From assembly GCF_000429945.1 (NCBI RefSeq), contig NZ_AUCV01000026.1, positions 1 through 64,000 of the forward strand: a stretch of 64,000 nucleotides of DNA, in the 5' to 3' direction. Source of the stretch: Desulfogranum japonicum DSM 18378. GTDB taxonomy: Bacteria > Desulfobacterota > Desulfobulbia > Desulfobulbales > Desulfobulbaceae. Below, piece after piece: positions 1 through 64,000 of this stretch. Position 1 is the stretch's first letter. Each line of letters starts with the position of its first letter. The notes beneath the pieces were generated by a model, which was not told the DNA's origin, did no database searches, and saw only the letters and a program-made list of their open reading frames with translations. A program made the position numbers and the translations under genes.

Positions 1-196
1 CTGATTGTTTCGGATTTAGGGGAGCCCTGTCCAGGAGGTTGTCGGGAGAAGATTTTCGCCTACACAAAATCAAGAAGTTACAGGTGATGTATATCCCGCT
101 ACTGACTTCTTTGACGTTGGAAAGGGAAATTTTGGACGCTTTAACCAGCTGTTTTTGAGTTGTTTTATTTACCACCCCTAAATCCGAAATAATCAG
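1..196. repeat. Inverted-repeat-bounded element (MITE-like or structured RNA)
   Basis: Positions 1-22 and 175-196 form a 22-bp inverted repeat with one mismatch, which would be a G-U pair in RNA. The roughly 150 bp between them hold no convincing ORF but contain shorter complementary arms, such as AAGAAGT near 74 with ACTTCTT near 105. This fits either a non-autonomous transposon remnant with terminal inverted repeats or a structured RNA. The left end coincides with the window edge, so a target duplication cannot be tested and the repeat may extend further. I do not recognise the family. Confidence 0.45.
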
Positions 197-333
197 AAAA
201 AGAGTAGAGAGAGGCGTTGGCTTTTATGTAAGCTGTGTTACATTGTCACTATTGCTTAATGGGCAACTCCCGGTCCCGTGTTGATAGGGTTTGTTGTTCT
301 GAGGCACAAAAGCAACAACTATAAAAAAAAATC

Positions 334-362
334 TTGACGGAACGTTCTGGTAATAGTATATA
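334..362 (+). promoter_or_regulatory. Sigma-70 type promoter upstream of the SRP RNA
   Basis: TTGACG at 334-339 and TATATA at 357-362 are separated by 17 bp, a near-ideal sigma-70 arrangement. Transcription would start near 367-369, at the foot of the 366-442 hairpin and about 95 nt before the SRP RNA. Confidence 0.6.
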
Positions 363-365
363 GCC

Positions 366-442
366 CGGACTCGATGAGCTGACTCCGACTTTGCTCAAGC
401 AAGCAAGGTTAAATATACATTCTAAAAAGCTCGTCGACTCCG
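366..442 (+). other. 5' hairpin between promoter and SRP RNA
   Basis: Bases 366-380 pair with 428-442: 14 of 15 positions pair, counting one G-U, around a 47-nt loop. The hairpin begins where transcription from the 334-362 promoter should start and ends 18 nt before the SRP RNA. It could be an RNase III type processing signal or a separate short RNA. No function is known to me. Confidence 0.5.
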
Positions 443-460
443 TACAAGATCTTTGGTGTG

Positions 461-569
461 ATAGCCGGGTCCTGTGCAACAAAGACTCACAAACCCCGTC
501 AGGTCCGGGAGGAAGCAGCGGTAGTGAACCTCTTTGTGTGCCACAGGGGTGCCTGGCTATCTTTTTTTT
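461..569 (+). ncRNA. ffs: Small signal recognition particle RNA (4.5S type)
   Basis: The apical hairpin at about 498-520 carries the conserved SRP RNA domain IV signature (GTCAGGTCCGG, a GGGA tetraloop, GGAAGCAGC). The outer arms 461-476 and 542-560 (ATAGCC with GGCTAT, CCTGTG with CACAGG) close a roughly 100-nt rod. Eight T residues at 562-569 follow, so the terminal stem doubles as the intrinsic terminator. The RNA pairs with Ffh to deliver ribosomes to the membrane. It sits just upstream of dnaX-ybaB-recR, a common bacterial arrangement. Confidence 0.95.
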
Positions 570-607
570 CAGGCACTTTTGATTAATCAACCACCAAGGA
601 TGCCAAA

Positions 608-2521
608 TTGTCGTATCTTGTCCTTGCTAGAAAATCCCGTCCCCAGTCGTTTAAAGAAGTTGTCGGACAAAAACCGATTGTTAAAACTCTGCAAAACGCA
701 CTGGCCAACAATCGCGTCGCCCATGCACTTATTTTCAGTGGAGTCCGTGGGACCGGCAAAACCACACTTGCCAGGATAATGGCCAAGGCCATTAATTGTG
801 AAAATGGTCCTGGCCGAGAGCCTTGTAATGCCTGTACTTCCTGCCGTCAGATAACAGAGGGAAACAGTGTTGATCTCCATGAGATTGACGGTGCCTCCAA
901 TCGTGGTATCCAGGAAATTCGAGAGCTGAAAGAAAAAATACGTTTCATGCCCACCAGCAGTCGCTATAAGATCATCATTATAGATGAAGTGCATATGCTG
1001 ACCACAGAGGCTTTTAACGCTCTTCTTAAAACTCTGGAAGAACCTCCCTCACATATCTTTTTCATGTTCGCCACCACAGAGTTGCACAAAGTACCGGTGA
1101 CTATTCTGTCCCGTTGTCAGCGTTTTGAACTCAAACGGATTGACAGGCATGAGCTCAAACAGCATTTTAGATATCTGGCAGAAACCGAAAATATAAGTAT
1201 GGATGACGGTGCGCTGGATATTGTGGCCAGAGAAGCTGGCGGGAGTGTCCGCGATGGATTGAGTTTGCTGGATCAAATATTTGCATACTGCGGGGATGTC
1301 GTTACTGCGGAGGATGTTGTCGAGGTGCTCGGCGTTGCGCATCATTCTTTGGTAGCAGATCTTGTGGAAGCCCTGCTGGAGCAGGATTTGCGGACAGTGT
1401 ACTCTAAGGTTTCTGAAATCTATAACCATGGGCTGGATTTAAAAAGGTTAAGTGGTGACTTGTTATCCTGGTTCCGTAATCTTATTTTGTGTTCCGTGCA
1501 CAAGGGTGATACTGGGCTTCTGGACCTTCCAGATGATGATTTAAAAAGATTACAGGAGGTTGCCGGACAGCAGGATATATCTCAATTGACATCTGTTTTT
1601 AATTTGCTTTTAACTGGTTTTGAAAAGATTCAATTCTCTTCGTATCCTAAATTGACACTGGAGTTGACATTTTTACGAGTAATCCAGGCGGGGAAAGTGG
1701 TCGAAGTGTCACACCTGATCCGTCAATTCAATGCTTTAATTGGAGAAGAACAACTACCTTTACCGTCTTTGAAAGAGGTTGGCATAGCGCCTCCTGCTGC
1801 ATCCGCAGTTAGCGAAATGCCGCGCTCAACAAACCATCCGGCCGCTATTTCACCGAATCAGGCGTTAGAAATAAAGGCGAACTCGCCTTTACTCCAGGAA
1901 AGGGAGAAAGGTTCTTTTTCTGTCGATAAGCAAAACGATACTCAAAAACAACAGCAAGAGAGTGAGCCTGTTGAGAGTAACGGAAAACAAAAGCCTGGCA
2001 AAGGGGAAGTGGAAAGCGAGTCAATCGACCAACCCGAAAATTCGCAGACCGTTACCAATCCTACACGTAAAGAAAAGGATATACGTAAAAATTGGTTGCC
2101 GTTTGTTTCTTATGTCCAGGAGAGGGCTCGTTGGATGGGAGCTGCTTTACAGCACGCAAGTTCTGTCAAAAAAGTGGAAGGTGAACTGGTTATCCAGTTT
2201 GAAGATGCTGCTGACTGCACTTTGTTGAAAAATAAAGAGCATATTCGACGGTTAAGTGAATATGTGCTTGATTTTTTTCAGCAGGAGCTCACTGTTCGTT
2301 TTAAAGTCCCCGATGGAGTAGGGTGTGAGATAGACGGCCAAAACGCCATTTTGGCCCGGGAAGAGCGAAAAGCATTGGCCAATGATCCATTAGTCTTAAC
2401 TGCAGTCGATATTTTTAACGGTCAGGTAGGCGATGTTCGAATAGGGCCGCGCTATCGCCAGAGTCAGGCTGCTGTTCATATGGAGCAGGAAGAAAAAATT
2501 GAACACGATGAAATCAATTAG
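608..2521 (+). CDS. dnaX: DNA polymerase III subunit gamma/tau
   Basis: Clamp-loader ATPase subunit of 637 aa. The TTG start at 608 is chosen because the family begins with a short MSYxVLARKxRP stretch and AAGGA lies 7 nt upstream. Visible are Walker A GVRGTGKTT (about 45-53), a zinc-binding cysteine set (C64, C73, C76, C79), Walker B IIIIDEVHML (about 117-126) and the SRC sensor motif in LSRCQRFEL. Residues about 380-500 are a low-complexity Q/E/K/S-rich linker, followed by a C-terminal tau-like domain. It heads dnaX-ybaB-recR, with 15 nt to ybaB. I see no properly phased slippery heptamer for a tau/gamma frameshift. Confidence 0.95.
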   Translation: MSYLVLARKSRPQSFKEVVGQKPIVKTLQNALANNRVAHALIFSGVRGTGKTTLARIMAKAINCENGPGREPCNACTSCRQITEGNSVDLHEIDGASNRGIQEIRELKEKIRFMPTSSRYKIIIIDEVHMLTTEAFNALLKTLEEPPSHIFFMFATTELHKVPVTILSRCQRFELKRIDRHELKQHFRYLAETENISMDDGALDIVAREAGGSVRDGLSLLDQIFAYCGDVVTAEDVVEVLGVAHHSLVADLVEALLEQDLRTVYSKVSEIYNHGLDLKRLSGDLLSWFRNLILCSVHKGDTGLLDLPDDDLKRLQEVAGQQDISQLTSVFNLLLTGFEKIQFSSYPKLTLELTFLRVIQAGKVVEVSHLIRQFNALIGEEQLPLPSLKEVGIAPPAASAVSEMPRSTNHPAAISPNQALEIKANSPLLQEREKGSFSVDKQNDTQKQQQESEPVESNGKQKPGKGEVESESIDQPENSQTVTNPTRKEKDIRKNWLPFVSYVQERARWMGAALQHASSVKKVEGELVIQFEDAADCTLLKNKEHIRRLSEYVLDFFQQELTVRFKVPDGVGCEIDGQNAILAREERKALANDPLVLTAVDIFNGQVGDVRIGPRYRQSQAAVHMEQEEKIEHDEIN

Positions 2522-2536
2522 TGGAGAATAAGACAT

Positions 2537-2845
2537 ATGAATATGAGCGATCTCATGAAACAGGCCCAGCAGTTTCAGGAAAATCTGAAAAAAATGCAGG
2601 ATGAAATGGCCGGAAAAACAGTAGAAGGTTCAGCTGGTGGTGGAATGGTTACTGCTATATTTAATGGTAACAGTGAGTTAGTTACTTTATCCATTGAACC
2701 ACAGCTGTTGTCAGAGCAGGATGTGACATTGGTTCAGGATCTTATTTCAGCAGCAATAAATGACGGCATCAGAAAATCTAAGGAGTTAGGTAAATCCGAA
2801 ATGTCGAAGTTGACAGGCGGCCTTAATCTGCCAGGTATGTTCTAA
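2537..2845 (+). CDS. ybaB: YbaB/EbfC family nucleoid-associated protein
   Basis: Protein of 102 aa, typical for the family. It starts with a methionine-, glutamine- and lysine-rich helix (MSDLMKQAQQFQENLKKMQDEM) and contains the family core VEGSAGGGMVTAIFNG and a helical C-terminus ending in GGLNLPGMF. Family members are small dimeric DNA-binding proteins. GGAGAA lies upstream of the ATG. It sits between dnaX and recR as in most bacteria, which fits a recombination or nucleoid role. The precise function is not shown by the sequence. Confidence 0.93.
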   Translation: MNMSDLMKQAQQFQENLKKMQDEMAGKTVEGSAGGGMVTAIFNGNSELVTLSIEPQLLSEQDVTLVQDLISAAINDGIRKSKELGKSEMSKLTGGLNLPGMF

Positions 2846-2858
2846 TCGGATTTACAAA

Positions 2859-3464
2859 ATGCATATTGTACCTCCTGCATTGGATAGGCTTATCTGTGAG
2901 CTGTGCAAATTGCCAGGCATTGGTAAAAAAACAGCTACCAGACTCGCGTTATACATAATGCGTCGTTCTGCAGCAGAAGCTGCCGGGCTAGCAGAAGCCG
3001 TTGGGCAACTTCATGGTTCTATAACGTTATGTTCAAGTTGTTATACTTTTTCTGAAAAGGATCCCTGCGAGATTTGCTGTGACCATTCGCGGCAGCATTC
3101 TATTATTTGTGTGGTTGAAGAACCTGGCGATCTGCTTGCTATTGAAAAAACGAGCAGTTACAGGGGGTTGTATCACATACTTCATGGAACTCTGGCTCCC
3201 ATGGAAGGCATAGGTCCAGATGAGCTGAAAATTAATGAACTTTACACCCGGCTCCGTCAAGAGAATGTGGAGGAAGTCATTATTGCCACCAGTTCAACAG
3301 TCCCTGGTGAGGCCACAGCATCATATCTGGCCGAAAAGCTTGAGCCATTTTCCCTAAAGGTGAGCCGTCTCGCGTGTGGGATACCTATGGGAATGGATAT
3401 CAAATATGCTGATATGTATACCTTGGGTAAGGCTATTGAGTCGCGGCAGTCTTTTGGTCGATAA
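2859..3464 (+). CDS. recR: Recombination mediator protein RecR
   Basis: RecR of 201 aa, full length. It has an N-terminal helix-hairpin-helix (LPGIGKKTATRLALY, about 18-32), a four-cysteine zinc finger (C58, C61, C70, C73), a Toprim domain beginning near residue 82 (SIICVVEEPGDLLAIE) and the C-terminal RLACGIPMG segment. RecR acts with RecO/RecF in RecA loading at gaps. It is the last gene of the dnaX cluster, 13 nt after ybaB. No clear intrinsic terminator follows. Confidence 0.96.
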   Translation: MHIVPPALDRLICELCKLPGIGKKTATRLALYIMRRSAAEAAGLAEAVGQLHGSITLCSSCYTFSEKDPCEICCDHSRQHSIICVVEEPGDLLAIEKTSSYRGLYHILHGTLAPMEGIGPDELKINELYTRLRQENVEEVIIATSSTVPGEATASYLAEKLEPFSLKVSRLACGIPMGMDIKYADMYTLGKAIESRQSFGR

Positions 3465-3812
3465 ATCTTTTTGAGTCAGAGAATGTGCTGCGATGTTTTT
3501 TATTTAACCTGTTGAATATTTTTGTTTTTCGAGTAGGTGACTGGCTGGTGTATAATTGGAAATAGCTTGGATTGAAAAATTATCTTGAATATTCAGATCG
3601 TTGTATTATATAGTTCCGAGCCGATTTTATAGGGGAAATTCCAGAGCCCAGAATGCTTAAGGGTAATATAGTTGTTTGACTATGTTTTCCTGTTACACAG
3701 GGTGAAAAAGTAACACTAGGTTGACGAATTTTTCTTGACAGCCTGTAGGTTTGCAGGTATTTATACAGAGTTTGACTCATACATCAACACTAATGTGTTA
3801 TAATAAATGAGT
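3465..3812. other. Spacer between recR and tRNA-Val with promoter candidates
   Basis: There is no convincing gene in this AT-rich stretch. TTGACA at 3735-3740 followed after 17 bp by TATTTA at 3758-3763 is one promoter candidate. A perfect TATAAT at 3799-3804 lies where transcription would begin 1-2 nt before the tRNA. The TTGACT at 3772-3777 is 21 bp from that box, which is too long for a standard pair. The tRNA, and perhaps thrS, is presumably transcribed from here. Confidence 0.5.
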
Positions 3813-3887
3813 AGGCGCGTAGCTCAGTGGGAGAGCGCTACCTTGACGTGGTAGAAGTCGGCGGTTCGATACCGCCCGCGCCTACCA
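3813..3887 (+). tRNA. tRNA-Val (anticodon GAC)
   Basis: A 75-nt cloverleaf is readable. The acceptor arms AGGCGCG and CGCGCCT enclose a D arm, an anticodon stem CTACC/GGTAG with loop TTGACGT (anticodon GAC at 3845-3847) and a T arm GGCGG-TTCGATA-CCGCC. The CCA end is encoded (3885-3887). It lies 74 nt before the thrS start, so both may share a transcript. Confidence 0.97.
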
Positions 3888-3895
3888 AAAATAAT

Positions 3896-3951
3896 GAAAG
3901 GCTAGGATACAGTGGAGAGGTCTGTCCATTGGTCATTAGCCTTTCCTTTTT
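3896..3951 (+). terminator. Hairpin with T run between tRNA-Val and thrS
   Basis: GAAAGGCTA (3896-3904) pairs perfectly with TAGCCTTTC (3937-3945) and is followed by C and five T. The 32-nt loop can form an inner helix (GGA..CAG at 3905-3912 with CTGTCC). It would terminate the tRNA transcript, or attenuate thrS because it ends only 10 nt before the thrS start. Confidence 0.6.
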
Positions 3952-3961
3952 AAAGGTAAGA

Positions 3962-5893
3962 ATGGCAGAGATATCAGTTTCCATAGCAGGCGGTGAGTCA
4001 AAGCAGTTTTCAGAAGGAATTGCTGCTGCAGATGCAATAAAAGACTTGGTTTCAAATAAACAGCGGAAAAAAATCATTGCTGTTAGAGCCGAAGACAATA
4101 TTGTTGATCTTACTACGCCTTTAACGACTGATGTCGAGTTGCAGCCTATAGAAATAGGATCTCCCGAATCTCTGGAGATTTTGCGCCATTCAGCCGCCCA
4201 TATTATGGCGCTAGCCGTGAAGGAGCTGTATGGCGATGGTGTAAAGGTCGCCATAGGGCCAGCTATTGCAGATGGGTTTTATTACGATTTTGATCGTGAA
4301 AAGGCTTTTACGCCTGATGAATTCGAAGCCATTGAATCAAAAATGGCTGAACTTGCAGAAGCCCGGATACCCTTTGTTCGTAAAGTTGTGGCAAAACAGG
4401 CTGCTGTAGATTTTTTTCAGAAAGCCGGCGAAGAATATAAGCTGGAGCTGTTGGGGGAAATAGAGTCTGATACAGTTTCCCTGTACGAGCATTCAAGTTT
4501 TACAGACCTTTGTCGTGGACCACATATACCTGATTCTTCCTGGCTTAAAGTCTTTAAGTTATTACGAGTGGCGGGATCTTATTGGCGAGGGGATGAGACT
4601 CGCCCAATGCTTACGCGTATTTATGGGACCGCTTTTTTTGACCAAAAAGAGCTGAAAAAATACCTGACCCAACTGGAAGAGGCCAAAAAACGTGATCACC
4701 GTAAATTAGGTAAGGAACTTGGCCTGTTTACCATACAGGATCAAATCGGACCAGGCCTGATTTTGTGGCAACCACGAGGTGCTCTTCTGAGGAAGCTCAT
4801 CGAAGATTATTGGAAAGATGAACACTATAAGAATGGCTATCAGCTATTATATACTCCGCATATAGCCAGGCAAGACCTCTGGAAGACATCAGGTCATTTG
4901 GATTTTTATGGTGAGAATATGTATTCAGCCATGGAAATTGATGAGGTTAAATACCAGCTGAAGCCAATGAACTGCCCCTTCCACATTGGGGTGTTCAACT
5001 CTACTAAACACAGCTATAGAGAATTTCCTATTAGATGGTGTGAGCTCGGCACAGTATATCGTTATGAGCGTACAGGAGCTCTCCATGGCCTTATGCGTGT
5101 TCGTGGTTTTACTCAGGATGATGCCCATATTTTTTGTCGTCCCGATCAGCTGGAAGAAGAAATTTTCAATATCATTGACTTGAACCTTCATATTCTTAAA
5201 ACTTTTGGGTTTGATCAATATGATGTATATCTCTCTACCAGGCCGGAAAAATATGTAGGTTCCGACGAACATTGGGAACTTTCCACCTCTGCGTTAAAAC
5301 ATGCTTTGGAGAAAAAAGGCCTCGCTTATGAGGTCGATCCTGGTGAAGGTGTATTTTATGGTCCGAAAATTGACATAAAGATCAAAGATCAGTTGGGACG
5401 CTCCTGGCAGTGCTCTACGATTCAAGTTGATTTTAACTTGCCTGATCGTTTTGAAATGTCGTATACAGGAGAAGATGGAGCTGAGCATCAGCCCATCATG
5501 ATCCATAGAGCACTTATGGGTTCACTGGAGCGGTTTATAGGTGTGCTCATTGAACATTATGCCGGTGCTTTCCCTATATGGATGGCACCTGAACAAGCAC
5601 GAATCCTTAATATTACCGATGATCAGGCTGAATATTGTGAGCAGCTGTTTGGTCAATTACGCCTGGCTGGCGTTCGTATAGAAAAAGATCTGCGCAACGA
5701 AAAGTTAAATTATAAAATTCGTGAAGCACAGCTCATGAAAATACCCTATATGCTAATCATTGGCGATCGCGAAAAAGAAGAAGGTTTGGTAACCGTACGT
5801 TTACGTAACGGAAAAAATCTTCCGCCTATGCGACCTGAGGAATTCATTGAGCATATTCAAAAAGAATGCGCTCAAGGCATATGTCCTGAATAG
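3962..5893 (+). CDS. thrS: Threonine--tRNA ligase
   Basis: Class II aminoacyl-tRNA synthetase of 643 aa. The ATG at 3962 is preferred because the longer open frame runs back through the tRNA gene; AAAGG precedes it. The domains are an N-terminal TGS domain (about 1-62), the editing domain with HSAAH (H76, H80) and DLCRGPH, a catalytic core with zinc-ligand motif MNCPFH and class II motifs (YRYERTGALHGLMRVRGFTQDDAH), and an anticodon-binding C-terminus. It starts the translation cluster thrS-infC-rpmI-rplT-pheS-pheT-ihfA. The 3896-3951 hairpin may control it. Confidence 0.97.
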   Translation: MAEISVSIAGGESKQFSEGIAAADAIKDLVSNKQRKKIIAVRAEDNIVDLTTPLTTDVELQPIEIGSPESLEILRHSAAHIMALAVKELYGDGVKVAIGPAIADGFYYDFDREKAFTPDEFEAIESKMAELAEARIPFVRKVVAKQAAVDFFQKAGEEYKLELLGEIESDTVSLYEHSSFTDLCRGPHIPDSSWLKVFKLLRVAGSYWRGDETRPMLTRIYGTAFFDQKELKKYLTQLEEAKKRDHRKLGKELGLFTIQDQIGPGLILWQPRGALLRKLIEDYWKDEHYKNGYQLLYTPHIARQDLWKTSGHLDFYGENMYSAMEIDEVKYQLKPMNCPFHIGVFNSTKHSYREFPIRWCELGTVYRYERTGALHGLMRVRGFTQDDAHIFCRPDQLEEEIFNIIDLNLHILKTFGFDQYDVYLSTRPEKYVGSDEHWELSTSALKHALEKKGLAYEVDPGEGVFYGPKIDIKIKDQLGRSWQCSTIQVDFNLPDRFEMSYTGEDGAEHQPIMIHRALMGSLERFIGVLIEHYAGAFPIWMAPEQARILNITDDQAEYCEQLFGQLRLAGVRIEKDLRNEKLNYKIREAQLMKIPYMLIIGDREKEEGLVTVRLRNGKNLPPMRPEEFIEHIQKECAQGICPE

Positions 5894-5936
5894 AATCAGG
5901 GCGGCTCATACAGACAATTCAACTGGAGGAACGGAC

Positions 5937-6482
5937 ATTAAGAAGCGCGGCAGAAGACTTCCCCAACAGCAGGAAATAAAAGCAAAAATAAACGATGATA
6001 TACGCTACCCGAAAATTAGGCTGATCGGAGCCGACGGGAGCCAACTTGGGATAGTCAGCTCAAAGGAGGCACTGGACGCAGCCTACGACCAGGGACTCGA
6101 TTTGGTCGAGGTAGCAGATAAGGCAGATCCTCCAGTTTGTCGTATCATGAACTACGATAAATATAGGTATGAGCTGAAGAAAAAACAGCAGGAAGCCAAG
6201 AAAAAACAAACTGTTATTGAGACCAAAGAAATTAAATTCAGACCAAAAACTGAGGAACACGATCTCAATTTCAAGATTAGGAAAATCAGGCAATTTTTAG
6301 ATGCCAAGAATAAGGTCAAGGTTACTATGCGGTTTCGAGGTCGCGAGATTGTATATGCACAATCCATTGGTCTTGATGCCTTGAATAAAATTGCTGACTC
6401 GTTACGTGAGGATTGTGTTATTCTGCAGGAACCAAAAATGGAAGGCAGACAGCTCGTCATGTTTATTGGTCCGAAACCCTGA
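5937..6482 (+). CDS. infC: Translation initiation factor IF-3, AUU start
   Basis: IF-3 binds the 30S subunit and proofreads the start codon. The open frame extends upstream, but the supported start is ATT at 5937: GGAGG (5925-5929) lies 7 nt before it, and the product then begins M-KKRGRR, giving 181 aa, the normal IF-3 size. Upstream ATGs would put extra residues inside the thrS end with no ribosome-binding site. AUU is the classic infC start in E. coli, where IF-3 represses its own translation through it; the same autoregulation is inferred here. The body carries INDDIRYPKIRLIGADGSQLG (N-domain), a lysine-rich linker helix and the C-domain KVTMRFRGRE. Confidence 0.95.
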   Translation: MKKRGRRLPQQQEIKAKINDDIRYPKIRLIGADGSQLGIVSSKEALDAAYDQGLDLVEVADKADPPVCRIMNYDKYRYELKKKQQEAKKKQTVIETKEIKFRPKTEEHDLNFKIRKIRQFLDAKNKVKVTMRFRGREIVYAQSIGLDALNKIADSLREDCVILQEPKMEGRQLVMFIGPKP

Positions 6483-6548
6483 GAACCACCAGCCCTATTA
6501 ATTATATCAGTAATATCGTCTCAGTACAGAGAAGAGCAGGAGAGTATC

Positions 6549-6746
6549 ATGCCAAAAATGAAAACAAACAGAGGTGCTGCTAAAAGATTTAAAGCAACAG
6601 GCTCGGGAAAAATTCGTCGAGCTAAAGCTTTTACTTCACACATTCTGACTAAAAAATCTACCAAACGCAAACGCAATCTGCGTCAGGCTGGTTTAATTGC
6701 AGAGTCAGATCAAAAAGCAGTAAAACGTATGCTCCCTTATATCTAA
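6549..6746 (+). CDS. rpmI: 50S ribosomal protein L35
   Basis: Very basic 65-aa protein starting [15 protein letters not shown], the L35 signature, and ending KRMLPYI. AGAGCAGGAGAG lies just upstream. It lies 66 nt after infC and 92 nt before rplT. In E. coli and Bacillus this operon is controlled by ribosomal protein L20 or by an upstream leader; I do not see a clear equivalent structure here. Confidence 0.97.
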
Positions 6747-6838
6747 GAGCATTACCTGCTGAGCAAGTGTAACTTTCAGCACGTATCAGGATTATTACCT
6801 TCTTAACGTGTAAAGATTTTATTGTTGGAGATAGAAAC

Positions 6839-7195
6839 ATGCCTCGTGTTACCCGTGGCTTTAAGGCCCGCCGTAGAAGAAATAGAGTATTAGCCCTGGC
6901 AAAAGGCTACAGAGGTGGAAAAAGTCGCCTTTGGCGTACAGCAACTGAAGCTGTTGATCGAGCACTATGCTTTGCTTATCGTGATCGCAGAACCAAAAAA
7001 CGTGAATTCCGTCGTTTGTGGATCAGCCGCATCAGTGCAGCTGCTAAAATGAACGGGACTAACTATTCACAGCTGGCTGGTGGTCTTCGTAAAAATAGTA
7101 TTGAACTTGATCGCAAGGTACTCTCTAACCTCGCCATAGTGGACCCCAACGCTTTTTCAGTAGTTGTTAAAACAGCTGGTCAGGCAAACGCATAG
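6839..7195 (+). CDS. rplT: 50S ribosomal protein L20
   Basis: L20 of 118 aa. It has the family start [30 protein letters not shown] and the core [17 protein letters not shown]20 is needed early in 50S assembly. GGAGATAGAAAC precedes the ATG. It is separated from pheS by only 9 nt, so it is likely cotranscribed with the phenylalanyl-tRNA synthetase genes. Confidence 0.97.
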
Positions 7196-7204
7196 CGGGG
7201 CAAT

Positions 7205-8218
7205 ATGGAAAGCGAGCTGCAACAGCTGAAAGAGCAAGCTGAAGAAGCACTGCAGAATATAAATAACGACCAGGAGCTTGAGTCCTTTCGGATACAATAT
7301 CTGGGACGTAAAGGCGGTGTTATTACAGGTCTGATGCGTCGGTTGTCCTCAGTCGATAAGGCAGACAGACCTCGATTTGGCGCATTGGCAAACTCTTTAA
7401 AAAATGAAATCGAGCAACTCTTTGAGCAGAAGAAAAATGCTTTAGGTGCAGGCCTGTCGACCAAAGGGGCATCTGATATAGATACCAGCCTACCAGGCCG
7501 GTTCCTTCCTTTTGGTAAACTCCATCCAATTACACAGGTCATGGAGGAGATATGCTCTATTTTTGAGTCACTTGGTTTTGCTGTTGCAGAAGGACCCGAT
7601 GTTGAAACGGATTATTACAATTTCGAGGCTCTAAATATACCTCCGCATCATCCTGCAAGGGATATGCACGACACGTTCTATGTTACAGATTCAATCCTGT
7701 TGCGAACTCACACTTCTCCTATGCAGGCGAGAATTATGGAAAAACAGGATCCTCCGTTGCGTTATATCGCTCCGGGTAAAGTATATCGATGTGACTCTGA
7801 CATAACTCATACCCCGATGTTTCATCAAGTCGAGGGGTTTCTCGTTGACAAGCAGGTATCTTTTGCTGATCTGAAAGGCGTGTTGACCAGCTTTACCCAT
7901 CACATGTTTGAAAAGGAACTTGCTTTAAGGTTTAGACCAAGTTTCTTCCCTTTTACTGAACCAAGTGCCGAAGTGGACATAGCCTGTGTAATCTGCGAAG
8001 GTAAGGGATGCAGGGTATGTAAAAAAACCGGATGGCTTGAGATTTTAGGGTCAGGACTTATTGATCCTGAGGTCATGCGTATGGTTGGGTATGATCCTGA
8101 TGTTTATTCAGGTTTTGCATTTGGTTTAGGTGTCGAACGTATCGCAATGCTGAAGTATGGGATTGACGATATTCGTCTCTACTACGAAAACGATCTTCGT
8201 TTCTTATCTCAATTTTAA
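7205..8218 (+). CDS. pheS: Phenylalanine--tRNA ligase alpha subunit
   Basis: Catalytic alpha subunit of 337 aa. It has an N-terminal coiled-coil (about 1-90), then the class II core with [21 protein letters not shown], the [20 protein letters not shown] motif 2 region and the C-terminal motif 3 [21 protein letters not shown]. The insert [17 protein letters not shown] contains four cysteines as in many bacterial PheS. It joins pheT after a 140-nt spacer with two overlapping hairpins. Confidence 0.97.
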
Positions 8219-8253
8219 AAGCATCTTGTATTTTCGATATACTTTGATGTAAC

Positions 8254-8316
8254 GAAGGTGAAACGGGTAATATCCCGTGTTTTCACCCTTCAGTTTTGTA
8301 AATACTGAAGGGTGAA
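8254..8316 (+). promoter_or_regulatory. Two mutually exclusive hairpins between pheS and pheT
   Basis: The segment TTCACCCTTC at 8282-8291 can pair upstream with GAAGGTGAAAC (8254-8264, with inner helix ACGGG/CCCGT) or downstream with GAAGGGTGAA (8307-8316). The downstream hairpin is a perfect 13-bp stem, 8282-8294 with 8304-8316. No T run follows either hairpin, so this is not an obvious intrinsic terminator. It may set the pheS:pheT ratio or be a processing site. Confidence 0.6.
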
Positions 8317-8358
8317 ATTCAACTTCCGAACCAGTTTCTCTTTCTTCAGGATACTGTC

Positions 8359-10812
8359 ATGAAATTTACCTTGAGCTGGCTTAGCAATTTTGTTTCCCTT
8401 GAAGGGATAGACGCTCAACTTCTAGCAGACAAACTGACCATGCTCGGCCTAGAGGTGGATGCTGTTGAAGAGTTATTCACTGATCTTGATCATGTTATCT
8501 GTGCACGTATCGAAAAGGTAACCAAACACCCAAATGCCGATAAATTGACGATCTGCGAGGTAAACACGGGGAGTGGAGACACACTTCAAATTATCTGCGG
8601 CGCTCCCAATGTACGAGAAGGGATGATTTCAGCTTTAGCTTTACCAGGCACTGTTCTTCCCGGTGGGGTAAAAATTAAAAAGTCGAAAGTTCGAGGTGAG
8701 GTATCCCATGGAATGCTTTGCTCCAGCCGTGAGCTTGGATTAAGTGAAGAACATGCTGGAATACTTGATCTTAATCCTGACCTTACCCTCGGTACTCCGG
8801 TAAATAGAGCCCTGGGATTACGGGATACCATGATCGAAGTTGATCTCACCCCCAACCGGCCAGATTGTGCAAGCGTATTGGGAATTGCACGAGAAGTTGG
8901 AAGCTTTACCCATCAATCAGCACGATTGCCTATTAAAGAGGTTACCTCTTTCAGTGGTGATAGTGTTGATTTTAAAATCATCGTTGAAAATCCCGAGTTA
9001 TGCCCTAGATATGCCGCACGGAAAATTTCAGGAGTGCACATCGGACCTTCTCCTGATTGGATGCAACGACAACTTCTTGCTGCTGGCATGCGTCCCATCA
9101 ATAATGTGGTGGATATCACAAACTTTGTAATGCTTGAATTGGGTCAGCCGCTTCATGCTTTTGACTTTAACACTATTGAAGGCAATACAATAGTTGTACG
9201 TTGTCCTAGGGACACAGAGACTCATTTTACAACCTTGGACAATGTCGAACGAGTTTTAGAGTCTGATATGTTGATGATCTGCAATGAACATCAACCTGTT
9301 GCCGTTGCTGGTGTAATGGGTGGGCTTGAGTCAGAAGTTACCGATACCACGGTTGATGTTCTTTTGGAATCTGCCTGTTTCAATCCTGTTTCCATTCGCA
9401 AGACTGCCCGCAAGCTTAATATACCTTCTGAAGCCAGTTATCGTTTTGAGAGAGGGGTTGATCCAGAAATAACTCTGATTGCTTTAGAACGCGCTGTTCA
9501 GCTCCTGGAAAAATATGCCAACGGCAAAGGATTTCCTGATGCCCTTGATGTGTATCCTGGCAAAAAGGATATGCTTACATTATCCTTACGCCCGGAACGT
9601 GTTAACAATTTGCTGGGTATACAACTCGATCACGCTGAAATTATACGTCTTCTGGAAAGTATAGAGTTTGAAGTCTCTGAATTAGATGGTGTACTTAATG
9701 TCCAAGTACCATCATTCAGGGTTGATATTGAAAGGGAAATTGATTTGGTAGAGGAGATCGCCAGGTTAGTCGGGTTTAATGAAATTCCCACTACACTCCC
9801 TAAAATTGGCATGGATTCTCCCAAAAAGGATCCCATGCGTGTTTTGAGGAAAGAAATCGCCGATATCATGACTTCCATGGGCTTCTATGAAGCCATTAAC
9901 TATAGCTTTATATCTGAAAAATTTCTTGATTCTCTTTGCCTTGCCGATAATGATCCTCGCCGTAAGACAACTGACCTGTTAAATCCTCTTTCAGAAGATC
10001 AAGGGGTTATGCGGCCTATTATGCTGCCAGGCCTCTTGGAAAATATCCGTCATAACCTTAACAGGCAACAGACAGGTGTAAAGCTTTTTGAAATAGGAAA
10101 AACTTTCAGCCAACAAGTTCAGGGTGAATTACCGAAAGAGAATTACCATCTCGCTGGTGTCCTTTGTGGCGATAGGTATCCATTTGCCGAGCAAATGTAT
10201 CATTCAGACACACTCGCAGATCTGTTCGATTTGAAAGGTAGTGTACAGCAACTCCTTTCTGTATTACGTTTCAGTAATGAGTCCTCACCAACCCATTGGC
10301 AGGTACTTGCTCAGGAATCTTTTGACGCCAGGTATTGTGAACTTGCTACAACTCTTGAGATAGTGGTTCAAAATATACAGATTGGACTCCTTGGCTCTAT
10401 TCGCTCAGACGTTTTAGCTGATTTTGGAATTAAACAGCCCGTATATTTCTTCGATATAGATCTTAATACACTGCTAACTGTTAACAGACTAGAGAAGAAA
10501 TTTTCGTCTCTTCCTAAATATCCCGCTGTTAAACGTGACATAGCGTTGCTTGTGCCCGCTGATATTCCTGCTGGGCAGTTATTGGCAGGTATTAACGATC
10601 TCAAGGAAAAAATGGTTGAATCTGTTTGCCTGTTTGATGTATACAAAGGGCAAACAATTGAAAAAGGTTATAAAAGTGTAGCTATATCAGTTACATATCG
10701 AGCAGAAAATAAAACGCTTAACGATAACGCTGTGGACAAAATTCACAAAAAAATAGTGGATAAGCTGATGTCACAGTTCAACGCACGATATAGAGAAGGA
10801 TCTGTTGTATGA
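8359..10812 (+). CDS. pheT: Phenylalanine--tRNA ligase beta subunit
   Basis: Beta subunit of 817 aa, typical for the family. It starts MKFTLSWLSNFV and has the tRNA-binding OB domain with HPNADKLTICEVNTG (about 54-68), the B3/B4 editing region with NPELCPRYAARKISGV, the B5 domain, a catalytic-like core, and a C-terminal anticodon-binding ferredoxin-like domain (KYPAVKRDIALLVP). It forms an alpha2-beta2 enzyme with PheS. Its stop overlaps the ihfA start by 4 nt (ATGA), indicating translational coupling. Confidence 0.97.
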   Translation: MKFTLSWLSNFVSLEGIDAQLLADKLTMLGLEVDAVEELFTDLDHVICARIEKVTKHPNADKLTICEVNTGSGDTLQIICGAPNVREGMISALALPGTVLPGGVKIKKSKVRGEVSHGMLCSSRELGLSEEHAGILDLNPDLTLGTPVNRALGLRDTMIEVDLTPNRPDCASVLGIAREVGSFTHQSARLPIKEVTSFSGDSVDFKIIVENPELCPRYAARKISGVHIGPSPDWMQRQLLAAGMRPINNVVDITNFVMLELGQPLHAFDFNTIEGNTIVVRCPRDTETHFTTLDNVERVLESDMLMICNEHQPVAVAGVMGGLESEVTDTTVDVLLESACFNPVSIRKTARKLNIPSEASYRFERGVDPEITLIALERAVQLLEKYANGKGFPDALDVYPGKKDMLTLSLRPERVNNLLGIQLDHAEIIRLLESIEFEVSELDGVLNVQVPSFRVDIEREIDLVEEIARLVGFNEIPTTLPKIGMDSPKKDPMRVLRKEIADIMTSMGFYEAINYSFISEKFLDSLCLADNDPRRKTTDLLNPLSEDQGVMRPIMLPGLLENIRHNLNRQQTGVKLFEIGKTFSQQVQGELPKENYHLAGVLCGDRYPFAEQMYHSDTLADLFDLKGSVQQLLSVLRFSNESSPTHWQVLAQESFDARYCELATTLEIVVQNIQIGLLGSIRSDVLADFGIKQPVYFFDIDLNTLLTVNRLEKKFSSLPKYPAVKRDIALLVPADIPAGQLLAGINDLKEKMVESVCLFDVYKGQTIEKGYKSVAISVTYRAENKTLNDNAVDKIHKKIVDKLMSQFNARYREGSVV

Positions 10813-11099
10813 AAAAGAAGAATGTAACTCGAAAAGAACTCGCCATCTCAGTAAATGAAAAACTTGGCGTTTCCCAACGAAACGCTGCTGAGATTGTTGA
10901 TACCATTTTTTCTACCATGAAAGATACTATGGTTGCCGGAGAGTCTATTAAACTCGTGCAATTTGGCACCCTGTCTGTAAGAGATAAGGCACCAAGGCGT
11001 GGACGCAATCCTCGAACTGGTGAATCTATGACCATCACCAAACGGCAGATGGTTTCTTTTCGTCCCAGCAAACGTTTAAGGGAGCGCTTGAATAAATAA
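10809..11099 (+). CDS. ihfA: Integration host factor alpha subunit
   Basis: DNA-bending HU/IHF family protein of 96 aa. It carries the family core VQFGTLSVRDKAPRRGRNPRTG and the C-terminal FRPSKRLRERLN. The position directly behind pheT, overlapping its stop by 4 nt, is the standard ihfA location and separates it from HU and IhfB. IHF supports recombination, replication and sigma-54 promoter activation. Confidence 0.93.
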   Translation: MKKKNVTRKELAISVNEKLGVSQRNAAEIVDTIFSTMKDTMVAGESIKLVQFGTLSVRDKAPRRGRNPRTGESMTITKRQMVSFRPSKRLRERLNK

Positions 11100-11257
11100 G
11101 CAAACCTGTTATATTTATGATGTTGAATCAGGGAGGTAAATTCTTTAACTGCATAGGAAATTCCATAGTATAAATCATCAATGTACCGATTTTATACGAT
11201 AAAATCATAAATACATTGGCGTTAATTATACAACTGGCCGACAGGATTACTAATCGC

Positions 11258-11608
11258 GTGAAAATTCCTGATAAAAAATATTTTAGAATTGGAGAAGTCA
11301 GTACCATTGTGGGTGTGGACACTCATGTTCTTAGATATTGGGAATCAGAATTTAAAAACATTCGACCAGTTCGTGGGAAATCCAAGCAGCGATTATATCG
11401 GCGTCAGGACATAGATAATCTGCTGCTTATTCGTAATCTCCTCCATTATGAAGGGTACACGATATCTGGTGCAAGAAAATTGCTTGAGCGTCGAGCTGAG
11501 GAAAATACTGCGTATTATCTTTATAAAAAGAACCGGGAACGCGAACGGCTCAGATATATAAAAAATGAACTTACAGCTATAATCGGTCAGTTAAAGAGTA
11601 CTGTGTAA
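11258..11608 (+). CDS. MerR family transcriptional regulator
   Basis: The GTG start at 11258 gives 116 aa beginning with V/M-KIPDKKYFRIGEVSTIVGV. AGGA lies 11 nt upstream; a TTG at 11216 would add 14 residues but has no ribosome-binding site. The N-terminus is a MerR winged-helix domain with RIGEVSTIVGVDTHVLRYWESEF and a basic wing (KQRLYRRQDIDNLL). A coiled-coil tail follows. No cysteine-rich effector domain is present, so the signal is unknown. It is commonly found next to ihfA in related genomes. Confidence 0.85.
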   Translation: MKIPDKKYFRIGEVSTIVGVDTHVLRYWESEFKNIRPVRGKSKQRLYRRQDIDNLLLIRNLLHYEGYTISGARKLLERRAEENTAYYLYKKNRERERLRYIKNELTAIIGQLKSTV

Positions 11609-11680
11609 AAAAACTCAACAAAGAGTTGACATAACCACCCTGAAAATGCTAGAAACACTGCACGCAAAAAAACATTGGGT

Positions 11681-11757
11681 CGGAACGTAGCGCAGCCTGG
11701 TAGCGCACCTGAATGGGGTTCAGGGGGCCGGAGGTTCAAATCCTCTCGTTCCGACCA
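11681..11757 (+). tRNA. tRNA-Pro (anticodon GGG)
   Basis: A 77-nt cloverleaf has acceptor arms CGGAACG and CGTTCCG, anticodon stem CCTGA/TCAGG with loop ATGGGGT (anticodon GGG at 11715-11717), T arm GAGG-TTCAAAT-CCTC and an encoded CCA (11755-11757). A strong terminator follows, so it is probably a monocistronic tRNA gene. Confidence 0.97.
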
Positions 11758-11769
11758 TAAAATACAAGC

Positions 11770-11804
11770 ACTTACAACTTCGAGTTGTGAGTGTTTTTTT
11801 TTTT
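11770..11804 (+). terminator. Intrinsic terminator of tRNA-Pro
   Basis: CACTTACAAC (11770-11779) pairs with GTTGTGAGTG (11785-11794) around loop TTCGA, with one T-G pair, and ten T residues follow at 11795-11804. Confidence 0.92.
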
Positions 11805-12047
11805 ACAGATGTGGATAATTTTCGATTAGCACGGATGGTCAATTTTGGGTTGTCATTTCTAGAAAGACAACAGGGCGACCGAAATAATGTCGTACAGCTC
11901 ACAACAGTATGTGTATTCATGTGCTCTCTGCGGTATCATCTGCAAACAGAGTGTGATATACTTTATACACTATGGTAATGAAGTCTTTTTAATTCAGATA
12001 GCGAGTTGATAGCTTTTCTGTGTTTTGATTTGTCAGGTTAACATATC

Positions 12048-12242
12048 ATGAGTAACTCACTTAATTCTCTACAGATTAAAATATTTCAAACTCTGAGCAA
12101 AGAGAAAGAAATGGATGTCGATGCCTATATTCAGCAGTTCTCTACGCAATATCTCTGCAAAGAAGTTACAGCTTTTGCTGATTTGACTGAAGAGGAAGGG
12201 GATGCCTGGATTACGAAAGCTTATTTGGATTCTCTTTTGTGA
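12048..12242 (+). CDS. Small hypothetical protein
   Basis: ORF of 64 aa beginning MSNSLNSLQIKIFQTLSKEKEMD, rich in acidic residues towards the C-terminus (DLTEEEGDAWITKAYLDSLL), with no membrane segment or cysteine motif. It stands alone between the tRNA-Pro terminator and a convergent PilZ gene. The upstream TCAGGTTAACATATC gives only a weak ribosome-binding site. The amphipathic composition looks protein-like. I do not recognise a family. Confidence 0.5.
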   Translation: MSNSLNSLQIKIFQTLSKEKEMDVDAYIQQFSTQYLCKEVTAFADLTEEEGDAWITKAYLDSLL

Positions 12243-12437
12243 TATAAACTATCAAGGAAGACTCTATCTATCCTTATAGAGTATCTGGCCATAAATGAGA
12301 TTTTTTATTCAAGAGTAAGGCATCTTCAAAATTTTACCACAGGTATACATCTGATATTCAGAGTATGAAATTGGGACGATAGCACATTTATCTGGCAAAA
12401 AGGCCATTTATGAACAGCCACTGACTATGGAAAGATA

Positions 12438-12929
12438 CTATTTAAGGTAATAGTAAAGATCTTTTTCTTGGGAGCCGGCATTGGCCATCTCTTCAAATTT
12501 GCAACCTATTATTCCTCTTTTGCGGTCAATGTGCACCACCTTCATCCGTTTCTTGATTTCACTGTGAAGTTTGTTGTCAAGTTTGAAGATAATCTTGAGA
12601 GTGTCTGAGAGTTCGATGGACGAATCGTTAAAAACTTTTAGTGCTAATCCTCCAAGGGAAATGTCTGTAACCACACCCGCTTTAACTTCCTTTGTGTTAT
12701 GGGAGTCGTTCATATACTCCGCCAAAATATGAACCTCTTTTCTGTAAAATTGCCTGTACTCGATCTCTATGGGGAACACCTTGTTACAAGAACATTTTAC
12801 TTTGAGAACGTGGCTCTTTTTTTGTAATTTGTTTATAGCTAGAGGTTTGATTACCGCACAGTAGGGGCATTTTATATTGATGGTTCCCTTTTTGCTCACA
12901 TAGTATTTTTCAGGGGAAAAGGTGCTCAT
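12438..12929 (-). CDS. PilZ domain protein with N-terminal zinc-ribbon-like motif
   Basis: Protein of 163 aa. Residues about 18-50 hold CPYC and CSC motifs typical of a zinc ribbon. The remainder resembles a PilZ c-di-GMP-binding domain, with an arginine-containing entry (RQFYRKEVHI, about 58-67) and a DISLGGLAL motif matching (D/N)xSxxG near residue 90. The role is inferred as a c-di-GMP effector. Nearby on the same strand is an HD-GYP response regulator that would degrade the same messenger, but the two are not in one operon. Confidence 0.8.
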   Translation of the reverse strand: MSTFSPEKYYVSKKGTINIKCPYCAVIKPLAINKLQKKSHVLKVKCSCNKVFPIEIEYRQFYRKEVHILAEYMNDSHNTKEVKAGVVTDISLGGLALKVFNDSSIELSDTLKIIFKLDNKLHSEIKKRMKVVHIDRKRGIIGCKFEEMANAGSQEKDLYYYLK

Positions 12930-13173
12930 AGTATTAGCGCACTGTTCATTATCTCAAGCCGGGATTTTACATAACGAATTCTAGTATGTTGTATTTCGTT
13001 AAGGTAATTGCAGGCATTGTTATCTGTAAATTTGATATTCCCTCCGTTATTTTTTGAGGTTATATGTGTAGAAAATATATATCCGCCAATCGATAAAGTA
13101 TAGCTCCTGAGTAATAATTTTTATTCCTGACTGTTGAAAATATAACCGTTAAGATAAATACATTAAAATGTGA

Positions 13174-13198
13174 GCCCTCTGAGTACACGACAGAGGGC
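13174..13198 (-). terminator. Hairpin downstream of the cytidylate-kinase-like gene
   Basis: GCCCTCTG (13174-13181) pairs with CAGAGGGC (13191-13198) around a 9-nt loop, 21 nt beyond the minus-strand stop at 13219. The minus-strand sequence past the stem is only moderately T-rich, so termination is plausible but not certain. Confidence 0.5.
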
Positions 13199-13218
13199 AT
13201 CACTGGATATCGTAGATT

Positions 13219-14052
13219 TTATATATTGTGAAAAGGATTCACATGCTCACCAACACCTTTGAGGGTATCAAGGAATCGTACTTCTTCAATACCATTCAAT
13301 TCCATAATACGCTCTTCGATACGTGATCGTATGATACTGTCAGTTCGTAAAACATCACCGGTATTTGATAGATAGGCTATCCCTTTTTGTACTTTCACTT
13401 CTACCACTAGTGAATAACTGACGAGTAAAGAGTGTATTTTTGCAGCAAGAGTAAGGTCATTTATGATTGTTTTTGCATGTTCTGTAGTTTGAAACACGGG
13501 CTTTTGTACTGTGAATTCAAGAAGTTCTACAGCATCTTCTACACTTAGATGATTTATGTTCAAAACCATATCGTAAAGACGACTGTCCCAGGTGTCAATT
13601 CCATAGAGTTGTAGCCCCCATTTACGTCTTTCTTCGTCATCTTTGGTGATTTGGTGCATTGCTTTTTTATAATTCAATTTTTCACGTCTCATGACTTCTT
13701 CGACACGCTCATCCATGTTCGCAATTATCCGTACTTTAAAGACGTTTGGAATGTCTCGGAGGAAAAATTGACCAGCCAATCCATGGTAGACAATGTTATC
13801 ATTTTTTACATGTTTCAACAAAGCATAACGGTAGTAACTCATATATCTGAGTTTGCCTTGCTGCAATCGGTCTAAGATTGAAGCTGCATCATGGATTGCT
13901 TTAGAAAGCCGAATTTCCGGTATATTAAATTCTTCTGATGCTTCCAGTAAAATTTCCCGGGAAATACATTCGTACCCAAGTTTTTTTGCTAGCTTCTCTG
14001 CGACTTCCTTTCCACGACTGTACGAACCTCTCGAAATAGTTATAATTGCCAT
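13219..14052 (-). CDS. Cytidylate kinase-like protein with C-terminal BON-like domain
   Basis: Protein of 277 aa. The N-terminus ITISRGSYSRGKEVAEKLAKKLGYECISREIL matches the cytidylate-kinase-like family, although the P-loop is degenerate compared with true nucleotide kinases. The middle part includes GLAGQFFLRDIPNVFKVRI and a lid-like stretch (DEERRKWGLQLYG). The C-terminal 80 residues (SLVVEVKVQKGIAYLSNTG...IEEVRFLD) resemble a BON or HMA-like fold. It is not the housekeeping cmk. Substrate and role are unknown. Confidence 0.78.
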   Translation of the reverse strand: MAIITISRGSYSRGKEVAEKLAKKLGYECISREILLEASEEFNIPEIRLSKAIHDAASILDRLQQGKLRYMSYYRYALLKHVKNDNIVYHGLAGQFFLRDIPNVFKVRIIANMDERVEEVMRREKLNYKKAMHQITKDDEERRKWGLQLYGIDTWDSRLYDMVLNINHLSVEDAVELLEFTVQKPVFQTTEHAKTIINDLTLAAKIHSLLVSYSLVVEVKVQKGIAYLSNTGDVLRTDSIIRSRIEERIMELNGIEEVRFLDTLKGVGEHVNPFHNI

Positions 14053-14544
14053 TATGCCAACTCCTTGATTAGGTGAGTATTAAGATTGTGAACTACCACC
14101 GCAATTGAATATTTTACCCTGCTTAAGGGCCTTTCAGGATTATCTCCACCACTTCTGTATGTACAGCGTAGATGGAAAATGTAAAGAATATTAATAAGCA
14201 AAACTCTTACCATCGATAGTTCCTGTAGGTAAAAAGCATGAGTGTGGAGATGTCTGATGGGGATATGATGGGCAGTGATGTGGCAGGAAGACATGATGAA
14301 GTGATCATGTTATCTGAGGATCTCTCTTTGGATTGATGTATCTGTTCAACAACTATAATTAAGGACGCAGGTTAACGAAAAGGTATTTCATGTTTGAAAA
14401 TTAATGGGTTGTATCGCGACACCGTGCTGAAAGTATTATAGTTTGCCATTCGGTTGGTAGGGTTGAAGCGTATTGCTATAAGCTATCACTGGATTAGCAA
14501 GGCCTTGCTTTCCTAAACACTTTAGCTGTAAGTAATCACCAGTT
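14053..14544. other. Spacer without a recognisable gene
   Basis: This stretch of about 490 bp separates two minus-strand genes. I see only short unsupported open frames and no RNA gene or repeat. It presumably contains the promoter of the cytidylate-kinase-like gene, but no clear box pair stands out. Confidence 0.5.
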
Positions 14545-15573
14545 CTAGAATATATCTCTGTCAGGTATTTCTTTACGGATACAAATGAGTTGTTCACGAA
14601 GTTTTTGGTAAGCCTCAACAACCTCTGGAGCAAAGCGTTTTCCTTTTTGTGTTTCGATAACCTCTTCAACGTAACTGAGCGGAAGAGCATCTTTGTAGGG
14701 CTTTCTTGAAAGCATGGAGTCGTACACATCTGCAAATCCTACAATTCTGGCAGGCAATGGTATTTCATTTCCCTTCAGTCCTTGAGGATAGCCGCTACCA
14801 TCCCAGTGTTCATGATGATACATGGCTATCTCGTACCCCATAAGTAAATATGGTGATCCAGTCTCTTGATGCAGTTTCAAGAGAATATTACCACCTATCA
14901 CTGTATGTTCTTTATACATTGCAAATTCACGGGCCGTGTATTTGGTACGTTTATTGAGGAGGCCATCTGGCAAACTGTTTTTGCCAATATCATGGAGTAC
15001 ACTTAAATTAGCAATGTCTTCAGCTAAAGTGAGCCTTGTATCCAGATCATTACAAGTGGAACCCATTTCTTTTGCAAGGATGTAGCTGTAACGTTTGATT
15101 CTGTTTAAGTGATTGGCTGATTCACCGCTACGTTCAGCCGCCAATTCAGCTAGTCCGGAAATTAAAATATTATAATCTTGCAGGCGAAGAATTTTGAGTG
15201 CAGCTTGCATCCGTAATTTGAGTTCTGCCGGGACGACAGGCTTAGGCACGTAATCGTCTGCTCCATGTGTAAGAACATTGATAAGATCATCCTTATTTCT
15301 GCTCTGGGTAAGAGCCATAATATAGGTGTAATTCATTTCTTCTGCGCGTATCGTGTCGATTACTGTTAGCCCGCTGATGTCCGGCATCAGGAGGTCTGTG
15401 ATGATAATTCTAATTTTGGCTTTATTTTCACGCCAGGCAGCAATTCCTTCCCTGGCGTTGTTTGCGACGATGATAGTGAAGCCAGTCTGTTCAAGCTGTT
15501 TCTGGAGTAATTTTCGTTGAGTTGGTTCGTCTTCTATAACAAGAACTATAGATGATGTTGTATATCGGTCCAC
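14545..15573 (-). CDS. Response regulator with HD-GYP phosphodiesterase domain
   Basis: Protein of 342 aa. The N-terminal receiver domain (about 8-125) has phospho-acceptor D60 in IIITDLLMP and K111 in VPKPV. The C-terminal HD-GYP domain shows the HD pair H194-D195 (SVLHDIGKNSLP), HTVIGGNILLKL, and HHEHWDGSGYPQGLKGNEIPLPARIVGFADVYD, with the GYP triad intact. Active HD-GYP proteins hydrolyse c-di-GMP. No partner histidine kinase is adjacent. A PilZ protein lies 1.6 kb downstream on the same strand. Confidence 0.93.
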   Translation of the reverse strand: MDRYTTSSIVLVIEDEPTQRKLLQKQLEQTGFTIIVANNAREGIAAWRENKAKIRIIITDLLMPDISGLTVIDTIRAEEMNYTYIMALTQSRNKDDLINVLTHGADDYVPKPVVPAELKLRMQAALKILRLQDYNILISGLAELAAERSGESANHLNRIKRYSYILAKEMGSTCNDLDTRLTLAEDIANLSVLHDIGKNSLPDGLLNKRTKYTAREFAMYKEHTVIGGNILLKLHQETGSPYLLMGYEIAMYHHEHWDGSGYPQGLKGNEIPLPARIVGFADVYDSMLSRKPYKDALPLSYVEEVIETQKGKRFAPEVVEAYQKLREQLICIRKEIPDRDIF

Positions 15574-15834
15574 GAGCTATCCTCACAGGCAATCGATCAT
15601 GCGGCTGATGGTTTATACAAGTATTCAAGCACATGATAAGTCATGATTTCAAGTTGATCTTGCAAAGAATTACATAGGCTGTATTCTTTCCTGTCGAAAT
15701 AGCAGGTAACTTGCAGTAATGGCGTCTTTTTTTTAGGTTTTATTGAAGTGGTCGTGATTGCTCAATATAGTGTATGCAAATCCTGTAAAATACTATAGAG
15801 TGCATTAGGGGTGATGTTCGCGAATACGACTTAA

Positions 15835-15952
15835 GGGTCGCGGAAAAAAATAAATTATCCGACCTTGCTTGTCTCTCAACTCGGTAACGTCAATGGTGTT
15901 ACCAAACCGATATCCTACGCAATTTTTGGATATTTATTATTTTACGCGACTC
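15835..15952 (-). mobile_element. MITE-like palindromic element, copy 1 (centre deleted)
   Basis: This 118-bp copy is in the opposite orientation to the others and lacks about 44 bp of the central palindrome. Its termini are inverted (GGGTCGCGG... and ...CGCGACTC). It is flanked on both sides by TAA (15832-15834 and 15953-15955), consistent with a 3-bp target duplication. Confidence 0.8.
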
Positions 15953-15960
15953 TAAAACAT

Positions 15961-16065
15961 TGTAACTGCTCATAGCGCATTTGATCTTTCCGCTTTCAGC
16001 CTGGCTCACGTATAATTCAATAGGCTGCGCCAACCTGATTACGAAAATTCAGGAGCCCTGTAAAC
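15961..16065 (-). repeat. GTTAC-ended dispersed repeat, copy A
   Basis: Read on the minus strand, this 105-bp segment aligns along its whole length with 23178-23283, including blocks TTTTCGTAAT, TGGCGCAGC and GGAAAGATCAA. No open frame is shared, and both copies lie in spacers. It begins 8 bp from MITE-like copy 1. Confidence 0.75.
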
Positions 16066-16375
16066 CGTTGCAAACACATGGAGTTTCAGGATTATTCATT
16101 TCCCTTATGAGTAGTTTCAAAATATCATTATACTGCAATAGAAAACGAAAATGAGTGGTGGCCAGGAGTTTGTCTGAGAAATGCTGTTTTTTCAGATTAA
16201 GGTATTTTTAGGGAGTCAAGCACAGCTATATAGTTGATAGTGGAGTGTTTATTTTCTGAAAATAACATAAATATGGGAAAAAAGCTTTCTCCGACAGCCA
16301 CCTAGGCACTATCTAATCTTTCAGGATAACCATAGTTCCTGGATGTCTCATTAATGAACTATATCGAGAGGAAAT

Positions 16376-17077
16376 ATGGGCGAAGATATTGTGTCAGTGC
16401 TAGGTAAAGCGCTTTTGCTGAAGCAAAAGATTTCAACAGATCGTTTTGTTGTTGAGGGGCTGCCTGATATTCAGGCCGCATGCCCCACCCAGTGTCATGA
16501 ATGTTGTCGTTCGAATGTCAAAATGGATTTAACTGGTTTAGAGGCATTGTTAGTATTTCTATTAAATCGAGATATGATAGAATTGGTAATGGAGCATCAT
16601 GCTTTAACAGGGGATACGGGGTTCTGTCCTTTTCTCGTTTCTGATTCTTGCATCATACATGCTTATAAACCCACAGCCTGCCAGATGTTTATGCCTTATC
16701 TGTACCAGGGAAAGGCCACTTGTGCATATCGTTTGAATGGCCTGCATGCCTCATGCCTGGAGGAGTTGCGAGTCGAACAGTACCTCAATTCATACAGCTA
16801 CGATATTCATGGGTACTTGATGTTATGCCAAGTGGAAATAGATGAACCTCTTATTCCACGTAGTTTTAGTCATATTTTTGATGGAGTTGTGTATTGGTCA
16901 GAGCATTACCAGTTACTGCCTGCTGAAACAAGGACTCATATGGAAACAATATTGGATGGGCAGGCTGAATCCTTGAATAAATATGTTTCTTCTTTTGATT
17001 TTGCCCTGGCGCTGTCCCAGGGACACGGATATTACCTGGCGGCTTTTGAAAATGCTTGTTGTCTTGAGCATAAGTGA
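16376..17077 (+). CDS. YkgJ family cysteine cluster protein
   Basis: Protein of 233 aa with the family cluster C36-x3-C40-x2-C43-C44 (CPTQCHECC) and downstream cysteines in FCPFLVSDSCIIHAYKPTACQMF, the pattern of YkgJ zinc/iron-chelating domain proteins. The second half is helical and less conserved. Its biochemical role is unknown; family members are thought to bind a metal ion. It has its own upstream spacer with an AT palindrome and is convergent with the outer-membrane gene, with a MITE-like copy between the two stops. Confidence 0.82.
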   Translation: MGEDIVSVLGKALLLKQKISTDRFVVEGLPDIQAACPTQCHECCRSNVKMDLTGLEALLVFLLNRDMIELVMEHHALTGDTGFCPFLVSDSCIIHAYKPTACQMFMPYLYQGKATCAYRLNGLHASCLEELRVEQYLNSYSYDIHGYLMLCQVEIDEPLIPRSFSHIFDGVVYWSEHYQLLPAETRTHMETILDGQAESLNKYVSSFDFALALSQGHGYYLAAFENACCLEHK

Positions 17078-17093
17078 CGATAGAGTTCCTTTA

Positions 17094-17217
17094 GGATCTC
17101 GGTTTGGTAACCTCATCGCGTCAATGGTTCCATACTGGCCGTATTGAGCAATTGACGCGACAACGTTACCGCGTTGAAGGACAAGCAAGATTGGATAATG
17201 TATTTTTTCCGTGACCT
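17094..17217 (+). mobile_element. MITE-like palindromic element, copy 2 (left arm deleted)
   Basis: This 124-bp copy retains the central palindrome and the right arm ending CGTGACC, but the outer left arm is reduced to GGATCTCGG. TTA occurs on both sides (17091-17093 and 17218-17220). It sits between the convergent stops of the YkgJ-type and outer-membrane genes, where its symmetry could also act as a terminator. Confidence 0.75.
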
Positions 17218-17222
17218 TTAAG

Positions 17223-18377
17223 CTATTTTCGAGCGTAAATCTGTCGTTCAGCCACGTGTATTTTTGGAGAATGGTAGAAGCTGTTAGCAGTCATGCTGTC
17301 GTTGTGATGAATTTGCCCGACATTGGTGTAACGTCTGCCCGGAGGCTTAAAAAGAGGGGTATCATCGGGAACGAGAGAGCTTTCGAGTTCATACAGGTTG
17401 AGCTTCAACTTTAAGCCGTACACTTGGTTTCTGTCTCCGTCATCATATGAAGTATCTTTCATATATAGCTCCATAGCTCCTACGTGTAATCCGGCATAAA
17501 GAGTAGAGCTAGTCTGCCCCATTTTATATGATCCTTTCAACAATCCTATGTTAGTTTTGTGTTGTAGTGATGCCTTTCCAGACATTCCCTGAATTACTTC
17601 ACTTTCAATATCATAATATCTGGCATAACTGATATGTTCGTAATCAACACCAAGATCAATTTTGAATCCATGAAGTAAATCAAGAGGGAGATTGTCCGTG
17701 CCCAAAGCAAGGTCAGCGCCTATAGCATGACTTTCCGTATCCCCAAAACCTCCAATAAGGTAGGTGTTGCGAAAGTGGTCTTGTGTGTCAGTATCATATA
17801 TCCCTGTTCGGAGAGACTGACCTGGTAACGAACTGTAGCTGTAAGCGATCGAAGCTTCCTTTACAAAGATATCTGAGTATGTGGTGCATCTGGCTGCAAA
17901 GCTGTTTTCATACACATGATCCTCACCATAACCAAGAGTATCAAATGTGCTACTTACGTTGGCGCCAAAAAGTCTATAGGTCACAAATAGCTCGCTGCCA
18001 ATATCAGGAATCAGGTGGGATATGCTGGTATTGAAGCGAATGTTGTTATCAGTGTCAATACGAGTCGTAAAGTAGCCAAAGCCTAAAAAGCCATTCCCTT
18101 GCGAAGAGAATAACTGGCCATAGCTGGTTCGTATACCGGCAGTAAAATAATCATCCTCTATGCTCTCGTTGCTTCTTTTTAACTTCCCGTTGAAACTAAA
18201 AACTTTGTAATCATTTTCCTGCGAATAAGAAAAAGTAGCTGGAGAAGGTTTCGACTTCTCGAGTGGGCCATAATAGTCAGTGAGCTGATTATTTATCCCT
18301 GTGGCGAGTATTGGAGAAGTTGGCAACAAGGTAAACATGCAAAAAAACAATCCCTGTTTCCAGTGTGAAAAAATCAT
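17223..18377 (-). CDS. Putative outer-membrane beta-barrel protein
   Basis: Protein of 384 aa with an N-terminal signal peptide (hydrophobic core GLFFCMFTLLPTSPILATG) and then many alternating hydrophobic/polar strands ending in aromatic residues, such as FLGFGYFTTRIDTDNNIRFNTSISHLI and NIGLLKGSYKMGQTSSTLYAGLHVGAM. It lacks the terminal phenylalanine usual for barrels: the last 40 residues are polar and end IYARK. The stop lies 6 bp from a MITE-like element, so the native C-terminus may have been altered. I do not recognise the family. Confidence 0.6.
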   Translation of the reverse strand: MIFSHWKQGLFFCMFTLLPTSPILATGINNQLTDYYGPLEKSKPSPATFSYSQENDYKVFSFNGKLKRSNESIEDDYFTAGIRTSYGQLFSSQGNGFLGFGYFTTRIDTDNNIRFNTSISHLIPDIGSELFVTYRLFGANVSSTFDTLGYGEDHVYENSFAARCTTYSDIFVKEASIAYSYSSLPGQSLRTGIYDTDTQDHFRNTYLIGGFGDTESHAIGADLALGTDNLPLDLLHGFKIDLGVDYEHISYARYYDIESEVIQGMSGKASLQHKTNIGLLKGSYKMGQTSSTLYAGLHVGAMELYMKDTSYDDGDRNQVYGLKLKLNLYELESSLVPDDTPLFKPPGRRYTNVGQIHHNDSMTANSFYHSPKIHVAERQIYARK

Positions 18378-18505
18378 AATAATACCTCACACATGTGTCA
18401 TGCATTTCTTTTTGAATACATTGTAGCGTTACTATTTGTGTGAAACCTTTGTGTTTTCATCGGCTCGCAAAATTTTCAGCATGCCTGCTGTGGTAGAGCA
18501 AGTAT

Positions 18506-18657
18506 TGTAACTGGTCACAGGTGCTTCAGATTTGTGCAAGCGCGGTTTTTCGCAGGTAAACGAAGACTCCGGGAGGCTATCTGTGCAGAAAACCGCGATC
18601 GTGCAAAGAGATAAGCGACCTGCGGGAGACTTCGTGGAGTTCCTGTGATCAGTTACC
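18506..18657. repeat. 152-bp palindromic element with GTTAC-type ends
   Basis: TGTAACTGGTCACAGG (18506-18521) and CCTGTGATCAGTTACC (18642-18657) are inverted repeats. Inside, three complementary arm pairs occur in interleaved order: CGCGGTTTT with AAAACCGCG, CGCAGGT with ACCTGCG, and CGAAG with CTTCG. Its end motif resembles the ends of the repeats at 15961 and 23283 and a short match at 42942-42961. Confidence 0.65.
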
Positions 18658-18798
18658 AAGTGTTTATAATTTGAAGGCTGTGTGCCAATATTGTATGCAT
18701 GCGCTGCTGAATAAGCTACAAAGTGCAGCTGTACGTATTTAAACTGTCGCCTTGGTCGTACGTTTTAAATACAATCTACAATTGGCGTGCCAGTTTGC

Positions 18799-18875
18799 AT
18801 GAAGGTGTGTGACAAAAAATGTAATGTGTTCTTGTGGGCGTGGGAATGAAGGTGTGTTAGGGAAAGTAATGTGTT
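18799..18875. repeat. Two-copy direct repeat
   Basis: Units 18799-18830 and 18846-18875 share ATGAAGGTGTGT at the left and GTAATGTGTT at the right, with a variable centre and a 15-bp spacer. Confidence 0.75.
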
Positions 18876-19079
18876 TGCAGTACGTTCGTGGTGATGTGCA
18901 GTTTTGTCAATATGATGTGTAGAAGCGGTGGCTATTCGTTGTTGATTTGAGCATGCTTAATAACCTGACAAAAAATGGCACTATTGGTGTAAAAAAATGG
19001 CACTATCAGGATCTTCAGTTCAGGTTTCCGGAAAATTGCGTGTCGAAACCTGGATTTTTGGTTTGACGCTGTCTCTTGT

Positions 19080-19115
19080 AATGGAGAGAGGGAGGGGGAT
19101 CTCCCTCTCTCCATT
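19080..19115. terminator. Perfect 15-bp hairpin downstream of the ZraP-like gene
   Basis: Bases 19080-19094 are fully complementary to 19101-19115 with a 6-nt loop, only 12 bp past the minus-strand stop of the ZraP-like gene. No T run follows on either strand. It may be an RNA-stabilising 3' structure or a terminator that does not rely on a U tract. Confidence 0.55.
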
Positions 19116-19126
19116 ATATTGCTTGT

Positions 19127-19573
19127 TTATTGAGCCTCTGTTGCCGGAGCGATCGTCTGAACCTTTTGGGAAATTTTGGTCTGCAGGTCGATAATTTGTT
19201 TTTCTAGTGCTCCGATTTGTTCAGGTGTGCTCTGTGGATTGCGGCGTGCTTCTCTTAAGTCAAATCGTTTGCTGTGGAGTTCTTTTCGTAGCGAGAGTGT
19301 TTCCTGAAAGAACTTTTGTTGGGTTGCGCTGTCCTGCCACATCATTGGCCTGGCATTTTGTCCAGAGTAGAAAGCGCATGATCCATTGCCCCGCATTCCA
19401 AATCCGCAACCCATTCCTCGCTGCCCCATCATATTTCCCTGGCCGATTTGATCGTTATAATAGCCACAAGCACCTTGTCCATGCCAGGAGTTCCAGCCAT
19501 GTCCTCCGCGAGCATAAGCGTATCCGGCGATGATGCAAAACCCTAAAGTTGCAGCAATTATAGTCTTTTTCAT
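19127..19573 (-). CDS. zraP: ZraP-like periplasmic metal-binding protein
   Basis: Protein of 148 aa with a signal peptide (MKKTIIAATLGFCIIAGYAYA). The mature N-terminal half is rich in Gly, His, Met and Cys (RGGHGWNSWHGQGACG, GMGCGFGMRGNGSC). The C-terminal half is a helical hairpin (FQETLSLRKELHSKRFDLREARRN...LEKQIIDLQTKISQKV) of the ZraP/CpxP-like heavy-metal resistance family. E. coli ZraP is a zinc-dependent periplasmic chaperone that represses ZraS. Here the glycine/cysteine-rich segment precedes the helices instead of following them. GGAGG precedes the ATG. It lies downstream of the sensor and regulator genes on the same strand. Confidence 0.85.
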   Translation of the reverse strand: MKKTIIAATLGFCIIAGYAYARGGHGWNSWHGQGACGYYNDQIGQGNMMGQRGMGCGFGMRGNGSCAFYSGQNARPMMWQDSATQQKFFQETLSLRKELHSKRFDLREARRNPQSTPEQIGALEKQIIDLQTKISQKVQTIAPATEAQ

Positions 19574-19630
19574 TGTCTATTCCTCCGATTAAGTGGATAT
19601 GAGTTTCGAACCTTGCGTTTGCTTTAGGAA

Positions 19631-19803
19631 TTTCACATAATATGCCAGAATATGAAAAAGATTGACTATGTGTTTATCTTTTTGATATTGTGTTGTTGTT
19701 TTACCTTTCAGGTGATTGCGTCGTAGCTCGAAGGCTACGGGCTGTCTAATAATTAGACAGTGGACTTTTAGTGAATGGCCTCGAGTGTCTCATACTTGGA
19801 CAC
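19631..19803 (-). promoter_or_regulatory. Sigma-54-like promoter and two activator palindromes upstream of zraP
   Basis: On the minus strand TGGCAT then GTGA (19631-19648) resembles a -24/-12 element, but the -12 GC is replaced by GA. Further upstream are CTGTCTAAT-A-ATTAGACAG (19742-19760), a perfect 9-1-9 palindrome, and GTGTC-N9-GACAC (19785-19803), with centres about 43 bp apart. Paired upstream sites fit binding of the adjacent sigma-54 activator. The assignment is inference. Confidence 0.5.
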
Positions 19804-19844
19804 CTGGAAATGTTGTGGACCGCAAGGGAGGAGGGTAAAACTTT

Positions 19845-21200
19845 TTACAAGTCATACTCCTTAATCTTGTTGAGCAATGTCTGTCTGGCGATACCGAGTT
19901 TTTTGGCTGTTTCACTTTTATTGTTATTGGTTAGGGCCAGGGTAGACCGAATGACTTCTCGCTCCATGTCGCGCAATGTGAACTGAGGATCATCTGGCTG
20001 ACTTATATTATCTGACAGGCTTTTCGGCACCATGTGTGTTGGCAGTTCACGGAAACTTACATACTCTCCCTGGCAGAGAATAACCGCTCGTTCGATAGTG
20101 TTTTCCAATTCTCGTATATTGCCCGGCCAGTTATACTGAGTTAAAATACTCAGCGCTTCAGGGTGGATTCCCTGGATGTCCTTTTTGTTTTTCTGAGCGT
20201 ATTTTCTGAGAAAATGATTGCAAAGCTCAGGTATATCCGTCGATCTTGAACGTAACGGAGGAAGCTCCACCGGAACTACTGAAAGACGGTAATATAGATC
20301 CTGTCTAAATAGTCCTTCACTGATCATGTCTTCCAGGTTTTTGTGTGTTGCAGCCAGAACCCGTACATCAACTTGTATGGTCGTGCTTCCGCCTAAACGT
20401 TCGAACTCACCTTCTTGGAGGACTCGAAGAATTTTAGCCTGGGTGGGCAGGCTCATGTCGCCAATTTCATCAAGGAATAATGTGCCACCGTTTGCCAGTT
20501 CGAATCTACCTTTCCTTTGCTTGTTTGCGCCGGTAAATGCTCCTGCTTCATGGCCAAACAGTTCGCTTTCGAGTAAGTTTTCGTTTAAGGCGGCGCAATT
20601 GAGTTTGATAAAGACATTATCTTTTCTCAGGCTGTTCTCGTGGAGCGCATTGGCGATAAGTTCTTTTCCTGTTCCTGATTCTCCGGTGATCAGTACAGTA
20701 GCGTCTGTTGGAGCAATGATTCTCAGGTTTTGAAAAAGATCCTGCATGCTGCTGCAGTTTCCTATTATATTTGAGAAGCTGAACTGCTCTCCAATTCTTT
20801 CTTTAAGTTGCCTGTTTTCCTGTTCGATTTGTTCGTAGGTCAGGGCTCGGTTGATTAATAGAAGTAATTCTTCTATGTCGATCGGTTTAGTAATGTAATC
20901 AAATGCGCCATTTTTCATTGCGCTGACAGCCTGTTTCACTGAAGAGAATGCTGTAAGTAGAATAACAGGTATGGTGTAGCCCTTTTTTTTAATGAGTTCC
21001 AGGGCTTCCAGTCCATCCATTCTTGCCATTTTTTGGTCCATGAGAATGAGGTGGGGTGCGTGTTTTTCAAGCATCGATAAAACCTGATCACCGTCATCAC
21101 ATTCAAAGATCCTGTAGGATTCCTGTTCAAGGTTTACTTTAAGCATTATACGGTGTGCCCGATCATCATCAACGAGAAGTATGGATGTTTGTGCAGTCAT
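19845..21200 (-). CDS. zraR: Sigma-54-dependent response regulator (ZraR/NtrC type)
   Basis: Protein of 451 aa. The receiver domain has D55 in LILMDQKM. A central AAA+ sigma-54 interaction domain shows Walker A GESGTGKE, the GAFTGA loop (GHEAGAFTGANKQRKGRFE), FLDEIGDM Walker B and the R-finger region. A Fis-type helix-turn-helix closes the protein (SETAKKLGIARQTLLNKIKEY). It is 2 nt downstream of its kinase and upstream of the ZraP-like gene, so it probably activates that gene, and perhaps its own operon, with sigma-54. Confidence 0.92.
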   Translation of the reverse strand: MTAQTSILLVDDDRAHRIMLKVNLEQESYRIFECDDGDQVLSMLEKHAPHLILMDQKMARMDGLEALELIKKKGYTIPVILLTAFSSVKQAVSAMKNGAFDYITKPIDIEELLLLINRALTYEQIEQENRQLKERIGEQFSFSNIIGNCSSMQDLFQNLRIIAPTDATVLITGESGTGKELIANALHENSLRKDNVFIKLNCAALNENLLESELFGHEAGAFTGANKQRKGRFELANGGTLFLDEIGDMSLPTQAKILRVLQEGEFERLGGSTTIQVDVRVLAATHKNLEDMISEGLFRQDLYYRLSVVPVELPPLRSRSTDIPELCNHFLRKYAQKNKKDIQGIHPEALSILTQYNWPGNIRELENTIERAVILCQGEYVSFRELPTHMVPKSLSDNISQPDDPQFTLRDMEREVIRSTLALTNNNKSETAKKLGIARQTLLNKIKEYDL

Positions 21201-21202
21201 AA

Positions 21203-22939
21203 TTATGCTTCCTGTGATGTGGTCGGGAGAATGAAGGAGATGGTTGTGCCGTGTCCATGCGTCGACGTTACCTCAAATCTGCCGTGATGTTGCTCGATGA
21301 TTTGGTGACTGATGGCCAGCCCAAGGCCTGTTCCGCTTTTATGTGTTGTGTAGAAGGGGTCAAACATATGCAGTTGTTCTTCTCTGGTCATTCCTTTACC
21401 ATTATCTTTAATTTTGACTACTACGGTATTTTCCTGATGCTGGATCTGTATGCTGATGGTGCCTTTGTTGTTGCATGCACAAGTGGCGTTGCGGAGGAGA
21501 TTGAGTAGCACCTGAAGGATCATATTTTGGTCGCCTTGCATATGGACAACCGGGACATCTTGAAACACAAACTGTATGGAATCGTCTGGGACAGACTGAC
21601 GAGCAAACAGTATGGCCTTTTTTACTAGGTTGTTTAAGTTAAACAATTTGATTTCAGGTGGTTGTTGGCGTGCAAATTGTAACAGGGCTGAAACGTTATG
21701 ATTAATACGGTCAACCTCCTGAATCATGAGTTCTGCATATTCTTTTCCATTACTATCTGGGGCACTGTGACGGCCAAAGTATTGTGCGAATCCGCGTAAT
21801 GTTCCAAGGGGGTTTCGGATTTCGTGAGCTATGCCAGCAGCCATTTTCCCCAGGGCACTCATGCGGCGAGATCGTTCTAGTTGTTGTTCCATTTCCTGTA
21901 TCAGGGTAATGTCATTGAGAATGTAGACTGTACCTATCTCTAGCATTTCAGAATTATATAGATGGGAAGCTTGAATGGTCAGGGTCAGCGGTTTCTTGCC
22001 TTCTTTTGCAGGATAAAAAATAAAGGAATGACTGAAGGGCGGACTGTCGATTTGCAATCCATCCCCCAGGTTACCAAGTGATGGATCGGTAATGCATTTG
22101 TTTGTTAAATCTTTGTATTGAACTCCAGTGATCTGTTCTGCATTTCTATTCATGAAAAGTATAGTGTTATCATTGTCAACAGTCATTAGGCCAGCAGGCA
22201 TACTCTCTACGAGATGATTTGTGTATACATGCATGGCATTGAGTGATTTTTTTGTTGATTGCATACTTTGATAGAGGTAGACAAAGTAGAGCCCTGCGCA
22301 CCCAAGCAAAAAGAGTATCGCTCCCATAAACAGAGAGTGGTAAATGCCTTGCCGTATAGTCTGGAGATATTTATCTGTTTGCAGGCCCAGTTCGATAGTG
22401 AGTTCTTGAGTGGCCTGATTCTGCTGGGCGTGCATCCCCATCCCCATGCCTCTGCCCAGCATCCTGTGATGATGACCTGCAAAAGGTCTCGGGTGAAAAG
22501 GGCGGGTGATGATAATCTGGTTAGAAGCTTTGCTGGGCGGTAAGATGTGAAGGGGGAGTTTATCGTCTGTGTTTTGTGTAATGCCATCGGTAAGCGTGCC
22601 AATCTGGGCTAATATGTTACCTTTGTCATCCGATATTCGTATAAAAGTTATATCTTCATCGCCCTGATACTCATTAAGCAGAGAGACCAATATAGAGGAT
22701 GAGTTTTGATTTCTCCTGTACCCGGCTCTTGAACCAGCTTCAAGTGAGCGAATAATGGTCAGCGCCTTATCATTGACATACTGAATCATGCCGTCTCTAT
22801 TCCGCTTGATATTTTGAATAGTGTTTAATGATAAGAGCGTGGCAAGAAGGAGAACTGCCAAAAGAAGGCCGATGCTTATCTTGGAAAATTGAAATACTGG
22901 GTTGCTGTTTTTCGTATGGCTTGCGAAGAATCGATGCAT
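21203..22939 (-). CDS. zraS: Membrane sensor histidine kinase (ZraS type)
   Basis: Protein of 578 aa. Transmembrane segments lie at about 20-40 and 203-223 and enclose a periplasmic sensor domain. That domain contains a His/Met/Gly-rich loop (about 149-170: FHPRPFAGHHHRM then GRGMGMGMH), a plausible metal site. A PAS domain (about 240-345) follows, then HisKA with H372 (AGIAHEIRNPLG) and an HATPase domain with N box, DNGKGM and GTGLGLAIS. It is the first gene of a kinase-regulator pair on the minus strand, with a ZraP-like effector downstream. The metal specificity (Zn, Cu or other) cannot be read from the sequence. Confidence 0.9.
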   Translation of the reverse strand: MHRFFASHTKNSNPVFQFSKISIGLLLAVLLLATLLSLNTIQNIKRNRDGMIQYVNDKALTIIRSLEAGSRAGYRRNQNSSSILVSLLNEYQGDEDITFIRISDDKGNILAQIGTLTDGITQNTDDKLPLHILPPSKASNQIIITRPFHPRPFAGHHHRMLGRGMGMGMHAQQNQATQELTIELGLQTDKYLQTIRQGIYHSLFMGAILFLLGCAGLYFVYLYQSMQSTKKSLNAMHVYTNHLVESMPAGLMTVDNDNTILFMNRNAEQITGVQYKDLTNKCITDPSLGNLGDGLQIDSPPFSHSFIFYPAKEGKKPLTLTIQASHLYNSEMLEIGTVYILNDITLIQEMEQQLERSRRMSALGKMAAGIAHEIRNPLGTLRGFAQYFGRHSAPDSNGKEYAELMIQEVDRINHNVSALLQFARQQPPEIKLFNLNNLVKKAILFARQSVPDDSIQFVFQDVPVVHMQGDQNMILQVLLNLLRNATCACNNKGTISIQIQHQENTVVVKIKDNGKGMTREEQLHMFDPFYTTHKSGTGLGLAISHQIIEQHHGRFEVTSTHGHGTTISFILPTTSQEA

Positions 22940-23471
22940 GAGAGATAAGGAGCGTTTGTCAACAAATGGTGGGTGGATAAGGGCATATTCCTTTAGGATG
23001 AATTATATATGCAGTTACGCCACAGTGTGCACCAAAAATTCCCGGAAAAAATATATTCATCTAAAAATTTGCAATATATTGAATAATGCAGGGGGCGTAT
23101 TCAGTTTCTCGCTGAAAATATCGTAACTCTTCACAAGGGAAACAGATAAACTTGAAGCTCCTCCTGTATATGTGACTAGTTACAGGGGGCCTGAGATTTT
23201 CGTAATAAGGCTGGCGCAGCGTATTGGATTATACCTAAGCCATGCTGATCTCGGAAAGATCAAGAGCACTGTGAGCCGTTACATAATATCAAAGATTTCG
23301 TCTTTACATGGCCCGTATTTCGTCCTGTTCGGTTGTCAGCAGCGGTCATGCCTGTTGCGAGATATGGCGCGAAATGTATTTGGCGAGGTTCTGATCTTGA
23401 AAAAGAACATGACCTTGTTGTCTTTTGCGCACAAATGTGTGCATACAACGTGATATTGGGGGGGAAGGGGG
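22940..23471. other. Divergent spacer between zraS and the enoyl-CoA hydratase gene
   Basis: About 530 bp with no convincing gene. It carries GTTAC-ended repeat copy B at 23178-23283. The remaining sequence presumably contains both divergent promoters, but no strong box pair is evident. Confidence 0.55.
23178..23283 (+). repeat. GTTAC-ended dispersed repeat, copy B
   Basis: A 106-bp segment from AGTTACAGGG to GTGAGCCGTTACA, matched throughout by the reverse complement of 15961-16065. GTTACA occurs at both of its ends in the same orientation. Confidence 0.75.
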
Positions 23472-24212
23472 ATGCTGCAAGTTAAACCACATGACGGCTA
23501 TATCGTGATTCAGTTGGACAATGGCATTCCCAATGCCTTGGGGATCGATGTCATTTTGCAACTTGATGCTCTACTGGATCGGGTTAAAAAGGAAAAGGTG
23601 CCGTTGGTATTGACAGGCAACGCAAAGTTCTTTTCAATGGGATTACATTTACCTGAAATAATTGGGTATAATCCAGAAGAGTTTACACATTTTATTTCCA
23701 GTTTCGAACAACTTGTTCACTCTCTGTATACTTTGCCCGTTCCTGTAGTCTGTGCCATGGAAGGGCATGCTGTAGCCGGAGGTGCAATATTGGCATTAGC
23801 TTGCGATATGCGAATTGGGGCTGATGGAGCTAAAAAATTTGGGTGCAATGAGGCTCAGCTTGGAGTGCCGGTCCCCTTTTTGCCATCAATGCTGGTAAGA
23901 CAGATTGTTTCTGATGCTATGGCAAACAGATTGTTGTACCGAGGGGACATCCTTTCCTTTAAAGATGCCCATGGGTGTGGACTTCTCGACGACCTGGTTA
24001 CAGCACCAGAGATTATAGCTACTGCTGGTAAAGTCGTTTGCCAGATGGTTCCAGAGAACATGCAGGCTTTTTCTGTTATGAAAGCAATTCGAACAGCGTG
24101 TATCAGTGAACAATTTCATAAGCATAACAAAGAATTTACCCACAATTTTGTCCAATGCTGGTTTCAAAAGGCGAGCCAGGAGTTAATCCGCAAAGCTGCT
24201 CAAAAGTTTTAA
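23472..24212 (+). CDS. Enoyl-CoA hydratase/isomerase family protein
   Basis: Crotonase-fold protein of 246 aa. The oxyanion-hole segments are recognisable: GNAKFFSMGLHL (about 49-60) and MEGHAVAGGAILALACDMRIG (about 97-117). The usual second catalytic glutamate region reads GCNEAQLGVPVPFLPS. The C-terminus is helical. The exact substrate cannot be inferred. It is a single gene preceded by a GGGGGAAGGGGG ribosome-binding stretch and followed by a 1-kb spacer. Roles in fatty-acid or acyl-CoA turnover are possible. Confidence 0.88.
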   Translation: MLQVKPHDGYIVIQLDNGIPNALGIDVILQLDALLDRVKKEKVPLVLTGNAKFFSMGLHLPEIIGYNPEEFTHFISSFEQLVHSLYTLPVPVVCAMEGHAVAGGAILALACDMRIGADGAKKFGCNEAQLGVPVPFLPSMLVRQIVSDAMANRLLYRGDILSFKDAHGCGLLDDLVTAPEIIATAGKVVCQMVPENMQAFSVMKAIRTACISEQFHKHNKEFTHNFVQCWFQKASQELIRKAAQKF

Positions 24213-24382
24213 TTGTTAGGTGAATCCTGCAGATGTAGAGCCATAGTTGCGGGTCAAGTATTGTGTGAGGCTTGTATCTTTCAAGTCAACATGCACAATT
24301 ATTTTGAAAAGCAATCTCAGAATGTATTTTTCCCAGGCTTGAGGTAGCATTAGGAAAAGAATCCTTCCAAGATGAGACGTAA

Positions 24383-24543
24383 GAGGCCAGGAAAATAATA
24401 AATATCCTAAAATTGTGTAGGATATCGGTTAGGTAACCTTGTTGCGTTAATGGTTCCATACTGGTCGTATTGAGCCATTGATACGACGACCTTACCGAGT
24501 TGAGAGACAGGCAAAATAGGATAATTTATTTTTTTCGTGACCC
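24383..24543 (+). mobile_element. MITE-like palindromic element, copy 3 (full length)
   Basis: A 161-bp copy running from GAGGCCAGGAAAATAAT to TTTCGTGACCC. The central palindrome runs from about GCGTTAATGG to CCATTGATACG. It is flanked by TAA on both sides (24380-24382 and 24544-24546). It lies in the spacer between the enoyl-CoA hydratase gene and nuoA. Confidence 0.85.
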
Positions 24544-25144
24544 TAAAGCACAGCCGTTAAGCGAAACATCTTGATCTTAGGAAAGAACCATTCTCGGTCT
24601 GGCCCTATGGCTCATAACTTCAAAAGTTATTGCTTTCATGCGGCTTGGTTCAGCGGTCAATCTTGTAGACCACTGTACTGTTTTGGTGGTAGGTGTTTCT
24701 TGAACACAGGAAGGCTTGGGGCAAAAGGTTACGCAGGAGGGGTTACTTGTGTCAATATTACTCATTTTTGATTGTGTTTAACTTGCTGGAATTAAATGTT
24801 ATACGTAATTGGTTTAGCTGATAGACGAATTCCTGAAAGTAAAGGCTGGTCGTGTCTTTAAAGCGTGCCATTTGCAATCTGTGCTAACTAGGCCAATATA
24901 GGTATTCCTTTTGTAACGCCCTGAAAGTCTCCCTCTGTTAAATATCAGTTCTACGAATATTTTAAATCATTTGAATAAATATAAGGCATAGTGTTTGCCT
25001 GCGCAAGTACATTGCCCTAATTATCCATGGAGAGAAGGTGTTGGGATGTGGTTTCTGCACATTATGCATAAAATGCACATTGCTGCACGTGTGGAATTCA
25101 ATAGACCAATGAGCTTGAAGTAATTGGAAAAATACTATTTTTCC

Positions 25145-25173
25145 TTGACAGATGGTTAGCGGCTCGGTAATGA
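25145..25173 (+). promoter_or_regulatory. Candidate nuo operon promoter
   Basis: A perfect TTGACA (25145-25150) lies 17 bp from TAATGA (25168-25173), a weak -10 box, about 85 bp before nuoA. Three TGCAC motifs at 25056-25088 lie just upstream and could be an activator site. Confidence 0.35.
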
Positions 25174-25258
25174 ATAGCCGTTCATTTTATAACTTTAGTA
25201 TGGGCTGATTTTTCCTGATTGGTCCGGAGTTATTCACACACAGGGAGAGGTTGACGCA

Positions 25259-25618
25259 ATGACAACAGAACTGGTTCTCTCGGCAATTGCACTGTTTGGC
25301 ATTGCCGTAGTCATCCCGATTTTAATGGTAGCTACGACTGTATTCGGTCCAAAAGCTGGGGGAGAGGCTAAAAACGATCCTTATGAGAGTGGTATCAAGA
25401 AGATGATAGGCTTAGCTGAACAGAAGTTCAGTGTCAAGTTTTATCTCCTTGCAATCCTGTTTCTCTTGTTCGATATCGAAGCCGTATTCATGTACCCATG
25501 GGCTGTCAGTCTCCGTTCTCTCGGCTGGTTCGGGTTTACGGAAATGATCGTTTTCATGGTGCTACTCTTTACGGGTCTCATCTACATTCTAAAGAAAGGG
25601 GTGCTCAATTGGCGTTAG
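25259..25618 (+). CDS. nuoA: NADH-quinone oxidoreductase subunit A
   Basis: Membrane subunit of 119 aa with three hydrophobic helices. The family loop [41 protein letters not shown] is present. GGGAGAGG precedes the ATG. It heads a 13-gene complex I operon in the canonical order A-B-CD-E-F-G-H-I-J-K-L-M-N. Its last 10 nt overlap nuoB. Confidence 0.95.
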
Positions 25619-26121
25619 GAATAGAAGCAAAACTGGGCGATTCAGTTCTGACAACAAAACTAGATGTGGTTGTTAATTGGGGCCGTCAGTATTCGCTGTG
25701 GCCCATGGTTTTTGGTACGGCATGCTGCGCCATTGAGTTCATGAGTGCTGCAGCCAGTCAGCTTGATATATCAAGGTGGGGCGCCGAGGTTGTACGCTTT
25801 TCACCGAGACAGGCTGACCTTATGCTTGTATGCGGCACTATCAGCTACAAACAGGCTCCTATCCTGAAAAGGATTTATGAGCAGATGCCTGAACCTAAAT
25901 GGGTTGTGGCGATGGGCGCGTGTGCCAGTTCAGGGGGCGTGTACGATAACTACTGTACGGTCCAGGGGATTGATAACATTATACCTGTTGATGTGTATAT
26001 CTCCGGATGTCCGCCAAGACCTGAAGCTGTTCTGGATGCTTTGATGAAAATTCAGGATCAGATAAAAGGTGAAAGTGTGCTGAACGATCGCCACAAAGAC
26101 TTTAAAGGGGTTCTCGACTGA
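25609..26121 (+). CDS. nuoB: NADH-quinone oxidoreductase subunit B
   Basis: The TTG start at 25609 gives 170 aa beginning [17 protein letters not shown] lies 8 nt upstream, and longer versions of the frame lie entirely inside nuoA. Ligands of [4Fe-4S] cluster N2 are C39, C40, C105 and C134, with the same spacing as E. coli NuoB (1, 65, 29). This subunit passes electrons from the peripheral arm to quinone together with the NuoD part of NuoCD. Confidence 0.95.
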
Positions 26122-26122
26122 T

Positions 26123-27835
26123 ATGAATACGGCACTAGAACTCATGCAGGCAAAGTTTCCCAAAGCAACCTGCACACCAACCATTGACTCGGTAACGATA
26201 GATGTCCAGCCGGAACAACTGGAAAAGACTCTGTCCGGTTTAAAAAATGACCCGGAATTGGATTTCGGTCTGTTGCTCGATGTAACAGCTATCGATTACC
26301 TCAAATACCCGCAGTCCAAAGAAACACGATTTTATGTCGTATATACGATCAGAAGCTGGAAAAAGAATATGCTTGTGCAGGTTCGCACTCCAGTACCCGA
26401 TCCGGAAAGCGGGATTCCAACTGCAACCCATTTGTGGGAGTCTGCCAATTGGGGAGAACGCGAAACGTATGATCAGTATGGAATCCACTTTATTGGTCAT
26501 CCTGATTTAAGAAGGATTTTGAATCATTGGCAGTTCGAAGGACATCCTCTCCGAAAAGATTACGATATATACAAGGGCCAGGTCTGTTACGATTCCGACC
26601 CGATGGAAAAAGAAATTAAGGCTCGACTTGCCACGAAGGGTATTGATGAACTCACAATGAAGGACATCAATACCGAGATCATGTTTCTTAATATTGGTCC
26701 ATCACATCCTGCGACTCATGGTGCTATTCGTATTCTTACTGCACTTGATGGTGAGACGGTTATAGCCAATGTCAACGAGGTCGGTTATCTCCATCGCGGT
26801 TTTGAGAAAACTGCTGAAAACAGAACATATAACCAGATTATACCTTTAACGGATAGGCTCAATTACTGTTCCTCACTGATGAACAATGTAGCGTTCGTCA
26901 AAGCTGTTGAGTCATGGCTTGGTGTGGAAATAACAGAGCGTGCCAAGTTTATGCGAGTGATTCTGTCTGAATTCTATCGCGCCCTTGATCATCTGGTATG
27001 CCTTGCTGCGTTGTTTGTCGATATGGGTGGCTTGACCAACTACTGGTATCTCTACAACGAGAAGGAAGCGGCCTATGATCTGATCAGTCGTTTATGCGGG
27101 GCGCGACTTACCAGTTCTTTCACACGTGTCGGAGGAATGTATCGCGATTTTTATGAAGGTTGGGAAGCTGACCTGGAAAATCAACTGCGCGGTATTGAAA
27201 AAGGTGTAAATGATTCCCTGGCGTTGGTTGCTAAAAATAGAATCGTACATGATCGATCACAAGGAGTTTGCTGTCTTCCTGGAGATCGCGCACTTGCATA
27301 TGGTTTTACCGGTCCAAACCTTCGTGCGAGTGGCGTACCTTTTGATTTGCGAAAGGATAATCCGTACTACAACTACGATGCATTTGATTTTTCAGTTCCT
27401 GTCGGTACCAATGGGGATATCTACGATCGCATAATGGTTCGTTTCGAAGAGATTTTCCAAAGCATCTCTATTGTCCGCCAGGCAATGAAAATGATTCCTA
27501 AAGGGCCTGTGAATGTCGCAGATCCACATGTCTGTCTACCACCTAAAGATCAGGTCTATTCCAACATCGAAGGACTTGCTGGACATTTCAAACTCGTTTT
27601 CGAAGGTGTTCGAACCCCACCAGGTGAGTGGTATGACTCCTTTGAGGCTGCCAACGGTGAGCTGGGATTTCATTTCGTTTCCGATGGTTCAGGGCAACCG
27701 TATAAGTGCAAGGTGCGACCACCGTGCTTTTACACCATGGGTGGATTCCATGAAATGGTGGAAGGTGAAATGATAGCAGATACAGTCATTAACCTGAGTA
27801 GTATCAACATTATTGGTGGAGAGTTGGACAGATGA
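26123..27835 (+). CDS. nuoC: NADH-quinone oxidoreductase subunit C/D fusion
   Basis: Protein of 570 aa. Residues about 1-155 are NuoC-like (LLLDVTAIDYL, WESANWGERETYDQYGI, HPDLRRIL). Residues about 185-570 are NuoD-like (LNIGPSHPATHGAIRI, VGYLHRGFEK, DHLVCLAALFVDMGG, and the C-terminus GGELDR). The quinone-site histidine of HPATHG is present. Fused NuoCD is common in Gammaproteobacteria and some Desulfobacterota. It starts 1 nt after nuoB and overlaps nuoE by 4 nt. Confidence 0.95.
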   Translation: MNTALELMQAKFPKATCTPTIDSVTIDVQPEQLEKTLSGLKNDPELDFGLLLDVTAIDYLKYPQSKETRFYVVYTIRSWKKNMLVQVRTPVPDPESGIPTATHLWESANWGERETYDQYGIHFIGHPDLRRILNHWQFEGHPLRKDYDIYKGQVCYDSDPMEKEIKARLATKGIDELTMKDINTEIMFLNIGPSHPATHGAIRILTALDGETVIANVNEVGYLHRGFEKTAENRTYNQIIPLTDRLNYCSSLMNNVAFVKAVESWLGVEITERAKFMRVILSEFYRALDHLVCLAALFVDMGGLTNYWYLYNEKEAAYDLISRLCGARLTSSFTRVGGMYRDFYEGWEADLENQLRGIEKGVNDSLALVAKNRIVHDRSQGVCCLPGDRALAYGFTGPNLRASGVPFDLRKDNPYYNYDAFDFSVPVGTNGDIYDRIMVRFEEIFQSISIVRQAMKMIPKGPVNVADPHVCLPPKDQVYSNIEGLAGHFKLVFEGVRTPPGEWYDSFEAANGELGFHFVSDGSGQPYKCKVRPPCFYTMGGFHEMVEGEMIADTVINLSSINIIGGELDR

Positions 27836-28338
27836 GCGATAGATCACAATTAATTGAAACTGGGAAGCCGTTCCAGTTTGATACAGAACGAGACGCAGAA
27901 TTTGAAAGACTCGTACAACGCTATCCAACTCGTGAGTCAATGATTCTTCCTGCACTTTGGCTTACCCAGGAACAGGAGGGCTGGATCAGCGCTGAGGCGA
28001 TTGCCTACATTGCAGACAGAATAGGTACTTTTGCAAGCAAAGTGTATGAATGCGCGACATTTTATACAATGTACAATCTGCAACCGAAAGGCAAATACCA
28101 TATCTGTGTCTGCCGGACTCTTTCCTGCTATCTGCTTGGTAAACAGGAGATAGTTGATTACCTGGATACAGAGATCGGCATCAAACCCGGTGAAATTTCT
28201 GCGGATGGCAAATTTAGTCTTGAAGAAGTTGAATGCCTTGGGCATTGCGGTACTGCTCCCGTAGTTCAGGTCAATGGTGAGTTCCACGAAAATATGAACG
28301 TGGAAAAGATAAAAGAACTTTTGGCCACGTTGAAATAG
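27832..28338 (+). CDS. nuoE: NADH-quinone oxidoreductase subunit E
   Basis: Protein of 168 aa with a thioredoxin-like [2Fe-2S] domain (cluster N1a). Ligands C94, C99, C135 and C139 have the E. coli spacing (5, 36, 4). The ATG overlaps the nuoCD stop. With NuoF it forms the NADH-oxidising module, which implies that NADH is a donor; some anaerobes lack this module. Confidence 0.95.
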   Translation: MSDRSQLIETGKPFQFDTERDAEFERLVQRYPTRESMILPALWLTQEQEGWISAEAIAYIADRIGTFASKVYECATFYTMYNLQPKGKYHICVCRTLSCYLLGKQEIVDYLDTEIGIKPGEISADGKFSLEEVECLGHCGTAPVVQVNGEFHENMNVEKIKELLATLK

Positions 28339-28350
28339 GAGGGCATGGAC

Positions 28351-29595
28351 ATGCAAGTAAAAATACTGAGTGCTCGATTTGATATTGAAGATGCCCACAA
28401 AATAGAAGTTGCCAAGGAACATGGGGCGTACGCCACCTTGGACAAGGTCTTCTCCATGGAACCTGCAGAAGTTATTGAGGAAGTCAAGAACAGTGGACTT
28501 CGTGGTCGAGGTGGTGCTGGCTTTCCCACAGGTTTGAAATGGAGTTTTTTGCCAAAAGGCATTGATAAACCAGTCTATCTGGCTGTTAACTCTGATGAAT
28601 CTGAACCGGCGACCTTCAAGGATCGCTATATTCTTGTACGCGACCCCCATATGTTGATAGAGGGCATAATTATCTGTTGTTATGCGATACGCAGTAATCA
28701 CGCCTATATCTACATTCGTGGTGAATATACTACCCAGGTGAAAGCCTTGCAGGCTGCCATTGATGAGGCGTACGCAGCAGGATATCTCGGTAACACCGTA
28801 GATGGAAAAGATTATGCCGTAGATATTACTGTACATCGCGGGGCTGGTGCCTATGTCTGTGGTGAGGAGACTGCGCTGCTGGAATCCATTGAAGGGAAAA
28901 AAGGCCAACCCAGAAGCAAACCACCGTTTCCTGCTGTCGAGGGCCTTTATGGATGTCCGACCATTATTAACAATGTGCAAAGTATAGCTTCTCTTCCATT
29001 TATCATTACCAATGGTGCAGACGCGTACAAAGCATACGGAACTGAAAAGAGTCCAGGCACCCACCTGTTTGGTATTTCTGGCCTGGTAGAAAAACCAGGT
29101 ATGTATGAGTTGCCCTTAGGTCTTCCAATCCTTGAGGTGATAGAGAAAGTTGCCGGTGGTGTTAAAGGCGGTAAAAAACTGAAAGGTGTTATCCCAGGGG
29201 GAAGTTCTACTCCTGTACTGACGCCGGAAGAAGCGAAAACCGTAACCCTGGATTATGAATCCATGGCTGAGCATAAAACTATGTTCGGTTCTGGAGGAAT
29301 TGTCGTTCTGGATGAAGATGTTGACGTGGTCAAGCTCGTTAAGAATTTGATTGATTTTTACCATCATGAAAGCTGTGGGCAATGCACGCCATGCCGGGAA
29401 GGCCTTGGCTGGATGTTAAAAATCGTGAAGAAGATACTTAGCGGTAACGGCACCATCGATGATGTCAACCTGCTTAGGGAACTTTGTGACAATATCGAAA
29501 TGAAAACAGTTTGCGTACTTTCTGCGGCATGTACCATGCCGGTACGTGCTTTTCTGGATAAATTCCGACATGAATTTGAAGCATATGTTCAGTAA
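28351..29595 (+). CDS. nuoF: NADH-quinone oxidoreductase subunit F
   Basis: NADH- and FMN-binding subunit. Two in-frame ATGs occur, at 28345 and 28351; AGGAGGG at 28337-28343 is 7 nt from the second and only 1 nt from the first, so 28351 is preferred (414 aa). Motifs are GLRGRGGAGFPTGLKW (FMN/NADH), GAGAYVCGEETALLESIEGKKG, and the N3 cluster ESCGQCTPCREG with a later C near LSAACT. It passes electrons from NADH to NuoE and NuoG. Confidence 0.95.
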   Translation: MQVKILSARFDIEDAHKIEVAKEHGAYATLDKVFSMEPAEVIEEVKNSGLRGRGGAGFPTGLKWSFLPKGIDKPVYLAVNSDESEPATFKDRYILVRDPHMLIEGIIICCYAIRSNHAYIYIRGEYTTQVKALQAAIDEAYAAGYLGNTVDGKDYAVDITVHRGAGAYVCGEETALLESIEGKKGQPRSKPPFPAVEGLYGCPTIINNVQSIASLPFIITNGADAYKAYGTEKSPGTHLFGISGLVEKPGMYELPLGLPILEVIEKVAGGVKGGKKLKGVIPGGSSTPVLTPEEAKTVTLDYESMAEHKTMFGSGGIVVLDEDVDVVKLVKNLIDFYHHESCGQCTPCREGLGWMLKIVKKILSGNGTIDDVNLLRELCDNIEMKTVCVLSAACTMPVRAFLDKFRHEFEAYVQ

Positions 29596-29641
29596 GCAGG
29601 CTTTGTCAAAAAACGCAATGCAACAGGAATAGGAAGAAACC

Positions 29642-31204
29642 ATGGCAGATATGGTAAAACTGTCCGTTAATGGACAGGAAGTTGAAGTCGAATCAGGTAA
29701 GAATCTGATAGACGCTCTGGGAGCCGTTGGTATTGAGATACCTCACCTGTGCTACCATCCAGCGTTGGGAGCCGATGGCAACTGCAGAATGTGTTTGGTT
29801 GGCATCGAAGATGGCAGGCCACCCTTGGTTCCTGCCTGTAAAACCCCTGCGCAGGAGGGAATGAAGGTACAGCTTGATACAGACAAAATCAAAAAAATCC
29901 AAAGAGACATCATGGAGCTTGAACTGATCAATCACCCCATTGATTGTCCCATTTGTGATCAGGCTGGTGAATGTTCGCTCCAAGACTACTACATGCAATA
30001 CGATGGTCAAACCAGTCGTATGAATGTTCCTCAGGTTCTTAAGGGCAAGAAATTGGATTTTGGTTGCGGTGTTATCCATGATCAGGAACGTTGTGTCCTT
30101 TGCGCACGTTGTGTCCGGTTTACTCGTCAGGTAACAAAAACTGGTGAATTAGGTATTGTTAACCGAACAGATGCTGCCCGTGTGAATATCTTTCCTGGAC
30201 GTCCATTGGACAATAGATACGCGTTGAATGTTGTGGATCTATGTCCGGTCGGCGCGATGACCAGTAAAGATTTTCGTTTTAAACAACGTGTCTGGTTCCT
30301 TTCTAAGGATAAGGGCATATGTCACGGCTGCAGTAAGGGATGTAATATATTTATTGATCATAATCGTGAAAAATACAAAGACGATATTATCTATCGTTTT
30401 CGCCCCCGCCTCAATGAACAGGTTAATGGCTACTTCATTTGCGACGAAGGACGAATGACCTATAAAAAGGAAAATGATGGACGGATAACCCAGGCCAAGG
30501 CCAATGGCGATAATTGCTCCAATGAAAAAGCTGTTCAGTCATTGAAAGAGGCCTTGGGACATGCCTCCAAACCAGCCTTTCTAGTCTCTCCCAATTGCTC
30601 CATGGAACAAATAGTTGCTGTCAAGAAGCTCGCGTCTCAGCATAGTGCAACTGTATCCGGATTTAGTGATGGCTATATCAAGCCTGGCGATGGAGATGAT
30701 TTTCTCATTCAGGATGACAAATCAGCTAACCGTGCTGGCTTGGAATTGCTTGGTATTGATCTTTCTAAAGCTACATTCGATGCACTGGTTGAAGCTACAG
30801 ACTTGTTAATTGTCTTTGATAACGATTTGTCGATGAGTCTGGATGAAGCTGCTCTGAGCGCCTTAGCAGGTAAAACTAAAATTGCAGTTGTTGGAGCCTA
30901 CGATTCACCACTGGTTGGTCAGGCAACGTTCGTATATCCAGTCGCATCATACAGCGAGTATTCCGGAACAGTAGTTAATGCTGACAAAGTGGTACAAACT
31001 TTTGATACGGCTGTTGTTAAGAACGATCCGCTTGAAGACATAGTTGCAGTCGCTGGCTTACTTGGAGGGGAAATTTCGGACAACAATCAGGCTTGGAAAG
31101 AGATCAAGGTGAGTGTTGAAGCACTTAAAGATGTTGAGCCGGAAATGATCCCGGAACAGGGATTGGCACTTACAGTAGATGAGGGTTCAGATGACGCTGC
31201 TTGA
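29642..31204 (+). CDS. nuoG: NADH-quinone oxidoreductase subunit G, short form
   Basis: Protein of 520 aa, shorter than many NuoG proteins (often about 680-900). It contains the N-terminal [2Fe-2S] domain (CYHPALGADGNCRMC...C), the His-Cys N5 set (HPIDCPICDQAGEC), the N4 set (CVLCARC...C) and an additional CHGCSKGC...C cluster site. Beyond about residue 300 the molybdopterin-oxidoreductase-like region is reduced to one Rossmann-like lobe with no sign of a cofactor site. The stop overlaps nuoH. Confidence 0.92.
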   Translation: MADMVKLSVNGQEVEVESGKNLIDALGAVGIEIPHLCYHPALGADGNCRMCLVGIEDGRPPLVPACKTPAQEGMKVQLDTDKIKKIQRDIMELELINHPIDCPICDQAGECSLQDYYMQYDGQTSRMNVPQVLKGKKLDFGCGVIHDQERCVLCARCVRFTRQVTKTGELGIVNRTDAARVNIFPGRPLDNRYALNVVDLCPVGAMTSKDFRFKQRVWFLSKDKGICHGCSKGCNIFIDHNREKYKDDIIYRFRPRLNEQVNGYFICDEGRMTYKKENDGRITQAKANGDNCSNEKAVQSLKEALGHASKPAFLVSPNCSMEQIVAVKKLASQHSATVSGFSDGYIKPGDGDDFLIQDDKSANRAGLELLGIDLSKATFDALVEATDLLIVFDNDLSMSLDEAALSALAGKTKIAVVGAYDSPLVGQATFVYPVASYSEYSGTVVNADKVVQTFDTAVVKNDPLEDIVAVAGLLGGEISDNNQAWKEIKVSVEALKDVEPEMIPEQGLALTVDEGSDDAA

Positions 31205-32477
31205 TATCACATTAATAATAGTACGAGTTGCTTTTGGAGCATTCGTTCCGCTGAGCTTCATTGCTGTCTGTGTTTGGATGGAACGAAGAGGCGCTGCATT
31301 TTTTCAAGACAGGTCCGGTCCTAACCGTGCAAATATATGCGGTTTCCGAGCTGGTGGTCTTGTACAGAACCTGGCGGATGCAGTGAAATTGATTTTTAAG
31401 GAAGATGTGATAGCAAATCACATCAAGCATAAATTCTATTTTGTGCTTGCACCGTTGATTACCTTCATGACTGCCGTTGTTTCCTTTGCTGCAATACCAT
31501 TTGCCGATACATTGGTTCTTGGAAGCAAGGAATACATTATGCAGGCTGTCCCTATGGATCTGGGGATTCTCTGGTTCCTGGCTATTGCAGGGTTTGCAGT
31601 CTATGGCATCATTCTTGCCGGATGGGCTTCTCATAACAAGTACGGTATGTTGGGTGGATTGCGAGCTGCAGCTCAGGTAATCAGTTATGAGATTCCAATG
31701 GGCCTTGCCATTATTAGCCTTTTAGTTTGTTATGAAACGGTTAATCTCAGCGAGATGGCACGATTTCAGGGGCAACTTCTTTTTGGTTTTATCCCCATGT
31801 GGGGAATCATAATACAGCCACTGGGTTTTATCATCTTTATCGTAGCAGCCTTTGCTGAAGCTAATCGTACGCCATTTGATCTGGCTGAAGGTGAAAGTGA
31901 GCTCGTTGCCGGATTTCATGTCGAATATAGTGCTATGAAATTCGCTTTATTTTTTATGGGTGAATATGTTGCCATGTTTACTTCCAGCGCGATTATTGTC
32001 ACCCTGTATTTTGGTGGATACCAGATACCATGGTTTCCAACTGAGACTTTACTGAAGTACGCTGTTCCGATCTCTTTGTTGCTCATGGTTCTGGTTCCTG
32101 TATTTGGAAAAATCTTCACGGGCTGGATTAGGAAGAATAATGTAAGTCACTATGACCGACCAAATGATCCGCGAGTACGCGAGGGTGAAGTATATATTAA
32201 GCTCGTTTGGGCAATCGTTATCCTTACAGAAATCTGTTTTTTCTTCTACCTTGTTTTTGCATCAGGCGGTGCCGCAGATAATCTGCTGGTAGCATTCCTG
32301 CAGATCTGTACATTCTTGGTTAAGACTGCTTTCATGTGCTTTGTTTATGTGTGGGTTCGTTGGACTATTCCACGATTTAGATATGATCAATTACAGAAGT
32401 TAGGCTGGCAGACATTGTTACCGCTCTCGCTTCTGAACATCATTGTAACAAGCGCTATTGTAGTAGCACTGAGCTAA
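31191..32477 (+). CDS. nuoH: NADH-quinone oxidoreductase subunit H
   Basis: Hydrophobic subunit of 428 aa linking the peripheral arm to the membrane arm and forming part of the quinone chamber. The ATG at 31191 is chosen because GAGGG (31181-31185) sits 5 nt before it; the earlier in-frame ATG at 31179 overlaps that site. Motifs include RSGPNRAN, GWASHNKYGMLGGLRAAAQVISYE and EANRTPFDLAEGESELVAGFHVEYS. The C-terminus adds extra helices relative to E. coli. It overlaps nuoG by 14 nt. Confidence 0.95.
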   Translation: MTLLDITLIIVRVAFGAFVPLSFIAVCVWMERRGAAFFQDRSGPNRANICGFRAGGLVQNLADAVKLIFKEDVIANHIKHKFYFVLAPLITFMTAVVSFAAIPFADTLVLGSKEYIMQAVPMDLGILWFLAIAGFAVYGIILAGWASHNKYGMLGGLRAAAQVISYEIPMGLAIISLLVCYETVNLSEMARFQGQLLFGFIPMWGIIIQPLGFIIFIVAAFAEANRTPFDLAEGESELVAGFHVEYSAMKFALFFMGEYVAMFTSSAIIVTLYFGGYQIPWFPTETLLKYAVPISLLLMVLVPVFGKIFTGWIRKNNVSHYDRPNDPRVREGEVYIKLVWAIVILTEICFFFYLVFASGGAADNLLVAFLQICTFLVKTAFMCFVYVWVRWTIPRFRYDQLQKLGWQTLLPLSLLNIIVTSAIVVALS

Positions 32478-32490
32478 TAAGGGAGAAGCC

Positions 32491-33015
32491 ATGAGCATTA
32501 AAGTAAAAACCATAGTGCGTGAAGGCAAAAGCTTTTATGAACGGCTCTACCTCGTTGAAGTGTTTAAAGGAATGGCAGTGACCTTTGGTCACTTCATTAG
32601 AAACTTTCTTGATAATTCGAAGTTGTATACCAGGCATTATCCTGAAGTTAAACCTGAAATCACTCCTAGATGGCGAGGAAGGCACAGACTGACAAAACAT
32701 GATGATGGGACCATTAAATGTGTAGCCTGTTTTATGTGTCAGACGAATTGCCCCGCCCAATGCATTATTATCGAGGCGGGAGAACGAGAGGATGGCCGAA
32801 CAGAGAAATTGCCTGTTCGCTTTGATATCGATTTATTGGAATGTATTTATTGCGGTTTTTGTGTGGAAGCCTGCCCAAAAGATGCAATTAGAATGGATAC
32901 AGGAATATTTTCAGTAACCGGGAGTGAGCGTGAGTCAATGGTCTTGAGCATTGACGACCTTCTTGCCACTAATGGTGCATTTAGCGAAGAAGAGTATAAA
33001 AAAGGGGGCGCTTGA
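32491..33015 (+). CDS. nuoI: NADH-quinone oxidoreductase subunit I
   Basis: Protein of 174 aa with two [4Fe-4S] motifs, CVACFMCQTNCPAQC and CIYCGFCVEACPKDA (clusters N6a and N6b). The N-terminus (EVFKGMAVTFGHFIRNFL) is the amphipathic membrane-contact helix. GGGAGAAG precedes the ATG. It links NuoG to NuoB. Confidence 0.96.
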   Translation: MSIKVKTIVREGKSFYERLYLVEVFKGMAVTFGHFIRNFLDNSKLYTRHYPEVKPEITPRWRGRHRLTKHDDGTIKCVACFMCQTNCPAQCIIIEAGEREDGRTEKLPVRFDIDLLECIYCGFCVEACPKDAIRMDTGIFSVTGSERESMVLSIDDLLATNGAFSEEEYKKGGA

Positions 33016-33019
33016 TATC

Positions 33020-33529
33020 ATGTTTGCCGATTGGCTGTTCATACTATTTACAGTTTGTGCTGTCCTTGGGGCAGCAGGACTGGTGTCGTTTAGGCATCCA
33101 ATGAATAGTGCGATGAGTTTCGTCGTTACCTTGATTTCATTGGCAGGTCTCTATGCCCTGTTATCTGCAAAGCTCATTTTTGCTACCCAGCTTATCGTCT
33201 ATGCCGGAGCAATTATGTCGCTTATCATCTTCATCATTATGTTCCTGAACATTCAGAACGAAGATCTTCCTGTTGAAGAGGGACGCCTGAAAAACATGAC
33301 TATAGGAGCGGTACTTATTGCGCCTATTGGTTTGTTTTTAATGAAAGTTGTTAAGCAGATACCTGGAAGTGATACCGTGGTCGTTGATCCTAACTTCGGA
33401 GGTGTTAAAGAAGTTGGTCAGCTACTGTTCTCAAAGTGGTTACTCCCCTTTGAGATTGTCAGTATACTTCTGCTGGTTGCACTCGTCGGTGCTGTAGTAC
33501 TGGCCGGTAAAAGGGGGATCAATAAATGA
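33020..33529 (+). CDS. nuoJ: NADH-quinone oxidoreductase subunit J
   Basis: Membrane subunit of 169 aa with about five hydrophobic helices. The ATG at 33020 is chosen over a longer frame because the extra residues would lie inside nuoI; AGGGGG is about 12 nt upstream. The family segment [12 protein letters not shown] and the conserved helix with [17 protein letters not shown] are present. It overlaps nuoK by 4 nt. Confidence 0.93.
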
Positions 33530-33822
33530 TACACAGTTATCTAATGGTGAGTGTCATTCTCTTCTGCATTGGCATGTTGGGAGTAATCTCTCGCCGAAAC
33601 GTTTTCACTGTTTTTATGTCCATCGAACTGATGTTGAATGCTGCCAACCTTGCCTTCGTAGCGTTCTCACGGTTGCATGAGAGCATGGACGGCCATGTTC
33701 TTGCCTTGATGGTTATGGCTGTAGCCGCAGCAGAAGCAGCGCTAGCGCTTGCTGTAGTTATACTACTGCACAAGCATAAGGGTAAGCTGGATACCAATGT
33801 ATTCAGCCTGTTAAAAGGGTGA
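33526..33822 (+). CDS. nuoK: NADH-quinone oxidoreductase subunit K
   Basis: Membrane subunit of 98 aa with three helices. It has the family motif [18 protein letters not shown], containing the conserved proton-path glutamate, and [17 protein letters not shown] with the second glutamate. Four-nt overlap with nuoJ and a 4-nt gap to nuoL indicate tight coupling. Confidence 0.96.
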
Positions 33823-33826
33823 CAAC

Positions 33827-35737
33827 ATGGAAAACAGTGCTACATATCTCATGTATATACCACTGTTCCCCCTTCTGGGAGCAGTGATCATAGGCCTGAT
33901 GCATGTTTTTACATGTAAAAGACCAATTTTTGAAAAATTTTACGGTATCATCGCCTGCATTGGACCAATCTTATCATTTGTTCTTGCATTGCGAGTATTT
34001 TTCAACCTCAAGGGAATGCCTGAAGAGGGAAGGTATCTGATACAGAAGGCTTTTACCTGGTTTCAAGTGGGTGACCTTGATGTTGCCATGGGGTTTCTGG
34101 CAGATCCACTCAGTTCTCTTATGTTGCTGTTTGTGACTTTCATAGGTAGCTTGATCCATATCTATTCCATTGGATACATGGGTGGTGAAAAGAACTATGC
34201 CAAATTTTTTGCCTACCTGAACCTCTTTCTCGGTTCCATGCTGGTCCTCGTACTAGGTGATTCCCCAGTAGTAATGTTTGTCGGTTGGGAAGGCGTTGGT
34301 CTCTGTTCCTACTTATTAATCAGTTTTTATACCACGGAAACTGAAAACGTTATCGCAGGGAACAAAGCTTTTATCGTCAATAGAATCGGTGATCTCGGGT
34401 TTGTCCTTGGCATGAGCTTTCTCTTCTGGGCTATAGGTGCACATGGTTTTGACTACATGGCACTGAAAGCAAATGCTCATCACCTTGCTCCGGGAGTCGC
34501 CCTTACTGTATGTCTACTTCTGTTTGTTGGCGCTACAGGTAAATCTGCTCAAATTCCTCTGTATGTCTGGTTACCTGACGCTATGGCAGGCCCAACACCA
34601 GTATCTGCACTTATCCATGCCGCAACCATGGTTACTGCTGGTGTTTATATGGTTGCCCGTTTCAGTTTTATATATGCTCATGTACCAGTGGCAGGATCCA
34701 TTGTCGCGTGGGTAGGTATACTTACTGCGCTGTTGGCTGCTATTTTCGGCATGTTTCAGGATGATATCAAAAAGGTACTCGCCTATTCAACTGTCAGTCA
34801 GCTTGGTTATATGTTTGCCGGTGTTGGTGTTGCAGCATATTCCGCTGGTATTTTTCATGTTTTTACACATGCATTTTTCAAAGCATTGCTCTTCCTTGGT
34901 GCAGGCGCTGTAATATACGCAATGCACCATCAGCAGAATATATGGAAAATGGGTGGCCTGAAAAAGAAAATGCCTATTACCTATTACACTATGGTTATTG
35001 GTGCATTGGCACTCGCAGGGTGCCCTTTCTTTTCAGGATTTTTCAGTAAGGATGAAATCCTTTTCATGGCCCTTGCCAATGGTCATTGGGGTATCTGGCT
35101 TGTTGGTGTAGCGGTTGCTGGAATGACCGCTTATTACACCTTTCGAATGATTTTTGTTGTTTTTCATGGTGAACCAAGGGATCAGCATGCGTACGATCAT
35201 GCCCACGAAGCCCCGTTGGTTATGACCCTTCCTCTTATCATCCTCGCTGTGGGAGCACTGTTTGCCGGTTATCTCAATCTGCCTGCAATTTTTGGCGGCG
35301 ATCAGGAAGTGACACACTGGTTAGCCCCGGTAGTAGTCGAGCACCATCCGCACGTGAGTAAATTCGTTGAACTCCTTGCGATGTGCGCCAGTATTGTAGC
35401 ATTCATCATTGGTATCCGTTTAGCTTGGCAGCGTTTTGGCAAAGGTGCAGAAGAACCTACATTTAGTGGTTTCACAGAATTTGCTTACCACAAATTCTAT
35501 GTTGATGAGTTGTATGATTCCGTTTTTGTCCAACCCTATAAAAGAATCGGCGGAGCAATCCGTAACGCGATTGAACCTAATGTTACCGATGCTCCAATCA
35601 AACTTGTTTCTCAATTGTATATGATGGTTGGTCAGGCTTTTAAAGTCTTCCAGGTCGGTTTTGTCCGTGTATATGCCATTTATATGATTGTAGGGCTGAG
35701 TGTGATGAGCCTGATACTATCATTTTCGTTGAACTAG
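33827..35737 (+). CDS. nuoL: NADH-quinone oxidoreductase subunit L
   Basis: Antiporter-like subunit of 636 aa with many transmembrane helices. Conserved segments are GWEGVGLCSYLLISFY, TGKSAQIPLYVWLPDAMAGPTPVSALIHAATMVTAGVY and the lysine helix DDIKKVLAYSTVSQLGYM. The long C-terminal lateral helix region follows (VDELYDSVFVQPYKRIGGAIRN). It is one of three pumping subunits in this operon. Confidence 0.96.
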   Translation: MENSATYLMYIPLFPLLGAVIIGLMHVFTCKRPIFEKFYGIIACIGPILSFVLALRVFFNLKGMPEEGRYLIQKAFTWFQVGDLDVAMGFLADPLSSLMLLFVTFIGSLIHIYSIGYMGGEKNYAKFFAYLNLFLGSMLVLVLGDSPVVMFVGWEGVGLCSYLLISFYTTETENVIAGNKAFIVNRIGDLGFVLGMSFLFWAIGAHGFDYMALKANAHHLAPGVALTVCLLLFVGATGKSAQIPLYVWLPDAMAGPTPVSALIHAATMVTAGVYMVARFSFIYAHVPVAGSIVAWVGILTALLAAIFGMFQDDIKKVLAYSTVSQLGYMFAGVGVAAYSAGIFHVFTHAFFKALLFLGAGAVIYAMHHQQNIWKMGGLKKKMPITYYTMVIGALALAGCPFFSGFFSKDEILFMALANGHWGIWLVGVAVAGMTAYYTFRMIFVVFHGEPRDQHAYDHAHEAPLVMTLPLIILAVGALFAGYLNLPAIFGGDQEVTHWLAPVVVEHHPHVSKFVELLAMCASIVAFIIGIRLAWQRFGKGAEEPTFSGFTEFAYHKFYVDELYDSVFVQPYKRIGGAIRNAIEPNVTDAPIKLVSQLYMMVGQAFKVFQVGFVRVYAIYMIVGLSVMSLILSFSLN

Positions 35738-35751
35738 AGGTAGGTGGAACA

Positions 35752-37281
35752 ATGTTTGAACATACTCTTTCACTCATGATTTTCCTGCCCATAGCGGCAG
35801 GACTGATACTGCTCCTCACGCCGGCTGGCAAAGGTATCGCCCGTGTTACTGGTATTGCCATTTCAATGGCGGCATTAATACTCGGTGTGGATGTCTTTAC
35901 TAAATTCAAGCCTGTAGGAGAGCTTCAATTTACAGAATTCATTCCCTGGTTCCCCCATGTTGGAATCAATTATTCTCTTGGTGTTGATGGTATCAGCTTG
36001 TTTATTCTGCTGGCAGCATCAGTCTTGTTGCCGCTGGTGTTCCTGCTCTTTACCACGAAAGAAAAGGGATATTATGCAAACCTCCTGATAGTACAAGGGG
36101 CTATGGCTGGTGCCGTGTGTGCAGCAGACATTATTCTCTTTTATATCTTCTGGGAGATTATGTTGTTGCCTGTTTTCTTCATGCTTGGACTATATGGTGG
36201 AGAGAAGAAAATTGCCGCAACCCTCAAAATTACCATCTATACAATAGCAGGTTCCCTGTTGATGCTCGCGGCTATCATCTACTTGGGCGTAGCATATCAC
36301 AGCCAGTTCGGTGAGTGGAATTTTGCGATCAGTAAATTAACCCAGCTTGACTTAAATGGCGGTGTTGCCACCCTGGCTTTCATTGGATTCATGATAGCCT
36401 TTGCAATTAAAATTCCATTGTTTCCTTTTCACACCTGGTTGCCCGATGCATATACGGAAGCGCCTACCGCCACCACTTTTGTTTTGTCTGCTATCATGGC
36501 AAAGATAGGCGTTTATGCGGTCATCCGTATGGTTGTACCTGTTTTTGACGAAGACTTCGCAAGGTTTGCCCTGTTACTCTCCTTGTCAGGTGTGTTTGGC
36601 ATGATGTACTGCGGTATTGCAGCCATTGCCCAGAATGATATTAAGCGTATGTTTGCCTTTTCTTCTGCATCGCATATGGGCATCATTGCACTTGGTGTCT
36701 TTACATGTAATGTTCAGGGGCTTACAGGCAGTGTATATCAAATCATTGCTCATGCCACTAGTACCGGTGTTCTGTTTCTTTTCGCCGGAATTATTGAAGA
36801 CCGTATGCAGACAAGAAAAATCGAAGCACTAGGTGGAATAGCCTACCACGCGCCTGTATTTGCTTTGTATTTTGCCATAGCCTTACTTGCCTCTGTAGGT
36901 TTACCCGGTACCTCGGGATTTATAGGTGAGTTCTTGATTATACTTGGAGCAGTCAAGTTCAGTCCTTTCATAGGCATCCTTGCTGGTACCACTTTAATCA
37001 TTGGTGTGTGCTACATGCTGTGGATGTTCCAGCGTGTATTCTTCGAAAAAGATAACGAACTTACGGTTACTTTTAAAGATCTTACCCTTAAAGAGGGAAT
37101 TTGTTTTCTGCCCGTAGTTTTGCTTATCATTGTTATGGGGTTGTATCCACAGCCATTTATTGAAAAAATTGAACCAGCAGCACAGATTCAATTGGCACAC
37201 CTGGCAGATACACAACATGTACAGGTGGCAGATAGTGTTAACGCTCAGGACCATGGGCACCTCCTTGAACTGAATAAATAA
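35752..37281 (+). CDS. nuoM: NADH-quinone oxidoreductase subunit M
   Basis: Antiporter-like pumping subunit of 509 aa. Conserved segments are YIFWEIMLLPVFFMLGLYGG, AIKIPLFPFHTWLPDAYTEAPTATT and AIAQNDIKRMFAFSSASHMG. The C-terminus ends with a histidine-containing polar tail (HVQVADSVNAQDHGH). AGGTGG lies upstream of the ATG. Confidence 0.96.
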   Translation: MFEHTLSLMIFLPIAAGLILLLTPAGKGIARVTGIAISMAALILGVDVFTKFKPVGELQFTEFIPWFPHVGINYSLGVDGISLFILLAASVLLPLVFLLFTTKEKGYYANLLIVQGAMAGAVCAADIILFYIFWEIMLLPVFFMLGLYGGEKKIAATLKITIYTIAGSLLMLAAIIYLGVAYHSQFGEWNFAISKLTQLDLNGGVATLAFIGFMIAFAIKIPLFPFHTWLPDAYTEAPTATTFVLSAIMAKIGVYAVIRMVVPVFDEDFARFALLLSLSGVFGMMYCGIAAIAQNDIKRMFAFSSASHMGIIALGVFTCNVQGLTGSVYQIIAHATSTGVLFLFAGIIEDRMQTRKIEALGGIAYHAPVFALYFAIALLASVGLPGTSGFIGEFLIILGAVKFSPFIGILAGTTLIIGVCYMLWMFQRVFFEKDNELTVTFKDLTLKEGICFLPVVLLIIVMGLYPQPFIEKIEPAAQIQLAHLADTQHVQVADSVNAQDHGHLLELNK

Positions 37282-37295
37282 GGCTAGGCAGAATC

Positions 37296-38714
37296 ATGAA
37301 TAACGATTTTCTCTTACTTATGCCAATGTTGCTTGTTGGCATAGGCGGCATCGGTTTGATGATTGCCTCGACTTATGAGAGTATTACTCATGAGCGAATG
37401 GCAATCAGCGGGATGGGCTTATTTGGTGTAGCCTTTCTGTTTCAACTTGGCAATACAGTGGCACATCCGACTATTCCCTATGAACAGGTTTTTAACGGCA
37501 TGTTGGTCGTGAGCGATTTCACTAGAGCAAGTGGAATGATCATACTTGGTTGTGGATTAGCGACCTGCATGAGCGCCTACACTTACTTTAAGCAGAACCC
37601 TTTCTGTACCAGCGAGTTTTACAGCCTGATCGCATTTTCCGCATGCGGCATGTTGCTGTTAACCATGGCACAAGAATTGATTTCTGTATTTATTGCCCTT
37701 GAGATCATGTCCTTGGCCATTTATATCCTTGTAGGATATAACCGACAGAGCCAAACAGCGACAGAGGCGGTTTTAAAGTACTTGATGCTTGGTGCTTTTG
37801 CCGGAGCATTCTTTACCATGGGGGCTGCTCTTATTTACGGAGGGGCTGGATCCACTAAATTTACTGAGATCAGCGCATCTATTTCAGCTAACGGTTATGC
37901 AGGTAACGCTGCGCTTATTGGTGGTTCTTTTCTTGTGATTGTAGCCTTTTTGTTTAAAGTTGCTGCATTTCCTTTCCATGCCTGGGTTACGGATGTTTAT
38001 GAAGGTGCTTCAACTCCAATCACAGGCTTTATGGCAACTGCCCTTAAAACTGCAGTCTTTGCAGTGTTTGCAAATTTTTTAGTTCTGAATAACGGGCTAC
38101 ATGAAGGCTGGATCAATGGTCTGTTTTATATTTCAATTCTTACCATGTTTGTGGGTAACCTTGTAGCGATTGGCCAAGAGTCTCTCAAACGCATGCTGGC
38201 AGCTTCTGGTATAGTACATAGTGGTTATCTGTTGATTGCTCTGGTAGCGATAAATACAGAACAGTTTACAGGCGGAGTAATCGCTTACTATCTAGCAGCG
38301 TACTCGGTAGGCACATTAGGAATATTTGCGGCTCTTTCCTACCTTGGTGGTGAAGATGAAAAGCGGATGAATTTTGCTGATTTTAAAGGCTTAGCAAAGG
38401 TCAGGCCATATTCCGCAGCAGCTATAACTATCTTTCTGCTTTCCATGGCCGGTATTCCACCCACGGCCGGTTTTATGGGTAAATTTTATATTATAACCAG
38501 TGCCATTAGTGCAGGGCAGATTGCTTTGGCTGTTTTTGGTATAATTAGCAGTATACTGTCCATGTGGTATTATCTCAGACTCATTGTGAACATGTACTTT
38601 CATGATGCTGTGGATACCTTTGAAACAGATACATGCCACAAAATGGCACCTGTGTGCACCATGGTCCTGGCTTTGTGTGTCTTTGCAATTGGACTTTACC
38701 CGATTATCATTTAG
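37296..38714 (+). CDS. nuoN: NADH-quinone oxidoreductase subunit N
   Basis: Antiporter-like pumping subunit of 472 aa. Conserved segments are FIALEIMSLAIYILVGY, LFKVAAFPFHAWVTDVYEGASTPITGF and ESLKRMLAASGIVHSGYLLIAL. It ends the complex I operon. No hairpin terminator is visible before the next gene 78 nt away, so the CBS protein may be cotranscribed. Confidence 0.95.
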   Translation: MNNDFLLLMPMLLVGIGGIGLMIASTYESITHERMAISGMGLFGVAFLFQLGNTVAHPTIPYEQVFNGMLVVSDFTRASGMIILGCGLATCMSAYTYFKQNPFCTSEFYSLIAFSACGMLLLTMAQELISVFIALEIMSLAIYILVGYNRQSQTATEAVLKYLMLGAFAGAFFTMGAALIYGGAGSTKFTEISASISANGYAGNAALIGGSFLVIVAFLFKVAAFPFHAWVTDVYEGASTPITGFMATALKTAVFAVFANFLVLNNGLHEGWINGLFYISILTMFVGNLVAIGQESLKRMLAASGIVHSGYLLIALVAINTEQFTGGVIAYYLAAYSVGTLGIFAALSYLGGEDEKRMNFADFKGLAKVRPYSAAAITIFLLSMAGIPPTAGFMGKFYIITSAISAGQIALAVFGIISSILSMWYYLRLIVNMYFHDAVDTFETDTCHKMAPVCTMVLALCVFAIGLYPIII

Positions 38715-38792
38715 CCCTATAGTTAAAGAAAGCACAGGGTCCGCTTAATAATACAAAAGGGCATGAACTTTTCGCTGTAAGGAGACTAACGC

Positions 38793-39239
38793 ATGAAAGT
38801 TAAAGATATATTGAAGAGTAAAGGAAGTGATGTCTTTACAGTAAGTCAGGAGACAACATTGATGGGCGCGACTGACATTTTCTTTAGCAAGAAAATTGGA
38901 TCGCTTCTAGTTAATGATGCAAACGGAAATATTGTAGGGATAATAGCTCCCAATGATATCCTTAAAGCTGTTCAGGAAGGTTGTACTGAAGAGAATTGTG
39001 CTTTGCAGAAAGTTAGTCAGGTAATGACAAAGGATATCCTTTGTGCCTCTGAGGATGATGATATTGATTATATTCAGGCCATTATGACTGAGAATAGAAT
39101 CCGTCATATTCCAATAATCCGAGAAGGTAAAATTATTGGGCTGGTTTCGATTGGTGATATCGTAAAAGCCATGATTAAAAACAGAGATGTTGAGAATCAT
39201 TATCTCAGGGATTATATCGAAGGAAAATATCCAGGTTGA
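38793..39239 (+). CDS. CBS domain pair protein
   Basis: Protein of 148 aa made of two CBS motifs (MKVKDILKSKGSDVFTVSQETTLMGATDIFFSKKIGSLLV and VSQVMTKDILCASEDDDIDYIQAIMTENRIRHIPII). Such pairs bind adenosine nucleotides and act as energy sensors. AAGGAGA precedes the ATG. It lies 78 nt after nuoN and a strong terminator follows, so it is likely the last gene of the nuo transcript. Its target is not evident. Confidence 0.88.
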   Translation: MKVKDILKSKGSDVFTVSQETTLMGATDIFFSKKIGSLLVNDANGNIVGIIAPNDILKAVQEGCTEENCALQKVSQVMTKDILCASEDDDIDYIQAIMTENRIRHIPIIREGKIIGLVSIGDIVKAMIKNRDVENHYLRDYIEGKYPG

Positions 39240-39265
39240 AACTTCATTTTGTTGATAACCATCAA

Positions 39266-39296
39266 AGCGCCCTCTTGTGAGAGGGCGCTTTTTTTT
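39266..39296 (+). terminator. Intrinsic terminator after the CBS gene
   Basis: AGCGCCCTC (39266-39274) pairs perfectly with GAGGGCGCT (39281-39289) around a 6-nt loop, and eight T residues end at 39296. It closes the nuo-CBS transcript. Confidence 0.95.
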
Positions 39297-39448
39297 GAAC
39301 TCAAGCTTCATCGCCTGAATATATATGCGGGACATTGACGGGAGTGTTTGAACGTGGAAACTCTCCTGATTTGTAAGGTGTGTTACACGCAATGTAAAAA
39401 ATACGAATGAATTTTATTGGTTAGCACAGTCGGGATACGAAAAATATA

Positions 39449-39910
39449 TTACTGAAGATGATATTGGGATCCGGATATAAGTTCTTTTATATATTTCCGT
39501 TCATTATTATTTCGAGCCAGTCTGAGGGCTTTTTTTGAAAGTTGATTACTTTGATGGTAATCACCTTGAAAATATTTTACGCGTGCCAGATCATACCATA
39601 ACGAACAGTTATTTGGCTGGCTACGAATAGCGCGTTCCAGAAAGGATTCTGCTAAATGATAATTTTTATTCTGCAAAGCTTTGTAAGCCTGTTTTTGGTA
39701 TCCATTAGGCGAGCCTAATGGCCGCAGCGACGGACTAATCACTGGAGTTTGAGCAGGAGCCGATGGGGTTTGTGGGATTGTATCCCTCAATCTTTTTGAA
39801 GTTGAAGGTGTAGGCTCAGGGCGTTGATAATGATGGGGAGCGCACCCGGTCATCAGCAATCCGATAATACATCCTGCAATAAAATATGTGCGGATTTGTT
39901 TGAAATGCAT
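39449..39910 (-). CDS. TPR-containing lipoprotein
   Basis: Protein of 153 aa. The signal sequence ends in the lipobox LMTGC (C23), followed by a proline/serine-rich linker (about 25-65). Two TPR-like repeats form the C-terminus (YKALQNKNYHLAESFLERAIRSQPNNCSLWYDLARVKYFQGDYHQSNQLSKKALRLA). It starts 10 nt after the PBP1b stop, so it probably belongs to the same operon and may assist PBP1b at the envelope, as a loose analogue of outer-membrane activator lipoproteins. Confidence 0.85.
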   Translation of the reverse strand: MHFKQIRTYFIAGCIIGLLMTGCAPHHYQRPEPTPSTSKRLRDTIPQTPSAPAQTPVISPSLRPLGSPNGYQKQAYKALQNKNYHLAESFLERAIRSQPNNCSLWYDLARVKYFQGDYHQSNQLSKKALRLARNNNERKYIKELISGSQYHLQ

Positions 39911-39920
39911 ATGCTTTTTC

Positions 39921-42230
39921 CTATTGGAATATTTCGATGAAAGAATTGATCATATTATCAAGGTCTTCCGTGATTGTGTTTTTCTTGTGATGCCGTTGTA
40001 CCGGTAAGTCACCATTATTAATATAGGGTATTTGTACCATTTGTCTGGAATCTGAAGAGAAGCGAACGGTTTGATAGGTAATACCCTCTGGCGGATGATC
40101 AGCCACAGGAGTTGTCGACACCTTTGCAAATATTTTGCCCCAGGCCACCATTGCACCTGATGACCCGGTCAGACCAGTAGACGTATTGTTGTCATTTCCA
40201 AGCCAGACCACTCCTACTTTATCTCCACTGTATCCGGCAAACCAACTGTCACGGTTGTCGTTGGTTGTCCCTGTCTTTCCAGCAATATTAAACTTTGTCG
40301 GGATAATCTGCTGTAATCTTTTTGCAGTTCCCTGTTTGACCACACGCTGCAGAGCAAACTGCAGTAGCCACATGTCTTCGCTTTTAAATCGCTGTTCAAG
40401 GATAATTCCATTATTTTGAATGATGTTATTCTGGTTGTCCAGAACTTCTCGTATTGCCCTTAAAGGAGTATAAAAGCCTCCTGTAGCAATGGTTTGATAC
40501 ATCTGCAAGACGGTTATTGGGGTCATTTCTTCACTTCCAAGAAGTATGGAAGGATAGGGCTGGAATTCCTCTTCGACCCCTAATTTATTTAGAGTGTTTA
40601 AGACACTATGCACACCAAGTTGCATACCAAGGTGTACGGTTGCTAAATTAAGTGATTTCTCAAGCCCCTGATAGAGGTAAATCTGACCATGCTCTCGGCC
40701 ACTATAGTTCTTTGGTTGCCATTGTAAACCCGTTTCAGTATCAGTAATGGTGACGGCTGTGTCGCTGACGGGTGAGGTTAAAGAATAGCCATTTTGCAAT
40801 GCTGTAAGGTAAACCGCAGGTTTAATTAATGAACCGATTTGTCTTTTGGCGTCTAAACATCGGTTGTAACTCCCTACCGATGGAGATTTTCCACCACTCA
40901 TTGCAAGTATTTCCCCGGTGTTTCTGTCCGTGATGAGGAAAGCCCCTTCCAGGGAGGGGATGTTATATTGTTGTGTAAGTAGCTGTATTGTAGTTTGAAA
41001 TGCCTCTGTGGCTGTTCTCTGGGTTGTGGGGTTCAAGGTTGTAAAAATCTGTAACCCATCGTTTGTCAGCTTTTTCCGATCATAGTTGAGTAGGAGCTTG
41101 CGCTGTACCAAGTCAATAAAAGATGGAAATGCATTGATGCCTGATATAATTTGTTCATGAAGTACAACTGGCATGTTGCATGCGGTATTGTATTGCTCTT
41201 CTGTGATAAGTTTCTTATCACGAGCAACCTTCAAAACGACATCTCGCCGATTCTTTGCTCGTTGTGGGTGGAGTACTGGATTATAGTATGACGGGCCTTT
41301 TACCATTCCAACCAACATGGCTATTTGGTCAATGCTCAGTTGTTTAAGATCTTTATTAAAATAATGCTGGCTGGCAAGGGAAAAACCATGTATTGCTCTT
41401 TTACCATCCTGTCCCATGAAGATTTCATTGCAATAGGCAACAAGGATATCATGTTTGGTATATTTTTTTTCCAGTAACAACGACATTATCATTTCGTTTA
41501 ACTTGCGCTTGAATGTACGCTCATTACTTAAAAAATGATTTTTTACCAATTGCTGTGTAAGTGTAGAACCTCCAGCTACAGTTTTTCCAGCTCGGATATT
41601 TTGTAACATTGCCCTGCTGATACCTTTAATGGAAATTCCATAGTGATTGTAGAAATTTTGATCTTCAACCGCTAACAATAATTGAAGAAAGATATCTGGA
41701 ATTTCCTCTCTGCCAATCAAGATCCGATCTTCAAAGTTTTCTGGTAAAAAGCTGCCAATTGTGATTGGGTCGAAACGGAGATAATCTAAAATTTCATGAG
41801 TCTCCAAATCCACAATTTCTGCCACTCTTCTTTCCTTTGTAAAGGATATAAGACAATGTTGGCTTTGCTGGTGGCCTTCGAGAAAGGTGAATGGCCTGGT
41901 TTTAATTTCTATTTTATTATTTTCTCTATAATAATTTCCTTCTTTGAAAGGAAGGTCGTTGGTGTTGCTGTAGCTTGCAAGCTGTAGCTCATATTCCAAC
42001 TCGTCAAGAGAGATAGTATTACCCTGTGTTATCTCAAGTGGGCGAGCATACACCCGTGCAGGTATTGCCCAGCGATTCTTCTCAAATGTGTCTGTGATTC
42101 GAGTATCGAGATAATGAATGTGATCACGAATATCCGGGTAGACATAAAAAATAGCGGAAATAAGAAAAATAAGAATAAACAGGGCGAACCAACGCCAGGG
42201 ATGTTTTTTGGGCGTCTTTGATTTTGTCAT
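39921..42230 (-). CDS. mrcB: Bifunctional penicillin-binding protein 1B
   Basis: Class A PBP of 769 aa, which polymerises and cross-links peptidoglycan. It has a short cytoplasmic tail, one transmembrane helix (about 11-32), the PBP1B-specific UB2H-like region (WAIPARVYARPLEI...LQLASY), a GT51 transglycosylase domain (VEDQNFYNHYGIS, GGSTLTQQLVKN, RKLNEMIMSLLLEKKYTK), and a transpeptidase domain with SLIK-type SxxK (GSLIKPAVYL), SLN and KTGTT motifs. It is cotranscribed with the TPR lipoprotein. Confidence 0.95.
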   Translation of the reverse strand: MTKSKTPKKHPWRWFALFILIFLISAIFYVYPDIRDHIHYLDTRITDTFEKNRWAIPARVYARPLEITQGNTISLDELEYELQLASYSNTNDLPFKEGNYYRENNKIEIKTRPFTFLEGHQQSQHCLISFTKERRVAEIVDLETHEILDYLRFDPITIGSFLPENFEDRILIGREEIPDIFLQLLLAVEDQNFYNHYGISIKGISRAMLQNIRAGKTVAGGSTLTQQLVKNHFLSNERTFKRKLNEMIMSLLLEKKYTKHDILVAYCNEIFMGQDGKRAIHGFSLASQHYFNKDLKQLSIDQIAMLVGMVKGPSYYNPVLHPQRAKNRRDVVLKVARDKKLITEEQYNTACNMPVVLHEQIISGINAFPSFIDLVQRKLLLNYDRKKLTNDGLQIFTTLNPTTQRTATEAFQTTIQLLTQQYNIPSLEGAFLITDRNTGEILAMSGGKSPSVGSYNRCLDAKRQIGSLIKPAVYLTALQNGYSLTSPVSDTAVTITDTETGLQWQPKNYSGREHGQIYLYQGLEKSLNLATVHLGMQLGVHSVLNTLNKLGVEEEFQPYPSILLGSEEMTPITVLQMYQTIATGGFYTPLRAIREVLDNQNNIIQNNGIILEQRFKSEDMWLLQFALQRVVKQGTAKRLQQIIPTKFNIAGKTGTTNDNRDSWFAGYSGDKVGVVWLGNDNNTSTGLTGSSGAMVAWGKIFAKVSTTPVADHPPEGITYQTVRFSSDSRQMVQIPYINNGDLPVQRHHKKNTITEDLDNMINSFIEIFQ

Positions 42231-42614
42231 GTTATCAAATAGATAATGTTGATCAAGTATTGTTGTACATGTCAGGGCATAGTATGCATATACGCAACAG
42301 GCAAACCAACTGATTACGAGTGATCAGTATGAATATCTGTATGTACTGATACGTATCTACCAAAGCAAGACCTGCGAATTACATGCAATAAGTAGCCCTG
42401 AAATGTTTCATTTGCCTGAAAAGGAAAACGTTATGTCAATGTCGCGTTGTAATAGAGAATTTTTGCTCAAGTTTAGGTGAGGGAAGCTTTCGAGGTTTAC
42501 TATAAATTTTATCGCAGCCATATGGTTGATATGGGAGCCTATGTTCAGGTGCGAGGATAAAATTTTGAGCATAACACAAAAAGATGAGCAAAAGTCCACT
42601 CATGGCAGACATTA

Positions 42615-42774
42615 GGGGCTCGGAAAATAATGGATATCCAAGAATTGCGTAGGATATCGGTTTGGCAACGTCGTAGCGTCAATGGTTCCATGCGGCCGTA
42701 TTGTGCCATTGAGGCGACGACGTTACCGAGTTGAGAGACAGGCAAGATTGGATAATTAATTATTTTCGTGACCC
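42615..42774 (+). mobile_element. MITE-like palindromic element, copy 4 (full length)
   Basis: A 160-bp copy from GGGGCTCGGAAAATAAT to ATTATTTTCGTGACCC. The termini are imperfect inverted repeats. An inner palindrome pairs GCGTCAATGG with CCATTGAGGC. TTA flanks both sides (42612-42614 and 42775-42777). Confidence 0.87.
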
Positions 42775-42983
42775 TTAACTAAGCACAACAAGTGATATAA
42801 CACACTCCTTGAAACTTAAAAACATAGTGTTTTAATTATCATGTATAAGCTCATTATGTTCAGTGGAAATTGACCAAGGAGAGTGGCTGTGGATAGCCTT
42901 TGATCAGTTGCAGTTCCGAGGTGAGTGCAATCAAGAAGACACAGTTCCAGTGATGAGTTACGACTGTAATCATTGGAGAGAAA

Positions 42984-43021
42984 ATACAAAAAAAGTACAT
43001 GCTGGAGGTGCATGTACTTTT
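42984..43021 (-). terminator. Intrinsic terminator of the methylmalonyl-CoA operon
   Basis: AAAAGTACATGC (42991-43002) pairs perfectly with GCATGTACTTTT (43010-43021) around a 7-nt loop. Read on the minus strand, T-rich sequence follows (complement of the A run at 42988-42994). It lies 30 nt past the meaB stop. Confidence 0.88.
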
Positions 43022-43050
43022 ATGGGGCCATCGGATCAATGAGTTGTGTA

Positions 43051-44040
43051 TTAAAAGAGTAATTCTTTGCCTAAAATTGATACCAGTTCATCTGCAGCAC
43101 GGGTTGGAGCCATATTGCCTGTCTCAACTCTCTCTTTGATGGTAGGTAAGACTTTCTGTATCTCCTCATGATTATAAAACCATGTTTCCAGGCCTTCTTT
43201 GACAAGGAACCACATCCAGGACATTGACTGGTCTCTACGCTTTTCTTCAAGCTCACCGGTGGCAGTCATTATCTTCTTATGCTGAGTAATGGTATCCCAT
43301 ACCTCCGATAAACCTTTCTCTTCCAGGGCGCTACAAGTCATAACAGGTGGAGTCCAGTTTGGTGATGATGGTGTGACAAGATGCAGGGCCGTTTCGTATT
43401 GTTTTTTAGCTAGTTTAGCACGGGTGATATTGTCACCGTCAGCTTTGTTGACGACGATTGCGTCAGCAACCTCAAGAACACCTTTTTTAATCCCCTGAAG
43501 TTCGTCGCCAGCCCCTGAAATCTGGAGTACCAGAAAGAAGTCTACCATGGAAGCAACAGTGGTTTCAGATTGGCCAACGCCCACTGTCTCTACGATGATG
43601 ACATCAAAACCTGCGGCTTCACAGATCAGCATGGTCTCCCGTGTTTTCCTTGCTACTCCGCCGAGGCTCCCGCCTGAAGGGGATGGGCGGATAAACGCCA
43701 TATCATTTACAGCAAGGCGCTCCATACGTGTTTTATCGCCTAAGATGGAGCCACCACTGCGTGTGGAACTGGGATCGATTGCCAGCACAGCAACCCTATA
43801 TCCCAACCCGGTTAGCATAGTTCCGAAGCTTTCAATAAATGTACTCTTTCCGGCTCCCGGAACTCCGGTAATCCCAAGCCTGACTGCTTTGCCAGTATGA
43901 GGCAGTAATTCGCTGATTACCTCCCTGGCAATGTCCTGATGGGTAGACAATTGACTTTCAATGAGAGTAATTGTCCGCGCGAGCATCAGGCGGTTAAAAT
44001 CGAGTACACCTTGTATGTAATAGCTGGGATCTTTAAACAT
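43051..44040 (-). CDS. meaB: Methylmalonyl-CoA mutase-associated GTPase MeaB
   Basis: G3E-family GTPase of 329 aa (ArgK/MeaB) that protects and loads the adenosylcobalamin mutase. Visible are the P-loop GVPGAGKST (about 59-67), LAIDPSSTRSGGSILGDKTRM, ETVGVGQSE and the NKADGD specificity motif. The C-terminal dimerisation arm is present. It is the last gene of the CoA-transferase, epimerase, mutase, meaB series, 86 nt after the mutase. Confidence 0.95.
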   Translation of the reverse strand: MFKDPSYYIQGVLDFNRLMLARTITLIESQLSTHQDIAREVISELLPHTGKAVRLGITGVPGAGKSTFIESFGTMLTGLGYRVAVLAIDPSSTRSGGSILGDKTRMERLAVNDMAFIRPSPSGGSLGGVARKTRETMLICEAAGFDVIIVETVGVGQSETTVASMVDFFLVLQISGAGDELQGIKKGVLEVADAIVVNKADGDNITRAKLAKKQYETALHLVTPSSPNWTPPVMTCSALEEKGLSEVWDTITQHKKIMTATGELEEKRRDQSMSWMWFLVKEGLETWFYNHEEIQKVLPTIKERVETGNMAPTRAADELVSILGKELLF

Positions 44041-44071
44041 AGTGGTAGTCTCAAAAAAGGATTAAATAAAG

Positions 44072-44101
44072 ACAGACGGATGAGTTGCCCCATCCGTCTG
44101 T
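44072..44101 (-). other. Hairpin between the mutase and meaB
   Basis: ACAGACGGATG (44072-44082) pairs perfectly with CATCCGTCTGT (44091-44101) around 8 nt. The following minus-strand sequence CTTTATTTAA is only moderately T-rich. It could be a partial terminator lowering meaB expression or a processing site. Confidence 0.55.
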
Positions 44102-44126
44102 ATATTCAGCCGAGGATCTTAAAGGC

Positions 44127-46271
44127 TTATTTGAGGTATTGTGCTTCCAAAAGATCCATGACTTTTCCTGCAGAAGTGGTGATCGGCGTACCTGGGCCGA
44201 AAACAGCTTTACAACCAGCATTAAAGAGGAAATCATAATCGCTTGGTGGAATAACGCCACCAGCAACTACGCCGATTTCTCCTGCGCCCTGCTCTTTAAG
44301 TTTAGCAATCAACTCAGGTACAAGGGTCTTATGTCCAGCTGCAAGGCTGGAAGCGCCGACGATATGGACATCGTTTTCGATAGCCATTTTCGCAGCTTCA
44401 TCAGGCGTCTGGAACATGGGGCTGATATCAACATCAAATCCGAGATCAGCAAAAGAAGAGGCTACAACTTTGATACCTCGATCATGTCCATCCTGTCCCA
44501 TTTTGGTCACAAGAATACGAGGACGACGTCCTGTTTTCTCCAGGAATTCACCTGTACGTTTACGGAAAGACTCAATGATTCCTGCGCTTTCACTGCTAGC
44601 CTCGCTGTATTCAGAAGAATAAGCGCCTGAGACACATTGAGTTGTGGCAACGTAGCGTCCAAAAACTTTTTCCATGGCGTCAGAAATTTCTCCAACTGTT
44701 GCGCGTGCTTTGGCTGCGGCTATGGCAACTTCCAGCAGGTTGCCATTACCTTCTGCGGCTTTGGTAACAGCCTCAAGGCACGCTTGGGTTTGAGCTTCGT
44801 CACGGGTAGAGCGGATTTCTTTAAGCCGATCAATTTGCTCCAAGCGGACTGAATCGGGTACTTCCAGGATATCGAAGTCAAGTTTTTCGTCTTCAAGACG
44901 ATATTTATTCACACCGACGATAACATCTGAACCTTGGTCAATGCGTGCTTGACGACGGGCAGCAGATTCTTCGATACGCATTTTGGGCATACCGGATTCG
45001 ATGGCTTTTGCCATACCGCCGATCTCTTCAATCTCATCAATGATTGCTTGAGCTTTCTCAACAATTTGATTGGTAAGATACTCGATGTAGTAAGAGCCGC
45101 CAAGAGGATCAGCGACTTTACAAACATGAGATTCTTCCTGAATAATGATCTGGGTGTTACGTGCAATACGTGCGGAGAAGTCTGTAGGCAGACAAACAGC
45201 CTCATCATAGCTGTTGGTATGCAGTGACTGGGTGCCGCCAAGAGCTGCTGACATAGCTTCCATGGTTGTACGAATGATGTTATTGTACGGATCCTGCTCT
45301 GTCAAACTCCAACCGGATGTCTGGCAATGGGTACGCAGCATGGAAGATTTCGGATTGGATGGATTGAATTGCTGCATCAAGCGGTGCCAGAGAAAACGGG
45401 CAGCGCGCAACATGGCGATATCCATGAAAAAGTTCATGCCAATGCCGAAGAAGAAAGAAAGGCGTGGAGCAAAAGTGTCAACACTCATACCTGACGCTAT
45501 GGCAGCACGGACATATTCAACACCGTCAGCCAGGGTGAAGGCTGTCTGCAGTACAGAATCAGCACCTGCTTCCATGATATGGTAGCCGCTGATACTGATA
45601 GTGTTGTATTTTGGCATGTTTTGAGAGCAGAATGCCATGATGTCTGAGACAATTCTCATGGAAGGCTCAGGTGGGTAAATATAGGTATTTCTGGTAAGGT
45701 ACTCTTTCAAAATGTCGTTCTGGATGGTACCCGTCAATTGCTCCTGCTGAACTCCTGATTCCTCAGCAGCCGCAATCCACATGCCGAGGATAGGAATAAC
45801 CGCACCGTTCATGGTCATGGATACAGACATTTTGTCCAGAGGAATACCATCAAAGAGGATTTTCATATCCTCTATTGAATCAATGGCAACACCTGCTTTA
45901 CCGATATCACCGGCAACACGAGGATTGTCAGAATCGTAACCGCGATGGGTGGCAAGGTCGAAAGCAACGGAAAGACCTTTCTGGCCTGCAGCGAGATTAC
46001 GGCGGTAGAATGCGTTAGACTCCTTGGCTGTGGAGAAACCAGCATACTGTCGAATAGTCCATGGGCGACCGGCGTACATAGTAGCCATGGGTCCGCGAGT
46101 ATATGGTGCCAGACCAGGATATTGTACTTTGGTCTCTAACCCCTGGATATCATCTTCTGTGTACAGGCATTTCACGTCAATACCTTCTGGAGATTTCCAG
46201 GTAAGAATATCGGGTGATTTGCCTTTCATTTGCTTGGTTGCAAGTTCAAGCCATTGTTCTTGTGTTGCCAT
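44127..46271 (-). CDS. mcm: Methylmalonyl-CoA mutase
   Basis: Single-chain mutase of 714 aa converting methylmalonyl-CoA and succinyl-CoA with adenosylcobalamin. The N-terminal (beta/alpha)8 barrel holds [16 protein letters not shown] and [32 protein letters not shown]. The C-terminal cobalamin-binding domain has the DxHxxG motif in [10 protein letters not shown] (about residue 595) and the GASSLAAGH and GGVIPP loops. It lies between the epimerase and MeaB genes, fitting propionate oxidation or formation through succinate. Confidence 0.96.
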
Positions 46272-46323
46272 GTCCTTACTCCTTGTTTAATACGAAGGGT
46301 TATTCCCCTATTACATGATGACG

Positions 46324-46368
46324 TGTTCCATAAAGCTGTAGAGAACATCTCTGATCAGCTTCATGGAA
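46324..46368 (-). other. Hairpin between the epimerase and mutase genes
   Basis: GTTCCAT..AAGCTG (46324-46338) pairs with CAGCTT..ATGGAAC (46355-46368), with an inner AGAGA/TCTCT helix. No T run follows. It lies upstream of the mutase start on the minus strand and may influence mRNA processing. Confidence 0.5.
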
Positions 46369-46440
46369 CCAATTGTAAATAATTATATTGACCACAATTA
46401 TTCGTTGCCGCGAACAATTGTGGGGTAACTGCAACTGCTA

Positions 46441-46845
46441 CTAGTTTCTTTCACACAGTTCAACCAGAACGCCACCGGTTGCCTTAGGGTGCAGGAAAGC
46501 GATTTTTGCTCCGCCAGCGCCGATACGGGGAGTCTGATCAATAAGTTTAACACCTTTCTCTTTCAGTTCTTCTAGAGCCTCTTCAATATTTGCTACACGA
46601 AAAGCAATGTGTTGAAATCCTGCTCCCTTTTTCTCAATGAATTTTGCTACAGGACCATCTGGAGAGGTAGATTCGAGCAATTCCACTTCGCTTTCTCCAA
46701 CAGGGAAAAAAGCAGTTGTTACTTTTTGTTCTTCTACAGTCTCAGAGCCTTCAAATTCAAGACCAAGTACGTCTGTCCAAAAATTTTTTCCATCTTCAAT
46801 GGAACCTACAGCAATACCGAGATGATCAATTTTTTCAATTTTCAT
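46441..46845 (-). CDS. mce: Methylmalonyl-CoA epimerase
   Basis: Protein of 134 aa of the glyoxalase/VOC fold. The ATG encoding MKIEKIDHLGIAV is chosen (46845): AGGAG lies just upstream, and the 11 residues of the longer frame are unlike the family. Metal ligands are expected at H8 (IDHLGIAV), the GFQHIAFRV histidine and E131 of the terminal LVELCERN. It interconverts (2S)- and (2R)-methylmalonyl-CoA and directly precedes the mutase. Confidence 0.95.
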   Translation of the reverse strand: MKIEKIDHLGIAVGSIEDGKNFWTDVLGLEFEGSETVEEQKVTTAFFPVGESEVELLESTSPDGPVAKFIEKKGAGFQHIAFRVANIEEALEELKEKGVKLIDQTPRIGAGGAKIAFLHPKATGGVLVELCERN

Positions 46846-47085
46846 TGTGTTACTCCTTTCATGAAGCCTAACGGCCAATAGTATAATTTATATCCAGCGT
46901 GTGTTTTGTACTTGATCCTTGTATTAAATGAGATGGATGCCATCTCTACTTTGGTCAGTTATCAACTATCTCTTTTATCGGTTACTGTGGACCAAATATT
47001 TCCTAACCACAAGTTTTTCCGGTTTACATGCAGCATGAGGTACAACTCTGTTTCAGGTTTTATCTCATCTCAGTCGAACTGGAAA

Positions 47086-47120
47086 AAGCAGTGTCCCTTT
47101 ATCAAAAGGGGACACTGCTT
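47086..47120 (-). terminator. Terminator-like hairpin between CoA-transferase beta and epimerase genes
   Basis: AAGCAGTGTCCC (47086-47097) pairs with GGGACACTGCTT (47109-47120), extended by an AAAGG/CCTTT-type helix. On the minus strand, where these genes are read, five T residues follow. It lies 19 nt past the transferase stop and 240 nt before the epimerase, so it may separate or attenuate the two halves of the cluster. Confidence 0.75.
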
Positions 47121-47138
47121 GGAATAACGAGGATGAAA

Positions 47139-47933
47139 TTACGCTCGTTTAACAAAAGCCCCGTTTGGATCAATATCTTCGCGAATCATACGTACTTCTT
47201 CCTGGGTAGGTGCTGTAAATTCACTGACATTATCTGCTACCAGCAGTTCAAAGCCGGTGTTAGCCTGGATTGATTCAACAGTTTCACCCGGGAACGTATG
47301 GATAAGTCTCATACGTTTTGACTCCTCTTCGAAATCAAAAATACCTTTGGTTGTGATAACACGATAAGGGCCTTTCCCCTGCATACCGGCTTTAAAACGG
47401 GCATTTGGAGATCCATCAAGGTGGCCGGGGCTGGTTACATATTGCAGTTTTTCACTGAATTTTCTCTTATCATGGGGCACGATGAGGATGGTACGCTCGC
47501 AGGATGCAGCCATGTCACTCGCACCACCACTACCTGGTAAACGTACTTTAGGCGTCTGGTAGCCACCAGGAAAATCACCAATCATCGTTGAATTCAGGTT
47601 GCCGTACATATCAACCTCAGCTCCCCCGATAAAATCAAAATCTGCAAAACCTCGCTGGGTCATCTCAAAGGCAGCATTGAGACCCTTTGCATAGCAGGCG
47701 CCGGTAATGGTTTTTGAATCACCAACAGAGATAGGCAGACCAACTTCCAGAGGGGGACCAACTGCACCCGCCTCAAATACGGGGATAAGGCCTGGGGCAT
47801 GGGTTCGTTTAGCGAGTAGAGCCGCTACCATGGGTAGGCCGGTTCCTACAAACACTATTTTGTTGTTTTCCAATATTTTTGCACCCGCCACGACGATTAT
47901 TTCTTGGGCGGTGTAATCCGTTGAAGCTGTCAT
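47139..47933 (-). CDS. Family I CoA-transferase, beta subunit
   Basis: Protein of 264 aa resembling the glutaconate CoA-transferase beta subunit. It has the segments KIVFVGTGLPMVAALLAKRTHAPGLIPVFEAGAVGP (with the expected catalytic glutamate in FEAG), FDFIGGAEVDMYGNLNSTMIGD and PGSGGASDMA. Fifty-seven nt separate it from the alpha subunit. The acyl group cannot be read from sequence; with the methylmalonyl-CoA genes next to it, propionate, succinate or a related short acid is plausible. Confidence 0.85.
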   Translation of the reverse strand: MTASTDYTAQEIIVVAGAKILENNKIVFVGTGLPMVAALLAKRTHAPGLIPVFEAGAVGPPLEVGLPISVGDSKTITGACYAKGLNAAFEMTQRGFADFDFIGGAEVDMYGNLNSTMIGDFPGGYQTPKVRLPGSGGASDMAASCERTILIVPHDKRKFSEKLQYVTSPGHLDGSPNARFKAGMQGKGPYRVITTKGIFDFEEESKRMRLIHTFPGETVESIQANTGFELLVADNVSEFTAPTQEEVRMIREDIDPNGAFVKRA

Positions 47934-47990
47934 GATAACTCCTTGTCTTCTATTTTCGATGGGTTCCCGTGTAATGTGAAAAGATTTCCT

Positions 47991-49007
47991 CTAAGCCAAA
48001 CGTTCGCAGTTGTACGCTTCTGCCTTTTGATCAGCTAACAGTTTTGATAACGGGAATTGCTCGAGGAACCCTTCGAAGGATTCGACACCGAAAATATATT
48101 TATCATAATAAGCTTTGAGTTTATCTGCCGGCTCGCCTTTGCACATAACCGCTGCAGCTGCATGGAGTTCACGGATGTGGTCCCCATTAAAATAATAATG
48201 ACGGCGGCATAAACCTGGATAGGCCCCGTAAGGCACTTCTACGACTGCATCTACTGCAGGGAAGGGGATTCCGACTTCTTTAGGTGAACTGGTGATCAGT
48301 TCATGGGAAACAAGTTGCTCACAGGTGATAATGGTTCGAGCAGAAGCCATTGCTATTTCAGCACAGGTACAGTCAGTACCGCGGATAATGCAGTTGCCGT
48401 ATTTGTCTGCTGCATTGACATGGATGATAGCAACATCGGGGTTGCTCGCGGGAAGCAGAGCGATAGGACGTCCTGTGAATGGGCAATCCATGATTTTCGT
48501 TCTGCAACTGGAAGGTATATCACCGGCCATCGGCCCTCGGGTTGGAATAAAAGGTAATCCCATGGAGCCTGCCTTAAAGCGGGCAGACATGTTGTAATTA
48601 CTCCAGTCTTCGAGTTCGATTTTTCCACGTTCTGCCAGATAGCGAAACATTGGGGAAAGACCAAAAGACTCATGTGCCCAATAGGCTATTTCGACACGTT
48701 TGATGGAAAAATGACTATCATCGACCATCATGGCGCCTGCCAGATAATCTGGTCCCAGACCTGCTGACTGCCAGGAGAGGGTGAGGTCTTTGAAACCATG
48801 GCGCACCATCTCATGGGTGATGGCAATGGGCTGGCGAATATTTACGAATCCACCAACACCAACATTGTCACCATCTTTGATGAATTTGTCGACAGCTTCT
48901 TTCAAGCTCATACGCTTATCACGCATGGATTTGTCTTTGTTGACAAGTGCTTCCCTTGCCTCGTCGGGAGATAAACCTGTCCAATACATTTCAGCGTTGT
49001 TTTCCAA
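47991..49007 (-). CDS. Family I CoA-transferase, alpha subunit
   Basis: Protein of 338 aa resembling glutaconate CoA-transferase alpha. Features are DKFIKDGDNVGVGGFVNIRQPIAITHEMVRHG, a DLTLSWQSAGLGPDYLAGAMMVDD segment and AIIHVNAADKYGNCIIRGTD. It is the first gene of the minus-strand run ending at meaB. A 590-bp spacer with a minus-strand terminator-like hairpin lies upstream. Confidence 0.85.
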   Translation of the reverse strand: MENNAEMYWTGLSPDEAREALVNKDKSMRDKRMSLKEAVDKFIKDGDNVGVGGFVNIRQPIAITHEMVRHGFKDLTLSWQSAGLGPDYLAGAMMVDDSHFSIKRVEIAYWAHESFGLSPMFRYLAERGKIELEDWSNYNMSARFKAGSMGLPFIPTRGPMAGDIPSSCRTKIMDCPFTGRPIALLPASNPDVAIIHVNAADKYGNCIIRGTDCTCAEIAMASARTIITCEQLVSHELITSSPKEVGIPFPAVDAVVEVPYGAYPGLCRRHYYFNGDHIRELHAAAAVMCKGEPADKLKAYYDKYIFGVESFEGFLEQFPLSKLLADQKAEAYNCERLA

Positions 49008-49596
49008 TGTTCTACCTCTTCCTGTCTATCGAGCTTTGTTGTTACTCCAAAAAATCAGTAGATTTTTCGGCCCCCTCAGTACAAAAAAAAAGATCAATGA
49101 GATTGCACTGAAAATCAGTGCCAAGTCATTGATCCTGTGAAAGACATGATCGGTTGCAGACCTGTGACGCTAATACTTTGAGTTGTTTCCAGACATTCAA
49201 CACGTTGATCGCATGCTCCTAAAACAAAGTATTCACATCTCGCAGAGACGGAAAATATTTGCCAATGACGCGGTCTCCCCGGACGGATTACACCAATAAA
49301 CCAAGGATCTGGAAAGAAATGTATCAGATATACATGCTTCCCGAACGCTGCCTAAATTGGATAAAAATCCAATTCAACAAGTATAATTCTGTGTTACGAG
49401 TGTCACCGGATCAGGCACACCGTAGGTTTGAAAAATCCACTTCCCCAAAAAAAGATAATAATTTCGTATTGTAAGTTCAGCGATTTGTCAACTTAAAAAA
49501 GTTTGGGTTTGTGCTGCTTAAAATGAAATACATGCTGTCATTTGTCGCTAAAATAATAAGTTATGGTAATTTGTAGATGTCGTATCTATATTTCTT
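49008..49596. other. Divergent 590-bp spacer with a minus-strand leader-like structure
   Basis: It lies between the CoA-transferase genes (minus) and the small ORF/adenosyltransferase genes (plus). On the minus strand a TTGACA (near 49489-49494) and, 350 bp later, an intrinsic-terminator hairpin (49083-49134) precede the transferase genes. AATTGGAT and ATCCAATT near 49354-49375 form another small hairpin. I did not recognise a known riboswitch, including the cobalamin type. Confidence 0.55.
49083..49134 (-). terminator. Terminator-like hairpin in the CoA-transferase leader
   Basis: GATCAATGA (49092-49100) pairs perfectly with TCATTGATC (49126-49134). An inner helix pairs CACTG with CAGTG (49106-49110, 49116-49120) across symmetric 5-nt internal loops. 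On the minus strand nine T residues follow (complement of 49083-49091). No minus-strand gene lies upstream, so it either ends a small RNA or attenuates the transferase operon. Confidence 0.75.
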
Positions 49597-49866
49597 ATGA
49601 AAATATTCAGGATATTCGAACTGTTTGTGGCGGAATTTGGTTGCTTTCATGCACCGTTTAACAATTACACCCTGTATCTGATTATGCTCATTGCTTTTTT
49701 TGTTTATCTGGTCTATGCATCAAAAGAGAAACTTGAGGTATTTTGGGTTTTATCGGCCCTGGCGCCTCTTTTTGTTGAACAGTTCACAGCAATGCAAAAG
49801 ATAGACGAAAAAATAGCGCCGAAGTGTGAGCTTTTTTATAAAACACATGGTGGGAGTGGATTATGA
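49597..49866 (+). CDS. Small hypothetical membrane protein
   Basis: ORF of 89 aa with one clear hydrophobic helix (YTLYLIMLIAFFVYLVYASK) and a second weaker one (LEVFWVLSALAPLFVEQF). It overlaps the adenosyltransferase start by 4 nt (ATGA), which argues that it is translated and coupled. No strong ribosome-binding site is seen at its ATG; a start at an internal ATG is possible. I do not recognise the family. Confidence 0.5.
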   Translation: MKIFRIFELFVAEFGCFHAPFNNYTLYLIMLIAFFVYLVYASKEKLEVFWVLSALAPLFVEQFTAMQKIDEKIAPKCELFYKTHGGSGL

Positions 49867-50435
49867 AAGTGTATACAGGTGGTGGGGATAAGGGGAAAAC
49901 CAGCTTGTTTTCAGGGGAGAGAGTTGAAAAACACAGTTCGCGCATTGCAGCTTATGGAGATCTGGATGAGTTGAATTCGGTCATTGGTGTTGTTCTTTCA
50001 ATGCTTCCCCAGGGGGTTAATACTCTGGAGCAGCAACTGCAGGTCATTCAGGCACGTCTTTTTCAGGCTGGCGCCTGGCTCGCGACCACGCCGGGATCAT
50101 CTGCCGCAGAATTTCTTGATCCATTTCCTGAAACACTCGTTAAGGATATGGAAAAAGATATCGATCAGTTAAGCGATGAATTGCCACCCTTGAAAGTCTT
50201 TATTTTACCTGGTGGACACACTGCGGCATCCATGTCACATGTCGGAAGGACTGTCTGTAGACGTTGTGAACGTAAAATCAGTCAACTTCTCGAAGAACAA
50301 AACAGTGACGCAGGCCAGGACGAAATGAAAACTATTCAAGTATATATCAACAGACTTTCAGATTACCTTTTCACAGTGGCCCGATACATCAATTTCAAGA
50401 CAGATACCAGGGAACGTGAATGGCAGAAAAGCTAA
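49863..50435 (+). CDS. pduO: PduO-type ATP:cob(I)alamin adenosyltransferase
   Basis: Protein of 190 aa. The N-terminus KVYTGGGDKGKTSLFSGERVEKHSSRIAAYGDLDELNSVIG is the PduO-type ATP-binding signature. The conserved C-terminal RRCERKIS and INRLSDYLFTVARYIN segments are also present. It makes adenosylcobalamin, the cofactor of the methylmalonyl-CoA mutase encoded just across the divergent spacer. The start overlaps the small ORF and the end overlaps the reductase gene by 16 nt. Confidence 0.95.
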   Translation: MKVYTGGGDKGKTSLFSGERVEKHSSRIAAYGDLDELNSVIGVVLSMLPQGVNTLEQQLQVIQARLFQAGAWLATTPGSSAAEFLDPFPETLVKDMEKDIDQLSDELPPLKVFILPGGHTAASMSHVGRTVCRRCERKISQLLEEQNSDAGQDEMKTIQVYINRLSDYLFTVARYINFKTDTREREWQKS

Positions 50436-51097
50436 AAGGTGAAAATGCTGTCAATCGGGTTACTCTGCTTGACAGGGTCTGGCTTAGTGAGGATACTTTT
50501 CAATTAAAATGTACTCGGCCGGAAGAATTTACCTTTTTGCCCGGTCAGCATGTTTCGTTTTCTGTGGGAAATTTCTGTCGGGAATACACCATGGTATCTG
50601 CGGATACTGATGATTTTTTACTTTTTCTCATTAAACGTCTCCCGGAAGGTAAATTAAGTCCTCAACTTGCTGACATGCCGTTGCAGACCCAGATAGCAAT
50701 TTCTCCTCCAGCGGGTTATCTGGTCAATCGAAACTCACCGGATATGCAGGTGTTTGTCGCAACAGGGACAGGTATTGCCCCTTTTATTTCCATGGTACGT
50801 AGTGGTGCTCGTGATTTTACCCTTATTCATGGGGCAAGGGATCGGGTAGAGTTGTTTTATGAAAAAGAACTGCAAAAACACGCTGCTTCCTACATACGAT
50901 GTCTAACTACTTCCAAAGCGGTTAATTGCAATCTTGAAGGTTTTTATTCAGGCAGGGTAACGTCTTTTTTAAAGAAATCTTTTACTGAAGGCAGATATGC
51001 ATTTTATCTTTGTGGCGTATGGGAGATGATTCAGGAAGTTACCCACATTATAGACGAGCGATTCCCTGCGTCTGTAATTTATAGTGAAGGATATTAA
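50420..51097 (+). CDS. Ferredoxin-NADP reductase-like flavin oxidoreductase
   Basis: Protein of 225 aa. The FAD-binding beta-barrel has the FREYTMVSA-type motif (REYTMVSADTDD, about 54-65) and a lysine-containing second motif. The NAD(P)-binding half has GTGIAPFISMV and YLCGVWEMIQEV (C-G dinucleotide motif). There is no iron-sulfur domain. It overlaps the adenosyltransferase by 16 nt, so a role in reducing cob(II)alamin for adenosylation is a reasonable inference; the sequence alone does not prove it. Confidence 0.83.
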   Translation: MAEKLKGENAVNRVTLLDRVWLSEDTFQLKCTRPEEFTFLPGQHVSFSVGNFCREYTMVSADTDDFLLFLIKRLPEGKLSPQLADMPLQTQIAISPPAGYLVNRNSPDMQVFVATGTGIAPFISMVRSGARDFTLIHGARDRVELFYEKELQKHAASYIRCLTTSKAVNCNLEGFYSGRVTSFLKKSFTEGRYAFYLCGVWEMIQEVTHIIDERFPASVIYSEGY

Positions 51098-51290
51098 CTT
51101 GCGAGCGTCTCCGCGTGCTCTACTCGCAATCTTGTCTCCCGCTTATCTGCTTGCGAACAAAATGAGCAATTTACCTGTGGATGAGGTTCGGAAATATTGG
51201 CATAATCCTATGTTTGTGAGTGGTATACCACAAGCTTTATCTATAGATTTATTCTCCGTGCATTGCGTTGCATAACAGAGAAAACAAAAC

Positions 51291-51320
51291 TTGACTCTCC
51301 TGGAAAATTTTTGGTATAAA
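51291..51320 (+). promoter_or_regulatory. Promoter candidate for the acu-like operon
   Basis: TTGACT (51291-51296) and TATAAA (51315-51320) are 18 bp apart, about 65 bp before the deacetylase start. This is a good sigma-70 match in an otherwise gene-free spacer (51098-51384). Confidence 0.6.
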
Positions 51321-51384
51321 AGTAAAATTATCGCAAGCGCGGTCTGTAAAGATGTGCCAAATTTCAAGTAATTAAAAACGTATC

Positions 51385-52356
51385 ATGGCAACTGAAATAC
51401 CGGTTTATATCATTACTGATCCATCTTTTCAGAGGCATGATACTGGTGGGGGTGATCATCCGGAAGTTCCTGAACGTATGCAGGTGATTGCCCGTTTTCT
51501 CCGCAGCTGTTCCTTTACAAAGGCAATACAGCATTATTTCCCCATTCCTGCCACCAGGTCGCAGTTGCTCACTTTTCATACTGAAGACTGGCTTTTTCGC
51601 TTTGAGGAAGCAGTTCTCAGTGGTCGGACATATATTGATCACCCAGACAATCAGGTCGGTTATGAGTCCTATGAAATCGCAACCCTGTCTGCCGGGACCG
51701 GGATTCGTGGAGTTGACTTGATAGAGCAGGATTCCCAGTCCATCATTTTTGGAATTACCCGTCCTCCCGGGCATCATGCAGAGCCCAACACACCCTATGG
51801 TTTCTGTTTTTTTAATAACTGTGTTATAGCTGCCCGCTACTGGCAGAATGGTTACGGTAGAAAAAGAATTTGTATATTGGATTTTGATGCGCACCATGGT
51901 AACGGCATACAGACAGCTTTCGAAGAAGATGCTGACAGTGCGTATATATCCATTCATGAGCACCCCAGCTTCAGTTACCCAGGTACTGGATGGCCAGAAG
52001 AAACCGGCATCAAGGCCGGCAAGGGAACTATGTTGAATCTCCCTCTGCTTCCTGGGGCAGGTGATTCAGAAGTTCGCGCACTTTTCCCTCGAATTCTGGA
52101 CTTTGTTAAAAAATTTCAGCCAGATGCTTTGGTCGTCGGTGCCGGATTTGATGCCCATATTGATGATGATATGTCTGGACTGAATTTTTCCACCCGGATA
52201 TACGAAGAATTAGGAGCATTTATAGCTGAACTGGCGCATACATATACTCAGGACCGTTTTGTATCCATATTGGAAGGAGGGTACTTTCTGGAAAGTTTGG
52301 GGCCGTGTGTGGGAGCTTATTTGCAGGGAATAATTCTGTATAAAAATAAGAAATAG
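51385..52356 (+). CDS. Histone deacetylase family (AcuC-like) deacetylase
   Basis: Protein of 323 aa. The HDAC/AcuC fold shows the catalytic histidine pair in RPPGHHAEP, the FCFFNNCVIAARY segment, metal ligands in LDFDAHHGNG, and the later GAGFDAHIDDDM aspartate, so the active site looks complete. Bacterial members deacetylate acetyl-lysine or small amides. It heads a gene series with an AcuB-like protein, an acetate:CoA ligase and a GNAT-fused CoA-transferase, which favours an AcuC-like role in controlling acetyl-CoA enzymes. Confidence 0.88.
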   Translation: MATEIPVYIITDPSFQRHDTGGGDHPEVPERMQVIARFLRSCSFTKAIQHYFPIPATRSQLLTFHTEDWLFRFEEAVLSGRTYIDHPDNQVGYESYEIATLSAGTGIRGVDLIEQDSQSIIFGITRPPGHHAEPNTPYGFCFFNNCVIAARYWQNGYGRKRICILDFDAHHGNGIQTAFEEDADSAYISIHEHPSFSYPGTGWPEETGIKAGKGTMLNLPLLPGAGDSEVRALFPRILDFVKKFQPDALVVGAGFDAHIDDDMSGLNFSTRIYEELGAFIAELAHTYTQDRFVSILEGGYFLESLGPCVGAYLQGIILYKNKK

Positions 52357-52384
52357 ATAATCGACAGACCACAGGAGTATTAAC

Positions 52385-53044
52385 ATGTTTGTTCAGTATT
52401 TCATGACCCGTGATCCGATAACCATTGGTCCGGAACAAACAGTGGCCGAAGCAATCAATCTTTTGAATCATTATAAATTTCGCCATATACCTGTGGTGGA
52501 TGATGAGGGGATGCTGCTTGGCATGCTTACAGACAGAAATTTGCGATCCGCCACGCCCTCAACTGTCGCCAGAAGCAGTCAGCGACAGAATGTTGAGGAA
52601 AAGGTCAACAACACTCCGGTAAAACTGGTGATGAATGACGATTGTCTCCACTTGACCCGAATGTCTACCCTGGACAGGGCTTTGCTATTATTGCAGTCGA
52701 AAGGTATGGGAGCGCTTCCCGTACTTAATGAGACCCAGCAGGTAATAGGCGTTTTTTCCGTTATGGACCTGATGAAAGCGTACAAGGGACTTTTTGGGTT
52801 GGGAGAAAAGGGATCTTCGCTTGTCTGTATCGAAGATAACGGAGACCCCGAGGCCCTCAGTAAGATTGTCAAGGCAATGGAGGATAACAATGTGGAGTTT
52901 ACAAGGCTCATCAGGGCAAAAGCTGCAGATGGCATTGATCCGATGATTTATCTTCGCATTAATACCTATAACATTCGTTCTGTTCATAAGGCCATTGAAA
53001 AAATTGGGTTTACAATCCATATACCCAGAGTAACCAACACGTAA
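52385..53044 (+). CDS. AcuB-like CBS-ACT domain protein
   Basis: Protein of 219 aa. It has two CBS motifs (YFMTRDPITIGPEQTVAEAINLLNHYKFRHIPVVDD, about 4-45, and VKLVMNDDCLHLTRMSTLDRALLLLQSKGMGALPVL, about 79-115) and a C-terminal ACT-like region (about 140-215). The length and CBS-CBS-ACT order match B. subtilis AcuB, whose role is undefined but regulatory. It lies between the AcuC-like deacetylase and the acetate:CoA ligase. Confidence 0.85.
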   Translation: MFVQYFMTRDPITIGPEQTVAEAINLLNHYKFRHIPVVDDEGMLLGMLTDRNLRSATPSTVARSSQRQNVEEKVNNTPVKLVMNDDCLHLTRMSTLDRALLLLQSKGMGALPVLNETQQVIGVFSVMDLMKAYKGLFGLGEKGSSLVCIEDNGDPEALSKIVKAMEDNNVEFTRLIRAKAADGIDPMIYLRINTYNIRSVHKAIEKIGFTIHIPRVTNT

Positions 53045-53054
53045 GGGAGCGGTT

Positions 53055-55172
53055 TTGGAACAATTATTCAATCCTCAGTCCATAGCTATCATAGGAGCAT
53101 CGAAAACCGCAGGCAAGGTAGGGTACGAAGTGCTGCACAACCTCGTGAAAGGTGGTTTTGAAGGCCCTATCATCCCTGTGAATCAAGCCGGTGGCGAACT
53201 TCTGGGGCTAAAAGTATATAGAGATATACTTTCATATCCCGATCCCATTGATGTGGCTGTTATTACTGTTCCGGCTGAACAAGTCGCTGATGCAGCCAGA
53301 GCTGCCGTGGGCAAAAAAGTCCAAGGTGTAGTGGTTGTAGCGTCCGGATTTAAGGAATCAGGTAATATGGGCAGGGCACTTGAAGAGGAATTGATCGCCA
53401 TTTGCCGGAAAGGTAAGATTCGTTTGCTTGGCCCGAATTGCCTTGGGTTAATCAATACTGAAATAAAGCTCAACGCCTCGTTCTCCAAACGTATTCCAAA
53501 GCCTGGGGCCATGGCTATTTTTTCGCAGTCAGGAGCTCTGTGTACCGCGATGATGGATCTGGCAGATAGCAGAGAGCTGGGTCTTTCCAAATCCATTTCC
53601 ATCGGCAACAAGGCCGATATCACCGAGGTCGATGTTCTCGAGGCATTAGCCCGGGATGACAAGACCAAGGTCATTGTGGGGTATTTAGAGGACATCAGCG
53701 ATGGAGATCGCTTTGTGAAGGCTGCAGAAGATGCCTCGACAAACAAACCTGTGGTCATACTCAAGTCAGGGACGACTGTTGCCGGTATCCGTGCCGCAGC
53801 TTTGCATACAGGTGTTCTGGGAGGCAAAAGAGATACGGCTTATGGTGCAGCTTTTCGCAGGGCGGGTATATGCAGGGCTGATAGTTTTGAAGCCTTATTT
53901 GATTATTCCACGGCTCTTGCCATGCAACCCCCGCCAAAGGGCAATAGAGTTTTTGTCATCTCCAATGCAGGGGGGCCGGGAACTATAGCAGCTGATGCCA
54001 TTGAAAAAGCTGGTTTGGTTGTCTGTGAAATGAGCAGTGAGACCAAAACCGCTGTACAGCATATCTTACCCTTTGCCACTAAAGTCAATAATCCCATGGA
54101 TGTGAGTGGGGAGGCGACACCGGAGCATTTTGGTGCGCTCCTGGAGGCTGCGCAGGATGATGACTCCATTGATGCAGTGCTCATTATTCTTGCTCCCCAG
54201 TATTTGGATGAGCCAGCAGAAACGGCCAGAGCCATCGCTGGGAAACTTAATTTTACCAAACCTGTACTTGCCTCCTTTTTAGGAGGGGACGATGTTATGC
54301 CCAGCAGACGTGAACTTGCTGCGGCCAGATTACCATTTTATGCTTCTCCTGAGAGGGCTGTCGCAACCATTCGTGCTATGTATGATTATGGTGAATGGAA
54401 GCGGAGGCCTGCTCGGCATGTTATACGTTTTCCCGTTAATCGTCGGAGGGTTGAAAGGATTATATCAAGGAGGCAGAGAACTGGGCGTCTGCAAATTGGT
54501 GAAGTTAAATCCAAGGATATTTTGAAGGCCTATGGATTCCGTATTCTTGACGGGCGTATGACAGTCAGCCCTGAACAGGCTGTAGAAATAGCGCGTTTTA
54601 TTGGCTTCCCTGTGGCCATGAAAATAGTTTCTCCCTCTATTGTACACAAATCGGATCTGGGTGGTGTTCGTCTTAATGTTGGTTCCAGCCAGGAGGTAGC
54701 CGATGCCTTTGAACTTATGATGCTCCGAATAAGAAAACATGCGCCGGAGGCAAAGATAGACGGGATTTATGTCGAAAAAATGGCTGAAAAAGGGCTTGAG
54801 GTCATTATAGGTATGACACGTGATCCTCAATTCGGCCCTATGTTGATGTTTGGTTTAGGTGGTATTTTTGTCGAGGTCATGAAAGATGTAGCTTTTCATT
54901 TGGCTCCCATCACAGAGGACGAAGCCATTCAGATGCTGAGTTCCACCAGATCATACGAGCTATTGAAAGGAAAGCGTGGGTTAAAAAAGGTCGATGTGGG
55001 TGCCTTGGCTGTGGCGTTACAAAGAATTAGTCAACTGGCAACCGATTTTCCACAGATAGCAGAGTTGGACATTAACCCGCTCATTGTTGGAGAACCTGGG
55101 ACAGAGCCTGTGGTAGCTGATGCAAGAATGTCCTTTGTTAAACCGGAGAAGGATCTCCGGGCAGGTAGTTAA
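53055..55172 (+). CDS. ADP-forming acetate:CoA ligase, fused alpha-beta chain
   Basis: Protein of 705 aa. The TTG start at 53055 is supported by AAGGGAG 5 nt upstream and by the family start M-EQLFNPQSIAIIGASKTAGKVG. It has a CoA-binding Rossmann domain (about 1-130), succinyl-CoA-ligase-like domains with the phospho-histidine candidate H251 in LHTGVLGG, and a C-terminal ATP-grasp domain (about 480-700: VAMKIVSPSIVHKSDLGGVRLNV, ELDINPLIVG). It interconverts acyl-CoA, ADP and phosphate with acid and ATP. The GNAT domain found in Pat-type relatives is absent here and occurs on the next gene. Confidence 0.92.
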   Translation: MEQLFNPQSIAIIGASKTAGKVGYEVLHNLVKGGFEGPIIPVNQAGGELLGLKVYRDILSYPDPIDVAVITVPAEQVADAARAAVGKKVQGVVVVASGFKESGNMGRALEEELIAICRKGKIRLLGPNCLGLINTEIKLNASFSKRIPKPGAMAIFSQSGALCTAMMDLADSRELGLSKSISIGNKADITEVDVLEALARDDKTKVIVGYLEDISDGDRFVKAAEDASTNKPVVILKSGTTVAGIRAAALHTGVLGGKRDTAYGAAFRRAGICRADSFEALFDYSTALAMQPPPKGNRVFVISNAGGPGTIAADAIEKAGLVVCEMSSETKTAVQHILPFATKVNNPMDVSGEATPEHFGALLEAAQDDDSIDAVLIILAPQYLDEPAETARAIAGKLNFTKPVLASFLGGDDVMPSRRELAAARLPFYASPERAVATIRAMYDYGEWKRRPARHVIRFPVNRRRVERIISRRQRTGRLQIGEVKSKDILKAYGFRILDGRMTVSPEQAVEIARFIGFPVAMKIVSPSIVHKSDLGGVRLNVGSSQEVADAFELMMLRIRKHAPEAKIDGIYVEKMAEKGLEVIIGMTRDPQFGPMLMFGLGGIFVEVMKDVAFHLAPITEDEAIQMLSSTRSYELLKGKRGLKKVDVGALAVALQRISQLATDFPQIAELDINPLIVGEPGTEPVVADARMSFVKPEKDLRAGS

Positions 55173-55323
55173 TCCCTTTTTACCAGCATGGCTGAAGGTA
55201 ATTATCAGCCATTCTGATTATTGCACAGTAAAATCATGTGCGTTGGCAGCTTCTGCTGTCAAAAGGTCTCTTTCGCAGAACAATACTGCGAATACATAAT
55301 TGTTTATTAGCAAACGGTGTCTC

Positions 55324-57207
55324 ATGGTTGAATATGATCAGAACTGGCAGCAAACCTACAAAGACATGATTGCCACTCCGGCCAGGGCAGTCTCGCAGAT
55401 CAGACCTGGGCAAAGGGTGTTCATTGGTACTGGTTGTGGAGCACCTCAGGATCTCATTACATCCATGACTAAAAGGGCAGGGCAGCTGAATAATGTTGAG
55501 ATTATTCAACTCATCACCAAAGGAACAGCTCCCTATGCTGAGAAAAAATTGTCTGAATGTTTTGCCATTAACGCATTTTTTATCAGTTCCAACATTCGGA
55601 CCGTTATTCAGGAAGGATATGGCGATTATACCCCGATACTCCTTTCTGATGTTCCCAGGCTGCTTGATTCAGGCATTTTACCCCTTGATGTTGCCTTAAT
55701 CCAGGTAACCCCTCCAGATACTTCCGGAAAGGTAAGCCTTGGAATTTCAGTTGATATCGTACGTTCAGCCGCAGACAATGCTTCGCTGGTAATTGCGGAA
55801 GTAAATCCCAATATGCCCTGGACACATGGAGATACTCTGATAGATGTCTATGATCTGGATATACTTGTTCCTGTTGATCACCCTATTCTTGAGCGTAAGG
55901 TTGATCCACCCAATGAGGTCAGCAGAAGTATTGCCAAGCAGGTGGCTGCACTGATTCCCGACGGGGCAACCATTGAATTGGGTCTGGGACGTGTCCCCGG
56001 ATATGGTCGTATTCCCCAAGTGGTTATGGAGTATCTGCACGAAAGCAAAGATATCGGTTTTCATACAGAAATGATCTCAGATACCATCATGCCTCTTATA
56101 GAGTCAGGTGCTGTGACTGGGGCGAGAAAGAGCATTGATCGTGGTAAAATCACAGCTAGTTTTTGTATGGGAACCAAAAAACTTTACGAATTTATACATG
56201 ACAACCCTCTTTTTAGTTTCCGTCCAACGGAATATCTCAATGATGCCGCGGTAATAGGGAAACATAAACGGATGGTATCGGTCAATATGGCCCTTGAAAT
56301 CGATCTGACCGGGCAGGTCTGTTCCGATTCTGTTGGCGGCAAGTTTTATTCCGGCATAGGTGGTCAGATAGATTTTAACCGCGGAGCATCGCGGTCCGAG
56401 CGAGGTCGAGCCATAGTTGTCTTGCCATCACTAATGAAAGACAGTAACTCCAGCCGTATAGTTTCCACCTTACAGCCAGGTTCTGGTGTGGTTATTACCC
56501 GGGGAACAGTACATTATGTCGTTACCGAGTACGGTGTGGCCTTTCTCCATGGCAAGTCGATACAGGAAAGGGTAATGGCCTTGATTTCAATTGCACATCC
56601 GGACTTCAGGGAACAGCTGTTTAACGAGGCCGTAGAATTGAAATATCTCAGGCCTGAGCTTGCTCGGTTTGGAAACCGTTTTATCGTTCCAGCTGAAGAG
56701 GCAATGCGGGCGAATTATCTTTTACCTGAAGGCATTGATATCTCTATCCGTTCCATTCGTCCCACCGATGAACCTCATATGAGAGAATTGTTTTACAATC
56801 TTTCCCAGGAGACAGTCTATTATCGCTTCATGACCCACCATCAGCGATTTACCACCCGCCATATACAAGATTTTGTCTACATAGATCATCGGAGGGATGT
56901 GTGTATCGTGGCCACCGTGCCTGAAGCGCATGGTGAACAGATCATAGCTGTTGGACGCTATTATTTAAACGAAAAGACGAATAAAGCTGAAGTGGCTTTT
57001 ATCGTTAAAGACGATTGGCAAAATAAACGATTGGGAACCTTTCTCTTTCAGCATTTAATACATATTGCTAAGAATAATGGAATAGCCGGGTTTACTGCGG
57101 AAGTGCTTCGGGAAAACAAGCGTATGCAGAACGTGTTTAATCATTCTGGATTAAAAGTGAGCAGTAATATCGAAGAGGGCGTGTACTCATTTGTGATGGA
57201 TTTTTAG
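55324..57207 (+). CDS. Acetyl-CoA hydrolase/transferase fused to a GNAT acetyltransferase
   Basis: Protein of 627 aa. The ATG at 55324 is preferred to an in-frame TTG at 55300, though neither has a strong ribosome-binding site. Residues about 1-440 are a CoA-transferase of the acetyl-CoA hydrolase/4-hydroxybutyrate CoA-transferase type (FIGTGCGAPQDLI, ELGLGRVPGYGRIP, FRPTEYLNDAAVIG, YVVTEYGVAFLHGKSIQERV, IAHPDFREQL). Residues about 470-627 are a GNAT domain (ISIRSIRPTDEPHMRELFYNLS; acetyl-CoA loop QNKRLGTFLF near 565). It closes the acu-like series. The natural acyl substrates and the acetylation target are unknown. Confidence 0.88.
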   Translation: MVEYDQNWQQTYKDMIATPARAVSQIRPGQRVFIGTGCGAPQDLITSMTKRAGQLNNVEIIQLITKGTAPYAEKKLSECFAINAFFISSNIRTVIQEGYGDYTPILLSDVPRLLDSGILPLDVALIQVTPPDTSGKVSLGISVDIVRSAADNASLVIAEVNPNMPWTHGDTLIDVYDLDILVPVDHPILERKVDPPNEVSRSIAKQVAALIPDGATIELGLGRVPGYGRIPQVVMEYLHESKDIGFHTEMISDTIMPLIESGAVTGARKSIDRGKITASFCMGTKKLYEFIHDNPLFSFRPTEYLNDAAVIGKHKRMVSVNMALEIDLTGQVCSDSVGGKFYSGIGGQIDFNRGASRSERGRAIVVLPSLMKDSNSSRIVSTLQPGSGVVITRGTVHYVVTEYGVAFLHGKSIQERVMALISIAHPDFREQLFNEAVELKYLRPELARFGNRFIVPAEEAMRANYLLPEGIDISIRSIRPTDEPHMRELFYNLSQETVYYRFMTHHQRFTTRHIQDFVYIDHRRDVCIVATVPEAHGEQIIAVGRYYLNEKTNKAEVAFIVKDDWQNKRLGTFLFQHLIHIAKNNGIAGFTAEVLRENKRMQNVFNHSGLKVSSNIEEGVYSFVMDF

Positions 57208-57550
57208 CCACATACTCTGAAGAGGCACTTTTTTCTAGACGGGCTGTTGCCATTCCAGGGGTGAATTAGTATCTTTTTGTTCTGAAGATCAGTGTAATAT
57301 TTCACAGGATTATATTTTTTTAGATCTACCTGTGATTGATTAGTAACCCGGATTTCTCACTCATGATTCTTTTTGTAGCAGTAAGGCTGTTGCAACCCAA
57401 AGATTGTGCTACCTTTCCGACAGTACTCATGCTGTACGCCAGGGGGTCTCACTGTTGGCTTGGTGTGAAAATGCAGTGTTTTTTGATGTGAAAGACACAT
57501 GGTAGTCATGAGAAATACGGGCTCAATCCCTGTTTTAACTTAGGTGTAGC
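57208..57550. other. Spacer upstream of uvrB
   Basis: About 340 bp with no gene. GTAGCA and TGCTAC arms near 57376 and 57407 can form a hairpin, and ACAG-N8-CTGT at 57421-57436 is symmetric but not a recognised LexA box. No clear promoter pair is seen. Confidence 0.45.
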
Positions 57551-59599
57551 GTGAGCCCACAGCACTACCAGAAAGACATCCCTTTCCAGATTGTTTCCGA
57601 GTTCAGCCCTGCGGGGGATCAACCCACTGCCATCGAAAAATTGGCAAAAGGGTTGTCTCTTGAAGAAAAACATCAGGTACTGCTCGGCGTCACCGGGTCA
57701 GGTAAAACCTTTACCATGGCCCAGGTCATTGCAGCAGTCCAACGTCCAGCCTTAATCCTCGCTCCCAATAAAACGCTAGCAGCGCAGTTGTTCGGCGAAT
57801 TTCGTGAACTTTTTCCCCACAATGCCGTAGAGTATTTTGTATCCTATTACGATTATTATCAGCCAGAGGCTTATATTCCAGCTTCTGATACTTACATTGA
57901 AAAAGATTCTTCCATAAATGATGCCATCGATAAAATGCGCCATTCGGCGACACGTTCGCTGCTAACCAGAAGAGACGTTTTGATTGTCGCTTCAGTGTCC
58001 TGTATTTACGGTCTTGGATCTCCGGAAGAATATAGAAATATGCATCTGTTCCTGCAAGTTGATACAGACTATCCCATGGAGGAAGTGCTCCGCAGGCTTG
58101 CCTTCATGCTGTATGAGCGTAACGAATTTTCTTTTCATAGAGGCACGTTTAGAGTTCGGGGTGATGTGCTTGATATTTTCCCAGTGCATGAGGAAAACCA
58201 TGCTGTCCGGGTGGAATTTTTTGGAGACACCATAGACACCATTTCGATCATCGACCCTTTGCGTGGAGTTGTACTGGAAGATGTGGATGAAATTACCGTT
58301 TTCCCTTCCAGCCATTTTGTGACCAGTCAGGATAATCTTGAAAAGGCCATGCGTTCCATCAAAGAGGAGCTTCGTCTCCGTTCAGATGAATTATATCTGA
58401 ACAATCAACTGGTAGAACAGCAGCGCCTTGAACAACGGACAATGTTTGACCTTGAAATGATAGGTGAGCTGGGATACTGCAATGGCATTGAAAATTACAG
58501 CAGGCATCTTACCGGTAAGCCCGAAGGAGCCCCACCTCCAAACTTATTGGATTATTTTCCCGACGATTATGTGACTTTTATTGACGAATCCCATATCGCT
58601 GTACCTCAAATTCGTGGAATGTATAATGGGGACCGTAGCCGCAAGCAGACTCTGGTTAATTTTGGTTTTAGATTGCCTTCTGCGCTGGATAACCGCCCGT
58701 TGCGATTTGATGAATTTGAACAGCGTGTGCACCAGGTTATCTATGTCTCTGCAACACCAGGAAATTATGAATTGGAAAAGAGCCAGGGGTTGATTGTTGA
58801 GCAACTTATACGACCAACCGGACTCCTTGATCCACTCATAGAAGTTCGTCCTGCCTCCAATCAGGTTGATGATCTTCTTGAAGAAATCCGTCTGCGCAGC
58901 CAGCGAGGAGAGGCGGTATTGGTAACCACTCTGACCAAAAAAATGGCTGAAGACCTCACTGAATACTATGAAGAATTAGGGGTCAGGGTCCGATACCTGC
59001 ACTCTGATATTAAAACTCTTGAACGTATTGAACTGATTAAAGATCTCCGTAATCGTCTGTATGATGTCTTGATAGGCATAAACCTGCTTCGTGAAGGGTT
59101 GGATATTCCTGAGGTCTCGCTGGTCGCAATTCTGGATGCCGATAAGGAGGGTTTTTTGCGTAGTGCACGCTCCCTTGTGCAGACTTGCGGTCGAGCTGCA
59201 AGAAATGCTGATGGAACCGTGATTCTCTATGCTGATTCTGTAACGGATTCCATGGCGTATACCATTGAGGAAACCAATCGCCGAAGAGAAATACAGCATG
59301 CTTTCAACCAGGAACACAATATTACTCCGCAGACAATTATTTCCGAAGTGAAAGATTCCATAACACAACACTTAAAGGCTTCAGGGTGGAGTGAAGAGCC
59401 ACGCGAAGGTACGAATCAGGTGTTGCTGAAAGCTGCCGAGCCCACTGCCGTGTACAGGAGTGTGGGTCAATTACAACAAGAAATCCGAGACCTTGAAGAA
59501 AAGATGAAAGAGGCTGCTGAGCGGTTGGCATTTGAAGAAGCCGCAGCCTATCGAGATCAAATGAATGCATTGAAAATGCTGGAGTTGGAAGTTGGCTGA
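57551..59599 (+). CDS. uvrB: Excinuclease ABC subunit B
   Basis: UvrB of 682 aa with GTG start. Motifs are Walker A GVTGSGKT (about 45-52), the DNA-inserting beta-hairpin [38 protein letters not shown], the helicase C part with [30 protein letters not shown], and a C-terminal UVR motif ([25 protein letters not shown]) for UvrC contact. It is part of nucleotide excision repair. It overlaps the next gene by 8 nt. Confidence 0.97.
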
Positions 59600-60269
59600 A
59601 CTAGTACATCGTATATCTTTGTGGATTGTGCCCCGTATTTTTGTCCTTTTAATTCATCTTTGGTTTCGTACATGCAGAATTGAAATTCGAGGCCAGGAAT
59701 ATCTAGAAAAAACAGAAAAAGAAGGACCAGGCATAGCCACTTTTTGGCACTATTCATTTGTCTATTGTTTTTATCATCTGCGCAAATATTCTGCCGCTGT
59801 AATGGTTAGTGCCAGTAAAGATGGAGAATATATTGCACGGGTAGCCCAGCTCATGGGGTTCCTGCCTGTTCGTGGCTCTTCAAACAGAAAAGGGGTGCAG
59901 GCTTTGAGACAAATGATCCAGGCTGTGCAGAAGGGGTATAACTGTGGCATCGTAGCAGATGGCTCCCAGGGACCGCCCAGAAAAGTGCAGCCGGGATGTA
60001 TCTTAATAGCCAGTAAAACCGGTTGTCCAATAATACCTATTGTATGGGCCGCCAGACCATTACTGACCTTTAATTCATGGGATAAAACGGTGCTGCCTCT
60101 ACCGTTCAGTTCCATTGTTTTACAGTACGGTGAACCAATGGAAGTCCCTGCAGGCATTGATGGCCAGCAGGTTGAACAATATCGCGAAAAATTGGAACAA
60201 CAGATGAATCATCTCTATGATGATGTTTGGAAAAAAGTCGGATTGCAATGTCATGAAAAAAAAGACTGA
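59592..60269 (+). CDS. DUF374 family lysophospholipid acyltransferase-like protein
   Basis: Protein of 225 aa with TTG start inside the uvrB end. An N-terminal hydrophobic segment ([17 protein letters not shown]) is followed by the DUF374/PlsC-like core. [13 protein letters not shown] stands in for the HX4D motif region, with [30 protein letters not shown] and [30 protein letters not shown]. Members are linked to lipid A or phospholipid acylation. Coupling to uvrB is positional only. Confidence 0.85.
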
Positions 60270-60405
60270 GCCAAGATACCTGAAAGATCGTTACCGTTGT
60301 GTTCCTGCATAGGTCGCTGACACTACGTACTCCCCCAATTGCAATGTAAAAATAATGAATCCTTTATCCCCAACCCAGTTGTATGGCGAATCCTGTGGAG
60401 AAAAA

Positions 60406-61791
60406 GTGAACGTCGATAATGTGAAAAGTTGTGTGGTTGCCGGTATGAGCGGCGGGTCAGGCAAATCAGTGGTATCCGTAGCCCTGATTTCAGTGCTTAA
60501 GCAGGAAGGGGCATCCATTATCCCGTTTAAAAAGGGCCCGGATTATATCGATGCTGGATGGATGACAGCTGCTTCCCAGACCCCCTGTTATAATCTCGAT
60601 CCTTATCTCATGACTCCTGCAGCTATACAGAAGTCGTTTCAGGGACATTTACATGGATATGACTATGCTATTATAGAGGGCAACAGAGGGGTATATGACG
60701 GTGTGAATATACAGGGCGAGTATTCCACAGCTTCCCTTGCCAAATTATTGAACCTGCCGGTAATTTTAGTGGTGAATTGTTCTAAAACCACCCGGACCGT
60801 TGGTGCAATGGTTTTAGGCTGCTGTCATTTCGACCCTGATATCGAATTTGCAGGCGTAGTTCTCAATCAAATTGCAACATCCCGGCATGAAAGCATAATT
60901 CGAAGATCCATAGAGACCTATACGCCGTTATCAGTGTTAGGTATCGTACCAAGGATGAAAGAAGATGTTTTTCCAATGCGTCACCTTGGTGTCATCCCTC
61001 TACAGGAGCATACCGGATCACAGCAGGCCTTGGAAAGATTATCGACATTGGCCAGAGAGAATTTTGATCTGCATCGAATTAAACGTGCAATGACGCCCGT
61101 TGTCCCAAACATTGCCCTGCATAATCCAAAAATAGAGCCGCACAATAGAGTTACCATAGGAATAATCCGCGATGTAGCCTTTCAGTTTTACTATGAAGAA
61201 AATTTAGAGTATCTTCAAAGAGAAGGGGCAGAATTAGTGACGATTGACGCGTTGCATACTGAAAATCTGCCTGAAAATCTTGACGGTCTCTATATCGGCG
61301 GAGGTTTTCCAGAAACCAGTGCCAGGCAACTAGCTGAAAACCGGCGGTTCCGCGAGTCCCTACGAAAGGCGGCGGAAAAGGGGCTGCCCATATACGCCGA
61401 ATGTGGCGGGTTGATTTATCTGGGCAGATCCATTGAAATTGAAGGCCAGGTATATCCCATGGCAGATGTTTTCCCCATAAGATTTGGTCTCTCGCAAAAG
61501 CCCCAGGCACATGGCTATTCGACATTTACTGTCACTGGAGATACCTGTTTTTATGCAAAGGGTACTGTCATAAAAGGCCATGAATTCCGTTATTCGACCG
61601 TACAGTCCTGGGAAGGAGATGAGAGTGATCTTGTCGTACAAATGACGCGTGGTACAGGATTCGTCGCAGGCCGTGATGGGTTGGTGAAAAAAAACACTTT
61701 GGCTATGTACACCCATGTTCTTGCACCAGGGACTCCGGAATGGGCCATTGGGCTGGTCCAGGCTGCCAGGAAATATGCGAAAAGGCCTTGA
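60406..61791 (+). CDS. cbiA: Cobyrinate a,c-diamide synthase
   Basis: The GTG at 60406 gives 461 aa. GGAG lies 5 nt upstream, while the longer ATG start at 60355 has no ribosome-binding site and adds 17 non-family residues. The N-terminal dethiobiotin-synthetase-like ATPase has P-loop GMSGGSGKSVVSVAL and KKGPDYIDAGWM. The C-terminal class I glutaminase domain has the nucleophile cysteine in YAECGGLIYLG and a later GHEFRYS histidine. It amidates the corrin ring. It is the only corrin-ring gene in the window, though cobalamin use is prominent. Confidence 0.93.
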   Translation: MNVDNVKSCVVAGMSGGSGKSVVSVALISVLKQEGASIIPFKKGPDYIDAGWMTAASQTPCYNLDPYLMTPAAIQKSFQGHLHGYDYAIIEGNRGVYDGVNIQGEYSTASLAKLLNLPVILVVNCSKTTRTVGAMVLGCCHFDPDIEFAGVVLNQIATSRHESIIRRSIETYTPLSVLGIVPRMKEDVFPMRHLGVIPLQEHTGSQQALERLSTLARENFDLHRIKRAMTPVVPNIALHNPKIEPHNRVTIGIIRDVAFQFYYEENLEYLQREGAELVTIDALHTENLPENLDGLYIGGGFPETSARQLAENRRFRESLRKAAEKGLPIYAECGGLIYLGRSIEIEGQVYPMADVFPIRFGLSQKPQAHGYSTFTVTGDTCFYAKGTVIKGHEFRYSTVQSWEGDESDLVVQMTRGTGFVAGRDGLVKKNTLAMYTHVLAPGTPEWAIGLVQAARKYAKRP

Positions 61792-62050
61792 AAGTCAGCA
61801 GACAGGTTCTTGTTTGCCAGGGATGTTCTACACGTGTTCAGTCAATTGAAACAGGCGTTCAATAATCATGAGAAATGTGGATGGAATCAGTTGAAAATGG
61901 CGACAAGGCTAAGGCTGTTTGAAAAGTGGCAGGAGGCAATAAAAAATGTCCCCTGTTACCTATGCATCAAGCTGATTTTGACTTCTCTACATCTACGGTT
62001 CTATAATGTAAAACAAACACATCGCTAAATTTCAGCCTGCAGCTAATATT

Positions 62051-64000
62051 GTGCGAAAAACAACCAATATTATTTTCTTTTCTTGTGTATATATATTCCT
62101 GCCATACGCGGAGGCATACGCTGCGAAATCTCCTCCATGGTCATTGTATCTCAATGCAGTCTTTTTTTTATGTGTGTTTCTGACGGTCGTATTCCTGGTA
62201 CTTCTCGCCAGAAAATTGCGTTGTACTCAAGCAGAATTAGCACACAGTCGTAATGAACAGAAATATCTTCTGCGTATTTTTGATCTGGCACCACTGGACG
62301 TTTTATGGCTGGATGAAAATCTGGTGATTACCAGAGTCAATAAAACCGCTGAACAAGCAGCCGGAAAATACCATATGGATCTGGTTGGTATGTCTCACCA
62401 TGATTTTGATCCTGATTTCCCAGAAGAAGAACTGCTCTCATTGTCTACTGTAGATACAAACGCGAAGATTCACCGGAGATACCCTTGTGTTCAGGAAGAA
62501 CCATGTAGAAGCTGTGAAGAAATTATATACAGTTATGGGACGGGAGCTGGGAAAGTCTTTATCAGGTATGGATTTGGGCTTGTTGATTTTGTCTGTAACA
62601 AGACTGTAGAGAGAAAGTGTATAACCTTACAGAGTGGTCAGGCCCATGAAGTTCTCCGCAGTGCCAAGCGTATGCGCATGGAATTCATAGCCAATATGAA
62701 CCATGAAATACGTACACCGATGAACGCAATTATCGGTTACGCTGAAATGCTTGCTGCCAGTGATCTTGGAGGGAGGGAACAGCGATTTGCCGAGACCATA
62801 TATAAAAGCAGCATGACGCTGGTTAGTTTGCTTAATGACATAATGGATCTCTCGAAAATAGAATCCGGTCGTCTTAAGATTAATCAGACTGTGATCAGCC
62901 TTCACCATTTGGTGCGGGAATCCATAGTGGCTTTTGAGGATGTCGCTAGGAGCAAAAATCTTCATCTGGGGGTTGAGATTAAGAAAAATGTTCCTGACGT
63001 TATTCTTTTTGACGGAGTACGTCTGCAGCAGATTTTACAGAATCTTTTAAGTAATGCCGTTAAGTTTACTCACCATGGAAGCATCTCAATTGCTGTCGAA
63101 GCCTCTCCGTCAGGTGTCTATCAACAACCGGAGGCTTGGACCATTGATATTACTGTCAGGGATACCGGCTTAGGGATGGATAGGGAACAGGAGCTTATCG
63201 TTTCCGAGGTGCTGAATCCAGTTTCAGAAGAATCCTTTGAAGTATACAGCGGTATAGGGTTTGGAGTGCCCCTTTGTGCAAAGCTGACTTCTATGATGGG
63301 AGGGCGTATACATCTGCAAACAGAACCCGGCAAAGGAGCTGCTTTTACCGTTACCTTTGACAACGTGCTGGCTCCGGCTACAGCGCCTCAAATTGAACAA
63401 GAAGATAAAATTGTTCCTCAGCGCCGGCTGTCAAGTACCAGGATCATGGTTGTTGACGACATGGATCTTATTAAAGATGTTTTTGTCGATTATTTTAACG
63501 GAACGGAATTCACAGTTGTTTCTGCTTCCAATGGTGATGAAGCATTGGCCCAGATAAAAAGGGAACAACCGGGAATGATTTTTCTTGATTTGAATCTGGT
63601 TGGAAAAGATGGAAACGCTGTTGCCAGAGAACTGCGGGCCAATCCTGATACTGAAGGTATTCCCATCATACTCATGACGGGAAATCTCCTGGAAGAATCA
63701 GAGTATAAACCTCTTTTTGATGATTTTTTACAAAAACCATTTCGTCTGGAAGGGCTAGACAGGATTGTCGATAAATATAAAAAAATGATGGAGAGAACTG
63801 GAAATGATCTTGTTTCTGAGCAGGCAGTAATTGACACTTCCGCTATCAAGGAAACTGCTTCGCTGGCAACATTGTGGAATAATGATCTCAGTTATCTTTT
63901 GGATCAGGCCATGCATACTGGCAGCCTTTCCGCAGCATTAATGCTTGGAAACAGTATTGTAGAGATTGGAGAAAAAAGTAATTCTGAGACAATTGTACGA
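62051..64000 (+). CDS. Hybrid sensor histidine kinase, 3' end outside the window
   Basis: The open frame from GTG at 62051 runs without a stop to 64000 (650 codons visible); the start is tentative. The N-terminus has a signal-like stretch and a transmembrane helix (about 38-58: FFLCVFLTVVFLVLLARKL). A PAS-like region follows with a cysteine set (CVQEEPCRSCEE). Then come HisKA with the phospho-histidine in NMNHEIRTPMNAIIGYAEML, HATPase (QNLLSNAVKFTHHG, DTGLGM, GIGFGVPLCAKL) and a receiver domain (VDDMD, IFLDLNLVGKDG, MTGN, QKPF). No partner gene is seen in the window. Confidence 0.92.
   Translation, partial: MRKTTNIIFFSCVYIFLPYAEAYAAKSPPWSLYLNAVFFLCVFLTVVFLVLLARKLRCTQAELAHSRNEQKYLLRIFDLAPLDVLWLDENLVITRVNKTAEQAAGKYHMDLVGMSHHDFDPDFPEEELLSLSTVDTNAKIHRRYPCVQEEPCRSCEEIIYSYGTGAGKVFIRYGFGLVDFVCNKTVERKCITLQSGQAHEVLRSAKRMRMEFIANMNHEIRTPMNAIIGYAEMLAASDLGGREQRFAETIYKSSMTLVSLLNDIMDLSKIESGRLKINQTVISLHHLVRESIVAFEDVARSKNLHLGVEIKKNVPDVILFDGVRLQQILQNLLSNAVKFTHHGSISIAVEASPSGVYQQPEAWTIDITVRDTGLGMDREQELIVSEVLNPVSEESFEVYSGIGFGVPLCAKLTSMMGGRIHLQTEPGKGAAFTVTFDNVLAPATAPQIEQEDKIVPQRRLSSTRIMVVDDMDLIKDVFVDYFNGTEFTVVSASNGDEALAQIKREQPGMIFLDLNLVGKDGNAVARELRANPDTEGIPIILMTGNLLEESEYKPLFDDFLQKPFRLEGLDRIVDKYKKMMERTGNDLVSEQAVIDTSAIKETASLATLWNNDLSYLLDQAMHTGSLSAALMLGNSIVEIGEKSNSETIVR

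Follow-up and report, generated by a model that had tools for sequence, protein, structure and literature searches.

In enterobacteria, cob(II)alamin is reduced for the adenosyltransferase CobA by the Fpr-FldA pair, and Fpr has a low-potential one-electron role. The human methionine synthase reductase, a diflavin protein with an FMN domain, reportedly acts together with an adenosyltransferase of the PduO kind (work ascribed to Leal, 2004). In Pdu microcompartments, PduS is encoded with PduO and is reported to supply the cob(I)alamin that is then adenosylated (PMC2982820). In Brucella, a small NADH-dependent flavoprotein called CobR is reported to reduce Co(II) corrins before adenosylation; it is a homodimer with HpaC-like topology (PMC4083273). 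The potential for reducing cob(II)alamin to cob(I)alamin is given as -610 mV in free solution and as near -360 mV for the four-coordinate form on adenosyltransferases (ATRs), a value that reduced flavin can reach; flavin-driven reduction on ATRs, free reduced flavin included, has been described (PMC2982820, PMC4083273). According to the same literature, CobR is absent from many B12 producers, and the reduction of cob(II)alamin in vivo is debated, dedicated reductases being set against generic electron-transfer proteins with free flavin (PMC2982820, PMC4923194, PMC4083273). In the titles and abstract openings of the open-licence literature we found no earlier report of a pduO-FNR pair or of an FNR-rlmN linkage. 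Judging by sequence comparison, the pair described here is genuine and conserved, and most likely it is a unit for adenosylation that includes a reductase of its own; the fold of this reductase is ordinary.

The pduO-fnr pair and its surroundings

The window, a stretch of 64,000 nt of Desulfogranum japonicum DNA, carries on the plus strand the pduO gene (49863-50435) for a PduO-type ATP:cob(I)alamin adenosyltransferase of 190 aa, which belongs to this family by both PF01923 (1.7e-54) and TIGR00636 (1.4e-50), over the cut-off in each case. The fnr gene (50420-51097, plus strand) encodes a 225-aa FNR-type NAD(P)H/FAD reductase, a candidate for the protein that passes electrons to PduO-bound cob(II)alamin. 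It matches PF00970 (8.8e-9) and PF00175 (3.9e-11) above their cut-offs and has no Fe-S domain; 17 NCBIfam models were matched, and none reached its cut-off. These matches bear out the earlier note, made from the DNA letters, which had read the two genes as a PduO adenosyltransferase and an FNR reductase free of an Fe-S domain. The coding regions overlap by 16 nt (50420-50435, plus strand). All five window-genus genomes in which both genes were found have this -16 nt spacing, at L001, L002, L003, L004 and L006. A hand count of 38 loci gave 27 overlapping pairs, 9 pairs at 2-54 nt and 2 further apart; for this count duplicates were merged and start codons were set by rule, the 172-nt overlap in L125 is implausible, and L038 and L118 have no start codon.

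The pair is divergent from a mutase operon on the minus strand (43051-49007), as had been noted before. By Pfam, this operon encodes a CoA-transferase pair, a glyoxalase-fold (epimerase-like) protein, methylmalonyl-CoA mutase and MeaB. Mutase-operon genes also adjoin pduO in L031 and, read by eye, in L164-L167; in L169, likewise by eye, only the CoA-transferase pair does so. No cobalamin riboswitch reached the gathering threshold in the window or in L001-L008, and a riboswitch as the functional link was rejected on this ground. Downstream of the pair (51385-57207) lie genes for histone-deacetylase-like, CBS-domain, ADP-forming acyl-CoA ligase-like and CoA-transferase/GNAT fusion proteins, which look like an acu-type unit that controls an acyl-CoA synthetase by acetylation. 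Elsewhere the window holds a bacterial small SRP RNA and two tRNAs (463-561, 3813-3884 and 11681-11754).

Three genes overlapping end to start had been proposed, the first of them a new small membrane ORF. The overlaps of 4 and 16 nt are there; the status of this ORF as a gene is not supported. ORF89 (89 aa, 49597-49866, plus strand), which overlaps the pduO start by 4 nt, is unlikely to be a gene or to belong to the unit. It had no match in NCBIfam and a single one in Pfam, at E 0.22. In 10 other genomes no convincing homologue was found: 4 of the 10 give weak matches (E up to 1), and the strongest (E 0.0096 over 50 residues) comes from G005, where pduO itself has no match. At 33 related loci, 24 ORFs on the same strand stop close to the start of pduO; none of them resembles ORF89, the best match having E 5.7 over 6 residues. 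Inspection by eye revealed no Shine-Dalgarno-like stretch ahead of its ATG. With no family and no convincing homologue, ORF89 was also rejected as a membrane partner of the unit.

Structure of the reductase and comparison with known systems

The top solved structural matches of the AlphaFold2 model of FNR (pLDDT 93.1, pTM 0.89) are bacterial ferredoxin/flavodoxin reductases. After re-alignment the best was the E. coli flavodoxin reductase 1fdr (Z 26.2, rmsd 1.9, 211 residues aligned, 23% identity), in a ranking whose five leading rows differ by less than 1 Z. Proteins of the FNR superfamily carry an RxY(S/T) flavin motif, a glycine-rich G-G-x-AP nucleotide motif and a C-terminal E-x-(Y/F). In all 43 corrin-clade rows R54, Y56, G116, A120, P121 and E223 are invariant, position 57 is T or S, and position 225 is Y or F. 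FAD_binding_6 and NAD_binding_1 above the curated cut-off, the motifs and the fold place the protein in the Fpr-like FNR superfamily. All 43 corrin-clade rows also have Pro34, Cys161, Phe195 and Asp212. Among the 55 rows of the sister side, Pro34 corresponds to a gap, Cys161 is found in 45 and Phe195 in 7, and Asp is outside the three commonest residues at 212. These four residues may mark a partner surface. A docking tail at the C-terminus of PduO, specific to FNR-linked genomes, was rejected because similar tails are kept in G021, G074 and G004, which lack FNR.

The reductase resembles Fpr (E. coli 1fdr, Salmonella 3fpk) in its motifs, its overall fold and its two domains for FAD and NAD binding. 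Unlike Fpr, it is shorter, about 23% identical, forms its own clade and is gene-linked to pduO. Its genome also differs in having no stand-alone PF00258 flavodoxin in a PF00258 search; the two matches obtained, 406 and 408 aa long, we read as flavo-diiron proteins. The PduS of this genome is built from Complex1_51K, RnfC_N and 4Fe-4S domains and is unrelated to the FNR architecture without an Fe-S domain. The Nuo51-like FMN domain, RnfC_N and 4Fe-4S are absent from FNR, and a PduS-like assignment was rejected. The genome of the window has a second pduO (L163, G000:C46) alongside a PduS with these Complex1_51K, RnfC_N and 4Fe-4S domains, in an operon read by eye as of the propanediol-utilisation microcompartment type. 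Thus, in the same genome one PduO travels with a known Fe-S reductase and the other with FNR; two CobA/CobO genes are present as well. The HpaC-like topology of CobR is a fold other than that of FNR, and Pfam matches at E up to 1 included no HpaC-like flavin reductase domain in FNR, which places it outside the CobR group. The human methionine synthase reductase has an FNR-type flavin domain in addition to its FMN domain; of these two, the bacterial protein consists of the FNR part alone.

Linkage of the reductase to corrinoid genes

In the order set of 257 genomes, an FNR profile search at E up to 1e-25 selected 26 genomes. G042 (match 6.2e-26) was excluded, its protein L010 falling outside the FNR clade in the quick tree, which left 25 genomes with FNR. 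PF01923 was matched in 34 genomes of the order, in two of them only weakly (about 1e-12); the match in G085 is a contig-edge fragment. All 25 FNR genomes have a PF01923 match (in G085 this fragment only), and FNR was found in none of the 223 genomes without one. Co-occurrence is significant by genome (Fisher 1.5e-27) and by genus (8e-5; 4 of 8 versus 0 of 61); related genomes are not independent, so the genus-level figure is the fairer one. In 21 of the 25 genomes fnr adjoins pduO. It is unlinked in G029, G035 and G082, where it lies between tadA and uvrB (gene labels by eye), and in G076 a 4.3-kb stretch that holds a transposase-like gene (label by eye) separates it from pduO. Nine of the 34 pduO genomes of the order have no FNR (G004, G012, G017, G021, G074, G090, G122, G150 and G151); completeness is below 86% for G004, G017 and G090, and 88-100% for the other six.

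The phylum sample of 395 genomes gave FNR in 10 at E below 1e-78; the next matches fall to 1e-34 and weaker, and those at about 1e-26 to 1e-35, behind this wide score gap, were not counted as the same FNR. PF01923 was matched at E up to 1e-20 in 78 genomes, of which 9 have FNR and 69 lack it. It is adjacent to pduO in G000, G006, G087, G331, G387 and G412, and unlinked in G029 and G035. In G281 a pduO remnant precedes an intact fnr (L045; also L209 and L210), and a full divergent pduO lies on another contig. G296 (85% complete) has FNR and no pduO match. The sets overlap: 5 of the 10 FNR genomes of the phylum sample are in the order set, and G281 and G387 are also counted as L045 and L034 in the scan of named genomes.

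That scan took the best 80 of 474 loci, ranked by FNR similarity alone, so the selection was blind to pduO. Of these, L031-L052 and L056 (23 loci) were taken as Desulfobacterota; several stand under the old name Deltaproteobacteria and are labelled Myxococcota in the tree. A pduO match adjoins FNR in 20 of the 23 (best 80 of 474 loci), the exceptions being L035, whose contig equals that of G029 in length, L042 and L047. Among the 20, pduO is a truncated remnant in L045 and a contig-edge fragment in L037, one ORF intervenes in L046, the gap is 233 nt in L034, and L052, whose pduO is frameshifted in the record, was counted as adjacent.

The careful tree (85 rows, midpoint root) used 33 of the 57 sister-side rows and 6 of the 17 paralogues. 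A quick tree (117 rows, midpoint root) was also built; both omit L131, whose FNR is shorter than 200 aa, and loci with identical last 150 residues were merged. In the careful tree a corrinoid-linked FNR clade of 46 rows has bootstrap 99 and SH-aLRT 98, and its sister clade of 31 rows (96/82) comes from Bacteroidota, Spirochaetota, Kiritimatiellota, Planctomycetota and others. The quick tree agrees, with a 43-row clade (SH-aLRT 97) and a 55-row sister (91). Of the 46 rows, 39 are beside pduO (one of these a remnant) and 4 are unlinked, in genomes with pduO elsewhere; the rest are L042, L047 and L211. In L042, fnr lies 238 nt before a CobA/CobO-type adenosyltransferase gene (PF02572, 2.2e-63), the product of which is non-homologous to PduO; upstream are a PF01497 periplasmic-binding protein gene (read as btuF), an ABC ATPase gene (by eye) and a 100-aa ORF, followed by fnr. 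In L039, three CobA/CobO-like matches (3554-5319, one on the minus strand, one checked with Pfam) lie immediately upstream of a pduO-fnr pair. In L047, DUF1638 follows fnr, and the same MAG has a pduO-linked copy, L038. L211 (G296, 5150-5920) has in series a URO-D family gene, DUF2284, fnr and MtrH; it is likely a corrinoid-methyltransferase operon, with FNR as a possible reductive activator of the corrinoid methyltransferase. Corrinoid-methyltransferase systems also need reactivation of Co(II) to Co(I). The common denominator of these contexts is, as far as gene neighbourhood tells, Co(II)-to-Co(I) corrinoid reduction.

The earlier note held that reductase orthologues found mostly away from pduO genes would speak against a coupled unit, and proposed a co-occurrence survey. 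The survey given above showed the opposite distribution. With the clade mostly beside pduO, and most of its other rows either in genomes with pduO elsewhere or in corrinoid contexts, a role of this candidate in cob(II)alamin reduction is well supported. The suggestion that the reductase is dedicated to this step stands less firmly, given the 9 of 34 order and 69 of 78 phylum pduO genomes without FNR and the linkage of the sister side to radical-SAM genes.

Proposed function, rival readings and the sister branch

We propose, with a probability of about 0.72, that pduO and fnr form an overlapping two-gene unit making adenosylcobalamin for the adjacent mutase operon, FNR reducing cob(II)alamin on PduO. 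The sequences show the order and overlap of the two genes, the clade and predicted fold of FNR, its conserved motifs, and its association with three kinds of corrinoid enzyme. Most likely, FNR works as an NAD(P)H:FAD reductase and reduces cob(II)alamin on PduO either directly or via one carrier. A hydride from NAD(P)H would be taken onto the FAD of FNR, which would pass single electrons to the four-coordinate cob(II)alamin bound in the active site of PduO. Immediate adenosylation of the resulting cob(I)alamin with ATP would pull the unfavourable reduction, and the AdoCbl would be supplied to the adjacent methylmalonyl-CoA mutase operon. Electron flow from NADH or NADPH through bound FAD, pulled by adenosylation, appears thermodynamically reasonable. 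We infer that cob(II)alamin is the electron acceptor and that transfer is direct rather than via ferredoxin or another carrier.

Within this reading, FNR could instead reduce a soluble carrier, either ferredoxin or a flavodoxin-like protein that escaped detection, and this carrier would in turn reduce cob(II)alamin on PduO. We hold this variant to be plausible at somewhat under even odds. The closest fold is that of E. coli and Salmonella Fpr, and the sister side is tied to radical-SAM enzymes, which in E. coli draw electrons from carriers such as ferredoxin or flavodoxin. The lack of a stand-alone PF00258 flavodoxin in the window genome (PF00258 search only) argues against it, and no carrier gene was noticed beside the pair among the neighbours read by eye. 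It is unlikely that FNR makes free dihydroflavin, which would reduce four-coordinate cob(II)alamin without protein contact. ATRs are reported to be driven by free reduced flavin (PMC2982820, PMC4083273); yet the tight overlapping linkage, kept across much divergence, suggests more than a diffusible flavin, and the structural match to E. coli Fre (1qfj) is slightly poorer than to 1fdr (Z 23.6 against 26.2, a small gap).

We regard as very improbable an unrelated house-keeping role, the position of fnr after pduO being inherited synteny. The location of fnr between tadA and uvrB, or its absence, in some pduO genomes would fit such a role, as would flanking genes common to some loci. Since the mutase operon often adjoins pduO in the family of the window organism, part of the linkage is inherited. 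However, the pair persists while many flanks change: the nearest downstream genes (at least 100 aa) of 34 loci fall into 17 families, the largest in 9 of the 34, and the nearest upstream genes into 23 families in the 25 loci having one, numbers that may be inflated as they come from simple ORF calls. The flanks account for the pduO-fnr linkage only in part. Every FNR genome of the order has a pduO match, and the same clade has CobO and corrinoid-methyltransferase contexts, which also argues against house-keeping.

The sister side was taken as L053-L110 without L056 (57 loci of named genomes, mostly Bacteroidota, within the best 80 of 474); the FNRs of L098 and L099 are counted in the 57 and fall outside the sister clade. 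Among these loci, the gene directly downstream of FNR is a radical-SAM gene (PF04055) in 36 of 57, by RlmN models in 21 and of MiaB/MtaB type in 12, and the upstream gene is one in 8 of 55, four with a LipA domain. As a control, 3 of 109 random genes of the same loci (150-900 aa, at least 2 places away) are radical-SAM genes (Fisher 3e-18 downstream, 0.007 upstream). Some sister-side FNR genes overlap the radical-SAM gene or lie a few bases off.

Radical-SAM enzymes, too, need a low-potential one-electron donor, so the whole family looks like partner-linked low-potential donors and may serve low-potential one-electron steps generally. Sister-side FNRs are candidate dedicated reductants for radical-SAM enzymes. 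Only tentatively, and with some doubt, we suggest an as yet unnamed family of small FNR flavoproteins in which two sister lines have become dedicated one-electron donors. One would serve corrinoid partners (PduO, CobO and corrinoid methyltransferases; Desulfobacterota), the other radical-SAM partners (RlmN, MiaB/MtaB and LipA; Bacteroidota and others), and in both the electron would pass straight to the partner, with no flavodoxin involved. To our knowledge, the electron donor for RlmN and MiaB-type enzymes is unsettled in such bacteria, and the sister branch proposes reductants for them. For bacteria of the methylmalonyl-CoA pathway, the Fe-S-free FNR gene-linked to pduO is a named candidate for the debated cob(II)alamin reductant.
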